In this document: piece after piece, positions 1-64,000 of the stretch
Position numbering within the stretch: position 1 is the first letter of the stretch
Layout: each line of letters starts with the position of its first letter
NCBI GenBank assembly: GCA_022775085.1
Contig: JALFJQ010000007.1
Coordinates: 18,249 to 82,248, forward strand
Direction of reading: 5' to 3'
Origin: Clostridiales bacterium
GTDB taxonomy: Bacteria > Bacillota > Clostridia > Oscillospirales > Oscillospiraceae
Length of the DNA stretch: 64,000 nt
Program-made: the position numbers and the translations under genes
Notes under the pieces: generated by a model
Seen by the model: only the letters and a program-made list of their open reading frames with translations
Databases searched by the model: none
What the model was told of the DNA's origin: nothing

Positions 1-34
1 AGAAGAACAGGGAGCCGGGGGGGTCAGCTGTGGT

Positions 35-427
35 CTATTCCCCCTCGCTGCCGGAGACGGTCTCCCCTGTCCAGCTGAGAATCCCGCCGAATTCCACGAT
101 ATTGGTGTAGCCCGCGTCCGCCAGCTTTTGGGCGGCCTGCTTGCTGCGGTTGCCGCTGCGGCAGTAGACCAGAATCAGTTGGTCTTTGCGGGGGAGGGCG
201 GAGAGCTCTCCGGAACCGATGCTCTCATTGGGGACGCACACCGCACCGGGGATATGGCCCTGCTCGTATTCCTCCCGGGTTCGGACATCCAGAATAAGAT
301 AATCCGATTCGGAAGCCATCATGGCGGCAGCCTCGTCGGAACTGACCTGGCGGTAGGTGGGAGCATCTTCAGCCCCGCAGCCGGTGAGCAGCAGAAGCAC
401 CGCAAAAATAGTAAGCAGCAGTTTCAT
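35..427 (-). CDS. rhodanese-like domain lipoprotein
   Basis: N-terminal lipobox (LLLLTGCG) and rhodanese motif LDVRTREEYEQGHIPGA...VYCRSGNRS. Confidence 0.9.
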   Translation of the reverse strand: MKLLLTIFAVLLLLTGCGAEDAPTYRQVSSDEAAAMMASESDYLILDVRTREEYEQGHIPGAVCVPNESIGSGELSALPRKDQLILVYCRSGNRSKQAAQKLADAGYTNIVEFGGILSWTGETVSGSEGE

Positions 428-447
428 AGTAGTTACCTCCGATGATT

Positions 448-1152
448 TTATGGGTTCAGCGACCAGCCGTGATCGCCATGGTAGATCATGAGCCGGGTCT
501 GTCCGCCGTCGATGCAGATATTCTCGCCGGTCAGGAAGCCGGCCTTATCCGAGGCGAGAAACAGCGCCATATTCGCGATGTCCATGGGGTTGCCCACTCG
601 TCCGGCCGGCTGCTGAACAGCATCCGGGCCTTGGTAGACAGTATAGGCGGTGTCGATCCAGCCGGGGGAGATGGAGTTTACCCGGACCCGCCCGGCGAAA
701 GAGACTGCCAGCGCATGGGTCAGGGCCGCAATGCCGCCTTTGGCGGCGGTGTAGCTCTCAGTCTGGGGCTGACTCATGCGGTCCCGGGAGGAGGAAATGT
801 TGAGAATGCTGCTGCCCGGAGTGAAATAGGGAGCGAAGAGCTTGGCAAGATAGAAGGCGGCGGTGACACCAATGGACAGTGACCGCTGAAATTGCTCATA
901 GGTGCATTCGTCGATACCCAGAAACAGGGGTGGTGCGTTGTTTACCAGCACATCCACCCGGCCATAGCGGCGGATGACCTGTCCGGCAAAGTCCTCCAAT
1001 GTGGCTTTGTCCCCAATATCGCCCACATAGTGGGGCCCTTCGGCACAGTCGATGACGCAGACATGAGCGCCCTCTTTCTCAAATTCCTGGGCAATGCACC
1101 TGCCGATGCCGCCGGCACCGCCGGTGATGACGACGACTTTATCGTGAAACAT
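448..1152 (-). CDS. SDR family NAD(P)-dependent oxidoreductase
   Basis: TGGAGGIG cofactor motif, NNAPP, SYTAAKGG active site region. Confidence 0.9.
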   Translation of the reverse strand: MFHDKVVVITGGAGGIGRCIAQEFEKEGAHVCVIDCAEGPHYVGDIGDKATLEDFAGQVIRRYGRVDVLVNNAPPLFLGIDECTYEQFQRSLSIGVTAAFYLAKLFAPYFTPGSSILNISSSRDRMSQPQTESYTAAKGGIAALTHALAVSFAGRVRVNSISPGWIDTAYTVYQGPDAVQQPAGRVGNPMDIANMALFLASDKAGFLTGENICIDGGQTRLMIYHGDHGWSLNP

Positions 1153-1191
1153 GGCAATGCTCCTTTCGTGTTTTTCTCCATGATACCACTT

Positions 1192-1395
1192 TCAGGTTAG
1201 GAATGCAAATAAAATCCCCGGAATCGGATCGTGCTGCTCACGTCTCCAATTCCGGGCTTTGCTGCGGTTATAGGCTTTGCTGCTTTCGGGCTTCCGGGTG
1301 ACGGGATTGATCGGCCCCCAGGAACCTCTGCGCTGGCTGTCCAGTCTGCGCTTTTCCTTTTTGGAAAGCTTTTCATAAGGGATATATTTTTCCAC
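1192..1395 (-). CDS. small basic protein of unknown function (GTG start)
   Basis: AGGAGG RBS upstream on the minus strand; ORF KKEKRRLDSQRRGSWGPINPVTRKPESSKAYNRSKARNW looks protein-like. Confidence 0.5.
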   Translation of the reverse strand: MEKYIPYEKLSKKEKRRLDSQRRGSWGPINPVTRKPESSKAYNRSKARNWRREQHDPIPGILFAFLT

Positions 1396-1515
1396 AATCG
1401 ATTCCTCCTTTTGGTTGCATTCTATCAGAAAACGGCAGGTGGGTCAAATAAAGGCATTGTAAATTTGCGTTTCCGTGATATAATCAGGGAAAATGCCGGA
1501 AAGGTCGTGTTTTTG

Positions 1516-2064
1516 ATGGAATTACTGGACGTGGTGGACGAAAACGGACTGCCCACAGGGGCGGTGGTGCCCCGGGAGAAGGCCCACGCCGAGGGCATCC
1601 GTCACAGGACGTCTCATGTGTGGCTGGTGCGTATGCGGGCGGGAAAGCTGGAAATTCTTCTTCAGAAGCGGTGCTGGACCAAGGACTCCTGGCCGGGCTG
1701 CTATGATATTTCCAGCGCGGGACATATCCCGGCAGGCGTGGATTTCATCCCTTCGGCCCTCCGGGAGCTGCGGGAGGAACTGGGAGTGGAGGCAGGGCCG
1801 GAGGAGCTGATCTTCTGCGGAGACCGGCAGATCTGCTCCGACAGCGTTTTCTACGGACGCCCTTTCCGGGACCGGCAGTATTCCCGGGTGTTTGCTCTGT
1901 GGCGGGATCAGGCGGAAGGGGAATTCCAGATTCAAAAGGAGGAAATCGACTCGGTGCGCTGGATGGAGCTGGAAGCCTGTCTGAAGGCAGTGAGGCAGAA
2001 TGCCATTGCTCACTGCATCTATCCGGAGGAACTGGAAATGGTCAGAGCCGCCCTGATGAAATAA
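1516..2064 (+). CDS. NUDIX hydrolase
   Basis: Nudix box GHIPAGVDFIPSALRELREELGVE; start taken at MELLDVVDENG. Confidence 0.88.
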   Translation: MELLDVVDENGLPTGAVVPREKAHAEGIRHRTSHVWLVRMRAGKLEILLQKRCWTKDSWPGCYDISSAGHIPAGVDFIPSALRELREELGVEAGPEELIFCGDRQICSDSVFYGRPFRDRQYSRVFALWRDQAEGEFQIQKEEIDSVRWMELEACLKAVRQNAIAHCIYPEELEMVRAALMK

Positions 2065-2201
2065 AGAAATAACCCCCGATCATCTGACGAATCTCTTCGC
2101 TGATCGGGGGCTATTTCATTTCACAGGTGGGTTCCATCGGTGGTTAACCTCGCTTTCTATGATTTGAGGATTCCTTAGTACATTGGACTCACTCCTTTTG
2201 T
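2065..2201 (-). ncRNA. candidate structured small RNA of unknown class (about 137 nt)
   Basis: Minus-strand promoter TTGCAA-N17-TATGAT (2236..2208), predicted start near 2201, no long ORF, ends in strong hairpin CCCCCGATC...GATCGGGGG followed by TTATTTCTTT. Confidence 0.5.
2071..2110. terminator. bidirectional intrinsic terminator
   Basis: cccccgatc...gatcggggg inverted repeat between the NUDIX gene and the minus-strand candidate RNA. Confidence 0.7.
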
Positions 2202-2285
2202 GCCTTTATCATACCGCGGTTTTTGTGGTTTTGCAAGATGGAATCGTGCATAAGAATCCGGACAAAAAGTTGGGAAAAATGAGAA

Positions 2286-2314
2286 TAGACATTTTCGGCA
2301 AGGGGCAGTATAAT
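2286..2314 (+). promoter_or_regulatory. sigma-A type promoter of the fatty acid operon
   Basis: TAGACA-N17-TATAAT upstream of acpP. Confidence 0.75.
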
Positions 2315-2341
2315 AAAAATGTTGGGGAAAAATGAAAAAGG

Positions 2342-2381
2342 AAATCCACGCCGGGTAAGAAACCGGCGTGGATTTTTTGCG
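2342..2381 (+). terminator. promoter-proximal terminator/attenuator-like hairpin in the FAS operon leader
   Basis: AATCCACGCCGG-gtaagaaa-CCGGCGTGGATT followed by TTTT, about 20 nt after the predicted start and 110 nt before acpP. Confidence 0.7.
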
Positions 2382-2486
2382 TTGGAACGCTTCTGGAACG
2401 CTTTTGGAGCGGGAACGGAACCGGGGGAGCGTAAGATAAGGGGCGTAAGCGGCAAAGTCCGCAGATTTGATTTGGAGGTTACTATT

Positions 2487-2708
2487 ATGTATTTTGAAGC
2501 GATTGCGAAGATTATTGCCGAGCGTACCGGCTGTGACGTTTCCGCTGTAAAGCCCGAGAGCACCTTTACCGAGTTGGGCATCGACTCCCTGGACACCGTG
2601 GAGCTGCTGATGAATCTGGAGGACGAGCTGGGCATCGAGATCGAGCTGGAGCAGCCCGTAGCCACCGTGGACGATCTGGACAAGTTCATCCAGAGCAAGC
2701 AGGGGTAA
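2487..2708 (+). CDS. acpP: acyl carrier protein
   Basis: 73 aa with ELGIDSLDTVELLM phosphopantetheine site; RBS GGAGG. Confidence 0.96.
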   Translation: MYFEAIAKIIAERTGCDVSAVKPESTFTELGIDSLDTVELLMNLEDELGIEIELEQPVATVDDLDKFIQSKQG

Positions 2709-2712
2709 GGCT

Positions 2713-3657
2713 ATGGTAAAGTCTGCGATTTGTGAACTGCTGGGCATTCGCTACCCCGTGTTTCAGGGGGGCATGGCATGGATCGCCGACGGCACGCTGG
2801 CCGCTGCCGTTTCTAACGGCGGCGGCCTTGGCATTATCGCGGCAGGCAGCGCCCCCGGCACCTACGTCCGGGAGCAGATCCGCATTGCGCGAGCCAAAAC
2901 AGCCTGCCCCATCGGCGTGAACATCATGCTCATGAGCCCCTTTGTCGACGAGGTTGCGCAGGTGGTGGTGGAAGAAAAAGTCGAAGTCATCACCACCGGC
3001 GCGGGCAACCCTTCGGGGTATATGAAGGCATGGAAAGAGGCGGGCATCAAGGTCATTCCCGTGGTGGCTTCCGTTGCCATGGCCAAGCTCATGACCCGGT
3101 TGGGAGCTTCCGCTCTCATTGCCGAGGGCGGTGAAAGCGGCGGCCATGTGGGCGAGCTGACCACCATGGTGCTGGTGCCCCAGGTCTGTGACGCTACCAA
3201 TCTGCCTGTCCTGGCTGCCGGCGGTATCGCCGACGGACGGGGCATGGCGGCGGCCCTCATGCTGGGCGCTTGCGGCGTGCAGATGGGCACCCGGTTCCTC
3301 AGTGCCTATGAGTGCACCATTCACCCATCCTATAAGGAGCGGATTTTGAAAGCCACCGACCTGTGCACCATGGTCACCGGCAAGCGGCTGGGCCACCCGG
3401 TGCGCTCCCTGCGCACCCCCTTCGCCAGAGCCTATGCAAAGGCCGAGTACGGCGGAATGCCGGACGAGGAGCTGGAAGCCCTTGGCGCCGGGAAGCTGCG
3501 CATGGCGGTGCAGGAGGGCGACGCGGGAAACGGCTGCTTCCTGTCCGGCCAGATCGCCGCTATGGTGAACAAGGAACAGCCCGCTGCCGACATCGTCCGG
3601 GAGGTCGTGGAGGAAGCGGAGGTCATTCTGCGGAGGGCAAATACATGGGTCGAATAG
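2713..3657 (+). CDS. fabK: enoyl-ACP reductase II (FMN-dependent)
   Basis: NMO/FabK-type sequence (GIRYPVFQGGMAWIADGTLAAAVSNGGGLGII, EGGESGGHVGELTT) in a FAS operon. Confidence 0.93.
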   Translation: MVKSAICELLGIRYPVFQGGMAWIADGTLAAAVSNGGGLGIIAAGSAPGTYVREQIRIARAKTACPIGVNIMLMSPFVDEVAQVVVEEKVEVITTGAGNPSGYMKAWKEAGIKVIPVVASVAMAKLMTRLGASALIAEGGESGGHVGELTTMVLVPQVCDATNLPVLAAGGIADGRGMAAALMLGACGVQMGTRFLSAYECTIHPSYKERILKATDLCTMVTGKRLGHPVRSLRTPFARAYAKAEYGGMPDEELEALGAGKLRMAVQEGDAGNGCFLSGQIAAMVNKEQPAADIVREVVEEAEVILRRANTWVE

Positions 3658-4541
3658 CCTTCGTCTTTTCCGGGCAGGGGGATCAGTACCCCGGCATGGG
3701 GAAGGAGCTCTATGAAGCCTACCCCGCGGCAGGGCGGGTATTTGACCTGTGCGACCAAATCCGTCCCGGCACCTCCAATCAGTGCTTTTCCGGCACGGCG
3801 GAGGAATTGAAAGAGACTGCCAACACCCAGCCCTGCCTGTTCGCCATGGAGTTGGCGGCGGCGGAGGTGCTGCGGGGAAAAGGCATCGTCCCCGATGCCG
3901 TGGCGGGCTTCTCCTTGGGAGAGGTGACGGCGGCAGCTTTTGCGGGGCTGTTCGATTACGCCACCGGCTTTTCTTTGGTCTGCCGCCGGGGACAGCTCAT
4001 GCAGCAGGCGGCAGAAAAGCAGGACACTGCCATGGCGGCAGTGGTGAAGCTGCCCGCCGAGACCGTGGAGGCCCTCTGCGCAAACCATCGGGAACTGTAT
4101 CCCGTGAACTACAACTGCCCCGGGCAGATTTCCGTATCCGGCCTGTCCTCAGAAATGACAGCCTTTTCCGCCGAGGTCAAGGCGGCAGGGGGCCGGGCCA
4201 TTCCGCTGAAGGTCAGAGGTGCTTTCCACAGCCCCTTCATGGCGGAAGCTGCGGAAGCCTTTTCCGTGGATTTGGCAAAAACCCAGATGAAACCCCCAGC
4301 AATTTCCCTGTATTCTGACGTAACGGCGGAAGAATACGGTGAAAACCCTGCCGAACTTCTGTCGAAACAGATCGCCAGCCCCGTGCGCTGGGAGCAGCTG
4401 ATCCGCAATCTCATTTCCGCCGGGGTGGACACCTTTATCGAAATCGGGCCGGGAAAGACCCTGACCAACCTGATTGCCAAAATTGCCCCGGCGGCGAAGG
4501 CTGTGCCCTATACCGCCTGTTTGGAGGGAAACCAATGTTAA
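3645..4541 (+). CDS. fabD: malonyl-CoA:ACP transacylase
   Basis: FSGQGDQYPGMG, GFSLGEVTA (GxSxG), FHSPFM; start overlaps the fabK end. Confidence 0.94.
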   Translation: MGRIAFVFSGQGDQYPGMGKELYEAYPAAGRVFDLCDQIRPGTSNQCFSGTAEELKETANTQPCLFAMELAAAEVLRGKGIVPDAVAGFSLGEVTAAAFAGLFDYATGFSLVCRRGQLMQQAAEKQDTAMAAVVKLPAETVEALCANHRELYPVNYNCPGQISVSGLSSEMTAFSAEVKAAGGRAIPLKVRGAFHSPFMAEAAEAFSVDLAKTQMKPPAISLYSDVTAEEYGENPAELLSKQIASPVRWEQLIRNLISAGVDTFIEIGPGKTLTNLIAKIAPAAKAVPYTACLEGNQC

Positions 4542-5260
4542 GTGGAAAAACGGCCCTGATTACCGGCGGCTCCCGGGGCATCGGCGCGGCTATCGCCCGG
4601 AAGTTTGCTTCCATGGGTGCAAATATCGCAGTCATTTACGCCGGAAATCAGGAAGCGGCCCAAAATGTCTGCGCCCAGTGCGAAGGTTTCGGCGTGAAAG
4701 CCGCCGCTTACCAGTGCAATGTGGCGGATTTTGAGGAAGTCAAGGCCACCGTTGCCGCTGTGCGCAAGGACTTTGGCTCCATTGAGATTCTCGTCAACAG
4801 CGCGGGCATTACCAAGGACGGCCTTGTCCCCATGATGAGCGAGGCGGCCTTTGATGCGGTGCTGAGCACCAACCTGAAAGGCACCTTTAACATGATCCGC
4901 CACGTCAGCGGCCTTATGCTCCGGGCGAAAGCGGGCTGCATCATCAACCTAGCTTCTGTGTCCGGTCTCATGGGCAACGCGGGCCAGTGCAACTACGCCG
5001 CCTCCAAGGCGGGGGTGGTGGGCCTGACAAAATCCGTTGCCAAAGAACTGGCCCCCAAGGGCATCCGCTGCAACGCCATTGCCCCCGGCTTCATCCGCAC
5101 GGATATGACCGCAAGTCAGGCGGACAACCCCATGCTTGCCATGATTCCGCTGGGGAGAATGGGCGAAGCGGAGGAGGTCGCGGAGGCGGCGGCCTATCTT
5201 GCAGAAGCGAATTATGTCACCGGCGAAGTCCTCCGGGTAGACGGCGGCATCGCCATGTAG
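4535..5260 (+). CDS. fabG: 3-oxoacyl-ACP reductase
   Basis: SDR motifs TGGSRGIG, NYAASKAG; operon context. Confidence 0.94.
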   Translation: MLSGKTALITGGSRGIGAAIARKFASMGANIAVIYAGNQEAAQNVCAQCEGFGVKAAAYQCNVADFEEVKATVAAVRKDFGSIEILVNSAGITKDGLVPMMSEAAFDAVLSTNLKGTFNMIRHVSGLMLRAKAGCIINLASVSGLMGNAGQCNYAASKAGVVGLTKSVAKELAPKGIRCNAIAPGFIRTDMTASQADNPMLAMIPLGRMGEAEEVAEAAAYLAEANYVTGEVLRVDGGIAM

Positions 5261-5368
5261 GCGGCAGGGCCGCCAGCCAATGCGTTACGAACGCTGTGGA
5301 AAGTCATTACACCATTGGGTCTGCTCGATTCGATACATTCTGCAAAAGGAAACATTAAGGAGTCTGAA

Positions 5369-6607
5369 ATGAACGAATACAGGAGAGTAGTCGTCACCGG
5401 CATGGGCATTGTCAGCCCCGTCGGCAGCGATATGAAAACGGCGTGGGATAATCTGGTGTCCGGCTTCAACGGCATTGGCCCCATCACCTATTTTGATACC
5501 ACCAATTATAAAGCCAAGCTGGGGGCGCAAGTGAAGGACTTTGACCCCCTTGCCTATATGGAAAAAAGCGAGACTCTGCGCTCTGACCGGTTTGCCCAGT
5601 ATGCCATGGGCGCGGCGGTGCAGGCTGTGGAGGAAAGCGGCGTTGTGGGCACGGTGGCCCCCGAGCGCATGGCGGTGTACTTTGGCTCCGGCATCGGCGG
5701 CCTGAACACCGTGACCACCGAGATCGGCAAGCTGGAAAGCCGGGGTCCCCACCGGGTGTCCTCCCTGTGCGTGCCCATGATGATCGCCAATATGGCGGCG
5801 GGCATGATCGCCATTCGCTACAACTGTCAGGGCCCAGCTCTGCCTGCCGTCACCGCCTGCGCCTCCGGCTCCAACGCCATCGGCGAGGCTCTGCGGCTGA
5901 TCCGCCACGGCTATGCCGACGCTGTCATCACCGGCGGCGCGGAGGCCTCCATCGTACCCGTGGGCATTGCGGGCTTTATCAACATGAAAGCTCTGTCCAC
6001 GGCGGAAGACCCTAACGCCGCTTCCCTGCCCTTTGATGCCCGCCGGGGCGGCTTCGTCATCGGCGAGGGTGCCGGTGCGCTGGTGCTGGAAGAATATGAG
6101 CACGCCAAGGCCCGGGGCGCGAAAATCTACGGTGAGGTCTGCGGCTACGGCTCCACCTGTGACGCCTACCACATCACTGCCCCCCACCCGGAGGCCGAAG
6201 GCGGTGCGAGAGCCATGGTGCAGGCGCTGACGGAAGCAGGCTATCGTGATGGAGAATCGGTCTACGTCAACGCCCATGGCACCGGCACCCCTCTGAACGA
6301 CGCGGGCGAAACCCTCGCCATCAAGAAGGCACTGGGTGAGGACGCTGCCTACAAGGCCCTGGTCAGTTCCACCAAGTCCATGACCGGCCATATGCTGGGC
6401 GCAGCGGGCGCGGTAGAGGCCATTGTCTGCCTGAAGGTTTTGAAAACAGGCACCGTGCCTCCCACAATCAACCTGCTGGAAAAAGATCCCAAGTGCGACC
6501 TGAACTATGTGCCCAATCAGGCGGTGCGGGCAAGTGTTGACCTGTGCCTGTCCAACTCTCTGGGCTTCGGCGGGCACAACGCCTGTCTGGCCTTCCGGAA
6601 GGTGTAA
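5369..6607 (+). CDS. fabF: beta-ketoacyl-ACP synthase II
   Basis: VVVTGMGIVSPVG, active site TACASGSNA, NAHGTGTPLND, GFGGHNA. Confidence 0.95.
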   Translation: MNEYRRVVVTGMGIVSPVGSDMKTAWDNLVSGFNGIGPITYFDTTNYKAKLGAQVKDFDPLAYMEKSETLRSDRFAQYAMGAAVQAVEESGVVGTVAPERMAVYFGSGIGGLNTVTTEIGKLESRGPHRVSSLCVPMMIANMAAGMIAIRYNCQGPALPAVTACASGSNAIGEALRLIRHGYADAVITGGAEASIVPVGIAGFINMKALSTAEDPNAASLPFDARRGGFVIGEGAGALVLEEYEHAKARGAKIYGEVCGYGSTCDAYHITAPHPEAEGGARAMVQALTEAGYRDGESVYVNAHGTGTPLNDAGETLAIKKALGEDAAYKALVSSTKSMTGHMLGAAGAVEAIVCLKVLKTGTVPPTINLLEKDPKCDLNYVPNQAVRASVDLCLSNSLGFGGHNACLAFRKV

Positions 6608-6610
6608 GCC

Positions 6611-7024
6611 ATGAAAGAATCCGATATTCGCAAATATGCCCAGCTCATGAAGGAGCTGGAACTGACGGGCCTGGAGATTACCGAAAACGATCAGGTGGTG
6701 CGGCTGGAGCGCAATGTCGCTGTTCCCGTCGCCCCCACTGTGCCGGTGGAAGCGGTCCCCACCCCCGTACAGCAGGAACCCGCTGACGGTATCAGCGTTA
6801 CTTCTCCCATGGTGGGCCTGTTTTACGCCGCCCCGGCGGAAAACGCCGAACCCTACGTTACTCTGGGCGACCAGGTGAAAAAGGGCCAGACCCTGTGTAT
6901 CGTGGAGGCCATGAAGCTGATGAATGAGATCACCGCCGAGTGTGATGGGGTGATCGAAAAGATCTGTGTCGCCAACGGACAGATGGTGGAATACGGCACG
7001 GAGCTGTTCCGCATCCGGAGGTAA
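6611..7024 (+). CDS. accB: acetyl-CoA carboxylase biotin carboxyl carrier protein
   Basis: C-terminal biotinyl motif VEAMKLMNEI. Confidence 0.95.
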   Translation: MKESDIRKYAQLMKELELTGLEITENDQVVRLERNVAVPVAPTVPVEAVPTPVQQEPADGISVTSPMVGLFYAAPAENAEPYVTLGDQVKKGQTLCIVEAMKLMNEITAECDGVIEKICVANGQMVEYGTELFRIRR

Positions 7025-7027
7025 GCC

Positions 7028-7444
7028 ATGACAAAAGAAGAAATAATGCAGATTCTTCCCCACCGGGAGGATATGCTGCTGCTGGACGAGGTGTCCATGG
7101 ACGGGAGCGATGCTGTGGGGCATTACCGCGTCCGGGGAGACGAATTTTTCCTCCGGGGCCACTTCCCCGGAAACCCCATCGTTCCCGGGGTGATTCTGTG
7201 TGAAATTCTGGCTCAGTCTGCCTGCGTGCTTATGAAGGACGCCATGGCAGAGGGCAAGCTGCCGGTGTACACAGGACTGAACAATGTAAAATTCCGCTCC
7301 CCGGTACGCCCCGGGGACACCATCGAGACCCGCTGCCGCATTCGCCGGGCAAAGCACCCCTTCTATTTTGCGGAGGGCACCGTGTCCGTGGAGGGCAGGC
7401 TCTGCGTCAGCGCGGAATTCTCCTTCGCTATCATGGGAGTGTAA
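7028..7444 (+). CDS. fabZ: 3-hydroxyacyl-ACP dehydratase
   Basis: LPHREDMLLLDEV, GHFPGNPIVPGVIL. Confidence 0.95.
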   Translation: MTKEEIMQILPHREDMLLLDEVSMDGSDAVGHYRVRGDEFFLRGHFPGNPIVPGVILCEILAQSACVLMKDAMAEGKLPVYTGLNNVKFRSPVRPGDTIETRCRIRRAKHPFYFAEGTVSVEGRLCVSAEFSFAIMGV

Positions 7445-7447
7445 CCT

Positions 7448-8755
7448 ATGTTTTCTAAAATCCTCATAGCCAACCGGGGCGAGATCGCTGTGCGCATTAT
7501 CCGGGCCTGCAAGGAAATGGGCATTGCCACAGTGGCGGTGTATTCTCAGGCCGACCGGGAAGCGCTTCATGTGGCGCTGGCGGACGAAAGCTTCTGCATT
7601 GGCGGCCCGGAGGCGGCGGACAGCTACTTAAATGAAAACCAGATCATCAGCACGGCTCTGCTCTCCGGAGCACAGGCCATCCATCCCGGCTACGGCTTTC
7701 TGTCGGAAAATGCCCATTTTGCAAGACTGTGCCGAAAAAACGGGCTGGTATTCATCGGCCCCGATCCGGACAGCATGGAGCGGCTCAGCGATAAAGCGGT
7801 ACTGAAGGAGCTGGTCCGCAAGACCGGGCTAACGGTGATCCCCGGCACAAAAGCCCTTGGGTCTGTGGAAGAAGCCAAGGCCGCCGCGCAAAGAATCGGC
7901 TATCCCGTCATGCTGAAGGCCTGCGCCGGGGGCGGCGGCCGGGGCATCCGGCTGATTCCCTCGGTAAATGAATTGGAAGAAAGCTGGAATCAGGCTGCCG
8001 CCGAGGCCCAAAGCGCCTTTGGAGACGGCAGCCTGTATCTGGAAAAATACGTTTATCCCGCCCGGCACGTGGAATTGCAGATTTTGGCGGATGAGTGGGG
8101 CAACGCGGTGTGTCTGGGCGAGCGGGACTGCTCTGTGCAGCAGAGAAACCAGAAGCTCATCGAAGAGACCCCGTCTCCCGCAGTGAATTATCCTCAACGG
8201 CAGCAGCTCATAGCCGCTGCTGTGGAAGCGTTGAAAAAACTGGGCTATGTGGGGGCAGGCACGCTGGAATTTCTGCTGGATAAGGCGGGGCATTTCTGGT
8301 TCATGGAGATGAACGTCCGCTTGCAGGTGGAGCACTGCGTCACGGAGATGTTGACAGGAATTGACCTCGTGAAGTGGCAAATTCGTATCGCGGCAGGTAT
8401 CCCGCTGGATTTTTCACAGGCGGACGTCCGCCTGACCGGCTGCGCCATTGAGTGCCGGGTCAACGCCCGAAGCTGCGGCACCGTGAGCCTGCTCCATGTG
8501 CCCGGCGGCCCTGCCGTCCGGTTTGACACCTGCCTGATGGCGGGTTCCCAGGTGACCCCCTATTACGATTCCCTGCTGGGAAAGCTCATCGTCTACGCCA
8601 AAACCCGGGAAGAAACCTTGCGTAAGCTTCGGGCGGCGCTGTGCGAGCTGGTCATTCAGGGCGTGGAAACCAATTTGGAGCAGCAGCTGAATATTGTGGA
8701 TGACGAGCGGTTCGTATCCGGCAGCTACGATCTGACGTTTATGGGAGGCAGATAA
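7448..8755 (+). CDS. accC: acetyl-CoA carboxylase biotin carboxylase subunit
   Basis: KILIANRGEIAVRIIRACKEMGI, ATP-grasp GGGGRGIR, MEMNVRLQVEHCVTEM. Confidence 0.95.
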   Translation: MFSKILIANRGEIAVRIIRACKEMGIATVAVYSQADREALHVALADESFCIGGPEAADSYLNENQIISTALLSGAQAIHPGYGFLSENAHFARLCRKNGLVFIGPDPDSMERLSDKAVLKELVRKTGLTVIPGTKALGSVEEAKAAAQRIGYPVMLKACAGGGGRGIRLIPSVNELEESWNQAAAEAQSAFGDGSLYLEKYVYPARHVELQILADEWGNAVCLGERDCSVQQRNQKLIEETPSPAVNYPQRQQLIAAAVEALKKLGYVGAGTLEFLLDKAGHFWFMEMNVRLQVEHCVTEMLTGIDLVKWQIRIAAGIPLDFSQADVRLTGCAIECRVNARSCGTVSLLHVPGGPAVRFDTCLMAGSQVTPYYDSLLGKLIVYAKTREETLRKLRAALCELVIQGVETNLEQQLNIVDDERFVSGSYDLTFMGGR

Positions 8756-9607
8756 ATGGCCTTTATTCAATTCATGAAACCGAAAAACACACTGGAGGAG
8801 GGCGGCCGCACCACGGCACCTGTCCAGCAGGATGCCGGGGAACCGGAGCAGGTCTGCCCCAACTGCCATAAATCCATTCCCGTCAGCCGCATTTGGAGCG
8901 GGCATCTGGTGTGCCCCTGCGGCTATCACTTCCGCATGAACGCCCGGCAGCGTATTGCCATGATCACGGACAAGGGCAGCTTCCGGGAGTTGTTTTCCAA
9001 AATCCTTTCGGAGAACCCCCTTGGGTTTCCGGGCTATACGGAAAAGCTGGACACAATGCGCTCCGTCAGCGGGGAGGCCGAGGCGGTGGTCTGCGGCAGG
9101 GCAGAAATCGGCGGCAGTCCATGCGCCCTGTTCGTCATGGAGCCAAACTTTATGATGGGCTCCATGGGCAGCGCGGTGGGAGAGAAGATCACCCAGCTGT
9201 TCGAGTTCGCCCTGCAAAAGCGGCTGCCCGTGATTGGCTTTACGGTGTCCGGCGGTGCGAGAATGCAGGAGGGCCTGTTGTCTCTCATGCAGATGGCAAA
9301 AACCAGCGCCGCCGTGAAGCGCCACAGTGACGCGGGGCTATTGTATATCGCCGTGCTTACCGACCCCACCACCGGCGGCGTCACCGCCAGCTTTGCAATG
9401 GAGGCGGATATTCTTCTGGCTGAGCCGGGTGCCACCATTGGCTTTGCCGGGGCACGGGTCATTGAGCAGACCACGAAGAAAGCCCTGCCCAAGGGCTTCC
9501 AGAAGGCAGAATTCGTATTGCAGCACGGCTTTCTTGACGGCATTGCACCCAGAGCGGGGCAGAAACAGCTGTTGGCCCTGCTGCTGAGCATCCACGCACG
9601 GGGGTGA
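8756..9607 (+). CDS. accD: acetyl-CoA carboxylase carboxyltransferase beta subunit
   Basis: zinc ribbon CPNCHKS...CPCGYH and carboxyltransferase domain GGARMQEG. Confidence 0.94.
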   Translation: MAFIQFMKPKNTLEEGGRTTAPVQQDAGEPEQVCPNCHKSIPVSRIWSGHLVCPCGYHFRMNARQRIAMITDKGSFRELFSKILSENPLGFPGYTEKLDTMRSVSGEAEAVVCGRAEIGGSPCALFVMEPNFMMGSMGSAVGEKITQLFEFALQKRLPVIGFTVSGGARMQEGLLSLMQMAKTSAAVKRHSDAGLLYIAVLTDPTTGGVTASFAMEADILLAEPGATIGFAGARVIEQTTKKALPKGFQKAEFVLQHGFLDGIAPRAGQKQLLALLLSIHARG

Positions 9608-10401
9608 GAAGCTTGAGTCAGGTACCTTATGCCGTGGTGAAGCTGGCCCGGGACAGCCAGCGGCCCACAGGCCTCAACTACATTCAGAATATCTTTACGG
9701 ATTTTGTCGAGCTTCACGGAGACCGGCGGTATGCCGATGATCCGGCAGTCATAGGCGGCGTCGCCCGGCTGGGCAGCCTGAGCGTTACCGTCATTGCCAT
9801 CGAAAAGGGCCGCACCGCAAAGGAGCGTTCTTTCCGCAACTTCGGCGCGCCCCACCCGGAGGGCTACCGGAAGGCTCTGCGCTTAATGAAGCAGGCGGAG
9901 AAATTCGGCCGGCCGGTGATCTGCTTTGTGGATACATCCGGGGCTGGCTGCGGTATTGGCGCGGAGGAACGGGGGCAGGGACAGGCCATTGCGGAGAACC
10001 TGATGGAATTGTCCACCCTGTGTGTACCTGTCATTTCCATCCTCGTTGGCGAGGGCGGCAGCGGCGGTGCGCTGGCTCTGGCGGTGGCCGACCGGGTGTG
10101 GATGCTGAGCAATGCGGTGTATTCCGTGATTTCCCCGGAGGGCTGTGCCAGCATTTTGTGGAAGGACCCGAAAAAGGCTGAGGAAGCGGCAGCCTGCCTG
10201 AAGCTGACCTCTGAGGACGCTCTGCGCCTCGGAGTTATTGAGAACATCCTGCCCGAAAAGGATCTGGGCCAGAAGCCCTTTTACGACCGTATCCGGGGAG
10301 CGCTGGCGGCGGAACTGGAGCAGCTGAGCGCGGACCCCGATCTGGTCACAAAACGCTATGACCGTTTTCGCCGCATCGGTCAGGTGAAGGAGCGTACATG
10401 A
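9604..10401 (+). CDS. accA: acetyl-CoA carboxylase carboxyltransferase alpha subunit
   Basis: NFGAPHPEGYRKALRLMKQAEKFGRPVICFVDTSGA; GTG start. Confidence 0.93.
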   Translation: MRSLSQVPYAVVKLARDSQRPTGLNYIQNIFTDFVELHGDRRYADDPAVIGGVARLGSLSVTVIAIEKGRTAKERSFRNFGAPHPEGYRKALRLMKQAEKFGRPVICFVDTSGAGCGIGAEERGQGQAIAENLMELSTLCVPVISILVGEGGSGGALALAVADRVWMLSNAVYSVISPEGCASILWKDPKKAEEAAACLKLTSEDALRLGVIENILPEKDLGQKPFYDRIRGALAAELEQLSADPDLVTKRYDRFRRIGQVKERT

Positions 10402-12029
10402 GCATTTATCAGAGATTTTGCGAAGAAACCGTGGACGAAAATGGGGCTTTGCAGCACATTTCCCTCCACTACCCCGATAATTTCAACTTTGCCTACGACG
10501 TGGTGGATACCATCGCCGCCGAAACTCCGGAAAAACGGGCCATGGTTTGGTGCAACGCGGAAAATGAGGAGCATATCTTCACTTTTTCCGATGTAAAGGA
10601 GCAGTCTGACCGTATGGCGAACGTGTTCCGGAAAGCGGGTCTTAAAAAGGGAGACCGGGTCATGCTGGTGCTCAAGCGCCACTATGAGTATTGGTTCGCG
10701 GTACTGGCGCTGCACAAGCTGGGCATCACTGCCATTCCAGCCACCCATATGCTGACAGTCAGCGACTACGTCTACCGCATCCGCATGGCGAAGGTCAATG
10801 CCATCGTCTGCACCCCCTACGGGGACACGGCGGAAAAGCTGTGTGCCGCTGTAAAGGAAGCAGGCATCGACAGCATCTTGTGGACGGTTCGCGGGAACAT
10901 CCCCGGCTTCCGAAACCTGACAGAAGAAGCGGCAAACGCCGCGGCTGTGCCGGAACGGGTGCCGACCCGGGTGACTGACCCCATGCTGCTGTACTTTACC
11001 TCCGGTACTACGGGTTATCCCAAGGGCGTCATCCACGATTTTTCCTACCCTCTGGCCCATATTGTCACGGCGAAATACTGGCAGCAGGCCGAGGACAATG
11101 GCCTCCACTTTACCGTGGCGGAGACCGGCTGGGCCAAGGCATCCTGGGGCAAGCTCTACGGCCAGTGGCTGGTGGGCAGCGCGGTGATGGTGTTTGACTT
11201 CGACAATTTTGACCCCAAGCAGCTGTGCACTGTCATCAATCGCTACGGCGTAACCAGCTTCTGCGCTCCGCCTACGGTGTACCGCTATCTGGTGCGCAAG
11301 GGCATCCCCGATATGCCCAGCCTGCGCCACGCCTCCACCGCCGGAGAAATTCTGGCGCCCGAAGTATTCCGGAAATTCGCCCAGCGCACGGGACTGGAAT
11401 TGTGCGAGGGCTACGGCCAGACGGAGACAACTCTGCTCATGGCGAACTTCAAGGGCACCAAGCCCGTGGAAGGCTCCATGGGCACCATCTCCCCCCTGTA
11501 CAGAATCGACTTGCAGGATAAAGAGGGAAACCCGGTGCCGGATGGAGAGATCGGCGAGGTGGTGATTCTTCCTCCGGAAAACGGAAAGCAGATCGGTGTA
11601 TTCTCCGGGTATCTTGACAACGGGGAACAGTATCGCCACGTCTGGCGGGGCGGGGTGTACCACACCGGCGACGCCGCCTACCGGGACGCTCAGGGCCGCT
11701 ACTGGTTCCATGGGCGGTTTGACGACATTATCAAGACCGGCGGCTACCGGGTAGGCCCCTACGAGGTGGAAAATGTCCTCATGGAGCACCCGGCAGTGGT
11801 GGAGTGCAGCGTCATTGGTGTGCCCGATGCTCTGCGCGGCCAGGCTATCAAGGCCTTCATCGTTCTTGGAAACCGGGAGCCTTCCGTGGAGCTTGAAAAG
11901 GAGATCAAGGATTTCTGCAATGCCAGACTTGCGGAGTATAAATGGGTGCGCCTTATCGAGTTCGTGAAGGAGATGCCCAAGACCATCAGCGGCAAGATCC
12001 GTAAGACGGAACTGCGGGCCGCAACCTGA
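10398..12029 (+). CDS. AMP-dependent acyl-CoA synthetase (medium-chain acyl-CoA ligase-like)
   Basis: YFTSGTTGYPKG, GYGQTE, YWFHGRFDDIIKTGGYRV; 4-bp overlap with accA. Confidence 0.88.
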   Translation: MSIYQRFCEETVDENGALQHISLHYPDNFNFAYDVVDTIAAETPEKRAMVWCNAENEEHIFTFSDVKEQSDRMANVFRKAGLKKGDRVMLVLKRHYEYWFAVLALHKLGITAIPATHMLTVSDYVYRIRMAKVNAIVCTPYGDTAEKLCAAVKEAGIDSILWTVRGNIPGFRNLTEEAANAAAVPERVPTRVTDPMLLYFTSGTTGYPKGVIHDFSYPLAHIVTAKYWQQAEDNGLHFTVAETGWAKASWGKLYGQWLVGSAVMVFDFDNFDPKQLCTVINRYGVTSFCAPPTVYRYLVRKGIPDMPSLRHASTAGEILAPEVFRKFAQRTGLELCEGYGQTETTLLMANFKGTKPVEGSMGTISPLYRIDLQDKEGNPVPDGEIGEVVILPPENGKQIGVFSGYLDNGEQYRHVWRGGVYHTGDAAYRDAQGRYWFHGRFDDIIKTGGYRVGPYEVENVLMEHPAVVECSVIGVPDALRGQAIKAFIVLGNREPSVELEKEIKDFCNARLAEYKWVRLIEFVKEMPKTISGKIRKTELRAAT

Positions 12030-12066
12030 TAATAGCCCTATGCGTATTTTTCGCATAGGGTTATCG
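12030..12066 (+). terminator. terminator of the FAS operon
   Basis: ATAGCCCTATGCG-tattttt-CGCATAGGGTTAT. Confidence 0.6.
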
Positions 12067-12070
12067 GCAT

Positions 12071-12099
12071 TTGACGAATGGAAGATTTTGTGATATAAT
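12071..12099 (+). promoter_or_regulatory. promoter of the PAS regulator
   Basis: TTGACG-N17-TATAAT. Confidence 0.7.
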
Positions 12100-12141
12100 C
12101 AGAATGTTGAATCGTCAACTTCTTTGCTGTGGGAGAAGCCT

Positions 12142-13737
12142 ATGAATCATGAACCCATTGGGCCGATGGAGGCTCTGAACCGCCTATGCGGCTTTCACCA
12201 ATACTGTCTGGACACGCCACGGCACTTATGCTATGTCAATCAGAATCTCTGCGATCTGCTGGGTACCTCCGAAGCGGAGCTGCTTGCGCAGGACCGGGAC
12301 GGGTATCTGTCTTTTCTTCATCCGGAGGACCGGGAGGAATACGAAAGCTTTCTGGTGCAAATGGGACAGACTGCCCAGACCAAAGCTCTGCAATACCGCC
12401 TTGTGAGCCGGGCAGGACAGGTCATTCATGTCCTGGACACCGTGACCGCCTACAGATTCGAGGGCCGCTGGATGGCGGACAGCGTACTTGCGGACGTGAG
12501 CCGTCAGCAGCAGGAACGGCTCCAGCAGGAGCGGGGACAGTATCTGCGGGCGCTGTCCGAGGTCTACGACAAAATTTTCGAATTTGACCGGGTGCACCAC
12601 ATCGTCAAGTGCCTGTATGGTCACAATTCCCCCAGCTTTCGCTGGCTTCAGAACATCCCCATGGAAATGGAGAGTGCCACGGAGAACTGGATTACCAGCA
12701 CCGCAGCGGAGGGGGATCGGGAAGCTCTGCGGCGTTTCTTTGGAAGCTACTGGGAGCGCCCCGAGGATCGTCCCGCCCGGATTTTCTACCATGCCCGTTC
12801 TTCTTCCGGGGAATATAAGCCCTATGCCGGCATCTTCCTCAAACTGGACGACAACCTGAGCCTGTACTGCTGCCGGTGCTGCCAGAATGAGCAGGAGGCC
12901 GAAGCCCTGCGGCAGGAAAATGATTCCCTGAAGAATGTGCAGGCGCTGACCATGCAGTTTACACAGGGCATGGTGGCCTTTGAAGTGGAGGATAACCGGG
13001 TCAGACCCCTGTTCAGCCACGAAAATGTGTGCAGCTTCTTCGGCTATACCCAGGAGCAGTGGAGCGCTCTGGCCGAAACCAGGCCGACCATACGGGAGTT
13101 CTCCGCAAGGAACGGCACGGCCTACAGCGACATCCAAACGCTGTTTTCTACAGGAGAGGCGGAGTTCCCCTATTTTGACATCCAGCACAACACCTACCGC
13201 CGCGTTCGGGCCATCTGCTCGAGAAAGTATGACGGTGTGGGTAAATGTTATGTGATGCTCTACCGCATGGAAGCTCCCCGGCAGGAACCGGCAGAGCCTA
13301 TGGTCTATATCCGGACCTTCGGCTATTTTGACGTTTTTGTGGGAGAAAAGCCCATCGCTTTCCGCAATGAAAAGGCCAAAGAGCTGTTTGCTCTGCTGGT
13401 TGACCGGAAGGGCGGCTTCATTTCCTCCGAGGATGCCATTGGCTTTCTGTGGGAGGACGAGCCGGCCAACTCCCTGACCATGGCGAGATACCGCAAGGTG
13501 GCCCTAAGGCTGAAAAATACGCTGGAGGAATACGGCGCGGCGGACATTGTGGAATCCGTCAACGGCAAGCGGCGGCTGATCCCGGAGCGGGTGAAATGCG
13601 ACCTTTACGACTACCTTTCCGGAAACGAAGAATATGCCCAGCTGTTCAAGGGCAGCTATCTGACCAATTACACCTGGGGGGAAACCACCCTTGCGGAACT
13701 GACGGGGGAGTACCTGTACCCCCCGGAGGAACATTGA
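12142..13737 (+). CDS. PAS-domain protein with C-terminal SARP/OmpR-like winged helix
   Basis: PAS-like N-terminal half; C-terminus VYIRTFGYFDVFVGEKPIAFRNEKAKELFALLVDRKGGFISSEDAIGFLWED...YRKVALRLKNTLEEYG is typical of SARP/BTAD winged helices. Confidence 0.7.
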   Translation: MNHEPIGPMEALNRLCGFHQYCLDTPRHLCYVNQNLCDLLGTSEAELLAQDRDGYLSFLHPEDREEYESFLVQMGQTAQTKALQYRLVSRAGQVIHVLDTVTAYRFEGRWMADSVLADVSRQQQERLQQERGQYLRALSEVYDKIFEFDRVHHIVKCLYGHNSPSFRWLQNIPMEMESATENWITSTAAEGDREALRRFFGSYWERPEDRPARIFYHARSSSGEYKPYAGIFLKLDDNLSLYCCRCCQNEQEAEALRQENDSLKNVQALTMQFTQGMVAFEVEDNRVRPLFSHENVCSFFGYTQEQWSALAETRPTIREFSARNGTAYSDIQTLFSTGEAEFPYFDIQHNTYRRVRAICSRKYDGVGKCYVMLYRMEAPRQEPAEPMVYIRTFGYFDVFVGEKPIAFRNEKAKELFALLVDRKGGFISSEDAIGFLWEDEPANSLTMARYRKVALRLKNTLEEYGAADIVESVNGKRRLIPERVKCDLYDYLSGNEEYAQLFKGSYLTNYTWGETTLAELTGEYLYPPEEH

Positions 13738-13800
13738 AAGGCCCCGGCTCCACAAGAGCCGGGGCCTTCTGCGTCCCTGTAAGAATGCGCCTGAAATTGA

Positions 13801-13910
13801 GAGGAAGAAATACATACCGTATTTCCGCGTTTTCGGAAGGAAAGAACCGGCACAAAATCTCTTGCTGAGCGTCCCTGCTGAATTATGCGGCGCAGCCCTG
13901 AGAAACGGGT
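13801..13910. repeat. dispersed intergenic repeat, copy A
   Basis: GAAATACATACCGTATTTCCGCG...AAAATCT...GAATTATGCGGCGCAGCC. Confidence 0.5.
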
Positions 13911-13933
13911 TGTCCCGGCCCTGCTTTTGAATA

Positions 13934-15946
13934 TTACACGATCCTTGCCCACTCTGTAACCAGCAGACCGGGCACTGCCCAAATCAGCTGATACAGCAGA
14001 ATGTTGATCGGGGTCAGCAGCTCGGTGCTGCCCAGATACCCCAGAACCAGCATGATAATCAGGCCCAGCGTTCCACCGATCATGTGGACGATCACGCCCA
14101 GCTTGGTCGCCTGCCGCAGGGCACGGGCACCGGTAATGGCATAGGCAGAGCTGATCAGCTCCTCCCGGGTGGTCAGTGCCAGCACCGGCTCGTCGGGAGC
14201 AATGGGGTGATTTTGCAGTTTTTGGCAGGTGTCCCGATCCGGGAACGCGATCCGGTTGGTTTTCACATTGAATTTGCTGCGCAGAAAGTCTTCCGTCAGC
14301 ATAAAATCCCCGGCGAGCTTCAGCGGCTTCAGCTTGCGGTAACCGCACAGGGTCACAAGTCCGGCGGCTGCGGAGCGCATCTTGGCGTAGGAAATGGCGT
14401 AAACTGCGCACAGTTCCCCGTCCACAGCGGCATACACCGCCTGATTGACCATTGTCCCCTCGGGGATCTCCACGCCCATATCCTGCAAAAAGCGCATGGT
14501 GCCCACCAGAACAGGCTGGCCCTCCACTTCGCCGCCGATTCCGCCGTCGCCGTAGTTGCGGAAGCTGTGCACGGGGTACAGTCTGCCGCTGCGGCTCTGC
14601 AAAAGCTGGTCAAATACGGGCACCAGTCCGCCGCCGGCTGCGTGAATCACGGAGGCAGTATAGGAAACAACCTCATCGGGGCTGCGCTGTCCATAGAATT
14701 TGACGCCGTTGAGCTTAGTGCTGCCCTGAGGGAACAGATCCAGATCCGAAATGGGGAACACCACTTTCCCGCACAGGTCCTTGACTCCCTCCCAGCCGCA
14801 CAGCACGGTCCCCACCATGTGCAGTCTGGTTTCCAGAATTGCCATAGGACGGGTGACGGAGACGAAGAAGCTGGCGGGAACCGCCACCAGCAGCGAGGTG
14901 GACAGGATCTGAATGCCCATGCTGAGACCATGGAGCATTCCGGCGAACACGGCGATACCAATGCACACCAGCAGGCTCAGCACCGCGTAAATGGACTGCA
15001 CCACCTCAGGAGAGGACATCTTGTCGCAGTTGTCCATAAAGTCGGAGACCTCGCCCTCCTTGCGCAGCAGACCGTCCTTACCTTCATAGTAATTTTCGAC
15101 CCGCACGATGCCATGCAGCCGGACAGCCTTGCGCATGGTATCCATTTCTGCCATTTCCGTGTTGTGCCTTTGGAGTCTGGCCCACAGAGCCATGGTCATT
15201 TCCAGGCTGAAGGCGGCACAGCAGGGAACCCGCAGTTCCTTCAGGCAGAAGGCACTGTCGATGAGACAGGCGGCAAAGGTCAATGTCAGCAGGGTGTTCA
15301 CCGTGAAGCGGCCCTTCAAAAGGTCACCCAGGCTGTCCAGCATCAGGTTGCTGCCCAGGAAGGCAGAGACCAGCATGGCCAGCACCTGGCTGAAGATCAC
15401 CAGTTTCATCCGGTTTTCCGGCACCAGGTCCAGAGCAAACATCGCGGTAACACCAGTACAAATCAGCACGACCAGAGCATTCAGCAGAAGAGCCAGCTGC
15501 AGTTTGCCGATGCCCATTTCGGACAGCTCATAGTACCGCCGTTCCGGACCGGCAACCAGCTGCTTTTTCAGCTCCTTCAGTCGGGAACGGGGCGTGAATA
15601 CAATGGGAGCGGGAATGAATTCCTCCTCCACATCAAAGGCAGGCTCCGCCTTGGGGGGCTGAGGTGCTTCCGAGGGCATTTCTTCCGACAAATCCACCAC
15701 GATGGTAGGCTCGTCGGTGGCCTCCGGCACATCCGGCTCCCGCGGGCTGCCGAAGTCCTGGGTATCGTGAATGCCCGGATCCTCCGGCTCCGCGGGAAGT
15801 TCCTCCGCCGTCTCTGCCGCTTCCTCGTCCAGCCGCAGCTCCGGCATCCGCCCGGTGGGTTCCGACGGTTTTTCGGATTCCGGGTGCTCGCTGAATTCCT
15901 TCAGAATGTCCTCCAGGTCAAAATCCTGATTATTTTCCAGATCCAT
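13934..15946 (-). CDS. membrane protein resembling a degenerate P-type (P1B-like) ATPase; acidic Pro/Glu-rich N-terminus
   Basis: Paired TM helices plus P/N-domain-like layout, but DKTGT replaced by FPISDLDLFPQG and TGD replaced by AGD. Confidence 0.55.
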   Translation of the reverse strand: MDLENNQDFDLEDILKEFSEHPESEKPSEPTGRMPELRLDEEAAETAEELPAEPEDPGIHDTQDFGSPREPDVPEATDEPTIVVDLSEEMPSEAPQPPKAEPAFDVEEEFIPAPIVFTPRSRLKELKKQLVAGPERRYYELSEMGIGKLQLALLLNALVVLICTGVTAMFALDLVPENRMKLVIFSQVLAMLVSAFLGSNLMLDSLGDLLKGRFTVNTLLTLTFAACLIDSAFCLKELRVPCCAAFSLEMTMALWARLQRHNTEMAEMDTMRKAVRLHGIVRVENYYEGKDGLLRKEGEVSDFMDNCDKMSSPEVVQSIYAVLSLLVCIGIAVFAGMLHGLSMGIQILSTSLLVAVPASFFVSVTRPMAILETRLHMVGTVLCGWEGVKDLCGKVVFPISDLDLFPQGSTKLNGVKFYGQRSPDEVVSYTASVIHAAGGGLVPVFDQLLQSRSGRLYPVHSFRNYGDGGIGGEVEGQPVLVGTMRFLQDMGVEIPEGTMVNQAVYAAVDGELCAVYAISYAKMRSAAAGLVTLCGYRKLKPLKLAGDFMLTEDFLRSKFNVKTNRIAFPDRDTCQKLQNHPIAPDEPVLALTTREELISSAYAITGARALRQATKLGVIVHMIGGTLGLIIMLVLGYLGSTELLTPINILLYQLIWAVPGLLVTEWARIV

Positions 15947-15963
15947 ATTGGGTATCCTCCTGG

Positions 15964-16779
15964 TTATAAGCGCTGGCGTACCGCCTCATACAATAAAATA
16001 GATGCTGCGGCGGACGCGTTCAGGGAGCTGATGTGTCCGGCCATGGGAATGTTCACCATCACGTCGCAGTTCTTGCGGACGAGAGGGCTTAGCCCAGCGC
16101 CCTCGTTGCCGATGACGATGGCGGCGGGGCCGGTGAGGTCCGCCTGGTACATGGGGATGGAGCCTTCGGCGGCGGTACCGAAGATCCACACGCCCTTGTC
16201 CTTCAGCTGGGAAATGGCGTTATTGATGTTGGTGACCCGGGCAACCTTCATATACTCCACAGCCCCGGCGGAGGCCTTGGCAACGGTGGCAGTGAGGCCT
16301 ACGCTGCGGCGCTTCGGGATGATGACGCCATGGGCGCCGGCGCACTCCGCGCTTCGCAGAATGGCACCCAGGTTGTGGGGGTCGGACAGCTCGTCACAGA
16401 TGACGATGAGGGGCGCTTCCCCCTGGGCGGCAGCTTCTTCCAGAATGTCGTCGATGGTCACATATTCATGAGCGGCGGCAAGGGCGATGATGCCCTGATG
16501 GGCACGGGTAAAGGACATGGCGTCCAGTTTCCGGCGGTCAACGGGCACGACAACAGCCCCTGCCTCTTTGGCCTGGGCAGCCAGCCGCTGCAAGGCCCGG
16601 TCGGTATCACCGTCAGCTACGAAGACTTTATCAATGGTGCGGCCGCTTTTCAGGGCCTCGGAAATGGCGTTGCGGCCCTCCAGCTGGCCCTCCACTTCTT
16701 CCGTTTCCTCCCGCTGGGCGAATCGGTCAGCCCGGCGGGGAGAATTTTTCCGTCCGGCAGGACGGCGGTTTTCATCCAT
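15964..16779 (-). CDS. rlmB: 23S rRNA (guanosine-2'-O-)-methyltransferase, TrmH/SpoU family
   Basis: EGRNAISEAL, DPHNLGAILRSAECAGAHGVI, IVIGNEGAGLS, IPMAGHISSLNASAAASI. Confidence 0.93.
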   Translation of the reverse strand: MDENRRPAGRKNSPRRADRFAQREETEEVEGQLEGRNAISEALKSGRTIDKVFVADGDTDRALQRLAAQAKEAGAVVVPVDRRKLDAMSFTRAHQGIIALAAAHEYVTIDDILEEAAAQGEAPLIVICDELSDPHNLGAILRSAECAGAHGVIIPKRRSVGLTATVAKASAGAVEYMKVARVTNINNAISQLKDKGVWIFGTAAEGSIPMYQADLTGPAAIVIGNEGAGLSPLVRKNCDVMVNIPMAGHISSLNASAAASILLYEAVRQRL

Positions 16780-16988
16780 AACAGTATCTCCTGTTCACTT
16801 CATAGTAATAGATGCTAGCATTATAACAGGTAATATGCAATTTCTCAAGCCTAAATTTTCACCGGAATGGGAAAAACCGGGGATTATGTAACCTATTCAC
16901 AGAAAATTTACTATCCGGACGAGAATCCTTCATTGCCTAAACCGCGAAAGTGTGATATGATGTGCCAAAATAAGGAGGCGAGCGGATT

Positions 16989-18887
16989 ATGGATCTAAAC
17001 CGCGGAAATAACCCCAATAACGGGAAAAAGCCTGAGGGTGACCGCCCCAAGGGCAGCTATTTTACCCCGCTGATGATTGCGCTGATTCTGGTGCTGCTGT
17101 TCAGCTGGATCATGAATGCAGTAGAAAAAAGCCAGTATACAGAAACAACCCTGTCTGACTTTTTCGAGGCCAAGGATTCCGGCCAGCTGGCGGAGGTGGA
17201 GCTGCGCTATGACCGCATTCTCTACATGACCAAGGAGGAGGCCGCCAAAGACCCCGCCCGGCAGAAGGCCTGCTACACCGGCCTGCCCAGCGGCGGCGAT
17301 ATGATGGCCCTGGCGCAGGAGCTGGAAGCGCAGGGGATAACGGTCAACGTCCCCATTGTGGAGGACAACTCCATGATTATGATGGTTCTGTCCTATGCCA
17401 TCATGATCGGCGGTATGTTCCTGCTGATGAACCTGCTGACAAAGCGCATGGGCGGCGACGGCATCATGGGCGGCATGGGCAAGTCCAAGGCCAAGGTCTA
17501 TATGGAAAAGCAGACCGGCGTAACCTTCAAGGATGTGGCTGGACAGGACGAGGCCAAGGAGTCCTTACAGGAAATCATTGACTTCCTCCACAATCCCCAG
17601 AAGTATACCGCCATCGGCGCAAAGCTGCCTAAGGGCGCGCTGCTGGTAGGCTCTCCCGGCACCGGCAAGACCCTGCTTGCCAAGGCGGTGGCCGGCGAAG
17701 CCAATGTGCCCTTTTTCTCCATTTCCGGATCGGATTTTGTGGAGATGTTCGTGGGTATGGGCGCCAGCCGGGTTCGCGACCTGTTCCAGCAGGCGGCGAA
17801 GGTGGCTCCCTGCATCATCTTTATCGACGAAATTGACGCTGTGGGCCGTTCCCGTGACAGCCGCTACGGCTCCAACTCCGAGCAGGAGCAGACCCTGAAC
17901 CAGCTGCTCAGTGAGATTGACGGCTTTGAGCCTTCCAAGGGCATCGTGTGTCTGGCTGCTACCAACCGTCCGGAAATTCTGGACAAGGCCCTGCTGCGGC
18001 CCGGCCGGTTCGACCGCCGGATCATCGTGGATCGTCCCAACCTCCAGGGCCGTCTGGACACTCTGAAGGTACACACCCGGAAGATCCGCCTTTCCGAGGA
18101 CGTAGACCTGCGGAAAATCGCCCAGGCTACTGCCGGTGCGGTGGGAGCGGATCTTGCCAATCTGGTGAACGAAGCCGCCCTGCGGGCCGTGCGTATGGGC
18201 CGTCAGGCGGTGAATCAGGAGGACTTGCTGGTGTCCTTCGAGACCGTCATCGCGGGCACCGAGAAGAAGAACACGGTGCTGACCGACATGGAAAAGCGTC
18301 TGGTTGCCTATCACGAGGTGGGCCACGCTTTGATCGCGGCGCTGGAGAAGCATGCTCAGCCCGTTTCCAAGATCACTATCGTTCCCCACACCTCCGGCGC
18401 GCTGGGCTACACCATGCAGATGCCCGAGGAGGAAAAGTTCCTGTCCACCGCTGACGAGCTGCGTACCGAGCTGCGGACATTGGTTGGCGGACGGGCGGCG
18501 GAGCAGGTGGTATTCGGTATCCAGACCACCGGCGCTTCCAACGACATCCAGCGTGCCACCGCCCTGGCCCGGAATATGGTCACCCAGTACGGCATGAGCG
18601 AGAAGTTCGGCCTCATGTCCACCGCTTCCGTGCAGAATCAGTATCTGGACGGCCAGGCCTACATGGACTGCTCTCAGGAGACCGCTGCCGAGGTGGACAA
18701 GGAGGTCATGGGTCTTCTGGACAGCGCTTACACCGATGCCAAGCGGATTCTCACGGAGAACCGGCAGCTGCTGGACGAGATCAGCGAGTTCCTGCTGGTG
18801 AAGGAGACCATCACCGGCGACGAGCTGATGGCCTATGTCAACGCGGACAAGAACGCCCTGCCGGAGCCTTCTCAGGAAGAAGAATGA
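16989..18887 (+). CDS. ftsH: ATP-dependent zinc metalloprotease FtsH
   Basis: [44 protein letters not shown]. Confidence 0.96.
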
Positions 18888-18989
18888 TCCATGAAAACGG
18901 GGGCGGAAGCGCTCCCGTTTTTCGCCTTGCAAATTCCAGGGCAATGGGTTATAATGAAGGAACAAATGGCAGAAAAAGGAGGAATTTCT

Positions 18990-19814
18990 ATGAACAAGAA
19001 ACGACTGTGCGCTTTGACAGCGCTGACATTGGCAGCTGCCATGACGCTGGGCGGCTGCGGCGGAAAAGAAGAGACTCCGGAGGTCTCCGCACCCCAGACT
19101 GCCGCATCCGAGGAAGCCGCGGCCCGGGAACTGAGCCTGACGGACAGCACCCTCGGCGTCACCGCCTGGAGCAGCCCCAACGGCGCAACGGTGGATCTCA
19201 CTGCCGTTCCCTCGGAGCACGCCAAGGACGACAGCGCGGAATTTGTCGTCCGGCTGAACGGCAAGGATATGATGCGCATCCCCTGCCAGTGGGAGGACAA
19301 CGCTTACACCGCTTCCGCCGACCTGAACGCTGAGGACGGATACAGCTACTCTGTAGCGCTCTCCGGCAAAGATGGGGCGTATGCCGAGATCCCTGTCTCC
19401 GCTTCCGAAACGCTGACGGATCTTGCCGACTCTCTGGAATCCTACTGCAGCCTGACGCTGGATGAAACGGAGCTGTCCGAAGGGGATCTGACGATCCTCA
19501 ATGGGTACGCCATCGTCCAGGCTCCCCGCATTACCGCCAACAATGAGAATGTGGCCTGCGCCCAGGCCACACTGGTGCTGGCTCTGGACGGTGAGGAGAT
19601 CGGCAGCGTTGCCCTGACCATGGCCCCCGGCGAGACGGAGCGGAGCTATGACGCCAGCATTACGGATATGAGCTTCACCATCCCCGACACCATCGGTGAG
19701 GGACAGGAGTTGACCCTGCGGCTGGACGCGGTTCTTACCGACGGTCAGAACCTCACCGCCCAGGGTGGCAGCTGGACCGTGGAAAACGGCAGCATTGCCA
19801 ACGCCGTGGGCTGA
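18990..19814 (+). CDS. putative lipoprotein of unknown function
   Basis: Signal peptide with lipobox TLGGCG; RBS AAAGGAGG. Confidence 0.75.
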   Translation: MNKKRLCALTALTLAAAMTLGGCGGKEETPEVSAPQTAASEEAAARELSLTDSTLGVTAWSSPNGATVDLTAVPSEHAKDDSAEFVVRLNGKDMMRIPCQWEDNAYTASADLNAEDGYSYSVALSGKDGAYAEIPVSASETLTDLADSLESYCSLTLDETELSEGDLTILNGYAIVQAPRITANNENVACAQATLVLALDGEEIGSVALTMAPGETERSYDASITDMSFTIPDTIGEGQELTLRLDAVLTDGQNLTAQGGSWTVENGSIANAVG

Positions 19815-20289
19815 GAAACAGATTACGCAGCAGATAAAGCTGGCGAGAAAGCAGCTTCATAGGGGGCGATGTCCACATCGCCTCTTCACGGATGTTTTCT
19901 ATTTGCCGGAAAAGCCTTTCGCCGCTGGCTTTTGCTGCGGGCAGGTCTGGGCATCGGCATCTACGATAGGGAATAATTAGTTTTTCGACAGTCTGACTCC
20001 ACCTCCTTTGAGGTGGAGTTTTTTGCTGCGGATCGATAAAAAAGCTGCTTTCCAACGGAGAATCTCCAAATTTTCCGCAAGATTTTCACAGGTTTTTGCC
20101 GTCCCTGAATTGGGTGGGAGCATTTTTTACAAATTTCATCGGACATCCGTATTTTTTTATGTGAATACTATAAAAAAGTTGAAATATTCCTGTTTTTGAG
20201 ATTGATTTTACAGTTGGTTTCGACTACAATAGGAGCCAAACGGGGTTCGAAAAACGCCCGGCAAATGTGTCCCGCGCGAGGTGAAGTTC

Positions 20290-20772
20290 ATGCTCAATAT
20301 CGTGCTGGTGGAACCGGAGATCCCGCAGAACTGCGGCAACATTGCCCGCACCTGCGCAGCCACCGGCTGTCGGCTCCATCTGATCCGTCCCCTGGGCTTC
20401 GACATCTCCGAAAAGGCAGTGCGCAGAGCGGGTCTGGATTACTGGCACATGGTCGAGGTCATCGACTACGAAAATCTGGCAGATTTCTTCGCCAGGAATC
20501 AGGTTCGGCAGATGTGGTGCCTGTCCACAAAGGCTCCCCGGTGCTACACCGAGGCCCATTACGAGGATGGCTGCTACCTGTTCTTCGGAAAAGAGACAAA
20601 GGGTCTGCCCGAGGATTTTCTCCGGGAGCACTTTGAAGAATGCGTCCGCATCCCCATGCGGGAAGATGCCCGGAGCCTGAACCTGAGCAACGCCGTCGCC
20701 GTGACCGTTTTTGAGGCTCTTCGGCAGCTTTCCTTCCCCGGTTTGAAGGATTATGGTAAAATGCGGGGATAA
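20290..20772 (+). CDS. trmL: tRNA (cytidine(34)-2'-O)-methyltransferase
   Basis: NIVLVEPEIPQNCGNIARTCAATGCRLHLI, LFFGKETKGLP, IPMREDARSLNLSNAVAV. Confidence 0.93.
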   Translation: MLNIVLVEPEIPQNCGNIARTCAATGCRLHLIRPLGFDISEKAVRRAGLDYWHMVEVIDYENLADFFARNQVRQMWCLSTKAPRCYTEAHYEDGCYLFFGKETKGLPEDFLREHFEECVRIPMREDARSLNLSNAVAVTVFEALRQLSFPGLKDYGKMRG

Positions 20773-20800
20773 GCCCCGATTTTGTTAAGGAGGAAGTACC

Positions 20801-22000
<1,200 letters not shown>

Positions 22001-22020
22001 TCGCACTTAATGAACTGTAA

Positions 22021-22049
22021 GCGGGGCGGAGGGATGCCCTCCGCCCCGC
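22021..22049 (+). terminator. GC-rich hairpin in the pgk-tpiA intergenic region
   Basis: GCGGGGCGGAGGgatgCCCTCCGCCCCGC. Confidence 0.5.
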
Positions 22050-22171
22050 ATTCCCAAGCACCGCGCCTTTGCGGCTGGGGAACAGCCCCTGCCGGACCGT
22101 GGACGGCCCGTCTGCGGATAATTTCGTCAATGCACATCCATAATGGATGTTAGAATAAGGAGAAATAGGAA

Positions 22172-22948
22172 ATGAACAGAAAATATCGTAAGACCGTCAT
22201 CGCCGGCAACTGGAAGATGAACAAGACCCCCTCCGAGACCAAGGAATTCATGACCCAGCTGAAGGCCATCATGCCCAAGGGCCGCTGGTGCGATGTGGCT
22301 CTGTGCGTGCCCGCCGTCTGCATCCCCGCCGCTGTCCGTGCCATGCGTGAGACCCGGGTGGGCATCGGCGCTGAGAACTGCAACGCCAACGCCTCCGGCG
22401 CTTACACCGGCGAGATCGCTACCAATATGCTGGTTGACGCCGGCTGCAAGTACGTCATCATCGGTCACTCCGAGCGCCGCGCCATGGGCGAGACCGACGC
22501 TGATGTCAACGCCAAGGTTCTGGCTGCTCTGGACGCCGGTCTGATCCCCATCATGTGCTGCGGCGAGAGCCTGGAGCAGCGGGAATCCGGCATCACTGCC
22601 GAGCACATCACCATGCAGATCAAGCTGGGTCTGGCGAACGTGCCCGAGGACAAGATCCGCAAGGTCATCATCGCCTACGAGCCCATCTGGGCCATCGGCA
22701 CCGGCTTGACCGCCACCCCCGAGCAGGCTGAGGAAGTCTGTGAGATGATCCGCAGCGTTGTCCGCAAGCTCTACTCCTCCAAGAACGCCCGCGCCATCTC
22801 CATCCTGTATGGCGGCTCCATGAACGATAAGAACGCCTTCGAGCTGCTGGCTCAGCCCGACATCGACGGCGGTCTGATCGGCGGTGCTTCCCTGGTGCCC
22901 GAGAAGTTCGTCAAGATCATCGAGGCTGCCAACCAGCCCACCGTGTAA
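22172..22948 (+). CDS. tpiA: triosephosphate isomerase
   Basis: AGNWKMNKTPSE, GHSERR, AYEPIWAIGTG, YGGSMNDKN. Confidence 0.97.
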   Translation: MNRKYRKTVIAGNWKMNKTPSETKEFMTQLKAIMPKGRWCDVALCVPAVCIPAAVRAMRETRVGIGAENCNANASGAYTGEIATNMLVDAGCKYVIIGHSERRAMGETDADVNAKVLAALDAGLIPIMCCGESLEQRESGITAEHITMQIKLGLANVPEDKIRKVIIAYEPIWAIGTGLTATPEQAEEVCEMIRSVVRKLYSSKNARAISILYGGSMNDKNAFELLAQPDIDGGLIGGASLVPEKFVKIIEAANQPTV

Positions 22949-22966
22949 GCAATTACATAATCAAGA

Positions 22967-22991
22967 CGGGCTGCAGGTTTCTGCAGCCCTT
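22967..22991 (+). terminator. tpiA terminator
   Basis: GGGCTGCAGgtttCTGCAGCCCTTTT. Confidence 0.7.
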
Positions 22992-22998
22992 TTGATTA

Positions 22999-23068
22999 TG
23001 AAATGCAAAATGCAGAATGATAAATGCAAAATGATGGAGTCATTTTGTATTTCGCATTTTTATCGAGG
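22999..23068. repeat. ATGCAAAATG-type inverted-repeat element abutting the Sua5 ribosome-binding site
   Basis: GATAAATGCAAAATGA...TCATTTTGTATTTCGCATTTTTATC foldback with extra aaatgcaaaatgcagaatg units. Confidence 0.55.
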
Positions 23069-23074
23069 TGTCGT

Positions 23075-24109
23075 ATGAAAACACTGTTATTATCCGCAGC
23101 GGACATGAAAACCCCCGCCATTGCCGCTGAGCTGATTCGGCAGGGAGAGCTGGTGGCGATTCCAACCGAGACGGTTTATGGTTTGGGCGCTGACGGGCTG
23201 AAGGAAGCTGCTGTGGCGAAAATTTTTGAAGCCAAGGGTCGGCCACAGGACAACCCCTTGATTTTGCACATCTGGGGTGCCTCTCAGATGGAGCTGTTCT
23301 GCCATGACATTCCCCAGGCGGCCTATGCTCTGGCGGATGCCTTCTGGCCCGGGCCGCTGACCATGGTGCTGCCTGCCCGGGACATTGTGCCCAAACGCAC
23401 CACCGGGGGACTGGATACCGTGGCCCTGCGCTGCCCGGACAACGCCGTGACGCGGGAGATCATCCGGCTGTCCGGTGTGCCCATTGCGGCCCCCTCCGCC
23501 AACATCTCCGGCAAGCCCTCCACCACCACCGCCCAGCACGTACTCCACGACCACGACGGGAAAATTGCCGCCGTGGTGGATGGCGGCCCCTGTCGGGTAG
23601 GCGTGGAATCTACCATCGTGGACTTGACGGAGGACCGGCCCCGGCTGCTGCGCCCCGGCGGCATCACCCCGGAGCAGTTGATTGGCGTTTTGGGTGACCT
23701 TGTGGTGGACAAGGCGGTGACGGCGCAGATCGATAAGGACGCCGTGGTGAAGGCCCCCGGCATGAAGTACCGCCATTATGCGCCGTCTGAGCCGGTGGTC
23801 ATCGTGGCAGGCTCCCGGGAAAAGGCGGCAGCCTATATTCACCGCCACTTTACACCCGGTGACCGGGTACTGTGCTTTGAGGAAGAGCTTCCCCTGTACT
23901 CCGACTGTAATCCCCTTTCCTATGGTCAGGAAGCAGACGCGGCGACCCTGTCTGCGGGCCTGTTTTCCGCCCTGCGGGAGTTGGACGACCCGTCCATCCA
24001 TCAGGTCTACGCCCGGTGCCCCGTGGGCGGCGGCGTGGCCTACGCGGTGCAGAACCGTCTGAAGAAAGCCGCCGCCTTCCACATTGTGGACGCGGAGGTA
24101 GAGGAATGA
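23075..24109 (+). CDS. L-threonylcarbamoyladenylate synthase (Sua5/YwlC)
   Basis: IPTETVYGLGADG, KGRPQDNPLILHI, SANISGKPS and C-terminal Sua5 domain. Confidence 0.93.
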   Translation: MKTLLLSAADMKTPAIAAELIRQGELVAIPTETVYGLGADGLKEAAVAKIFEAKGRPQDNPLILHIWGASQMELFCHDIPQAAYALADAFWPGPLTMVLPARDIVPKRTTGGLDTVALRCPDNAVTREIIRLSGVPIAAPSANISGKPSTTTAQHVLHDHDGKIAAVVDGGPCRVGVESTIVDLTEDRPRLLRPGGITPEQLIGVLGDLVVDKAVTAQIDKDAVVKAPGMKYRHYAPSEPVVIVAGSREKAAAYIHRHFTPGDRVLCFEEELPLYSDCNPLSYGQEADAATLSAGLFSALRELDDPSIHQVYARCPVGGGVAYAVQNRLKKAAAFHIVDAEVEE

Positions 24110-24684
24110 TCCTCGGTATCACCGGCGGCACCGGCTGCGGAAAAACCACCCTGCTAAACTGCATTGCCCAGCTGGGCGGGGTGATTCTGGACTGCGATGC
24201 CATCTATCATGAACTTCTGCGCACCGACCCGACGCTGCTTGGGACCATCGAAAAACGGTTCCCCGGCACCGTGGAAAACGGGGCCTTACAGCGAAGAAAA
24301 CTGGGAAATCTGGTATTTTCCGACGAAAAGGCTCTGAATGACCTGAACCAAATCACCCATGGTGCGGTGAAAGCGGAAGTAGTCCGACGACTGACCGAAA
24401 AGCCGAAGCTTGCCGCCATTGATGCCATCGCCCTGTTCGAAGGGGGCCTTGCGGAATTGTGCGACATAACCGTCGCCGTCACTGCCCCGGAGGAAGCACG
24501 CATCCAGCGACTCATGGTCCGGGACGGCATTGACCGTGACTACGCCAAGCGGCGGATTGACGCCCAAAAAAGCGCGGACTGGTTCCGGGAAAACTGCGAT
24601 TACTGTCTGGAAAATAACGGCACACAGAACGATTTCCATGATATGTGCCTTGCTTTTCTGCGACAACTTGCTATAATAGAATAA
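24106..24684 (+). CDS. coaE: dephospho-CoA kinase
   Basis: ILGITGGTGCGKTTLL, LDCDAIYHELL; ATGA overlap with the upstream gene. Confidence 0.9.
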   Translation: MILGITGGTGCGKTTLLNCIAQLGGVILDCDAIYHELLRTDPTLLGTIEKRFPGTVENGALQRRKLGNLVFSDEKALNDLNQITHGAVKAEVVRRLTEKPKLAAIDAIALFEGGLAELCDITVAVTAPEEARIQRLMVRDGIDRDYAKRRIDAQKSADWFRENCDYCLENNGTQNDFHDMCLAFLRQLAIIE

Positions 24685-24708
24685 AATCCAACGTAAGGAG
24701 CGAAAAAA

Positions 24709-26097
24709 ATGATGAATACCGACGAACTCCGGGAGTCCCTGCTGATGGCCTCCAAGAACGGCTATGCCCGCATTTCACCCGAGGAGCGGGAAGAAATGAA
24801 TGCCTACTGCCGCCGCTACATGGACTTTATGGATGCCTGCAAGACCGAGCGGGAAGCCACCGCCTGGGCCGTCCGTGAGGCGGATAAGCGGGGGTTCAAG
24901 CCCTTCACTCCCGGCATGGAAGCGAAGCCCGGCGATAAAATCTACTACAATAACCGGAACAAGTCCATTGCTCTGGCAGTGATCGGCACCGAGTCCCTTG
25001 CCAAGGGTGCCAATATCTGCGCCGCCCATGTGGACTCCCCCCGGCTGGACGTGAAGCCCAATCCCTTGTACGAGGATTCTCAGATTGCCTACTTCAAGAC
25101 CCACTACTACGGCGGCGTCAAGAAGTATCAGTGGCCCACCGTGCCCCTGGCTCTGCATGGCGTAGTCTACCGCAAGGACGGCAGCGTAGTCACCGTGACC
25201 ATCGGTGAGGACGACAATGACCCTGTGCTGATGATCTCCGATCTGCTGATCCATCTGGCCGGCGATCAGATGCAGAAGCCCTTGGCCAAGGGCATCGAGG
25301 GTGAGCAGCTGAACGTGATTCTGGGCACCGAGCCTCTCGATGGCGAGGGCGCTGATTTGGTGAAGCTGAACGTCATGCAGCTGCTGCACGAGAAATATGG
25401 CCTGATTGAGGAGGATTTCCTGTCCGCCGAGCTGACGGTGTTGCCTGCTGGCAAGTGCCGTGAGGTTGGCCTTGACCGCAGCCTGCTGGCGGCCTACGGT
25501 CACGATGACCGGGTCTGCGCCTACGCCGAACTGGATTCCCTGTTTGCCATCGAGAATCCTGCCAAGACTGCCGTGTGTATCCTGGCGGATCGGGAGGAAG
25601 TTGGCTCCATGGGCATTTCCGGTATGCAGAGCCACTACTTTGAGCACTTTATGGGTACTCTGTGCGATGCGCAGAACGTGAAGCTGGAGGACTGCTTCGC
25701 GAACGCATTTTGCCTGTCCGCCGACGTGACCAACGCCTTTGACCCCAACTTTGCCGAGACCTGTGACAAGCGGAACAACGCCCAGCTGAACTACGGTGTT
25801 GCCCTGAGCAAGTATACCGGCTCCCGGGGCAAGAGCGGTGCCTCTGATGCTTCCGCCGAGGCCATGGGCCATGTCCGTACCGCTCTGGACAGTGCCGGTG
25901 TCATCTGGCAGATTGGCATTCTGGGCAAGGTCGATCAGGGCGGCGGCGGCACTGTGGCAGCCTATATGGCCAACCGGAATATTGTCACCGTGGACGCGGG
26001 CGTGCCCGTGATCAGCATGCACGCACCTATGGAGCTGGTTTCCAAGCTGGACTGCTATGAGACCATGCGGGCCTGCAAGGCCATCTATCTGGCGTAA
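24709..26097 (+). CDS. M18 family aminopeptidase
   Basis: AAHVDSPRLDVKPNPLYED, DREEVGSMGISGMQS, SADVTNAFDPNF. Confidence 0.92.
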   Translation: MMNTDELRESLLMASKNGYARISPEEREEMNAYCRRYMDFMDACKTEREATAWAVREADKRGFKPFTPGMEAKPGDKIYYNNRNKSIALAVIGTESLAKGANICAAHVDSPRLDVKPNPLYEDSQIAYFKTHYYGGVKKYQWPTVPLALHGVVYRKDGSVVTVTIGEDDNDPVLMISDLLIHLAGDQMQKPLAKGIEGEQLNVILGTEPLDGEGADLVKLNVMQLLHEKYGLIEEDFLSAELTVLPAGKCREVGLDRSLLAAYGHDDRVCAYAELDSLFAIENPAKTAVCILADREEVGSMGISGMQSHYFEHFMGTLCDAQNVKLEDCFANAFCLSADVTNAFDPNFAETCDKRNNAQLNYGVALSKYTGSRGKSGASDASAEAMGHVRTALDSAGVIWQIGILGKVDQGGGGTVAAYMANRNIVTVDAGVPVISMHAPMELVSKLDCYETMRACKAIYLA

Positions 26098-26174
26098 CAA
26101 ATGCGGGGCGCACCAACTGGTGCGCCCCTTGACATTCTGCACAATTTCATATATAATCATTTATGTAATTTTAT

Positions 26175-26215
26175 AGGACAGTTCGTGACCATCCTGTCGG
26201 TAAACAAAACTAGGG
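26175..26215 (+). promoter_or_regulatory. class I preQ1 riboswitch aptamer
   Basis: GACAG-UUCGUGACCAUC-CUGUC stem-loop followed by GGUAAACAAAACUAGGG, the A-rich tail of preQ1-I aptamers, upstream of a QueT-type gene. Confidence 0.85.
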
Positions 26216-26224
26216 ATTTTGATG

Positions 26225-26244
26225 GGACGCATTGCGTCCTTTTT
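26225..26244 (+). terminator. riboswitch expression-platform terminator
   Basis: GGACGC-att-GCGTCC-TTTTTG directly after the aptamer. Confidence 0.75.
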
Positions 26245-26297
26245 GTTTTGTTATGGGTGCGGACTGCGCCCATTTTTCATTTTTTGGAGGAAAGAAT

Positions 26298-26804
26298 ATG
26301 AAGAAAACTACCAAATATCTGGTGCAGGCCGCAGTCATTGCTGCCCTGTACGCCGTGCTGACCCATCTGCAGAACCTGCTGCTTCCCGGCTCCGCCACCT
26401 GGGCCATTCAGATGCGGATGTCGGAAGCTCTGTGCGTGCTGGCCTTCTTTACCCCTGCCGCTGTGCCGGGGCTGACCATTGGCTGCCTGCTGTTCAACAT
26501 CACCTTTGCCGCCGCCCTGCCTCTGGATTTCGTGATCGGTTCCGCCGCCACCCTGATTGCCGCGGAGGGGATGTGGCTGACCCGGAAGGTCACCGTGAAG
26601 GGGTATCCTCTGCTGGGGATGCTGATGCCCGCCATTGCCAACGCCATTCTGGTTGGCTGGGAGCTGACGGTGTACATCGGCGGCGGCTTTGTGCTGAACG
26701 CGGTCTACGTCGCCATCGGCGAGGCGGCAGTTCTGCTGGTGCTGGGCACCGTTCTGTACTATGCCCTTAAAAAGCGGGGACTGGATCAGAAGCTGTTTGC
26801 ATAA
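26298..26804 (+). CDS. queT: QueT family transporter (queuosine precursor ECF S-component)
   Basis: QMRMSEALCVLAFFTPAAVPGLTIGCLLFN membrane protein matching the QueT pattern; preQ1 riboswitch upstream; RBS GGAGG. Confidence 0.88.
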   Translation: MKKTTKYLVQAAVIAALYAVLTHLQNLLLPGSATWAIQMRMSEALCVLAFFTPAAVPGLTIGCLLFNITFAAALPLDFVIGSAATLIAAEGMWLTRKVTVKGYPLLGMLMPAIANAILVGWELTVYIGGGFVLNAVYVAIGEAAVLLVLGTVLYYALKKRGLDQKLFA

Positions 26805-26888
26805 TCGCGAAACGGCCCAGAGCGATGGTTTCGAGCTTGTTTTTTGGGGCATCCTGTGGTATGATGACTTACCGAAGGAAGTGTTAAC

Positions 26889-27824
26889 ATGATCGAATTC
26901 AAGCGGCTGAAACTGTCGCAAAAGGACGCGTATGATCAGATCCTGCTGGCCTGCCCGGGGCGCAGCTGTGAGTATTCTTTTGCCAATATGTACCTGTGGG
27001 GTCGGCAGGAAACGGTCTTCTTCCCGGATTGTGTGGGATTTTTCTCCCATTTCCACGGGAAAAGCATCTATCCCTACCCCATGGGGAACGGTGACCGGAA
27101 GGCGGTGCTGGAAGCGGTGATCCGCGATGCCCGGGAACGGGGGATCCCCTGCCGCATCAGCAGCATGACGAAGGCCGAGGCCGAGGAACTGGAAGCATGG
27201 TTTCCCGGAAGTTTCCTTATCCGCACAGACCGGGACGGCTTTGACTATGTCTATGCCATCGATGACCTGGCCGACCTGAAGGGCCGAAAATTTCAGAAAA
27301 AGCGCAACCACCTCAACCGTTTCCGCGCGGAGCACCCGGAAGCCGTCTGCGTCCCGCTGGACGGGGAGCACCTGGGCCCTGCCCGGGACATGGTGGACAG
27401 CTGGTTCCGTCAGCGCATTGCGGAGGATCCCCATGGGGAATATCTTCTGGAACAGGTCGCCATCAGCCGGGCCTTCCAGCATTTCAAGGCGCTGGAGATG
27501 GAGGGGCTGATGCTCCTGGACGGCGGGGAGGTGCTGGCTGTGACCCTTGGCTCCCGGCTGTCGAAGGATACCATCGACGTGCATTTTGAGAAGGCCCGGG
27601 AGGATGTGGAAGGTGCCTACGCCGCCATCAACTGCGAATTTGCCCGGTATCTGCGGGACAAGTACCCGGAGATCAAATTCCTGAACCGGGAGGACGATAT
27701 GGGGCTGGAAGGTCTGCGCAGGGCCAAGCTCAGTTATCAGCCTCACCATTTTGAGGAAAAATACTGGGCCTGCCGGATGGAGGATCTGCATGGAGACGAA
27801 TGCGCTGAGGACACTCTGGACTGA
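26889..27824 (+). CDS. DUF2156 / phosphatidylglycerol lysyltransferase C-terminal domain-like protein
   Basis: GRSCEYSFANMYLWG, KKRNHLNRFRAEHPEA, VHFEKAREDVEGAYAAINCEFARYL, FLNREDDMGLEGLRRAKLSYQP. Confidence 0.85.
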   Translation: MIEFKRLKLSQKDAYDQILLACPGRSCEYSFANMYLWGRQETVFFPDCVGFFSHFHGKSIYPYPMGNGDRKAVLEAVIRDARERGIPCRISSMTKAEAEELEAWFPGSFLIRTDRDGFDYVYAIDDLADLKGRKFQKKRNHLNRFRAEHPEAVCVPLDGEHLGPARDMVDSWFRQRIAEDPHGEYLLEQVAISRAFQHFKALEMEGLMLLDGGEVLAVTLGSRLSKDTIDVHFEKAREDVEGAYAAINCEFARYLRDKYPEIKFLNREDDMGLEGLRRAKLSYQPHHFEEKYWACRMEDLHGDECAEDTLD

Positions 27825-28518
27825 GTGCTTTGGCAATGAGGACGACTGGATCGAAACCTTTTTCCGCACCGCTCTGATTCCGGATCATATCTGCGTTCGG
27901 AACCGGCAGGGCCGTCTGGCGGCGGCGCTGTGCTGGATGGATGTCTTCTGCCGCGGTCAAAAGCTGGCCTACCTCTACGCCATTGCCACAGCCCCGGATC
28001 AACGGGGGCAGGGGCTGTGCCGGGAATTGATGGCTTCCGCCTGTGAAACGCTGGCGCGTCAGCACTATGCCGGCTGCGTTGTGGTTCCGGCTGAGGACGG
28101 TCTGCGGCAGATGTATCGAAAAATGAGCTTTGAAAACTTCGGCGGCATCGAACATCTTTCCGCCCGGCGGGGAAAACCGGTCCCCATCCATCCTGTTTCT
28201 CCGGAAGAATACGCCCGCCTGCGCCGGTCGTTCCTGCCGAAAGACGGCGTGGTGCAGGAATCCGGGGCGGAAAACTACCTCGCCGCCAGCGCAGACCTGT
28301 ACGCGGGAGAGAATTTTCTTCTCGCCGCGGAGCGGGAGGGGCAAGCCCTGTTCGGTGTGGAACTGCTGGGGGATCCTCGTGCGGCAGAAGGGATTCTCGG
28401 CGGGCTGGACTGCGAAAAGGGAACATTCCGTATTCCCGGCAGCGAACCCTTCGCAATGTTCCGCCCCCTCGTCCCGGGGACGCCGCCTCCCGGCTATTTT
28501 GGTTTGGCATTTGAATAG
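27790..28518 (+). CDS. GNAT family N-acetyltransferase
   Basis: YLYAIATAPDQRGQGLCRELM acetyl-CoA binding motif; 35-bp overlap with the upstream gene. Confidence 0.85.
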   Translation: METNALRTLWTECFGNEDDWIETFFRTALIPDHICVRNRQGRLAAALCWMDVFCRGQKLAYLYAIATAPDQRGQGLCRELMASACETLARQHYAGCVVVPAEDGLRQMYRKMSFENFGGIEHLSARRGKPVPIHPVSPEEYARLRRSFLPKDGVVQESGAENYLAASADLYAGENFLLAAEREGQALFGVELLGDPRAAEGILGGLDCEKGTFRIPGSEPFAMFRPLVPGTPPPGYFGLAFE

Positions 28519-28594
28519 GAAAAAACAGGGCCGGAAACGGCCCTGTTTTTATTTTTCCGCATCTGCCCGCAACGCAGACCGTGATTTTTATGGG

Positions 28595-29344
28595 TTACAG
28601 CTTGTTTTCACGGAAATCCCGCCGGTATTGGGTGGGCGTTGTACCTTCGTTTTTCTTGAACATCTTGGTAAAGACCCGGTAGTCCCCGTAGCCGCACCGC
28701 TCCGCCACCTCCGCCACTGGCAGGTCGGTGGTCAGCAGCAGCTTCTTCGCCTGCTCCATGCGGATGCCGGTCAGGTAGGCAAGGAACCCAACGCCGATCT
28801 CACTTTTGAACAGCTGACTGATATACTGGGGATTCAGATGGAATTCCTCCGCCAGCACACCCAGGCTCACGTCCTCCCCCATATGCTCCTGCAAGAACCG
28901 GGTGATGGAGGTGATGGTGCGCCCTTCCTGAGCCTCCGGCTCCGGGGTCTCCGACACTCGCCGCTCAAAGAGGGAGATTTTCAGCGTGTCGATGCAGCTG
29001 CCGAATTCTTCATAGTTCACGGGCTTGAGGATGTAGTCCGTGATTTGCAGCCGCAGGGCCTGCCGGCAGTAGGAAAAATCGTCGTACCCGGACACAATGA
29101 CAAAGGCGATGTTGGGGTGCTTCACCCGGCTGAGCTGGATGACCTTCAGCCCGTTCATGATGGGAATGTTGATGTCCATAATCACGATGTCCGGCTTCAA
29201 CGCGTCGATCTTTCCCAATGCCTCCATGCCGTCAGCGGCCTCACCCACCACTTGGCAGTCGTGGGCTTCCCAGTCAAAGAGCTGCTTGAAGCCCTCCCGG
29301 ATCATAATTTCGTCGTCAACCAGCAGCACGCGCAGCTTTTTCAT
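28595..29344 (-). CDS. response regulator with AraC-type HTH (YesN-like)
   Basis: Receiver VLLVDDEIMIREG, VIMDINIPIMNG and C-terminal AraC HTH. Confidence 0.93.
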   Translation of the reverse strand: MKKLRVLLVDDEIMIREGFKQLFDWEAHDCQVVGEAADGMEALGKIDALKPDIVIMDINIPIMNGLKVIQLSRVKHPNIAFVIVSGYDDFSYCRQALRLQITDYILKPVNYEEFGSCIDTLKISLFERRVSETPEPEAQEGRTITSITRFLQEHMGEDVSLGVLAEEFHLNPQYISQLFKSEIGVGFLAYLTGIRMEQAKKLLLTTDLPVAEVAERCGYGDYRVFTKMFKKNEGTTPTQYRRDFRENKL

Positions 29345-30648
29345 AGCATTTCCTCCTCTTGTGTAGGCAGCCGAAGGTGGGCCGTCAGCCCGCCTGTCTC
29401 ATTTTCCGTATAGCTAAGACCGCAGTCCCGGCCGCACAGGAGCTTGATGCGCTTCTGCACGTTCAGCACGCCGATGCTGTTGCCCTCCAGCTTCGCGGGG
29501 GTCTTGGCGTAGTTGCGGAGCATGGCTTCCACCCGCTCTTTTTCTCCCTGGGCAAAGCCGCTGCCGGTATCGTAAACCTGAATCTCGAACTGCGTTTCGT
29601 TTACTTTCAGGGCGGAGACCTTCACAAGTCCCTGATAGCCCTTGTTTTTCAGGCCGTGGAGCAGGCTGTTCTCCACAATGGGCTGCAAAATGAAGTTAGG
29701 CACCAGCACCTCCGACAGGTCGGGGTCAATGTCGTACTCCACCCGCAGCTGGGGATACCGGCTGCACATCAGCTCCATGTAGGCTTCCAGCAGCTCCAAT
29801 TCTTCATCCAGCGACACCAGCTGCTTATTTGTTTTCACGCTGAGGCGGAAGAAATCCACCAGCCGCATCAGAAGGCCGGCAACCTCTTTGTCACCGCTGA
29901 GCTGAGCACGGATGCGGATGGAATCCAGAGTATTATAGAGAAAATGGGGGTTGACCTGGCTTTTCAGGTACAGCATGGACATTTTCTGCTCCGTCAGTTC
30001 GCTGCGCAGAATGGCGGGATTCTCCAACGTCAGATAGAAGGCCATGGTCATGAGGGTCAGTCCCATGCCGCTGATGAGCCAGGTGGGGTTGATGGCCTGC
30101 AAAATGGTCACGCCCAGCTGGACGATCAGGGCAAAGGCGATGACGCCCCGCTTCTTCCCGTCCAGCTCCTTCCAGTTGCCCAAAAGCAGCACTACACACA
30201 GAATCAGATAATACAGGACACTCAGGTAACACACCACCACATGGATGCCGTCGGAATAGTTGCCCTGTGGGGTCTGGGCGTAGTGGACGGGAAGCAGCAA
30301 GTCGCCTGTCAGGGCAAGCAGCAGAAAGATCTTCGCCGCCCGATCCAGCCGCCGGGGCCGGGCTGTCTCCTCCTCCGCCAGAATGGAAATATATTGATAG
30401 AACAGGAATACCGCCAGTACCATAGAGCCGATGAAGGCCCGGTGGAGCTGGTCGTTGAGCAGCACCGGCACCGTGTCCAGATGGTTCACCGTATAGACCG
30501 TGGCGGCATCGAACAGCAGATGGATCTGCAAAACGATCAGCAGCAGGGAAAAGGTCTGGTGCAGAGCGGTATTTCTGCGCTCTGAGGAAAAATACGTATA
30601 CCCCACCAGCACCAAAATCAGAAACAAGGCAATCTCCATTCGCAGCAT
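29341..30648 (-). CDS. membrane sensor histidine kinase (PF06580-type)
   Basis: LKSQVNPHFLYNTLDSIR, FILQPIVENSLLHGLK; ATGA overlap with the regulator. Confidence 0.92.
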   Translation of the reverse strand: MLRMEIALFLILVLVGYTYFSSERRNTALHQTFSLLLIVLQIHLLFDAATVYTVNHLDTVPVLLNDQLHRAFIGSMVLAVFLFYQYISILAEEETARPRRLDRAAKIFLLLALTGDLLLPVHYAQTPQGNYSDGIHVVVCYLSVLYYLILCVVLLLGNWKELDGKKRGVIAFALIVQLGVTILQAINPTWLISGMGLTLMTMAFYLTLENPAILRSELTEQKMSMLYLKSQVNPHFLYNTLDSIRIRAQLSGDKEVAGLLMRLVDFFRLSVKTNKQLVSLDEELELLEAYMELMCSRYPQLRVEYDIDPDLSEVLVPNFILQPIVENSLLHGLKNKGYQGLVKVSALKVNETQFEIQVYDTGSGFAQGEKERVEAMLRNYAKTPAKLEGNSIGVLNVQKRIKLLCGRDCGLSYTENETGGLTAHLRLPTQEEEML

Positions 30649-30828
30649 AGGCAGTTCCCTCCTTGATGCCTCTATTGTAGCGGAAAATGGGGGCGGCGGA
30701 TAGAGGGTATTTCCATGAAAGTGTGTCTTTTTTTCAGATTGACAGAAACTGATACTGATTCTCTTTTAAAATGTTTAATCAATCCGGATTGAACATTTTT
30801 ATCGAGAATTAGTATGAAAAATTGCCAC

Positions 30829-30857
30829 TTGACAATTATATCGGATGACGATATACT
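30829..30857 (+). promoter_or_regulatory. promoter of padR
   Basis: TTGACA-N17-TATACT. Confidence 0.85.
30837..30855. promoter_or_regulatory. predicted PadR operator O1
   Basis: Perfect palindrome TATATCG-gatga-CGATATA between and over the -35/-10. Confidence 0.75.
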
Positions 30858-30867
30858 AGGGCTACGA

Positions 30868-30886
30868 TATATCGAGTCCCGATATA
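30868..30886. promoter_or_regulatory. predicted PadR operator O2
   Basis: Perfect palindrome TATATCG-agtcc-CGATATA, identical arms and spacer length to O1, 31 bp away. Confidence 0.75.
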
Positions 30887-30902
30887 AAAGGAGGCACCAA
30901 TT

Positions 30903-31220
30903 TTGAACGACAATCCCGTATTAACCGAATCCACCTACTATATACTGCTGTCCCTGTACACGCCCCAGCACGGCTACGGCATCATGCAGCGTGCGGAAGC
31001 GCTGTCCGGCGGCCGGGTGCGGCTGGCGGCAGGCACCCTGTATGGTGCGCTGACCAGCCTGTGCGATAAGGGGTGGATCGAACCGCTGCCCGTGGCGGAC
31101 AGCCGCAAAAAGGAATACCGGCTCACTGAAACGGGGCTGGCAGTGCTGAAAAATGAATTGAACCGTCTGCGCCAGCTGGTTGCCAACGGCGAGACGGTAC
31201 TGAAGGAGGAAACGATATGA
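30903..31220 (+). CDS. PadR family transcriptional regulator
   Basis: TESTYYILLSLYTPQHGYGIMQ...GTLYGALTSLCDKGWIE winged helix. Confidence 0.93.
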   Translation: MNDNPVLTESTYYILLSLYTPQHGYGIMQRAEALSGGRVRLAAGTLYGALTSLCDKGWIEPLPVADSRKKEYRLTETGLAVLKNELNRLRQLVANGETVLKEETI

Positions 31221-31726
31221 AAGAGGAAAAAGTGATCCACAAATGTTTCTGGGTCTGGCAATTTGAGAAGGAAGAACGCTGGCTGAACACCATGGCTCAG
31301 TCCGGCTGGGTGCTGACCAAGGTGGGCTTCTGTACCTATCATTTCGCCCCCTGCCAGCCCGGGGAATACACCGTCCGTCTGGAAATGCACGCGCAGGACA
31401 GGGACTACCTTTCCTTCATGGAGGACATCGGCGCGGAATACGTTGGGCGCATGGCCCAGTGGGTCTACTTCCGGCGGAAAGCCGAGCTGGGGCAGTTTGA
31501 CCTGTTCTCCGATCTGGATTCCAAGATCGGCCACTTGAGAAAGATTGGAAGAACCCTTGCCATCATCGGCGGTGCCAATCTGCTGATCGGTCTGACCAAC
31601 AGCTTTAACGCCTCCCATTTGGGCTGGATAAATCTGCTGTGCGCCACCCTGCTTATGTATGCCCTGGGCCGCATCCACGGCAAAATGGAATCCCTGGAAA
31701 CCGACCGGCTGCTGTTGGAAAACTGA
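31217..31726 (+). CDS. DUF2812 domain-containing protein
   Basis: KCFWVWQFEKEERWLNTMAQSGWVLTKVGFCTYHF. Confidence 0.88.
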   Translation: MKEEKVIHKCFWVWQFEKEERWLNTMAQSGWVLTKVGFCTYHFAPCQPGEYTVRLEMHAQDRDYLSFMEDIGAEYVGRMAQWVYFRRKAELGQFDLFSDLDSKIGHLRKIGRTLAIIGGANLLIGLTNSFNASHLGWINLLCATLLMYALGRIHGKMESLETDRLLLEN

Positions 31727-31803
31727 TCCCGGTAAAAAGCCAGAGTACGGAGAAACCGCACTCTGGCTTTGCTGTATGGATGGGGTCCCGGCAGAGGAAT
31801 GGA

Positions 31804-32850
31804 TTACTTTTTGCGCTCCTTGATTTTGGCGAAGATTGCCTGCAGCAGAATGAAGAAGCACAGCAGAACCGCCGTGATGATGTTTGCCCAGGATGCCACC
31901 AGCTTGCCGTTGAACTTGACCAGGGAGGAAATGGTGCCGTTGATGAGAACGCCGAAGAAGGTGCCGACCACATTGCCCACACCGCCGGTCAGCAGGGTGC
32001 CGCCGATGACTGCCGAGGAAATGGCGTCCATTTCCAGGCCGGTGGCCTGGGTGGGGGTGCCGCACATGGTGTTCAGGCAGAAGCACAGACCGCCCAGAGT
32101 GGCATAGAAGCTGCACAGCACGTGGGACAGCATCCGGGTCTTTTTCACATTCAGGCCCATCAGTGCCGCGGACTGCTGGTTGCCGCCCACCGCGTACAGG
32201 CTGCGGCCGAACTTGGTGTAACGGAGCATCAGGAAGGTAATCAGGACCACGATCAGGGCGACGACCACAGTAATGCGGACGTAGGGAGTGATCACCACGC
32301 CCTTCTTATTCAGATAGGCACCGATTCCGAAGGGAATCTCGCACTTGATCTGAGACAGCTGGCCAAACCAGGATTCAAAGGGAACACTGACCTGCTGGGT
32401 GGAAATCACGGACGTCATGCCCCGTGCGAAGAACAGACCCGCCATGGTAACGATGAAGGGCTGGATCTCCAGATAGGCAATGCAGTAGCCCTGCACGGCA
32501 CCGAATACCACGCCGATGAGCAGCACCAGCACGATCAGCACACCGGAGGACATCCCCCACTCTGCCAGGCCTACAGACATGAACATACAGGTCAGAGCCA
32601 CCACAGAGCCGACGGAAATGTCAATGCCGCCGGTGAGCATGACGCAGGTAACGCCGCAGGCCACGATAATCAGGCCGGCATTGTTAATCATGACGTTCAG
32701 GAAATTCTGAAGTCTGCCGAATTCCTTGTCTGCGTACATCACGCAGCCCGCACCGTAGAGGAGGAAGAACAGCACGATAGTGATCATCAGCATGACGGTA
32801 TTGCCGCCCACCTTCGGCTTTCTTCTGTCAGCCAATGTGATTTTTTTCAT
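31804..32850 (-). CDS. yjfF: sugar ABC transporter permease (YjfF-like)
   Basis: BPD_transp_2-type membrane protein; gene order as in ytfQRT-yjfF. Confidence 0.85.
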   Translation of the reverse strand: MKKITLADRRKPKVGGNTVMLMITIVLFFLLYGAGCVMYADKEFGRLQNFLNVMINNAGLIIVACGVTCVMLTGGIDISVGSVVALTCMFMSVGLAEWGMSSGVLIVLVLLIGVVFGAVQGYCIAYLEIQPFIVTMAGLFFARGMTSVISTQQVSVPFESWFGQLSQIKCEIPFGIGAYLNKKGVVITPYVRITVVVALIVVLITFLMLRYTKFGRSLYAVGGNQQSAALMGLNVKKTRMLSHVLCSFYATLGGLCFCLNTMCGTPTQATGLEMDAISSAVIGGTLLTGGVGNVVGTFFGVLINGTISSLVKFNGKLVASWANIITAVLLCFFILLQAIFAKIKERKK

Positions 32851-32851
32851 A

Positions 32852-33922
32852 TCAGACAGCCTCCTTTGCGGCAGCCTTCTCAGCAGAGCGGCGCTTGAAA
32901 TATGCCTTGACGGGAGGCGCCTGGATCACGACGATCAGGATGATAATGATTGCCTTGAACACAGGGGCCTGAGCGGTAGAGACACCCCGGGCCAGCAGTG
33001 TGGTGGTGATTGCCTGAATGGTGTAGGCGCCGATGATAGAGCCGGCCAGATTGAACTTACCGCCGCCCAGGCTGTTGCCGCCCAACGCCACCGCCAGAAT
33101 GGCATCCATTTCCATGTTCAGACCGATGTTGTTGGTATCCGCAGAATAGATTCGGGAGGTATTGACGATACCGGCGATACCGGCGAACAGGCCGCAGATG
33201 GTGTAGCACATCAGAATGATCTTGGCGGAGTTGAAGCCCGCGATGCGGGAGGAACGCTTATTGATGCCGACGGACTGGATATAGGTTCCCAGAGCGGTAA
33301 ACTTCAGTACCAGCGCCAGCACCGCGATGCAGACAGCCGCAATGATGATGGGAGTGGGGATGGGGCCCAGGAAGGCGCCGAATACCTTGAATTCGTCCAT
33401 ACGGACATAGACAATCATGTTGTTGCAGATCAGCAGCGCCAAAGCACGGGCCGCAGACCACAAAATCAGCGTGGCAACCATGGGCTGTATTTTCATATAG
33501 GCAACGAGAAAGCCGTTAAACACGCCCGCCAGCACAGCCGCGCCGATGCCGCACAGGATGCCCATCCAGATGGGATGCGCCAGCTCGGCGGCGGTGGAGA
33601 CGCTGGTGACTCCGAAGCCGGCGATCATCACGCAGCAGACACCACCGGCCAGACTCATGACGGAGCCCACGGAAATATCCGTACCGGCGGAGCAGGAGAC
33701 CACCAGCGTCATACCCAGCGCCAGAATGGCAACCTCACTGCCGCGGTTCAGAATATCCACGATACGGCCGTACAGGACGCCGCCTTTCATGGAAACGGAG
33801 AAAAAGTCAAATGCGTTGTTTCCGTCCGCAATGTCAAACAGAACGTTTACCAACATCACCAGAATCATACTGAAGATGGGCAAAAACAACTGTTTTTTCG
33901 TAAGTCCTCTCAATTTATTCAT
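32852..33922 (-). CDS. ytfT: sugar ABC transporter permease (YtfT-like)
   Basis: BPD_transp_2 permease; start at [10 protein letters not shown]. Confidence 0.85.
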   Translation of the reverse strand: MNKLRGLTKKQLFLPIFSMILVMLVNVLFDIADGNNAFDFFSVSMKGGVLYGRIVDILNRGSEVAILALGMTLVVSCSAGTDISVGSVMSLAGGVCCVMIAGFGVTSVSTAAELAHPIWMGILCGIGAAVLAGVFNGFLVAYMKIQPMVATLILWSAARALALLICNNMIVYVRMDEFKVFGAFLGPIPTPIIIAAVCIAVLALVLKFTALGTYIQSVGINKRSSRIAGFNSAKIILMCYTICGLFAGIAGIVNTSRIYSADTNNIGLNMEMDAILAVALGGNSLGGGKFNLAGSIIGAYTIQAITTTLLARGVSTAQAPVFKAIIIILIVVIQAPPVKAYFKRRSAEKAAAKEAV

Positions 33923-35435
33923 TGCTTTCACCTCCGGCAATGGCGCTGAGGACACTTTCCTGGGTCATGCTGCCGGAAATCTCTCCGACCTTGGCGCCAT
34001 CTCTCAGCACGGCCATCTTGTTGCACACGCGGAGCATTTCTTCAATTTCGGAAGAAATGAAAATCAGGCTCTTTCCTTCCTGCGCAAGCTGTACCACCAG
34101 CTTCTGGATCTCCGTCTTGGTGCCCACATCGATGCCTCGGGTGGGCTCGTCCAGGATCAGGAAATCCGGATCCGTAGCCAGCCATCTGGCCAGAATGACC
34201 TTCTGCTGGTTGCCGCCGGAGAGCTGCTTGATCAGGGTCTCCCGGCTGGCGGTCTTAATTTGCAGAAGCTCAATGTACTTGTCCGCAATCTCGATCTGCT
34301 TCTGCATGGGGATTTTGTGCATGGGGCCAAGCTTGGCCTGCATGGCAAGAATGATGTTCTCCCGAACGGACAGATCGCCCACGATACCCTCGGCTTTCCG
34401 GTCATCCGGCAGGTAGCCCATGCCCAAATGCATAGCGTCGATGGGATTTTTGATCTTCTGCTCATTACCGTCCACCTTCAGGGTGCCGGTCTGGCTTCGG
34501 TCGGCGCCGTAAATGGCCCGGGCCAGTTCGCTTCTGCCGCTGCCCAGCAGGCCGGTCAGACCCACGACCTCGCCCTTGTGGATCTCCAGGTCAAAGGGCT
34601 TGATCTTGCCGGCGTGGCTGAGGCCCTTTGCCTCAATTTCCAGCGGCTCGCCGGAGAAGTCCCTGTTCTCTCCCTTGCGGATGGCGGCCAGATCGTCAAA
34701 ATCCTTGCCCATCATGGCGGCCACCAGCTTCACCCGGGGAAGCTCCTCGATGCTGTATTCGCCCACCAGCTGGCCATTGCGCAGCACCGTGATGCCGTCG
34801 CACACAGCGTAGACCTGCTCCAGGAAATGCGTCACGAAAATTATGCCAACACCCTGATCCCGCAGCCGACGCATCATGCCGAAGAGCTTTTCCACCTCGT
34901 TGTCATCCAGAGAGGATGTCGGCTCGTCAAGGATCAGAACCTTACACTCCATATCAACAGCCCGGGCAATGGCGATCATCTGCTGCATTGCCAGCGAGTA
35001 TTCTTCTAAGTTTCTGGTCACATCAATGTCCAGCTCCATGTCCTTCATGAGCTGGGCAGCTTTCGCGATCATGGAGCGGCGCTTAATGGTTCCAAATTTC
35101 GTCAGCGGCTCCCGACCGATAAACAGATTCTCTGCCACCGACAGATTGGGGCAGAGGTTGATCTCCTGATACACGGTGGAAATACCTTTTTTCTGCGCGT
35201 CCAGCGTGTCCTTATTGACCACAGGGCCATCGATTCCGTCAATATAAATCTCACCGGCCTCGAACTTGTTGACGCCGGTCAGGCATTTAATCAGGGTAGA
35301 CTTTCCCGCGCCGTTTTCGCCCATCAGGGCCCGGATCTCTCCCTTTTTCAGTGTAAAGTCTACGTGGTCCAGCGCCTTTACACCGGGAAAGGTCATGCAG
35401 ATACCTTTCATTTCCAGTACTGCGTTGTTTTTCAT
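33915..35435 (-). CDS. ytfR: sugar ABC transporter ATP-binding protein, two ABC domains (YtfR-like)
   Basis: [44 protein letters not shown]. Confidence 0.92.
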
Positions 35436-35555
35436 GTTTTTCCTCCCTCCAGCATGGGGCAGTGACTTCGATGCGGAAAAGAGGGAGAAACTCGTTGAGT
35501 TTCTCCCTCCTCTGCAAACTCAATCAAACGTATCTACAGCAGTCAGAACCTTCTA

Positions 35556-36623
35556 TTAGTAGGCACGTCCATCCAGGATCTCCTGGGTCATGGTGGTGGC
35601 GTAAGCGCTCTCAATGCCGGGGGCTACGAAAGCCTGATCCTCTACCAGAGTGTAGGTAGCGAACTCCTCGCCGGCCTCCATCTGCTGGATGATCTGCTCA
35701 ACGTAGGCAGCCTGGATGGGGTTGCACTCGACGTTGCAGTTGATCTTGCCTTCCAGGGTGTACTTCAGGCCGTCGTGGGTTGCGTCGTAGGAGATGATGA
35801 TGACATCGCCGTCCACGCCGTAGGTGATGCCGGCAGCATCCATGGCATCCATGGCGCCGTAGGCTTCGTTATCGTTCTGGCAGACAACAACATTGAACTT
35901 GCCGTTGTAGGACTTGATGAAGGACTCCATGACTTCCTGACCGCCTGTCTGAGTGAAGTCGCCGGACTGGGAGTCCAGAATGGTCCACTCGGGATGCTCA
36001 GCGGCAACCTCGTTGAAGCCGTTGGTACGGCCGATGGCAGCGGAGGAACCGACGGAGCCTTCGATGACCAGAATGTTGGCTTCGGCGCCGTTCAGGTACT
36101 CAGCCAGCCAGTCGCCGGCCAGCTTGCCCTCGACAGAGGTATCGGTGCCCAGGAAAGCGTCGTACATGGAAGGATCAGCATCGACCTGACGGTCAGCAAC
36201 GATGACGGGGATACCGGCATCCTTGGCTTCCTGCAGGACGGATTCCCAACCGGCGCTCTGGATGGGAGCCAGGATGATGTAGTCAACACCCTGCTGGATG
36301 GAGGTACGGACAGCCTCGATCTGGACAGCGTTGTCGTTGTCGCAGTCAACGAAAACCAGATCGTAGCCGTTCTCAGCGGAGAACACGTCCTGATAGTTCT
36401 TGGTGTTGGCGGTACGCCAGTCGGACTCGTGGCCCACCTGAGCGAAGCCGACAACGATCTTGCTGTCTTCCGCGGGAGCGGCAGCCTCGGTAGCGGCGGG
36501 AGCGGCGGCCTCGGTGGCAGCGGGGGCAGCGGCCTGAGTAGCGGCAGGGGCGGAAGAACCGCCGCAGGCAGCCAGGGCCAGAACCATGGTCAGAGCCAAC
36601 AGGATGCTAAGAATCTTCTTCAT
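35556..36623 (-). CDS. ytfQ: sugar ABC transporter substrate-binding lipoprotein (YtfQ-like)
   Basis: Lipobox LALAACGG, Ala/Pro-rich linker, periplasmic-binding fold GFAQVGHESDWRTANTKNYQDVF. Confidence 0.9.
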   Translation of the reverse strand: MKKILSILLALTMVLALAACGGSSAPAATQAAAPAATEAAAPAATEAAAPAEDSKIVVGFAQVGHESDWRTANTKNYQDVFSAENGYDLVFVDCDNDNAVQIEAVRTSIQQGVDYIILAPIQSAGWESVLQEAKDAGIPVIVADRQVDADPSMYDAFLGTDTSVEGKLAGDWLAEYLNGAEANILVIEGSVGSSAAIGRTNGFNEVAAEHPEWTILDSQSGDFTQTGGQEVMESFIKSYNGKFNVVVCQNDNEAYGAMDAMDAAGITYGVDGDVIIISYDATHDGLKYTLEGKINCNVECNPIQAAYVEQIIQQMEAGEEFATYTLVEDQAFVAPGIESAYATTMTQEILDGRAY

Positions 36624-36964
36624 GATTGTTTCCTCGACTTTCTTGAATAAGTTTAGAGGCGTTCAAATAACCTCTGAGTGCATTAAACCACAACTTTCCC
36701 GCCGCGTCAAGGGTTTCTAGTGCATATTGCTCAATTTTGTATCCTTAAATAATACAAATTTTAGTGCACCATATCTATAATCAATACAAATCTTGGCGTT
36801 ATTTGGTTTTGAGTTTGTTTTTTACCGCCGGTCTGCCGGTTTTGTTCGTTTTTTTTACAAAGATGCCGGGGCCCCGCTCAGGCCCCGGCAATCGGCATTT
36901 TGCACACAATGGCGGTTAAAAAGGCGTAAGCAGCCAAAAAAGTCGACCTTTTTACGCTGCTATC

Positions 36965-37213
36965 TCAGTGTTCCCGCCCATCAATGATCTCCTGGGCGAG
37001 ATTTTCCTGCGTAAACTGCTGTTCTTTGATGTAATGCTGGGGGCATTTGCCCGGCCTCCATGGCACGGATGAGTGGCCCCAGAAAGGGGCTGCACTCCAC
37101 GTCCGGCGCGATTTTTCCTTCCATGCAGCGCCGCACGTATATCCATGCTGCTCCGGTTCCCCAATGGCGCCGAAGGCTTCGTCCCACCGGAACAGGATGT
37201 ACTCCTGCAAGAA
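36965..37213 (-). pseudogene. decayed C-terminal fragment of a second YtfQ-like substrate-binding protein
   Basis: Across two minus frames: DEAFGAIG..., MEGKIAPDVECSPF...AMEAGQMP, KEQQFTQENLAQEIIDGREH, parallel to NEAYGAMD, LEGKINCNVECNPI...QMEAGEEF, EDQAFVAPG...TQEILDGRAY in 35556..36623. Confidence 0.75.
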
Positions 37214-37254
37214 ATTGGGATTTGGCGGTTTGACGGGTTCGAGCGATATGCGCT

Positions 37255-38619
37255 TTACTTTGCAATGTCCCGTGCTACGTGGACGCCGCTGGCGGAGGCG
37301 TGGGACAGGGAATGGGTGATGCCGCTGCCGTCGCCGATGATATACAGGCCGGGATAGCGGCTTTGCAGCTTTTCGTCCACTTCCACTTCCATGTTGTAGA
37401 ACTTGACCTCCACGCCGTAGAGGAGCGTATCGTCGTTGGCGGTGCCGGGAGCGACTTTATCCAGAGCGTAGATCATCTCAATGATGCCGTCCAGAATCCG
37501 CTTGGGCAGCACCAGGCTCAGGTCGCCGGGGGTGGCGTTGAGGGTAGGCGTCACGAAGGATTCCTCAATGCGGCTGGGGGTGGAGCGGCGGCCCCGGATC
37601 AGGTCGCCGAACCGCTGGACGATGACGCCGCCGCCCAGCATATTGCTCAGGCGGGCGATGGACTCGCCGTAGCCGTTGGAATCCTTGAAAGGCTCGGAGA
37701 AGTGCTTGGCAACCAGCAGAGCAAAGTTGGTGTTCTCCGTCTGCCGGGCCGGATCCTCGTAGCTGTGACCGTTGACGGTGATGATTCCGTTGGTATTCTC
37801 GTTGACCACCGCGCCTTTGGGGTTCATGCAGAAGGTGCGCACCTTGTCGCCGTACTGCTTGGTGCGATAGACGATCTTGCTTTCGTACAATTCGTCCGTC
37901 AGGTGGGAGAATACCTCCGCCGGAAGCTCCACCCGGACACCGATGTCCACACGGTTGGATTTCGTGGGGATCTCCAATTCCTTGCAGACCTTTTCCATCC
38001 ACTTGCTGCCGCTGCGGCCAACGGAAATAATACATTTTTCGCAGGTATAGGTCCTGTCAGCGCAGGAGATCTCATAGCCGCCGTCCAGAACTTTGACCTT
38101 CTCCACCGGGGTATCGAAGAAAAAGTCCACCTTGTCCTGTAAATAGGCGTACAGGTTTTCCAGCACCACATAGTTGATGTCCGTGCCAAGATGGCGCACG
38201 GAGGCATCCAGCAGGTGCAGGTCGTGCTGGATGCAGGCTTTCTTGAATTGGGTCCCGGCGGTGGAATAGAGCTTTGTCCCCGCGCCGCCGTAGCGCATAT
38301 TGATTTCGTCCACGTAGCGCATCAGCTCCAGGGCCTGCCGCTTGCCGATATATTCATACAGCGTACCGCCGAAGTCGTTGGTAATGTTGTATTTACCGTC
38401 AGAAAAAGCCCCCGCGCCGCCGAAGCCGCTCATTATGGAGCAGCTTTTGCAGCCGATGCAGGTCTTGATCTTTTCACCGTCAATGGGACAGCGGCGGCGG
38501 TTCAGGGCATGGCCCGCCTCAAAAACAGCAATACGTTTATTCGGGCAGCGCTGGGTCAGCTCGTAGGCAGAGAAGATGCCGCCGGGGCCCGCGCCGATGA
38601 TAATCACGTCATAATCCAT
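37255..38619 (-). CDS. NAD(P)/FAD-dependent dehydrogenase (COG2509-like)
   Basis: DYDVIIIGAGPGGIFSAYEL, C-terminal LYIIGDGSGITHSLSHASASG. Confidence 0.88.
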   Translation of the reverse strand: MDYDVIIIGAGPGGIFSAYELTQRCPNKRIAVFEAGHALNRRRCPIDGEKIKTCIGCKSCSIMSGFGGAGAFSDGKYNITNDFGGTLYEYIGKRQALELMRYVDEINMRYGGAGTKLYSTAGTQFKKACIQHDLHLLDASVRHLGTDINYVVLENLYAYLQDKVDFFFDTPVEKVKVLDGGYEISCADRTYTCEKCIISVGRSGSKWMEKVCKELEIPTKSNRVDIGVRVELPAEVFSHLTDELYESKIVYRTKQYGDKVRTFCMNPKGAVVNENTNGIITVNGHSYEDPARQTENTNFALLVAKHFSEPFKDSNGYGESIARLSNMLGGGVIVQRFGDLIRGRRSTPSRIEESFVTPTLNATPGDLSLVLPKRILDGIIEMIYALDKVAPGTANDDTLLYGVEVKFYNMEVEVDEKLQSRYPGLYIIGDGSGITHSLSHASASGVHVARDIAK

Positions 38620-38705
38620 GGTGTTCCTCCAATATCTGTGCATTTCTGAGGAAACTCTGAATAAATTGTCTGCGGCTGGCCGCCGAATCTTTTGCCCCAT
38701 CCGTT

Positions 38706-38815
38706 CAGTTCTGAAAGTGGGAAATACATACAGTATTCCTCCGCTTTCAGAACTCTCGGCTGAGCCAAAATCTTCTACTGCCAGCTCTTGCCGATTTAAT
38801 CAGAGCTTCCCTAAC
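38706..38815. repeat. dispersed intergenic repeat, copy B (divergent)
   Basis: GGAAATACATACAGTATTCCTCCG inside a GTTCTGAAAG...CTTTCAGAAC inverted repeat, then AAAATCTT... Confidence 0.45.
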
Positions 38816-38907
38816 AGTTCCTGCTGCTTGCCTATTCAGTATAGCCCATCCGACACAAATATGCAAGGGCAGAAAAAACGCGCCGTTTACCGCGGCGCGT
38901 TCACAGA

Positions 38908-40035
38908 TCACAGTGTTCGGATAAAATCCGCCATCCGGTCCATGCCCTTCTTCAAATCGGCATCGGAACAGCAGCAGGACAGCCGGATGTAGCCCTCGCT
39001 GCCGAAGCAGCTTCCCGGCACGGCGGCAACGGCGGCTTCCCGGATCATCCGGGTGCAGAACGCGGCACTGTCCATGCCGAATTTCCGGATGTCTACAAAA
39101 ACATAGAAAGCGCCCTCCGGCTCCGGGAAGGACAGGCCCATGTCCCGCAGACGGCCCGTGATATAAGCCCGGCGTTTTGCGTAAGTGTCCCGCATAGGAC
39201 TGGGATCGGTTTTCAGGGCTTCCACGCAGGCCTCCTGCACGAAAGTGGGCACGGCGGCGATCTCCGCGGCGCTGAGCAGCAGAAGCCGATCCATCACGTA
39301 GTCCGGGCAGGTCAGATAGCCCACCCGCCAGCCGGTCATGGCGTAGGGCTTACTGAAGCTCTGGCACAAAATCAGCTGATCCTTCAATTCCGGGTCAAGG
39401 CTCAGGTCGGGGCAGTTCCCATCCGACAGCTGGCTGTATACATTGTCGCTGATGATGAAAATAGGCTTTCCCAGCACCGCCGCCTTTACGTTCGCTATGC
39501 TTTCTTCGTTCAGAACAACGCCGGTGGGATTGCAGGGGGAATTGAGGATAATTGCCTTGGTTTTCGGGGTAATTGCCCCTTCCAGCGCTTCCTTTGTAAT
39601 CTGAAATCCGGTTTTTGTCACGTCCAGATGGATGGTTTTCACTCCTGCCACGGTGGCGATGGTTTCGTACAGGACGAAGCCGGGAGTTGGGACGATGACC
39701 TCCTCGCCGGGGTTCAGAATGCCGAGTAAGGCGGTAAACAGGGCATGGGTTGCCCCCACGGTGATGAGCACCTGCTCCGGCGTGACGGTGTGGCCCCGGC
39801 CCGCTTCGTAGTCCGCCACGGCTTTACGCAGAGCGGCAGTACCCTGATTGGGGGCGTAGTGGGTCTGGCCCGCGTTCAGGGAAGCGATGGCGGCGGCCTT
39901 GATTTCCTCCGGGGTGTCGAAATCCGGCTCTCCGATGGTCAGCATAACACAGTCAGGCACTTCCTTCGCCATGTTGGTGTATACCCGTATGGCGCTGCGT
40001 TTTAATGTGGACAAGTTCTGATTTAGTGGAATCAT
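38908..40035 (-). CDS. PLP-dependent aminotransferase, candidate N-acetyl-LL-diaminopimelate aminotransferase
   Basis: Class I/II aminotransferase (LNSPCNPTGVVL, SFSKPYAMTGWRVGY); overlaps the M20 gene and lies next to dapH. Confidence 0.85.
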   Translation of the reverse strand: MIPLNQNLSTLKRSAIRVYTNMAKEVPDCVMLTIGEPDFDTPEEIKAAAIASLNAGQTHYAPNQGTAALRKAVADYEAGRGHTVTPEQVLITVGATHALFTALLGILNPGEEVIVPTPGFVLYETIATVAGVKTIHLDVTKTGFQITKEALEGAITPKTKAIILNSPCNPTGVVLNEESIANVKAAVLGKPIFIISDNVYSQLSDGNCPDLSLDPELKDQLILCQSFSKPYAMTGWRVGYLTCPDYVMDRLLLLSAAEIAAVPTFVQEACVEALKTDPSPMRDTYAKRRAYITGRLRDMGLSFPEPEGAFYVFVDIRKFGMDSAAFCTRMIREAAVAAVPGSCFGSEGYIRLSCCCSDADLKKGMDRMADFIRTL

Positions 40036-41120
40036 AGGGAAGTTTCCGCCAGTTTCTCGAAGAAATCGGCGCCTTTCAGAAGAATGGTTTCATCAAAATC
40101 GAAGGTATCAGTGTGCAGAGCGGGCACGTTCCCCAACCCAAGGAAGAAGAACAGGCCCGGTAAGCTCTTTTGATACCAGGAAAAATCCTCGGCGGTCATG
40201 CTGGGGCTTTCCAGCGTCTGGAAGGGCAGGGCGGCCTGCACTCGGTCATATAATTCCGGCGGATTCATGACTGCGGGATACCCGTCGCTGAGGTGGAGCT
40301 GCACGGTACAGCCGTATTTTTTCTCCACAGCCCTGCCGATGCCCGCCAGTCCCGCCGCCAGTTCCTCAAACACCTCGTCCTGAAAGGCCCGGAGGGAGCC
40401 TTCCATGTGGGTGTGGGCAGACAGGGCGTTGCGGACGGTTCCGCTCTGAAATTTTCCGAATTTCAGAAGGCGGAACACAGAATCAGGGAGTTTCTTCTCC
40501 ATTTCCATGGCTTTTTGGTAGAATTCAATACCGGCCATCAGGGCATCCACGCCCTCCGCGGCTTTGGCGATGTGGGCGGATTTACCGTAAATATCCACGT
40601 TGACCTCGCTGGAACGGGCCATCAGCTCCTGCCGCCGGCTTGCCATAACCCCGCCTTCCAGTTCCGGCCACAGGTGCAGACCGAAAATGGCCTTCGCGTT
40701 ATATTCCGTAAACACGCCGCTGTCGCAAATATCCTTCGCCCCGCCGGTAGTCTCCTCGGCGCTCTGGAACACCAGCAGTATGTTCTGGGGCAGGCCATTC
40801 TTTTTACTCAGGCGGCGGGCCAGTTCCAGAAGGATCGCCATGTGCCCGTCGTGGCCGCAGGCGTGCATACAGCCCTCATGCCGGGAAGCGTAAGCCGCAC
40901 CGGTTTTCTCCGCGATGGGCAGGGCGTCCGCGTCCGCCCGAAAGGCGATGGCATCCGCTTTTCCAAAATCAAAAAAAGCGCACAAGCTGCCCTCCACCGG
41001 TGAAAACACCCGGCAGTTCAGGCCGGATAATGCCTGATGGAGGTATGCAAAGGTCTCCGGCAGAGACTTGTGAAGCTCTGGAATTTGGTGCAGCGCCCGC
41101 CGGTCATCACGAATGGTCAT
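40032..41120 (-). CDS. M20 amidohydrolase, candidate N-acetyldiaminopimelate deacetylase
   Basis: LHQIPELHKSLPETFAYL, MHACGHDGHMAILL, SAEETTGGAKDI; divergent from dapH. Confidence 0.85.
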   Translation of the reverse strand: MTIRDDRRALHQIPELHKSLPETFAYLHQALSGLNCRVFSPVEGSLCAFFDFGKADAIAFRADADALPIAEKTGAAYASRHEGCMHACGHDGHMAILLELARRLSKKNGLPQNILLVFQSAEETTGGAKDICDSGVFTEYNAKAIFGLHLWPELEGGVMASRRQELMARSSEVNVDIYGKSAHIAKAAEGVDALMAGIEFYQKAMEMEKKLPDSVFRLLKFGKFQSGTVRNALSAHTHMEGSLRAFQDEVFEELAAGLAGIGRAVEKKYGCTVQLHLSDGYPAVMNPPELYDRVQAALPFQTLESPSMTAEDFSWYQKSLPGLFFFLGLGNVPALHTDTFDFDETILLKGADFFEKLAETSL

Positions 41121-41244
41121 ATCCACCCCTCCTATTTTGGTAAGATTATACGCCAAATTCATAAGCCTGTCAATTTTCTTCTTGTCAATTTGCCCAAATA
41201 ATGATAGAATTTTAGGCAATACTAAATAATAAGGAGACTGAGAC

Positions 41245-41937
41245 ATGAACGCGCAGGAAATCATTGAATACATCCGCACCTCCAAGAAAAAGACCCCGGT
41301 GAAGGTCTACGTCTGGGAGAAAGCCCCCGTCGCTTTCCCGAACTGCCGGGAATTCCCCGCAGGGGAAGGCTGCAAGATCGTTTTCGGCGACTGGACGGAT
41401 GTGAAGCCCGTGCTGGAAGTCAATGAATTCGAGCATCTGGAGATTGAAAACGACTGCCGCAACTCCGCCATCCCCATGCTGGACCTGAAGGACATCCCCG
41501 CCCGCATTGAACCGGGCGCCATCATTCGGGAACAGGTGGAGATCGGCAGAAATGCCGTCATCATGATGGGCGCGGTCATCAACATCGGCGCGGTGGTCGG
41601 CGAGGGAACCATGATCGACATGGGCGCTGTGCTGGGCGGCCGGGCCACCGTGGGCAAAAACTGCCACGTAGGCGCCGGCGCGGTGCTGGCCGGTGTCGTA
41701 GAGCCTGCCTCCGCCACCCCCGTCATCGTGGAGGACAACGTACTCATCGGCGCCAACGCCGTGGTCATTGAGGGCTGCCGCATTGGCCACGACGCGGTGG
41801 TCGCCGCCGGTGCCGTGGTGGTAGGTGATGTGGCTCCCAACACCGTGGTAGCAGGATGCCCCGCCCGGGTCATCAAGCAGAAGGACGAGAAAACCGCCGG
41901 AAAGACCGCACTGGTGGACGCTCTGCGGGCACTGTAA
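41245..41937 (+). CDS. dapH: 2,3,4,5-tetrahydropyridine-2,6-dicarboxylate N-acetyltransferase
   Basis: N-terminal DapH domain plus left-handed beta-helix hexapeptide repeats. Confidence 0.93.
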
Positions 41938-41990
41938 TGAAAAGGAATCCCGGCAGGCATCGCCTGCCGGGAAGTTTTGTAAGCAGAGGT

Positions 41991-42060
41991 TGGAAAACAG
42001 GGAGAATCTGGCCCTTCCTTGTCGAATTATGCGGTGCAGCCTTAACTTGCCAGCTGTTTT
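41991..42060. repeat. dispersed intergenic repeat, copy C (partial)
   Basis: GAATCT...TTGTCGAATTATGCGGTGCAGCC. Confidence 0.45.
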
Positions 42061-42072
42061 GCTGTCTCACCG

Positions 42073-42756
42073 TCACAGAAGATAACTGACGGCATAGAGG
42101 ATCACCAGATGGATGGGATAGTACAGGTAGAATACCCAGCCCAGGCGATATTTGCCCCGCTGACCGTTGTACAGGGCCACCAGCGGCACGGTGAGCATGG
42201 CCCACCATTGCAGCCCGCCCAGAGACAAACACAGCAGAAGTGTACCCAGTGCGAATGCCACAACGTCCCGGCCGCCGAAGTAGACAATCACCGGCAGCAG
42301 CACGCCCCAGATGCCGTAATCCACATGGAAGCCGGGCAGGAGCAGACTCAGCTTTTCACAGACAAAATAGACACCAAGGAACAGGACGGCGGTGGTGAGA
42401 ACGGCACCGGGCGTCCTCTTTTTTTGTGCCCATTCCACCGCGCAGATCAGCGCCACCGACGCGGAGAAGGTCACCAGGATGCACTGGTACAGGGAACGGT
42501 CAACCAGTGTGTAGACCACCTGACACACCGCAGCCAGCCCTGCCAGCCGCAGAAAATAGGCCCTTCGGTCATGGGTGTAGAAGCAGCCCTCGGCGATCAT
42601 GTAGGCGTAAATGGGCATGGCCAGTCTGCCGATGACGCGAAGAAACCGGTACTGGGGCAGCAGAATGGCTCCAATGTGGTCGATGGTCATGGTGAGCATG
42701 GCAAGGAGCTTCAGCTGGTTTCCGGTGAGTCCGAACCGGGAGCGGATGGCGTTCAT
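42073..42756 (-). CDS. TraX family membrane protein
   Basis: LTGNQLKLLAMLTMTIDHIGAILLPQ...IGRLAMPIYAYMIAEG. Confidence 0.88.
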   Translation of the reverse strand: MNAIRSRFGLTGNQLKLLAMLTMTIDHIGAILLPQYRFLRVIGRLAMPIYAYMIAEGCFYTHDRRAYFLRLAGLAAVCQVVYTLVDRSLYQCILVTFSASVALICAVEWAQKKRTPGAVLTTAVLFLGVYFVCEKLSLLLPGFHVDYGIWGVLLPVIVYFGGRDVVAFALGTLLLCLSLGGLQWWAMLTVPLVALYNGQRGKYRLGWVFYLYYPIHLVILYAVSYLL

Positions 42757-42836
42757 AAAGGCCACCTCCTTTTGCGGGATTATTATACCATTGCCTGGCC
42801 CGCCCGTCAATCCGATGCCGGGATGACGGACGTGCT

Positions 42837-43215
42837 CGTACGTACGTACATAGTGAAAACCCCATATTCACCTGTTGCGCCGCACAGGCAGGATCTGCCA
42901 TAGGCCAGTGGCTGAGGGCCGTCGTCACACATCCTTTGGCCCCTCGAAGGGAGCTGCTCAGGAAGATGGTGAATGATCCTTTCGGCAATGACATGCTGGT
43001 TCGCTAAATTCCCCTTTCGTGGATTTGTACCCCAGCCCTACCGTAGGTGACGATGTTTTCCTTTCGCCCAGCAATCCCTTTCCCCGGCAATGCCATCTGC
43101 CGGAAACAGGAACATAAAAAACACGGAACCAGAAACGCTGCGTACATACATACCATACGGCTGGGAATTGCGCTGTAAAAGAGTGACTTGGGGTTTTTAC
43201 TACGTACGTACGTAC
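42837..43215. mobile_element. MITE-like element of about 379 bp with terminal inverted repeats
   Basis: GTACGTACGTACATAGTGAAAACCCC at the left end versus GTACGTACGTACGTAGTAAAAACCCC (reverse complement) at the right end; no sizeable ORF inside. Confidence 0.5.
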
Positions 43216-43291
43216 AAAAACCGCCGCGGCCTACCTGAATCAGGCAGACAGCGGCGGCGAATGGACAGGGTTAACTACAATCCCGGCTGCC

Positions 43292-43504
43292 TCACAGCTT
43301 CTCCCCCTCAATATACTGGGGCCGCTGGGGGATGATGACGGCGGCGATGATGTAGGCCCACAGCCCCATGCCGCCGCAGAAGCCTAAGATGACCCATGCC
43401 AGCCGCACCAGCGTGGGGTCAATGTCGAAAAACTCACCGATGCCGCCGCAGACCCCCGCCAGCATGGCATTCTCCCGGGAACGATACAACTTTTTGCCTT
43501 TCAT
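43292..43504 (-). CDS. PspC domain-containing protein
   Basis: KKLYRSRENAMLAGVCGGIGEFFDIDPTLVRLAWVIL. Confidence 0.93.
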   Translation of the reverse strand: MKGKKLYRSRENAMLAGVCGGIGEFFDIDPTLVRLAWVILGFCGGMGLWAYIIAAVIIPQRPQYIEGEKL

Positions 43505-43579
43505 GATGACTTCCTCCTGTCATGTATTTCTTATGGCCTTATTATACGCGAAAAGAAGGTACTTCGATAGGCAGTTTTT

Positions 43580-44248
43580 TCAGCCGGTTGTGTCAGAATG
43601 ATAGGTTACGGTGATGCTTTTCGTGTCCGTCACAGAACCCTTGTCCACGGGAAGAGCAATGTGAAAGCTGGTGCCCGCCTCTGTTTCCTCTCCGATGATG
43701 GTGACTTCACAGACACCGTCCGCAAGCGTCACATCCGTAACGGAGCAGGAAGGGGAGACGCTATCCACGGGGATTAGCAGCAGGTCGCTATTGGAGAACC
43801 ACGTCTCGTCGTAAAGAGCGCAGACATCCCGCAAAGCGTCCAACTGATAATATTTGCCCATTTCTGTGAAATAACCCTCCAATTTTGACCGGGAGGTAAT
43901 GATTGCGGCTGAGTGGTCAATTTCCGCTGTGTTGGGCAGGTCGGGGGTCTCCACCATCGGGCAGGAAGGCACCGCAGCGGCTTCCATCCGGGGGGCTTCG
44001 GCGGGAGCTGCCCCGGCATCCTGCATGACAGAGTGGGGAGCCGCAACTGCCATTTCCGTTGGAGCGGATTCCTGCCGCAGACTATGTACATAGATCACGG
44101 AAGTCAGGAGCGCCGCGAAGCAGGCGGCCATGGCGGCGTACCGCTTCAGCGGGATGATTCTCGGCTTGCGGCTGCGGAATGCGTCGGCATTCGCTACCAA
44201 ATCTTCCGGCAGCAGGGTCAGGGCGTCGTGGAATTGTTCGCTGGTCAT
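43580..44248 (-). CDS. putative anti-sigma-like single-pass membrane protein
   Basis: Overlaps the ECF sigma gene; cytosolic N-terminus then one TM helix (AAMAACFAALLTSVIYV). Confidence 0.6.
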   Translation of the reverse strand: MTSEQFHDALTLLPEDLVANADAFRSRKPRIIPLKRYAAMAACFAALLTSVIYVHSLRQESAPTEMAVAAPHSVMQDAGAAPAEAPRMEAAAVPSCPMVETPDLPNTAEIDHSAAIITSRSKLEGYFTEMGKYYQLDALRDVCALYDETWFSNSDLLLIPVDSVSPSCSVTDVTLADGVCEVTIIGEETEAGTSFHIALPVDKGSVTDTKSITVTYHSDTTG

Positions 44249-44811
44249 AGACAAAACCCCTCCTTTTGCAGATATTCCTTCAGCCCCAGCCGGGTGCGGT
44301 ACAGCAGGCTCTTGACCTTGCTCTCCGACATTCCCAGATACCGGGCGATTTCCTTCACCGGGTCTAAAAAGTAGTATCGCCCCAGAAAGGCGGCCTGAGT
44401 CTCCTTGCTTTGCAGCCGGAGGTAGACCCCGATGGCATCGGCAAGGGCCTTGACGTTGACGATTTCCTCGGCGGTATTGCCCCCGGACACGCAGTCGGAC
44501 AGCTCTGACAGGGAGATTGCGTATTCAGAACCTGCCCGCTTGTCCCTTGTTCGGTAGCGGAACCGGTCGATGGAAATGCGGCGGGTCAGCTTGGCGAGGT
44601 ATGCCGACAGCACGCCGGGCTTATGGGGCGGCATGGAATCCCAGGCGGCAAGGTAGGTGTCGTTGACGCTCTCCCGGCTGTCTTCGATGTTGTTCAGAAT
44701 GTTGTGAGCAATTTTTTCTAAGTAGCGGTCGTATTTCTTCTCGGTTTCCGCAATGGCCTGTTCACTGCGCTCCCAGTACAGGGCTACGATCTGTTCATCC
44801 TCCATGTGCAA
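44245..44811 (-). CDS. ECF-type RNA polymerase sigma factor
   Basis: Sigma2 region YDRYLEKIAHNILNNIEDSRESVNDTYLAAWDSMP and sigma4 FLDPVKEIARYLGMSESKVKSLLYRTR. Confidence 0.92.
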   Translation of the reverse strand: MHMEDEQIVALYWERSEQAIAETEKKYDRYLEKIAHNILNNIEDSRESVNDTYLAAWDSMPPHKPGVLSAYLAKLTRRISIDRFRYRTRDKRAGSEYAISLSELSDCVSGGNTAEEIVNVKALADAIGVYLRLQSKETQAAFLGRYYFLDPVKEIARYLGMSESKVKSLLYRTRLGLKEYLQKEGFCL

Positions 44812-44922
44812 AGCCTCCTCTCAATATTATAATACTCGACAAAAAAATGGGTTGGTTGCAATTGAATGCAAAATGAAGGTATTTCCTCAACTGTTTTATC
44901 AAATCATAAGATGAACAAGAAA

Positions 44923-45050
44923 CCACTGTCATTGCGAGCCAGTCCGCAGACTGGCGTGGCAATCCGTTTCCCTTTACAATGTTGCTAATTTGTATATGTT
45001 ACCAAGGAGAACGGATTGCCACGTCGCTGCGCTCCTCGCAATGACAGTGG
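44923..45050. repeat. MITE-like inverted repeat, copy 1 (about 128 bp)
   Basis: CCACTGTCATTGCGAG...GTGGCAATCCGT / ACGGATTGCCAC...CTCGCAATGACAGTGG. Confidence 0.8.
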
Positions 45051-45091
45051 TAGACGGTATTTTCATGCTTAACAGTTGATGAGAGCTTTGT

Positions 45092-45886
45092 TCACTCTGC
45101 ACTGAGTTCAATGCGGTCATTGCTGATGCCCTGCTGGTGGAAGACCTTGAGAAGCTTCTCCGGGGTCATTTCCGCCCGCTCTTGACCGGCGATGTCCAGC
45201 ACGATGGTGCCGCCCTTCATCATAATGGTGCGGTTGCCAAGGGACAGGGCAGAGGGAATGTTGTGGGTAATCATCAGACAGGTGATGCCGTTTTCCGAAA
45301 CGATCTGCTTTGTGAGGGCCAGCACCTTTTCCGCCGTGGCGGGGTCAAGGGCTGCGGTGTGCTCGTCCAGAAGCAGCAGCTTCGGCGTGACCATGGTTGC
45401 CATCAGCAGGGTCAATGCCTGCCGCTGGCCGCCGGACAGCAGTCCTACGGGGTGGTTCATCCGATCCTCCAGACCCAGCCCCAGCTGGCTTAAGCGCTCC
45501 CGGAAGTCCTTGCGGTCAGACCGGGAGATCATGGAGAAGGGGGAGGTGCCGGAGGAGGCCCGCATATAGGCAAGGGCCAGATTTTCCTCAATGGTCATGC
45601 TGGGGGCGGTGCCCTTCAGGGGGTCCTGAAACATCCGCCCGATGAACTTGCTGCGCTTAAAGTCCGGCAGGCTGGTGATATTCTGCCCGTCCAGACGGAT
45701 GTCTCCGCTGTCTACGGGGAAGGAACCGGCGATGGCATTAAAGAGGGTAGACTTGCCCGCGCCGTTGGAGCCAAGGATGGTGACGAAGTCGCCCTTCTGT
45801 AGGTGCAGGCTCAGGTTGGTCAGAGCCTTCTTTTCGTTGATGGTGCCCGGGTTGAAGGTCTTGGAAATGTTGGTGATTTTCAGCAT
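45092..45886 (-). CDS. ABC transporter ATP-binding protein (TrpZ-like)
   Basis: [43 protein letters not shown]. Confidence 0.92.
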   Translation of the reverse strand: MLKITNISKTFNPGTINEKKALTNLSLHLQKGDFVTILGSNGAGKSTLFNAIAGSFPVDSGDIRLDGQNITSLPDFKRSKFIGRMFQDPLKGTAPSMTIEENLALAYMRASSGTSPFSMISRSDRKDFRERLSQLGLGLEDRMNHPVGLLSGGQRQALTLLMATMVTPKLLLLDEHTAALDPATAEKVLALTKQIVSENGITCLMITHNIPSALSLGNRTIMMKGGTIVLDIAGQERAEMTPEKLLKVFHQQGISNDRIELSAE

Positions 45887-45887
45887 C

Positions 45888-46778
45888 TTATTTCCCTCCC
45901 TTGGCGGTGGCGGGCTTGAGACTGCTCTTAATGGCGGGCAGGCCGATGGCGAGAGCCACTATGGTGGCGGAGATCAGCTTCAGGCACTCGCTGGGCAGAT
46001 CCATGCGCAGGGCAATGGCAATGATGAAGCGGTAGACGATGGAGCCGAGAACCGCACCCAGAATCTTCATCCAGGGCTTTCCCTTGGGCATCAGCGTCTC
46101 GCCGATGATGAGGGAGGCCAGACCGATGATGACCATGCCGGTACCAAGGTTAATGTCGGCGGTTTTCTGGTACTGAGCCAGCACCGCGCCGGACAGGGCG
46201 GTGAGGGAGTTGGACACGCACAGGCCCACGGTGATGGTGAAGCCGGTGTTGATGGAGGAGGCCCGGACCATATCCGGGTTGTCGCCGGTGGCCCGGATGG
46301 ACAGGCCCAGCCGGGTTTTCAGGAACAGGGCCAGCAGAATCCCGACACAGACGGTGAGAATTGCCACGGGGATCAGCTTATAAAGGGCCTTGCCGAGAAT
46401 GGGCTGCACCATGGAGAAAACCGTGGCGGCTTTCATCATATTGACGTTGGAGGAGAAGCCCATGACCGCCAGATTCACGGTGTACAGCCCCGTATTGGTG
46501 ATGATGCCCGCGAGAATGGAGGGAATGCGCAGCTTGGTCTGCAAAAAGGCGGTGACGGAGCCTGCGCAGGCTCCTGCCAGCATGGCGGCAGGCAGACCCA
46601 GAATGGGGTGCCCCGCCACGGCGAAGGTGGCGGACACGGCACAGCCCAGGGTAAAGGCACCGTCGGTGGTCATATCGGCGATGTTCAGCACCCGGAAGCT
46701 GAGGAACAGGGCCAGCGCCACCAGGGCGTAGACGCAGCCCAGCTCCAGGGCGCTGAAAACAATGGCGGATGAAATCAT
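45888..46778 (-). CDS. ABC transporter permease (TrpY-like, COG4120)
   Basis: Multi-TM permease; start at MISSAIVFSALELGCVYAL. Confidence 0.88.
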   Translation of the reverse strand: MISSAIVFSALELGCVYALVALALFLSFRVLNIADMTTDGAFTLGCAVSATFAVAGHPILGLPAAMLAGACAGSVTAFLQTKLRIPSILAGIITNTGLYTVNLAVMGFSSNVNMMKAATVFSMVQPILGKALYKLIPVAILTVCVGILLALFLKTRLGLSIRATGDNPDMVRASSINTGFTITVGLCVSNSLTALSGAVLAQYQKTADINLGTGMVIIGLASLIIGETLMPKGKPWMKILGAVLGSIVYRFIIAIALRMDLPSECLKLISATIVALAIGLPAIKSSLKPATAKGGK

Positions 46779-46861
46779 GGAAATCCTCCTTTGGGATAAT
46801 TTAATAAACGCAACGGCAGGCGGGGGAGGATCCCCCGCCTTGAGCGTGTCAAAAAAGGCTA

Positions 46862-46996
46862 TGTCATTCCGAGGGAGCGAAGCGACCGTGGGAATCCGTT
46901 CCCATAACAAAGGCTGATTCTCCAGAAAGGTAGATAAAAACAGAACATTTGGAGAACGGATTGCCACGCCAGCGTGCGCGCTGGCTCGCAATGACA
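46862..46996. repeat. MITE-like inverted repeat, copy 2 (about 135 bp, chimeric arms)
   Basis: TGTCATTCCGAGGGAGCGAAGCGACCGTGGGAATCCGTT left; GGAGAACGGATTGCCACG...TCGCAATGACA right. Confidence 0.75.
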
Positions 46997-47058
46997 CGGT
47001 TCTTTGACGGCCTGAGGCGGGGAAGGTCCCCCGCCTTGCAGGATTCGATTATCGCCGC

Positions 47059-48105
47059 TTACTCGGCGGTGGTAACTTCCACGACGGTGTTGGCCATGGT
47101 AGAGAACACGCTGTAGTCAATGCCCAGAGCTGCGGCGGTGTCGGTGTTCACGGTGATGATGCCGCCGTCCATGACGTGGAACTCGGGAACCGCGCCGCCG
47201 GAGAGGATGTCAAAGGCCATGTCGGCGGTGTAGGTGCCGAGCTCGGTGTAGTTGACGCCGCAGGTGGCGAAGCCGCCGGCCTGTACGAAGGAATCCGCGC
47301 CGGTGTAGTGGGGGATCCCGGCCTCGTTGAGAATTTCGGCAACGGCAGTCTCAGCAGCCATGACCACGTTGTCGGTGGGGGTGAACACAGCGTCCACACG
47401 GCCTACCAGAGAGTTGGCGGCGGCGACGATCTCGTCGGTGGTGTTGCCTGTCTTTTCAATGTAGTCGATCTGCTTGCTTACCAGATACTGCTTGGCCTCG
47501 GCGATGGGCATGGTGGAGTTAGCCTCGGAGTTGGAGTACAGCAGGCCAACGGTCTTGATGTCGGGGTTGGTGGCCAGCATCATGTCCAGAATGAAGGGAG
47601 TGTTCAGGGCGTCAGAGGTGCCGGTGACGTTGGCGATGTCGGTCAGGCCTGCGGATACGGGGTCGGAGATGGCGGCGTAGACGATAGGGGTATCGGTGTC
47701 CTCGGCGGCGGTGACCATGGTCTGGGCGGCCAGAGTTGCGATGGGGATAATCATATCAACCTCGTCAGCCATGACCTGTGCGGCGATCTGGCCCAGCATG
47801 GTGGGGTCGTTCTGACCATTGTATTCGGAAATGGTCAGCTCAATCCCGGCAGCATCGGCCTTGGCCTTCAGCTCGGCGGCAACGGCGGTGCGGATCTCGT
47901 CCAGAGAGGAGTGGGGCAGCTGCTGCACGATGGCAACGGAGTAGCTGGCGGCGGGAGCCTGGGTCTCGGGAGCCTGGGTTTCCGCTGCGGCAGTGGCGGC
48001 AGGGGCGGGGGCGGTGGTGGCGGCGGGAGTGGAGGACGCGCCGCAGCCGACCAGCAGGGAAGCGGTGAGAATCAGAGAAGAAATAACAGAAACGACCTCT
48101 TTCAT
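47059..48105 (-). CDS. ABC transporter substrate-binding lipoprotein (TrpX-like)
   Basis: Lipobox LLVGCG; AIVQQLPHSSLDEIRTAV...; permease and ATPase downstream; Trp T-box upstream. Confidence 0.9.
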   Translation of the reverse strand: MKEVVSVISSLILTASLLVGCGASSTPAATTAPAPAATAAAETQAPETQAPAASYSVAIVQQLPHSSLDEIRTAVAAELKAKADAAGIELTISEYNGQNDPTMLGQIAAQVMADEVDMIIPIATLAAQTMVTAAEDTDTPIVYAAISDPVSAGLTDIANVTGTSDALNTPFILDMMLATNPDIKTVGLLYSNSEANSTMPIAEAKQYLVSKQIDYIEKTGNTTDEIVAAANSLVGRVDAVFTPTDNVVMAAETAVAEILNEAGIPHYTGADSFVQAGGFATCGVNYTELGTYTADMAFDILSGGAVPEFHVMDGGIITVNTDTAAALGIDYSVFSTMANTVVEVTTAE

Positions 48106-48284
48106 GGTAAATACTCCTTTTTATCAAATGTGATGATTATGTTTTGGAAAACGATACCGAGCAATGCCCAATGGTGTGACGATTACTTCTTGGCTGGGCA
48201 CGCATTATCAGCGGCATCGCCGTCACCATCGTTTCCCTGGCAGTTTATTCATCATACGCCTTTCTCCTTTCGGAAATGAAAAAA

Positions 48285-48560
48285 GTCCCTGTTCCCCTAA
48301 GGGAACAAGGACAGAAAATACGTTTTCTGCGGTACCACCTTGTTTGCCGGTAAAACCGACCGCTCAACCGACGCCAACACGTCGTGTGCCCAATAACGCT
48401 GGCAATGCGTCAGAAGATACTAAGAAAAGCTTTCCGTTCCCTCTGCCCTCGGCGGCCCATTTGCTGCCCCGCTTTTCGCTCCCCTCTCAGCTGTGGGGAA
48501 CTCTCTGTGGATGCGCTGGCAGCTTTACTTCCGCGTCTGTGGTTTGCTTTATTTGCTTGA
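48285..48560 (-). promoter_or_regulatory. T-box leader, predicted tRNA-Trp specificity
   Basis: Minus strand: stem I AGTAAAGCTGCC...GGCAGCAAATGG (specifier TGG), T-box AAGGTGGTACCGCAG (48328..48342), terminator TCCTTGTTCCCTTAGGGGAACAGGGACTTTTTT. Confidence 0.9.
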
Positions 48561-48564
48561 AGTG

Positions 48565-48593
48565 TTTATACACCATCCGGAGCCATTTGTCAA
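48565..48593 (-). promoter_or_regulatory. promoter of the T-box/trpXYZ-like operon
   Basis: TTGACA-N17-TATAAA on the minus strand. Confidence 0.8.
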
Positions 48594-48676
48594 GCACTTT
48601 TTTCACAGCCTGCGGACAAATGTGCGCAGAGGAAGTGCGGCGGCTTCAAGCCTTCCCCGAAGGGGAAGGCTTTGGC

Positions 48677-49252
48677 TCAGTATTCTCTGACAACGCCCTT
48701 AACCACGCCGATGATTTCCGCGTTGGTGCCGTCGATGGGGGCATAGTTGTCGTTTTCCGGCATGAGCCAGACCTGACCGTTCCGGCGCAGCAGCCGCTTG
48801 ACAGTGGCCTCGTCATCGATGCGGGCCACCACGATCTGCCCGTTGTCGGCGCAGGTCTGGGGGCGGACGACAACCTTGTCCCCCTCCAGAATCCCGGCGT
48901 TTATCATGCTGTCGCCACGAACCCGCAGGGCAAAGCACCCGGCTTCCGCCCAGGGAATGGTGCCCTCCTGATTTTCCACCGCCAGAATGGGCAGGCCCGC
49001 CGTGACCACGCCGACGACGGGGATCTGACCGGGCCGGGAGCCGGTGACCAGCGCCCGCTTGCGCCCCTTGGCGCCGGGCGCCTGAATCAGGCCCTTCTCC
49101 TGGAGCGCCTGCAAATGGTAGCTGACGGATGCGGTGGAGCGCAGGCCCACCGCCGCGCCGATCTCCCGCACGGAGGGAGAGAAGCCGTTTTCCTGAATGA
49201 ATTGGTTGACATAATCCATGATGAGCTCGGCCTTGTTGCTGGTTCTGGGCAT
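48677..49252 (-). CDS. lexA: LexA repressor
   Basis: Winged helix FIQENGFSPSVREIGAAVGLRSTASVSYHLQALQEKGLI; S24 domain VRGDSMINAGILEGDKVVV. Confidence 0.94.
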   Translation of the reverse strand: MPRTSNKAELIMDYVNQFIQENGFSPSVREIGAAVGLRSTASVSYHLQALQEKGLIQAPGAKGRKRALVTGSRPGQIPVVGVVTAGLPILAVENQEGTIPWAEAGCFALRVRGDSMINAGILEGDKVVVRPQTCADNGQIVVARIDDEATVKRLLRRNGQVWLMPENDNYAPIDGTNAEIIGVVKGVVREY

Positions 49253-49364
49253 GGCGGCACCTCCTGAGGATGATTTTATAATAGGATTATAGCACATATT
49301 TTCGAGAAAGGGAAGAATTTTTTTCACAAAAAGCTGGCTCGCTGATTATATTATCCGAGGGGGG

Positions 49365-49808
49365 ATGGAAATGGAACGGATGGACAAAAGCCGGGAGGTC
49401 TGGCAGCGGGTGCGTAATCCCCAGCCGGCGGTGCCCAGGGACGGTATTCGGGCCCTGCGCCGGGAGTCGGCGGCTCTGTGCGGTGCCTACCGGCAGCTGA
49501 TGAGTTCCCTGAGCGGAAAGGCGCGGGAAAAGGCCGAGCAGCTCTACCGGCAGGAGGGGGGTGCTTCCGCCTGTCTGCGGGGACTGGAGGTACTGCGTGG
49601 GGAAGACGGGGGACAGATGAAGTTTCCCCAGCCCGGGAAAGAGCCGGCCCTGCGGCTGCTGCGGGGCTGTTTCCACAGAACGCGAAACTGTATGGCGGAG
49701 TACACCGCCAGATCGGTTGACCCGGAGACCGGGGCGGTGTTCCGGGAGCTGGCTGACCGGGCCCAGCGTCAGTGCACCCTGATCGCGGAACTGATGGGGA
49801 TGCTGTGA
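49365..49808 (+). CDS. hypothetical helical protein
   Basis: Continuous ORF with GGGGGG RBS upstream; predominantly helical composition. Confidence 0.6.
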   Translation: MEMERMDKSREVWQRVRNPQPAVPRDGIRALRRESAALCGAYRQLMSSLSGKAREKAEQLYRQEGGASACLRGLEVLRGEDGGQMKFPQPGKEPALRLLRGCFHRTRNCMAEYTARSVDPETGAVFRELADRAQRQCTLIAELMGML

Positions 49809-49858
49809 CCATCGCAAAAGAATCCCCTCCTGCTTTTTCGCGGGAGGGGATTTTGAAA

Positions 49859-50107
49859 TCAGCTGACGGAGAATTCCAGCCCGCCGTCCAGAATCACGGA
49901 GGAAATCTCATTTATATCGATCATGCGGTTGAACAGGAAGGTAACATCCCGGTCTGTGTTTCCAACGGCGAACATATAGTTGGCGGTGTTATCATCCCGA
50001 ACCAGATATTCCGTGCCATCCTTGAAGCGGATTTTCGTCACGGTGCTTTCCGTGGACTGATCCTTGATGATGTAGCTGTAAGAAACAGGGAATCGGACAA
50101 AAATTGA
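49859..50107 (-). pseudogene. possible truncated C-terminal domain fragment
   Basis: Minus ORF ending IRFKDGTEYLVRDDNTANYMFAVGNTDRDVTFLFNRMIDINEISSVILDGGLEFSVS without a convincing start or N-terminus. Confidence 0.4.
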
Positions 50108-50236
50108 TAAAACCGATGCACCGTAAACTTGGCACACCGGTAAGAACTGCGTCTCGCATTTTGATATGACGCTTACTATAGACTCCGGGAAAACGAAAAA
50201 CCCCTCCCGCAAAAAGCAGGAGGGGATTTCTCATGG

Positions 50237-50308
50237 TGACCCGTACGGGAATCGAACCCATGTTACCGCCGTGAAAGGGCGGTGTCTTAACCGCTTGACC
50301 AACGGGCC
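50237..50308 (-). tRNA. tRNA-Glu (TTC)
   Basis: GGCCCGTTGGTCAAGCGGTTAAGACACCGCCCTTTCACGGCGGTAACATGGGTTCGATTCCCGTACGGGTCA, CCA encoded. Confidence 0.95.
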
Positions 50309-50311
50309 TGG

Positions 50312-50384
50312 TAGCGGCAATCTGATTCGAACAGATGACATACCGGGTATGAACCGGCTACTCTACCAACTGAGTTATGCCGCC
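50312..50384 (-). tRNA. tRNA-Met (CAT; elongator Met or Ile2 not resolved)
   Basis: GGCGGCATAACTCAGTTGGTAGAGTAGCCGGTTCATACCCGGTATGTCATCTGTTCGAATCAGATTGCCGCTA, CCA encoded. Confidence 0.93.
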
Positions 50385-50514
50385 ATGTGGTCAAAGGATT
50401 TCGGGCACCGCCGAAATCAGCTTCATCAGTATATCTCAGGATGCGCTCTTTGTCAAGAATTATTTTTGTTTTTTCGAAGATTTTTTGGGAATACTTTCCG
50501 AGAGGTGGTCATCC

Positions 50515-50910
50515 ATGAAATTCGGAAAGTACGCGAGCCTGTTCTGCCTGGGGGGCGGGGCCTACGTGGGGCTGGAACTATTGTATCGGGGCCGCAGTCA
50601 TATCAGTATGTTCGGCGCGGGGGGACTGTGCTTTTTGCTGCTGGGCGCTCTGCGCAGGCGGAACCTTCCTGTGCCCGCGAAGATCGGCGCGGGGGCGGGG
50701 ACCATAACGGCGGTGGAGCTGGCCACGGGGCTGCTGGTGAACCGGGATTTCGCCGTCTGGGACTACCGGGCGCAGCCGGGGAATTTCCTGGGGCAGATCT
50801 GTCCTATGTTCGCGGCCCTGTGGCTTCCCCTCAGCGCGGCGGGTATGGCGCTCTACGGCTGGGCGGAGACGAGGCTGGACAGACTGGGAAAGTGCCTTCG
50901 CAGGGCTTAG
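50515..50910 (+). CDS. small integral membrane protein (putative ABC transporter permease family)
   Basis: 4 predicted TM helices, RBS GAGAGG. Confidence 0.65.
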   Translation: MKFGKYASLFCLGGGAYVGLELLYRGRSHISMFGAGGLCFLLLGALRRRNLPVPAKIGAGAGTITAVELATGLLVNRDFAVWDYRAQPGNFLGQICPMFAALWLPLSAAGMALYGWAETRLDRLGKCLRRA

Positions 50911-50933
50911 GTCATGACCTAAGCCCTGCGAAG
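50896..50933. repeat. 38-bp perfect palindrome over the stop codon of 50515..50910
   Basis: CTTCGCAGGGCTTAGGTCA|TGACCTAAGCCCTGCGAAG. Confidence 0.95.
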
Positions 50934-51150
50934 ATGATGAAAAGAAATCGATAAAATTGTAACGAATATCAAAGGAAATTGGTTGAAACAATGTAAAAAT
51001 TTGCTATCACCCTGTAAAAATTGTGTAAAAACTATAAAAATGACACAGTTTCCTATGGTTTGCTTCATTGACGGTGCCGCCATTTTCTGCTATCATAGAG
51101 TCGTAGCAAAAGGAATAGGATAAGGAACATTCCCGGAAGGAGGTATTTCT

Positions 51151-51603
51151 ATGAATTTAGCTGCGATTGTATGGCTTGTGCTGATGGTGGTGTTTCTGGC
51201 AATGGAGGCATCCACAGTCAGCATGGTGTCCCTGTGGTTCGCGGCGGGTTCACTGATCGCGCTGCTGACCGCTCTGGCAGGAGGGCCTGCGTGGCTGCAA
51301 ACGGTGTTGTTTCTCGCGGTGTCCGCGGGATTGCTGCTGGCTTTGCGCCCGTTGGCAAAAAAATACTTGGCCCCCAAGGTCACGGCCACCAATGTGGACA
51401 GCATCGTCGGCTCTACGGGTCTGGTCACCGCCGCCATCGACAACGTATCCGCTTCAGGACAGGTAAAGCTGGGGGCCATGGAGTGGACGGCCCGGAGCAC
51501 CTCCGGTCAGCCCATCCCGGTGGGGACGCTGGTGAAGGTGGATAAGATCGAGGGTGTCAAGGCCTTTGTTTCCCCGGCGGAGGTTCCCGCAAACGTAACA
51601 TAA
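51151..51603 (+). CDS. NfeD family protein
   Basis: TM-rich N-terminus plus OB-like C-terminus (VGSTGLVTAAIDNVSASGQVKLGAMEWTARS). Confidence 0.9.
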   Translation: MNLAAIVWLVLMVVFLAMEASTVSMVSLWFAAGSLIALLTALAGGPAWLQTVLFLAVSAGLLLALRPLAKKYLAPKVTATNVDSIVGSTGLVTAAIDNVSASGQVKLGAMEWTARSTSGQPIPVGTLVKVDKIEGVKAFVSPAEVPANVT

Positions 51604-51635
51604 CCATTGGAAAAGAAGAACAGGAGGTACATGCT

Positions 51636-52550
51636 ATGCTTTTCGTTTTCATCATTATCCTTATCGCGCTGATCATTGTGGTCACCAATATCGCTGTTGT
51701 GCAGCAGTCCCGGGCTTATGTCATTGAGCGGCTGGGCGCATTCCAGACCGTGTGGGGCGTGGGCCTGCACTTTAAGGTGCCCTTCATCGACCGCATTGCC
51801 CGCCGTGTCTCCCTCAAGGAGCAGGTGCTGGACTATCCCCCCCAGCCCGTCATTACCAAGGATAACGTCACCATGCAGATTGACACCGTGGTGTACTTCC
51901 AGATTACCGACCCCAAGCTGTACGCCTATGGTGTGGAGCAGCCCATGGCGGCTATGGAGACCCTGACCGCCACCACCCTGCGTAACATCATCGGTGATCT
52001 GGAGCTGGACCAGACATTGACCTCCCGCGACGTGGTCAACACCAAAATGCGTGCCATTCTGGACGAAGCCACCGACCCCTGGGGCATCAAGGTCAACCGG
52101 GTGGAGCTGAAGAACATTCTGCCGCCCCAGGACATCCAGAACTCCATGGAGAAGCAGATGAAGGCCGAGCGTGACCGCCGTCAGGCGATTTTGCAGGCCG
52201 AGGGCCAGAAGAAGTCCGCCATTCTGATTGCCGAGGGCGAGAAGGAGTCCGCCATCCTCCGGGCCAGCGCCGAGAAGGAAGCCGCCATTCTGAAAGCGGA
52301 AGCCGAAAAGCAGGCCGCCATTCTCCGAGCCGACGGCGAGGCTCAGGCGATTCTGGCGGTGCAGAAGGCCATGGCCGATTCTCTGGAACTGCTGAACGAG
52401 AAGGCTCCCAACGATTCCGTCCTCAAGCTGAAGGCCATCGAGGCCATGCAAAGAATCGCCGACGGCAAGGCCACCAAGATCATCATTCCCAGCGAGATGC
52501 AGGGTCTGGTGGGCATGGCCAGCGGGATTGTGGAATCTGTGAAAGAATAA
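51636..52550 (+). CDS. SPFH/band 7 (stomatin-like) protein
   Basis: QQSRAYVIERLGAFQTVWGVGLHFKVPFIDRI...RDVVNTKMRAILDEATDPWGIKVNRVELKNI. Confidence 0.95.
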   Translation: MLFVFIIILIALIIVVTNIAVVQQSRAYVIERLGAFQTVWGVGLHFKVPFIDRIARRVSLKEQVLDYPPQPVITKDNVTMQIDTVVYFQITDPKLYAYGVEQPMAAMETLTATTLRNIIGDLELDQTLTSRDVVNTKMRAILDEATDPWGIKVNRVELKNILPPQDIQNSMEKQMKAERDRRQAILQAEGQKKSAILIAEGEKESAILRASAEKEAAILKAEAEKQAAILRADGEAQAILAVQKAMADSLELLNEKAPNDSVLKLKAIEAMQRIADGKATKIIIPSEMQGLVGMASGIVESVKE

Positions 52551-52562
52551 GAAGAAGGATCA

Positions 52563-52594
52563 GCCCCCCGGCTCAATGCGAGCCGGGGGCTTTT
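52563..52594 (+). terminator. terminator after the SPFH gene
   Basis: GCCCCCCGGCTCaatgcGAGCCGGGGGCTTTT. Confidence 0.8.
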
Positions 52595-52747
52595 GTACGT
52601 TTCGTCCACCTTGTATCGATAAAAAAGGATTGAAGCGCAATCTTTTGTAAGTTATGAATAAAAATGTGGACAAATTGAGAAAAGTGCGCTATGATATATA
52701 GGAATACTTGCGGCTCGTTCCGCGAAATTTGAAAGAGGTGAAGAAAC

Positions 52748-54064
52748 ATGGCGTTTTCTTTTTTCGGCGGGGTGCATCCCAAAGAAAACAAATGGTACGC
52801 CTGCGACAAGGAAACCCAGGTATTTCCGGAACCGGACATCGTTGTCATTCCCATGGCGCAGCATATCGGCGCGCCCTGCAAGCCCCTGGTTGCCAAGGGC
52901 GATTTGGTGACCAAGGGTCAGAAGATCGGCGACAATCAGGGCTTGTGCGTCCCGGTGCACGCTTCCGTTTCCGGCAAGGTCAAGGCTGTGGAGGTGCGGC
53001 CCCACACCAACGGCAGCACCGTGCTGAGCGTTGTGATTGAAAATGACCATCTGGATACCCTGTGCGAGACGGTAAAGCCCCGCACCCAGGAGGAAGTGGA
53101 TGCCCTGACCCCGGAGCAGCTGGTGGATATTATCCACGAGGCCGGCATTGTCGGTATGGGCGGCGCTACCTTCCCCACCCACGTCAAGCTCTCCGGCGGC
53201 ATCGGCAAGGTGGACACCGCCATCATCAACGCCGGTGAGTGCGAACCCTACATAACCTCCGACGACCGGCTGTGCCGGGAGCATCCGGAGCAGGTGGTCA
53301 AGGGCCTGCAGATCATCATGAAGATCTTCGGCCTGAAGGAAGGTCATATCGGCATCGAGGACAACAAGCCCGAGGCCATCGCCGCTCTGAAAGCTGCTGC
53401 TGGCGACGGCATCATTGTAGACGTACTGCCTGCCAAATACCCCCAGGGCGCTGAAAAGCAGCTGATCTACGCCGTCACCGGCAGGGAAGTGCCCTCCGGC
53501 GGTCTGCCTGCCGCTGTGGGCTGCGCAGTGTTCAACGCCGCTACCACCCGGGCCATCTGCGAGGCGGTCTACGACGGTATGCCCCTGATCCAGCGCATCG
53601 TTACCGTTTCCGGCGACATCCTGATGGAGCCGAAGAACCTGCTGGTGCCCATCGGCACCGCCTTCAACGACCTGATCGAGGCCTGCGGCAGAAACGAGAA
53701 TCCCTACAAGGTTCTCTCCGGCGGCCCCATGATGGGCGTTGCCCAGTACGACCTGAGCGTTCCCACCATCAAGGGCGTCAACGCCGTCACGGTGCTGGGC
53801 AGGAACAACCACCACTTTGTGGAGGATCCCCACTGCCTGCGCTGCGGCAAGTGCATTGATGCCTGTCCCATGAAGCTGATGCCTGTGCTCATGTACAAGG
53901 CCTGGCAGAATGGTGACGTGGAGGAAATGAAGAAAAACAACATTATGGACTGCATCGAGTGCGGCTCCTGCGCCTACACCTGTCCCGCCAGCGTGCCGCT
54001 GGTGCTGGGCTTCCGGGTAGCCAAGCAGGTCATCCGCAACGCGTCCGCGCCGGTGAAGAAATAA
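52748..54064 (+). CDS. rnfC: Rnf complex subunit C
   Basis: FFGGVHPKENK; two 4Fe-4S motifs CLRCGKCIDACP and CIECGSCAYTCP. Confidence 0.94.
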   Translation: MAFSFFGGVHPKENKWYACDKETQVFPEPDIVVIPMAQHIGAPCKPLVAKGDLVTKGQKIGDNQGLCVPVHASVSGKVKAVEVRPHTNGSTVLSVVIENDHLDTLCETVKPRTQEEVDALTPEQLVDIIHEAGIVGMGGATFPTHVKLSGGIGKVDTAIINAGECEPYITSDDRLCREHPEQVVKGLQIIMKIFGLKEGHIGIEDNKPEAIAALKAAAGDGIIVDVLPAKYPQGAEKQLIYAVTGREVPSGGLPAAVGCAVFNAATTRAICEAVYDGMPLIQRIVTVSGDILMEPKNLLVPIGTAFNDLIEACGRNENPYKVLSGGPMMGVAQYDLSVPTIKGVNAVTVLGRNNHHFVEDPHCLRCGKCIDACPMKLMPVLMYKAWQNGDVEEMKKNNIMDCIECGSCAYTCPASVPLVLGFRVAKQVIRNASAPVKK

Positions 54065-54080
54065 GGAGGTGGAAATCTAA

Positions 54081-55076
54081 ATGGCACAGATGAAATACTT
54101 TTATGAGCTGACGATTTCCAGCTCCCCCCATGCCCACAGCCCCGTGACCACCCGCACCATCATGCGGGACGTGCTCATCGCCCTGGTGCCCGCGCTGCTT
54201 GGCTCCATCTACTTCTTCGGCTTCCGCAGCTTAATGGTCACGCTGGTCAGCGCCGCGGCCTGTGTGTTCTTCGAGTGGCTGTACTGCCAGATCCTGAAAA
54301 AACCCTGCAAGACCTATGATCTGTCCGCCTGCGTCACCGGCGTGCTGCTGGCTTTTGTGTGCCCCGTGACCATTCCCTACTGGACCATCATTCTGGGCGA
54401 TGCCTTCGCCATCCTGTTGGTCAAGATGCTCTTTGGCGGCCTGGGCAAGAACATTGTGAACCCCGCCCTGGCTGGACGTGCCTTCATGTTCAGCTGGCCC
54501 GTGCTCATGAGCAGCTGGGTCAAGGTGGGCTTTGAGAACGCCGCCGGCATCGTCTCCACCGCCGATGCCGTCACCGCCGCGACCCCCCTTGCCAGCCTGC
54601 ATCAGGGCGTGATGTGCTCCGAGTCCGTCAGCGCTCTGTTCCTGGGCAACGTGGGCGGCTGCATTGGCGAGACCTCCGCGCTGCTGCTGCTCATTGGCTT
54701 CGCATATCTGCTGATCCGGAAGGTCATTTCCGCCCGGATCCCCGTGACCTACATCCTCACCGTGGCCATCATCACCTTCCTGTTCCCCCGGGGCAATGAC
54801 CGCATTGCCTGGATGGCGGCGCAGGTCTTTGGCGGCGGTCTGATGCTGGGCGCCATCTTTATGGCCACCGACTACGTGACCTCCCCCGTGACCAAACTGG
54901 GCCAGATCGTTTACGGTATCGGCTGCGGCGTTCTGACCGTGATGATCCGCTACTTCGGCGGTTATAATGAGGGCGTTTCCTATGCCATCCTGTGCATGAA
55001 CGTCTGCACGGTGCTGCTTGACAAGATCGGCCATCCCGTGAAGTTCGGCGCGCCCAAAAAGGAGGCGGCGAAATAA
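54081..55076 (+). CDS. rnfD: Rnf complex subunit D
   Basis: SSPHAHSPVTTRTIMRDVLIALVPA; multi-TM; operon order. Confidence 0.93.
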   Translation: MAQMKYFYELTISSSPHAHSPVTTRTIMRDVLIALVPALLGSIYFFGFRSLMVTLVSAAACVFFEWLYCQILKKPCKTYDLSACVTGVLLAFVCPVTIPYWTIILGDAFAILLVKMLFGGLGKNIVNPALAGRAFMFSWPVLMSSWVKVGFENAAGIVSTADAVTAATPLASLHQGVMCSESVSALFLGNVGGCIGETSALLLLIGFAYLLIRKVISARIPVTYILTVAIITFLFPRGNDRIAWMAAQVFGGGLMLGAIFMATDYVTSPVTKLGQIVYGIGCGVLTVMIRYFGGYNEGVSYAILCMNVCTVLLDKIGHPVKFGAPKKEAAK

Positions 55077-55624
55077 TGAAGACTGAAAGTAGTGCTGCGT
55101 ACATCGCCCGTCTGGCCATCACTCTGCTGCTGATCACCGCCGTTGTGGCGGCGGGTCTGGCCTGTGTGAATGCCGTAACCTCTCCGGAGATCGAGGCGCT
55201 GAACGCCCAGAAGACCCAGAACGCCGTGGAAGCGGTGCTCCCCGGCGGCGGTGAGGAAATTGCTTTCACCGACGACAGCGGCATCGTATCCACCATTTAC
55301 AAGGGCCAGTCCGGCTACGCCGTCGAGGTGACTCCCGCCGGCTTTAACGGCACCGTCACCATGATGGTAGGCGTGGACAATGCCGGTCAGGTGCTGGGCA
55401 TCTCCATCGTCAGTCACACTGAGACTGCGGGCCTCGGTGCGGAGGCCGCTGCGGATAACGCCGCCGGTAACGCCTTCCGGGGCCAGTTCGCCGGTATGAG
55501 CGGCAGTGTCTCCGTTTCCAAGGACGGCGGCCAGGTGGACGCCCTGACCGGCGCCACCATCACCTCCCGGGCTGTCTGCACCGGCGTCAACGCCGCGCTG
55601 AACGCCGTGGCGAAGCTGGGTTAA
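55076..55624 (+). CDS. rnfG: Rnf complex subunit G (FMN-binding)
   Basis: SHTETAGLGAEA and DALTGATITSRAV flavinylation motif. Confidence 0.94.
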   Translation: MKTESSAAYIARLAITLLLITAVVAAGLACVNAVTSPEIEALNAQKTQNAVEAVLPGGGEEIAFTDDSGIVSTIYKGQSGYAVEVTPAGFNGTVTMMVGVDNAGQVLGISIVSHTETAGLGAEAAADNAAGNAFRGQFAGMSGSVSVSKDGGQVDALTGATITSRAVCTGVNAALNAVAKLG

Positions 55625-55637
55625 GGAGGGTATTTGA

Positions 55638-56282
55638 ATGGATTTCAAAAAGCAATTCCAAGAGGGCCTGCTGTACAAGAACCCGGTGCTGGTTCAGCTG
55701 CTGGGTATGTGCTCTACGCTGGCCATCACCACCAGCCTGTTCAACGGCATTGGCATGGGCCTGGCGGTCACCGCAATTCTGATCTGCTCCAATGTGCTGA
55801 TTTCCGCTCTGCGGAACTTTATCCCTTCACAGATCCGTATCGCGGCTTACATCACCATCATTGCGGGCTTCGTGACCATCGTTGACCTGGCGCTGCAGGC
55901 CTTCATCCCCGCACTGAGCGCCTCTCTGGGTGTGTTCATCCCCCTGATCGTGGTCAACTGTATCGTTCTGGGCCGGGCGGAAGCCTTTGCTTCCAAAAAT
56001 ACCGTGGCGGCCTCCGCTGTGGACGGCCTGTGCCAAGGCATCGGCTACACCCTGGCGCTGATCGTGGTCTGCGTCATCCGGGAGCTGCTGGGCAAGGGCA
56101 CCTTCGGCGGCGGCATCCTGAACGGCGGCGAGGGCATCCGGCTGATTCCTGCCCAGTTCCCTGCCATGCAGATGGTCATGCCTGTGGGCGGCTTCCTGGT
56201 GCTGGGCTTTGTCATTGCCGGCTCCCAGAAGCTCATGAAGCATCTGGAAATGAAGAATAAGAAGAAGGAGGCGGCGAAGTAA
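55638..56282 (+). CDS. rnfE: Rnf complex subunit E
   Basis: KNPVLVQLLGMCSTLAITTSLFNGIGMGLA; operon order. Confidence 0.94.
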   Translation: MDFKKQFQEGLLYKNPVLVQLLGMCSTLAITTSLFNGIGMGLAVTAILICSNVLISALRNFIPSQIRIAAYITIIAGFVTIVDLALQAFIPALSASLGVFIPLIVVNCIVLGRAEAFASKNTVAASAVDGLCQGIGYTLALIVVCVIRELLGKGTFGGGILNGGEGIRLIPAQFPAMQMVMPVGGFLVLGFVIAGSQKLMKHLEMKNKKKEAAK

Positions 56283-56860
56283 TGGAAGCGATCGTTGGTA
56301 TTATCCTCAGCGCCCTGCTGAGCCAGAACTTCATTCTTGTGAAATTCTACGGCATCTGCCCCTTCATGGGCGTTTCCAAGAAGATCGACACTGCCGTGGG
56401 CATGGGCATGGCCGTTACCTTCGTCATGGCGCTGGCATCCGCTGCCTGCTACCTCATTAACCTGCTGCTGGTTGCGCTGGGTCTGGAGTACATGCAGACC
56501 GTGGCCTTCATTCTGGTCATTGCCGCTTTGGTACAGGTTGTGGAAATGTTCCTCAAAAAGTTCGTTCCCGCCCTGTATAAGGCATTGGGCGTGTTCCTGC
56601 CCCTGATTACCACCAACTGCGCCGTGCTGGGCGTGGTGCTGGTAAATGTGCAGGAGGGCTACAACTTCCTGCTGAGCGTGGTCAACGGCGCTGCCGGCGG
56701 CCTGGGCTTTACGCTGGCCATCGTTCTGTTCGCTTCCGTCCGGGAACGGGTGGACAAGACCGACTGCCCGGAGTGCTTCAAGGGTTTCCCCATCGCGCTG
56801 ATCGCCGCCGGTCTGCTGGCGCTGGCGTTCATGGGCTTCTCCGGCCTGAAGATTTTCTAA
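56282..56860 (+). CDS. rnfA: Rnf complex subunit A
   Basis: LSQNFILVKFYGICPFMGVSKKIDTAVGMGMAV. Confidence 0.94.
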   Translation: MEAIVGIILSALLSQNFILVKFYGICPFMGVSKKIDTAVGMGMAVTFVMALASAACYLINLLLVALGLEYMQTVAFILVIAALVQVVEMFLKKFVPALYKALGVFLPLITTNCAVLGVVLVNVQEGYNFLLSVVNGAAGGLGFTLAIVLFASVRERVDKTDCPECFKGFPIALIAAGLLALAFMGFSGLKIF

Positions 56861-56873
56861 GGAGGCGCGGCGT

Positions 56874-57737
56874 ATGGATATTTTGATTGCGATTGCGATT
56901 CTGGGCGGTCTGGGCCTGGTCTTCGGACTGGTGCTGGCGGCTGCCTCCAAGGTGTTTTACGTTGAGACAGACCCTCGTCTGGATCAGCTGAACGAGTGCC
57001 TGCCCGGCGCCAACTGCGGTGGCTGCGGCTTTGCCGGCTGCGGCGCTTACGCTGAAGCGGTACTGAAGGGCGAGGCTCCCGTGGGTAAGTGCGCTTCCGG
57101 CGGCAACGAGGCTGCCAAAGCCATGGCCGCCATCATGGGCGTTCAGGCTGAGGAAGTGACCAGGAAGGTGGCCATGGTTCGCTGCTCCGGCGCCCGTACC
57201 TTTGACGCCGAGGGCAACCTCACCAAGGGCGCCAAGATGAAGGCCCACTACGAGGGCTTCCACGATTGTCTGGCGGCCTCCAAGGTGGGCGGCAGCGGCC
57301 CCCTGTCCTGTAAGTATGGATGCTTGGGCTACGGCTCCTGCACCCGGGTCTGCAAATACGGTGCCATCTCCGTGAAGAACGGCGTGGCCGTGGTGGATGA
57401 AGATCTGTGCGTCGGCTGTATGGCCTGTGCCCAGGTGTGCCCCAGAAAGGTCATCACCGCTGTGGAGCCTGACCGGAATGTGGTCATCGGCTGTAACTCC
57501 CTGGCAAAGGGCGCTGTCACAAACCGTGCCTGCACCATCGGCTGCATCGGCTGCGGCAAGTGCATGAAAACCTGCCCCAGCGGTGCCATCACCATCACCA
57601 ACAATCTGGCACAGATCGATTACTCCAAGTGCACCAACTGCGGTCAGTGTGCTACAGTCTGCCCGAAGGGCCTGATTAAGGATTCCAACGTGGAAAAACT
57701 TGGTGACCCCAAGCCGGTTATCACGGCTGCTGAATGA
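56874..57737 (+). CDS. rnfB: Rnf complex subunit B
   Basis: CLPGANCGGCGFAGCGAYAEA plus several 4Fe-4S motifs. Confidence 0.95.
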   Translation: MDILIAIAILGGLGLVFGLVLAAASKVFYVETDPRLDQLNECLPGANCGGCGFAGCGAYAEAVLKGEAPVGKCASGGNEAAKAMAAIMGVQAEEVTRKVAMVRCSGARTFDAEGNLTKGAKMKAHYEGFHDCLAASKVGGSGPLSCKYGCLGYGSCTRVCKYGAISVKNGVAVVDEDLCVGCMACAQVCPRKVITAVEPDRNVVIGCNSLAKGAVTNRACTIGCIGCGKCMKTCPSGAITITNNLAQIDYSKCTNCGQCATVCPKGLIKDSNVEKLGDPKPVITAAE

Positions 57738-57744
57738 TACGCTG

Positions 57745-57770
57745 TCCCCTTCCCGTTTGGGAAGGGGACA
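57745..57770 (+). terminator. hairpin after rnfB
   Basis: GTCCCCTTCCCgtttGGGAAGGGGAC. Confidence 0.6.
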
Positions 57771-58021
57771 TTCCTGTTTGTGACACCGCTTTTGTCAGGC
57801 TGCCGTTGAAGGCTTTGCCGGTTATCTGTGCTGCTCCCTGCCGCAAGGCAGGGAGCTTTTTTATGAAAATCGGTGCAGATCCCGCAGTCTGGCACAATAT
57901 CCTGTGGTGCGCCAAAAAGAAGCCGCAATTTTCCTGAAAAACTTCTGCCCTTTTTCGTTGTCCCCGGCGGGAAGCTGTGCTATAATGTCGTCAGGAAGAG
58001 AATTTGGCGAGGAAATGCACA

Positions 58022-58903
58022 ATGATGACGGAAGAAGTAAAAATAACACAAAAGGATCTGCGCCTGCTTTTGTCCGCGGCAAGTCCGGACGCGGCGCTGT
58101 TATATCTGTATCTGAAGGGCGGAAACGAGCTGAGCACTGCCGCCGGAGACCTGCATATGAATGAATCCCGGCTGGACTGTGGGGAGGCGACCCTGCGGCA
58201 GCTGGGCCTGCTGATGGACGACCGGGTCAGCCGCATTGCTCCAGGCGAGCGTCCCGGCTATTCCGAGAAGGACGTGCTGGAAGCCATGGACGGCGACCCG
58301 GGTTTCCGGGGCCTTTACGGGGAGGTCCAGCGCCTGCTGGGCCGAAGTCTGAACACCGAGGAATTGAAGATCCTGCTGGGATTTGTGCGGTATCTTGGCA
58401 TGACCCCAGAGCTGATCTCTGTACTGATATGCTATTGCAAGGAGCGTGCCCGGCGCAAGGGAAGCCTGCGCAACCCCAGCCTGCGTACCATTGAGAAGGA
58501 AGCCTACGCCTGGGCAGAAAAAGGCATCGACTCCGTGGAGGATGCCGCCGCATTTATTCAGGCCCAGAACGTCCGCAATTCCCGGCTGTCGAGACTCATG
58601 AATCTGCTCCAGATCCGGGGCAGAAATCTTACCGCCGCCGAGGAAAAGTATGCCCAGAGCTGGCTGGATATGGATCTGTCCGAGGAACTGATTTCCATGG
58701 CCTATGAGCGCACCTGCCTGAATACTGGGGGGCTCAACTGGGCGTACATGAATAAGATTCTGCAGCGCTGGCGCACGCAGGGCTTCCGCACGGCTGAGGA
58801 CGTTCGCACCGGCGACAGAAAATCGGCAGTGCCCAAGGGTGCCTCCGGCGAGCTGGGCGAAGCGGATTTGCAGATTATACAGAGAATCTTGCAGGAGGAA
58901 TAA
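58022..58903 (+). CDS. DnaD domain-containing replication protein
   Basis: C-terminal DnaD-like domain WLDMDLSEELISMAYERTCLNTGGLNWAYMNKILQRW. Confidence 0.85.
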   Translation: MMTEEVKITQKDLRLLLSAASPDAALLYLYLKGGNELSTAAGDLHMNESRLDCGEATLRQLGLLMDDRVSRIAPGERPGYSEKDVLEAMDGDPGFRGLYGEVQRLLGRSLNTEELKILLGFVRYLGMTPELISVLICYCKERARRKGSLRNPSLRTIEKEAYAWAEKGIDSVEDAAAFIQAQNVRNSRLSRLMNLLQIRGRNLTAAEEKYAQSWLDMDLSEELISMAYERTCLNTGGLNWAYMNKILQRWRTQGFRTAEDVRTGDRKSAVPKGASGELGEADLQIIQRILQEE

Positions 58904-58906
58904 AAC

Positions 58907-59890
58907 GTGTCATACAGTAATGAGGTCGTCCGAAGAGCAAGAGAACGACTGGCACAGGCAAAGGAGGATCGGGAATCCGAAAACCGACAGCATCTGGCGG
59001 AGGCCTATGCCCGGGTGCCCCGAATTCGGGAGATCGATATGCAGCTTCGCCGAACCATGGCTCAGGCGGCCTATGCTGCCTTCGAGCAGGGCAGCGACGG
59101 CCGGGAGCTTTTGGAACAGGCGCGGCAGCAGAATCTGGAATTACAGCAGGAGCGGGCTGCTCTTGCCGTGGAGAATTTTGAGGAGGGGTATCTGGACGAC
59201 AGCCCTATCTGTGACAAATGCGGAGGAAGCGGCTACATCGGCACCAATATGTGCGAGTGTTTGCGGGAGCTTTGCCGGCAGGAGCAGAAAAAAGAAGTGT
59301 CTATTCTCTCCGGCAGCCGGGATACGTTCAACCAGTTCCGACTGGACTACTACCCTGATAGAATCGACCCCAAATTCGGTGCCAGCCCCCGCACGCTTAT
59401 GGAACGAAATCTGAGGGCCTGCCGCACCTATGCTCTGACGTTTACCCCAAGCGCGGGAAATCTGCTGTTTGTGGGCGATACGGGACTTGGCAAGACCTTT
59501 CTTTCCGCCTGCATTGCCCGGGCTGTGACAGACAGAGGGTATAGCGTGACATACGAACCCGCTGGTCGCCTGTTCAGCAAGCTGGAACAGGCCAAGTTTA
59601 CCCCCAGCGAAGAAACGCGCCGGGAAGTTGCCCGTTTTTACGACTGTGACCTGCTGATTTTGGACGATCTGGGTACGGAAATGCCCAGCCAGTTCACTAC
59701 AGCGGCCCTGTATACGCTGCTCAATGACCGGATTCTGGAAGGGAAGCCCATGGTTATCTCCACCAATCTCAATGTTGAGGAGTTAGGCCGTCGGTATTCT
59801 CCGCAAATTGCCTCTCGCTTGATGGGCAGCTTCGATGTCAGAAGATTTGCCGGTGAGGACATCCGAATCATGAAAAACAGAGGATTATGA
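58907..59890 (+). CDS. DnaC/DnaI-like ATP-binding helicase loader
   Basis: CDKCGGSGYIG zinc motif, FVGDTGLGKTFLSACIA Walker A, LLILDDLGTEM. Confidence 0.88.
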   Translation: MSYSNEVVRRARERLAQAKEDRESENRQHLAEAYARVPRIREIDMQLRRTMAQAAYAAFEQGSDGRELLEQARQQNLELQQERAALAVENFEEGYLDDSPICDKCGGSGYIGTNMCECLRELCRQEQKKEVSILSGSRDTFNQFRLDYYPDRIDPKFGASPRTLMERNLRACRTYALTFTPSAGNLLFVGDTGLGKTFLSACIARAVTDRGYSVTYEPAGRLFSKLEQAKFTPSEETRREVARFYDCDLLILDDLGTEMPSQFTTAALYTLLNDRILEGKPMVISTNLNVEELGRRYSPQIASRLMGSFDVRRFAGEDIRIMKNRGL

Positions 59891-59891
59891 T

Positions 59892-60539
59892 ATGAAAACA
59901 GGTATTCTATTTGATTTGGACGGGACTTTGCTGAATACGTTGGAAGATTTGCTGGATGCCACCAACTATGCGCTGGCCCAGTGCGGCTACCCATTGCGGA
60001 CACTGCCGGAGCTGCGGCGGTTCGTGGGCAACGGGGCGGAAAATCAGATCCGGATGTCTCTGCCGGAGGGCGCCTCCCCGGAGGAGGTCCAGCGGGTGCT
60101 GAAAATTTACAAACCCTATTACACCGAACACTGCCAGATCAAAACCCGGCCTTATGACGGAATTATGGAGGCGCTGGATACCCTGAAGGACAAGTATCCC
60201 ATCGCGGTGGTGTCCAACAAGCCTGACGGGGCGGTCAAGACACTGTGCGCGGAGGTGTTTCCCGGCTTTTATGCCCTGGGAGAAACCCCGGACTGCCCCC
60301 GAAAACCCGCCCCGGATATGGTGTTCAAGGCCTGCCGGGCCATTGGCGCGGATACCTGCGTATATGTGGGTGACAGCGAGGTGGACGTGATCACCGCAAA
60401 AAACGCCGGGGTGCCCTGCCTCAGTGTCCTTTGGGGCTTCCGGGACAAAGAAGAAATCGAAAGGGCAGGCGGCGAACATTTCTGCGAAGATCCCCGCCTT
60501 TTGCCCCGGATAATTGAGGAGATCATCCATGGCGAATGA
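59892..60539 (+). CDS. HAD family hydrolase (phosphoglycolate phosphatase-like)
   Basis: FDLDGTLLNTLEDL, VSNKPDGAVKTL, YVGDSEVDVITAKNAGVP. Confidence 0.92.
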   Translation: MKTGILFDLDGTLLNTLEDLLDATNYALAQCGYPLRTLPELRRFVGNGAENQIRMSLPEGASPEEVQRVLKIYKPYYTEHCQIKTRPYDGIMEALDTLKDKYPIAVVSNKPDGAVKTLCAEVFPGFYALGETPDCPRKPAPDMVFKACRAIGADTCVYVGDSEVDVITAKNAGVPCLSVLWGFRDKEEIERAGGEHFCEDPRLLPRIIEEIIHGE

Positions 60540-61104
60540 GTTCTACGCCCTGCTGGGCCGGATGCGCAACATTACCCGCTGGGGCTTGATGCGCAATACT
60601 TTTTCGGAAAACATTGCCGAGCACAGCTACATGACAGCGGTGCTGGCCCATGCCTTGGCCCTGATCCGCCGGGATATTCTGGGACTGCCCTCCCCGGACC
60701 CTGACCGGTGCGCCGTGGCGGCGCTGTACCACGATGCCTCGGAGATCCTCACCGGCGACCTGCCTACTCCGATCAAATATTACAATCCCGACATCAAGAC
60801 CGCCTACAAGCAGGTGGAGCGGGCAGCAGGGGAGCGGCTGCTGGATATGCTGCCGCCGGAGCTTCGGGCCTGCTACGAAAGCGATGTGCTGGAAAACGAC
60901 GAAAATCTTCTTCCCATCGTCAAGGCGGCGGACAAGCTCAGCGCCCACATCAAGTGCCTGGAGGAGCAGAAGGCTGGCAACACGGAATTCGACACCGCTG
61001 CCCGCCAGACCTGGGAGGCCATGCGGGCCATGGATCGGCCGGAGCTGAACTGGTTCCTGGAGCACTGTCTCGGTGCGTTTTCCCTGAATCTCGACCAGCT
61101 GTAA
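60529..61104 (+). CDS. HD-domain 5'-deoxynucleotidase (YfbR-like)
   Basis: NITRWGLMRNTFSENIAEHSYMTAVLAHALA, ALYHDASEILTGDLPTPIKY. Confidence 0.9.
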   Translation: MANEFYALLGRMRNITRWGLMRNTFSENIAEHSYMTAVLAHALALIRRDILGLPSPDPDRCAVAALYHDASEILTGDLPTPIKYYNPDIKTAYKQVERAAGERLLDMLPPELRACYESDVLENDENLLPIVKAADKLSAHIKCLEEQKAGNTEFDTAARQTWEAMRAMDRPELNWFLEHCLGAFSLNLDQL

Positions 61105-61188
61105 TACTTGACGGCATTGCCTGTTTGTGCTAGAATAAGCGAAACAGCCGCTGTTGTCCTTTTCAATACGATTTTGGAGGTATGAGGC

Positions 61189-61419
61189 ATGGACGCCTGT
61201 TTTTATTTTCTTACGCACCGCTGTGTATTTTCGAGTTATTCCATGGAAACCATAAAATCCAAGGTGCGTATCCTTGAGGAGCACGGCATCAAAACCTTGC
61301 TGAAATCCCATAACTCCAACCAGCAAACCGGTGCTTTTGGTCAGCTGCCAGAGTACCAGATTGCATACGACCTTTACGTTCCCAACAATGATTTTGAGCT
61401 TGCGAAAGCATTGATTTGA
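61189..61419 (+). CDS. small protein, putative signal-transducing DUF2007/DUF3343-like
   Basis: Intact 76-aa ORF with GGAGG RBS. Confidence 0.6.
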   Translation: MDACFYFLTHRCVFSSYSMETIKSKVRILEEHGIKTLLKSHNSNQQTGAFGQLPEYQIAYDLYVPNNDFELAKALI

Positions 61420-61531
61420 TGCGCGGTTCCTTCCTATCCAAATTGTGCCCGCAAACAGCAGGGCTTTTTGGCGTTCCATTGTTTCGAAACGTCCCCCAAC
61501 TTCATATCCCTTCATTTGAAGGGTTTGAATA

Positions 61532-61605
61532 CGCCGCTATGATGGAATGGTAGACATAGTGGACTTAAAATCCCGTGGGCTGATCGCAGCACCCAATCCG
61601 AATTG
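61532..61605 (+). pseudogene. degenerate tRNA-Leu-like copy
   Basis: gccgctatgatggaa-tggtagacatagtggacttaaaatccc resembles the 5' half of the intact tRNA-Leu; the 3' half and T-arm are not conserved. Confidence 0.7.
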
Positions 61606-61711
61606 TGCTTGCAAACAGCCAACTTTTTGACTTTTTCTTATCTCTGTTTTGGAGCATCCCTCCAAAACATCCCTCCAACTTCATATCCCTTCATTTGAAG
61701 GGATTGAATAC

Positions 61712-61799
61712 GCCGCTATGGTGGAATTGGTAGACACCCGAGACTTAAAATCTCGTTCTGGCTTCCAGAGTACCGGTTCGAGCCCGGTTAGCGGCACCA
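61712..61799 (+). tRNA. tRNA-Leu (TAA)
   Basis: GCCGCTATGGTGGAATTGGTAGACACCCGAGACTTAAAATCTCG...GGTTCGAGCCCGGTTAGCGGCACCA. Confidence 0.95.
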
Positions 61800-61806
61800 T
61801 TCTCTT

Positions 61807-61843
61807 AATTCTCAGAGCAGTTTATTGCTCTGAGAATTATTTT
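61807..61843. terminator. terminator shared by tRNA-Leu and the convergent integrase
   Basis: AATTCTCAGAGCAgtttatTGCTCTGAGAATTATTTTTT. Confidence 0.75.
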
Positions 61844-63321
61844 TTAGGCAAAATAGAGAGAATAGCATTGGCAGAGGACAGCTTGTTATTCTCATCCAAG
61901 TGGGTGTAAATATTAGCTGTCGTTCCGATTGTACTGTGTCCAAGCCATGCTTGAATCTCTTTGAGGCTGACGCCTTGTGCGAACAGAAGAGAGGCACAGG
62001 TGTGACGAAGATCATGAAAGCGTATCATTGGCATATTGTTGGCTTTCAGGACTGCTGAAAAATGTGCGGTAAGGAAACCAGGCTTAATTATCTCGCCAAT
62101 CTCATTCACATAGACATAGCCGAGATAATCCTGGCAGTAACAATTACCGCACAGCTTTTTGTTCTCTTCCTGCTCCATCTTCATTTTATGAAGCATATCT
62201 TCAATGGGAGCCACAAGCGGAAGTGTCCGGAAACTGGACTTCGTTTTTGTGGTGTCTGCCATGACCAATGTGCATTTACCATCAACTCGCGCTTCGTTCA
62301 CGGTATGCTTAATTGTGATGGTTTTATTTTCAAAATCGATGGCATCCCATCTTAAACCGATAACCTCGCTGCGACGCAAGCCGTAGAACGAGGCTGCTAT
62401 GACACCAAACTCAGCGGGGTCTCCCTCAAAAATCTTGAACAGTTTTTCAATCTGTGTCGCATTGTAGAAATGACCGACATATTTGTCTATCGTGGGCAGT
62501 TCCACTTTATCTGCTGGATTTGACGGAATCAGGTCTGTCTTATATGCGTAAGAAAGAGCCTTGTGGATGTTCGCATGACGATGCTTCACAGTATTTGCAG
62601 AAACCTTGTTGACATTCATTTCATAGGAATAGTAGTCCTGAATGTGTTTTGCAGTTACCGCATCCAATCGCAGCTTGGGATGATGCACTGTGAAATATGG
62701 AATCACTCTGGACTTGATAGTCTTTTCATAACCAGTATAGGTTGTAGACTTAACTTTTAGTTTGATAACGCTAAGCCAGTCAAGCAGAAAATCAGTAAAA
62801 TACGGGGTGGTGCTCATCAAACACGGATTGATGTCATGTGCCGGATTGTCAGACCTCCAGCCGATGGTGACCGCGTAGTCCAGCGCTGTGCAGATCGTGC
62901 GGTTGATGGACAGCAGGGCTTTGTTGCCGGTGCCGTTCTGCAATCGCTCGGTCTCGAAGTATGCAATCAGCTCCTGATCGGTTATTTCCGTGACCTTTGC
63001 GTTGTGTGCAGAAAAGTAGGGCGAGATATTCGATTTTACATAGTAAGCAAAGCTGGAATACTCCTCTGCAGGAATCTCCGTAACCTTGTCATTGAGCCAT
63101 TTCCTGAGAAAATCGGTGAAAAGCATTCCTTTGTTGACGGCGAGATTGTCCGGGTTAAACTCGGAACGGGCTTTCATGAGCATTTTCTCTGCCCGTTTTT
63201 TATTCCCCTTAACGGTGAGTCCTGTGCTGATGGACTTACTTCGCCGCTTTCCAGTGGCATCTTTCCATGTCAGAATCATCTGGAAATAGCCGTTTTGCTC
63301 TCTTAAATGACCTGTAACCAT
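61837..63321 (-). CDS. tyrosine recombinase / phage-type integrase
   Basis: Catalytic LRRSEVIGLRW, HDLRHTCASLL, LGHSTIGTTANIYTH. Confidence 0.95.
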   Translation of the reverse strand: MVTGHLREQNGYFQMILTWKDATGKRRSKSISTGLTVKGNKKRAEKMLMKARSEFNPDNLAVNKGMLFTDFLRKWLNDKVTEIPAEEYSSFAYYVKSNISPYFSAHNAKVTEITDQELIAYFETERLQNGTGNKALLSINRTICTALDYAVTIGWRSDNPAHDINPCLMSTTPYFTDFLLDWLSVIKLKVKSTTYTGYEKTIKSRVIPYFTVHHPKLRLDAVTAKHIQDYYSYEMNVNKVSANTVKHRHANIHKALSYAYKTDLIPSNPADKVELPTIDKYVGHFYNATQIEKLFKIFEGDPAEFGVIAASFYGLRRSEVIGLRWDAIDFENKTITIKHTVNEARVDGKCTLVMADTTKTKSSFRTLPLVAPIEDMLHKMKMEQEENKKLCGNCYCQDYLGYVYVNEIGEIIKPGFLTAHFSAVLKANNMPMIRFHDLRHTCASLLFAQGVSLKEIQAWLGHSTIGTTANIYTHLDENNKLSSANAILSILPKK

Positions 63322-63401
63322 ATGCGTTCCTCCTATTCATTCGTATTGTGGTCTTTTGCGTGGCTATATGGTATCATCGGCAGTGGATTCCGGCAAGTTT
63401 G

Positions 63402-63614
63402 TCAACCCCTGCTCTCACTCTCCATGAAGGCAAACACATTCACCTTCGGGATACGATAAGCCCTGCCAACCTTGAAGTGCTTTATCTGGTTGGTCACCAA
63501 GAGACGATATACTGTGCGCTCACTGACACCGAGCATTTCGCATAATTGCAGGGTGGAAACGACATCGGGGTAGTTTTGAAAAAGCTGAGTATATGTAGTT
63601 TTGGTTTCATCCAT
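63402..63614 (-). CDS. excisionase-like helix-turn-helix protein
   Basis: LQLCEMLGVSERTVYRLLVTNQIKHFKVGRAYRIPK. Confidence 0.88.
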   Translation of the reverse strand: MDETKTTYTQLFQNYPDVVSTLQLCEMLGVSERTVYRLLVTNQIKHFKVGRAYRIPKVNVFAFMESESRG

Positions 63615-63679
63615 TTGGAAAACCTCCTTAGAAATTCTATGTATAAAGCTGGGCAGGTAGCTTCTGCCCAGCTGGTTTG

Positions 63680-64000
63680 TCATAATTCAAGACTGCATTT
63701 CAGTGCGGTGTTGACCTGTTTCATTTGGGAATCGGAGAGCGAGCCGATATAGCCCAATAAGCGGGATTTGTCAAGTGTGTGAATCTGCTCCAGCAGGACG
63801 AGAGATGGGATTCTCGCGTACATTCCTGGGATGTGGTCTAAGAACACATGGGTGGGCAGCTTCGCTTTGGTAGCCGTCCTGCTCGTCAGGGCCGAAACAA
63901 TGAGCGTTTTGGAATGCTTGTTGCCAACATCATTCTGAACCACCAGAACGGGGCGAATGCCGCCCTGTTCACAGCCCAGATGCGGTTCGAGATTTGCGTA
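63680..64000 (-). CDS. type II toxin, PemK/MazF family (5' end truncated by window edge)
   Basis: Frame continues to the window end: YANLEPHLGCEQGGIRPVLVVQNDVGNKHSKTLIV...LPTHVFL...LEQIHTLDKSRLLGYIG. Confidence 0.9.
   Translation of the reverse strand, partial: YANLEPHLGCEQGGIRPVLVVQNDVGNKHSKTLIVSALTSRTATKAKLPTHVFLDHIPGMYARIPSLVLLEQIHTLDKSRLLGYIGSLSDSQMKQVNTALKCSLEL

Follow-up and report, generated by a model that had tools for sequence, protein, structure and literature searches.

Introduction

A phospho-aspartate is the defining feature of P-type ATPases. Bacterial exceptions to the DKTGT motif are, in the literature searched, rare point variants only, and a UniProt survey of these enzymes listed 22 sequences with an altered DKTGT, all of them single point changes (PMC3896382). 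The nearest precedent that we found for the protein considered here is guanylate cyclase beta of Plasmodium, whose degenerate P4-ATPase domain has lost most of its signature residues whilst keeping its body (PMC6592433). Within the open-licence literature we found no paper describing the present family, a description elsewhere being possible, and none pairing 'pseudoenzyme' with 'P-type ATPase'.

The window analysed here, a stretch of 64,000 nucleotides, encodes a protein that resembles P1B-type ATPases such as CopA (TIGR01525 / PRK10671; Legionella CopA, PDB 4bbj) in its transmembrane (TM) layout of MA-MB-M1-M2-A-M3-M4-P/N-M5-M6, in the sequence and fold of its N domain, in the Asp of TGD and in being detectable by profile comparison. 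It differs from them in having neither DKTGT, TGE, GDGxND, HP and CPC nor the GMTCxxC domain, and in carrying an acidic disordered tail with an FxLEDILxEF element. Like the variants in the UniProt survey it has no intact DKTGT, but here the whole of DKTGT and two further catalytic segments are gone, and this in a conserved family (PMC3896382). Whereas the Plasmodium example is eukaryotic, P4-type and fused to a cyclase, this is a stand-alone bacterial protein of P1B descent.

Fold and descent

An initial annotation, made from the DNA sequence alone, had described a single intact frame of 670 codons with the helix and domain order of a P1B-type ATPase. The frame is indeed undisrupted (Table 1), and an AlphaFold2 model, run with 73 homologues and reaching a mean pLDDT of 85.7, shows the same order. 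All eight TM helices are present with high pLDDT: MA and MB at residues 147-171 and 177-197, M1 and M2 at 216-237 and 243-272, M3 and M4 at 312-339 and 341-378, and M5 and M6 at 597-638 and 646-664. Every ten-residue block from 121 to 660 has a pLDDT of at least 86, the majority exceeding 92. The P/N region occupies residues 380-592, and the A domain is reduced to a small beta remnant (278-297).

Table 1. Features of the pseudo-ATPase locus, in coordinates of the window
Feature	Position	Strand	Basis
ORF of predicted pseudo-P1B-ATPase, 670 aa	13934..15946	(-)	ORF, AlphaFold2, Foldseek, hhalign
Acidic Pro/Glu-rich disordered tail, residues 1-118, at the place of the CopA GMTCxxC metal-binding domain	15593..15946	(-)	pLDDT and charge
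FDLEDILKEF, residues 9-18, short predicted helix, best-conserved family region	15893..15922	(-)	conservation and model
Four N-terminal TM helices (MA, MB, M1, M2), residues 147-272	15131..15508	(-)	AlphaFold2
A-domain remnant, residues 273-311; TGE-bearing segment deleted in 119/119	15014..15130	(-)	model and alignments
M3-M4, residues 312-378; VPA (356-358) at the CPC site	14813..15013	(-)	model and alignment
SDLDLFP, residues 400-406, replacing DKTGTLT; D403, F405 and P406 family-conserved	14729..14749	(-)	alignment and conservation
N-domain-like region, residues 421-520; HP His lost, G469 (second G of GxG) kept, Y520 replacing CopA Asp	14387..14686	(-)	model and alignments
AGD, residues 545-547, at the TGD position; Asp547 in 118/119	14306..14314	(-)	alignments
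Residues 580-590, adjoining the deletion point of the CopA GDGxND segment	14177..14209	(-)	alignments
M5-M6, residues 597-664; W656 in 118/119	13955..14158	(-)	AlphaFold2 and family conservation
rlmB (23S rRNA G2251 2'-O-methyltransferase), directly upstream, 17 bp gap, pairing order-wide	15964..16779	(-)	NCBIfam and gene-order survey

The similarity to P1B-type ATPases goes beyond chance, since profile-profile alignment with twelve true P1B sequences (hhalign) gave a probability of 99.7 and E=3.1e-27, spanning the first TM region and reaching into M5, and a Foldseek search of the PDB returned Legionella CopA (4bbj) as its top match with E=1.2e-16 over 678 columns. The first 14 Foldseek matches are P1B ATPases without exception, so the fold comparison by which the initial annotation had proposed to be judged returned that fold and no unrelated one. 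Foldseek TM-scores are about 0.4-0.45 with a high rmsd, which we read as probably reflecting a differing orientation of domains. A PDB search with a 74-sequence family profile matched Cu-ATPases (best E=2.9e-6), while the same search with the single sequence gave no match; the more divergent family members match CopA models with E down to 4e-13. For the protein itself NCBIfam offers a weak CopA match alone (E=3.6e-4), which misses the curated cut-off (18.8 bits vs 1316 for PRK10671), and Pfam held no meaningful match or family for any of ten members tested. The protein thus shares a common fold and detectable sequence homology with P1B-type ATPases.

Loss of the catalytic motifs

We aligned 119 non-redundant family members jointly with true P1B ATPases. 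The residues that the initial annotation had quoted are all as it gave them, namely CGKVVFPISDLDLFPQGSTKLNG in the DKTGT region, GGIGGEVEGQPVLVGT in the N domain and AGD instead of TGD. It was also right that GDGxND is absent, to which the alignment adds that the segment is deleted rather than mutated: GDG is a gap in 119/119 members, as is the actuator segment that bears TGE. Ser400 is the alignment counterpart of the catalytic Asp, a position that varies across the family (Ser 21, Thr 21, Asp 16, Arg 13, Asn 12, and others; n=119). The Lys, the Gly and the last Thr of DKTGT each occur in none of the 119, and a conserved D-x-D-L-F-P stands in their place. No fetched family member has DKTGT at the site, although the annotation had named homologues with an intact motif as a possible counter-finding; DKTGS strings in two members (L185 and L039) belong to the N-terminal region (residues 137 and 193), away from it. 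The HP His is likewise found in 0/119, and at the CPx metal site of M4 the first Cys survives in two members and the second in none, with the Pro kept in 109. The Asp at the end of the CopA N domain has become Tyr (Y520) in 107/119. Re-use of the D-x-D at 401/403 in the manner of a HAD phosphatase was considered and rejected, because the GDGxND segment, which is HAD motif IV, is deleted and D401 is Asp in merely 84/119 members.

The pattern is one of lost catalysis together with newly conserved residues, not of random decay. With TGE, GDGxND, DKTGT, HP and CPC all gone, neither a phosphoenzyme nor metal pumping through the P-type cycle would be expected. Given that catalytic residues have been lost from a retained fold, in a conserved family under purifying selection (see below), the protein is almost certainly a pseudo-ATPase of P1B type, as far as sequence comparison can tell.

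Some residues of the nucleotide-handling region have nevertheless been held, raising the question of whether the remnant N domain might still bind ATP or ADP, through the GxG glycine and the TGD Asp, and switch conformation as a nucleotide sensor. G469 and D547 are each kept in 118/119 members and G482 in 119/119. The universal loss of the HP His and the retention of the first GxG Gly in just 22/119 speak against such binding, however, and the remaining glycines may be structural, so we think a sensor of this kind quite unlikely.

Distribution, selection and gene order

Named loci carrying the family come from Candidatus Faecousia and other Oscillospiraceae. A homologue is also present in a cultured Pseudoflavonifractor isolate (L141). 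Among 99 relatives, 96 gave a match and at least 94 carry the family, the lower figure arising because one genome matched through a true CopA only and another weakly. These carriers include 34 genomes from other families of the order, and the members fetched from them have no DKTGT at the site; nor do seven further members from within the order. Of 291 genomes sampled across the class, the order's 12 score 114-838 bits and the rest at most 74, and a phylum sample of 250 genomes shows the same break at the order boundary. Ten of the higher-scoring candidates from outside the order were fetched, and all ten proved to be ordinary ATPases with DKTGT. The pseudo-ATPase family is therefore order-wide and order-limited, and its presence in 94 or more of the 99 relatives, with motif loss shared by 119 members, rules out an isolated degenerate copy.

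The initial annotation had called the protein a maintained pseudo-enzyme and had suggested dN/dS as a check. Against the closest relatives this ratio is 0.07-0.09 for the core, indicating strong purifying selection, and 0.19-0.30 for the tail. The claim is borne out by the combination of a P1B fold, no DKTGT, purifying selection and an order-wide distribution with fixed gene order. Decay or sequencing artefact might be argued from the lost motifs, the fast divergence and two genomes with a split frame, but with the core dN/dS about 0.07-0.09, the gene intact in almost all genomes of the order and its gene order fixed, this explanation is refuted and deserves next to no credence. In the two genomes concerned (L040:5268-6560 and L057:6221-8448) the homologue is divided into two frames, by a frameshift or an assembly error.

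Of 142 readable loci, 141 have the gene directly downstream of rlmB and in the same orientation, a count in which some genomes appear twice through having been fetched by different routes; it comprises 138 loci recognised by script and three in which an over-called start hid the overlap, with three loci left out that end too soon. The median gap between the two genes is 13 bp. The sole real exception (L037) has rplU, rpmA and obgE directly upstream instead; there (L037:4469-8784) the pseudo-ATPase still sits in a ribosome-related operon. Mean identity is 20% for the pseudo-ATPase against 49% for RlmB, and the divergence of the two is correlated (Mantel r=0.76 over 46 loci, 0/2000 permutations), which is what joint inheritance of the pair would produce. 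Thirteen loci have an EF-G-like gene close by or immediately downstream, and three have a pseudouridine synthase after it. Near the EF-G-like gene, four lineages also encode a protein of 154-207 aa (L038:4896-5483, with relatives in L035, L041 and L063), in three of them between that gene and the pseudouridine synthase; a search of NCBIfam with one of these proteins found no match. The convergent neighbour in the window (12124-13737, plus strand) is a PAS-domain protein whose C-terminus resembles, by eye, a winged-helix/SARP-type regulator.

Near-order-wide retention in a near-constant operon points to a job other than pumping. Pseudoenzymes frequently regulate active relatives, and the dead homologue could accordingly be a regulatory partner, forming a heteromer with the genome's CopA/ZntA-type pump or sensing metal so as to tune it. 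Catalytic heavy-metal ATPases are present in 34/34 sampled good-quality genomes, but this co-occurrence barely discriminates, because catalytic P1B pumps were matched in 14/14 control genomes too. The CPC cysteines are lost, a disordered tail takes the place of the CopA GMTCxxC domain, and the constant neighbour is rlmB and no copper gene. A regulatory partnership of this sort seems to us rather improbable.

The N-terminal tail and a possible scaffold role

The acidic Pro/Glu-rich N-terminus of some 120 residues that had been noted at the outset is evident in the model and the composition. Residues 1-118 hold 25 Glu, 18 Pro and 12 Asp for a net charge of -31, and are predicted to be disordered except for a helix at 11-17, with pLDDT below 50 over 1-11, 19-48 and 53-117. 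The helix falls in F-x-L-E-D-I-L-x-E-F, which tops the family by information content, a measure weighted towards one genus, and is followed by the variable acidic tail. Across 20 genomes the strict FxLEDILxEF pattern matched at the pseudo-ATPase gene only. A looser pattern in 59 genomes established no second carrier; its matches outside the family were apparently internal stretches of CBS/CorC type (VTMEDILEEL). The conservation of the motif, and the confinement of its strict form to this gene in those 20 genomes, would suit a peptide with a single conserved binding partner. Four members (L039, L180, L181 and L185), of 1112-1455 aa, have a much longer N-terminal region.

These cytosolic features bear on whether the TM part might move a small substrate without ATP, as a passive transporter or channel. 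Its eight helices are kept with high pLDDT, and M6, where W656 is present in 118/119, ranks among the best-conserved regions. Conservation of the cytosolic P1 and N regions and of the N-terminal motif, however, equals or exceeds that of most TM helices, and the known metal-site cysteines are lost. A bare channel is disfavoured, because conserved cytosolic regions and an N-terminal motif would be superfluous for it, and we consider it quite unlikely.

We tentatively prefer to see the protein as a scaffold or receptor in the membrane that has no catalytic role and recruits a partner from the cytosol, perhaps one related to translation, and put the chances of this somewhat short of even. A CopA-like P1B ATPase would have turned into a pseudoenzyme no later than at the root of the order and been inherited vertically within it ever since, its eight-TM body and P/N domains kept under purifying selection as the five motifs disappeared. 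Anchored in the membrane, the protein may offer its P/N domain as a docking surface, and the FxLEDILxEF helix, on an acidic tether of about 100 residues, may capture the partner. The constant rlmB operon and the downstream EF-G-like genes in several lineages favour translation or ribosome maturation as the source of that partner, which on gene context is our leading guess. A bolder version, in which a core, order-defining protein co-expressed with rlmB holds ribosomes, or a factor for their maturation, at the membrane via FxLEDILxEF, is in our judgement unlikely though credible. Several points weigh against a scaffold. A shared operon may mean shared expression alone, active P1B ATPases in the same genomes leave room for a pump partner or regulator, evolution as fast as that seen relative to RlmB is unusual for a scaffold that makes many fixed contacts, and the information content behind the motif's conservation carries the weighting given above.

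Conclusions

A family that spans nearly a whole bacterial order, has shed three separate catalytic elements and is kept under selection beside rlmB would amount to a natural experiment on the uses of a P-type fold that no longer catalyses. The gene would also join the core genes of gut bacteria as a new one, and one with a testable partner motif.
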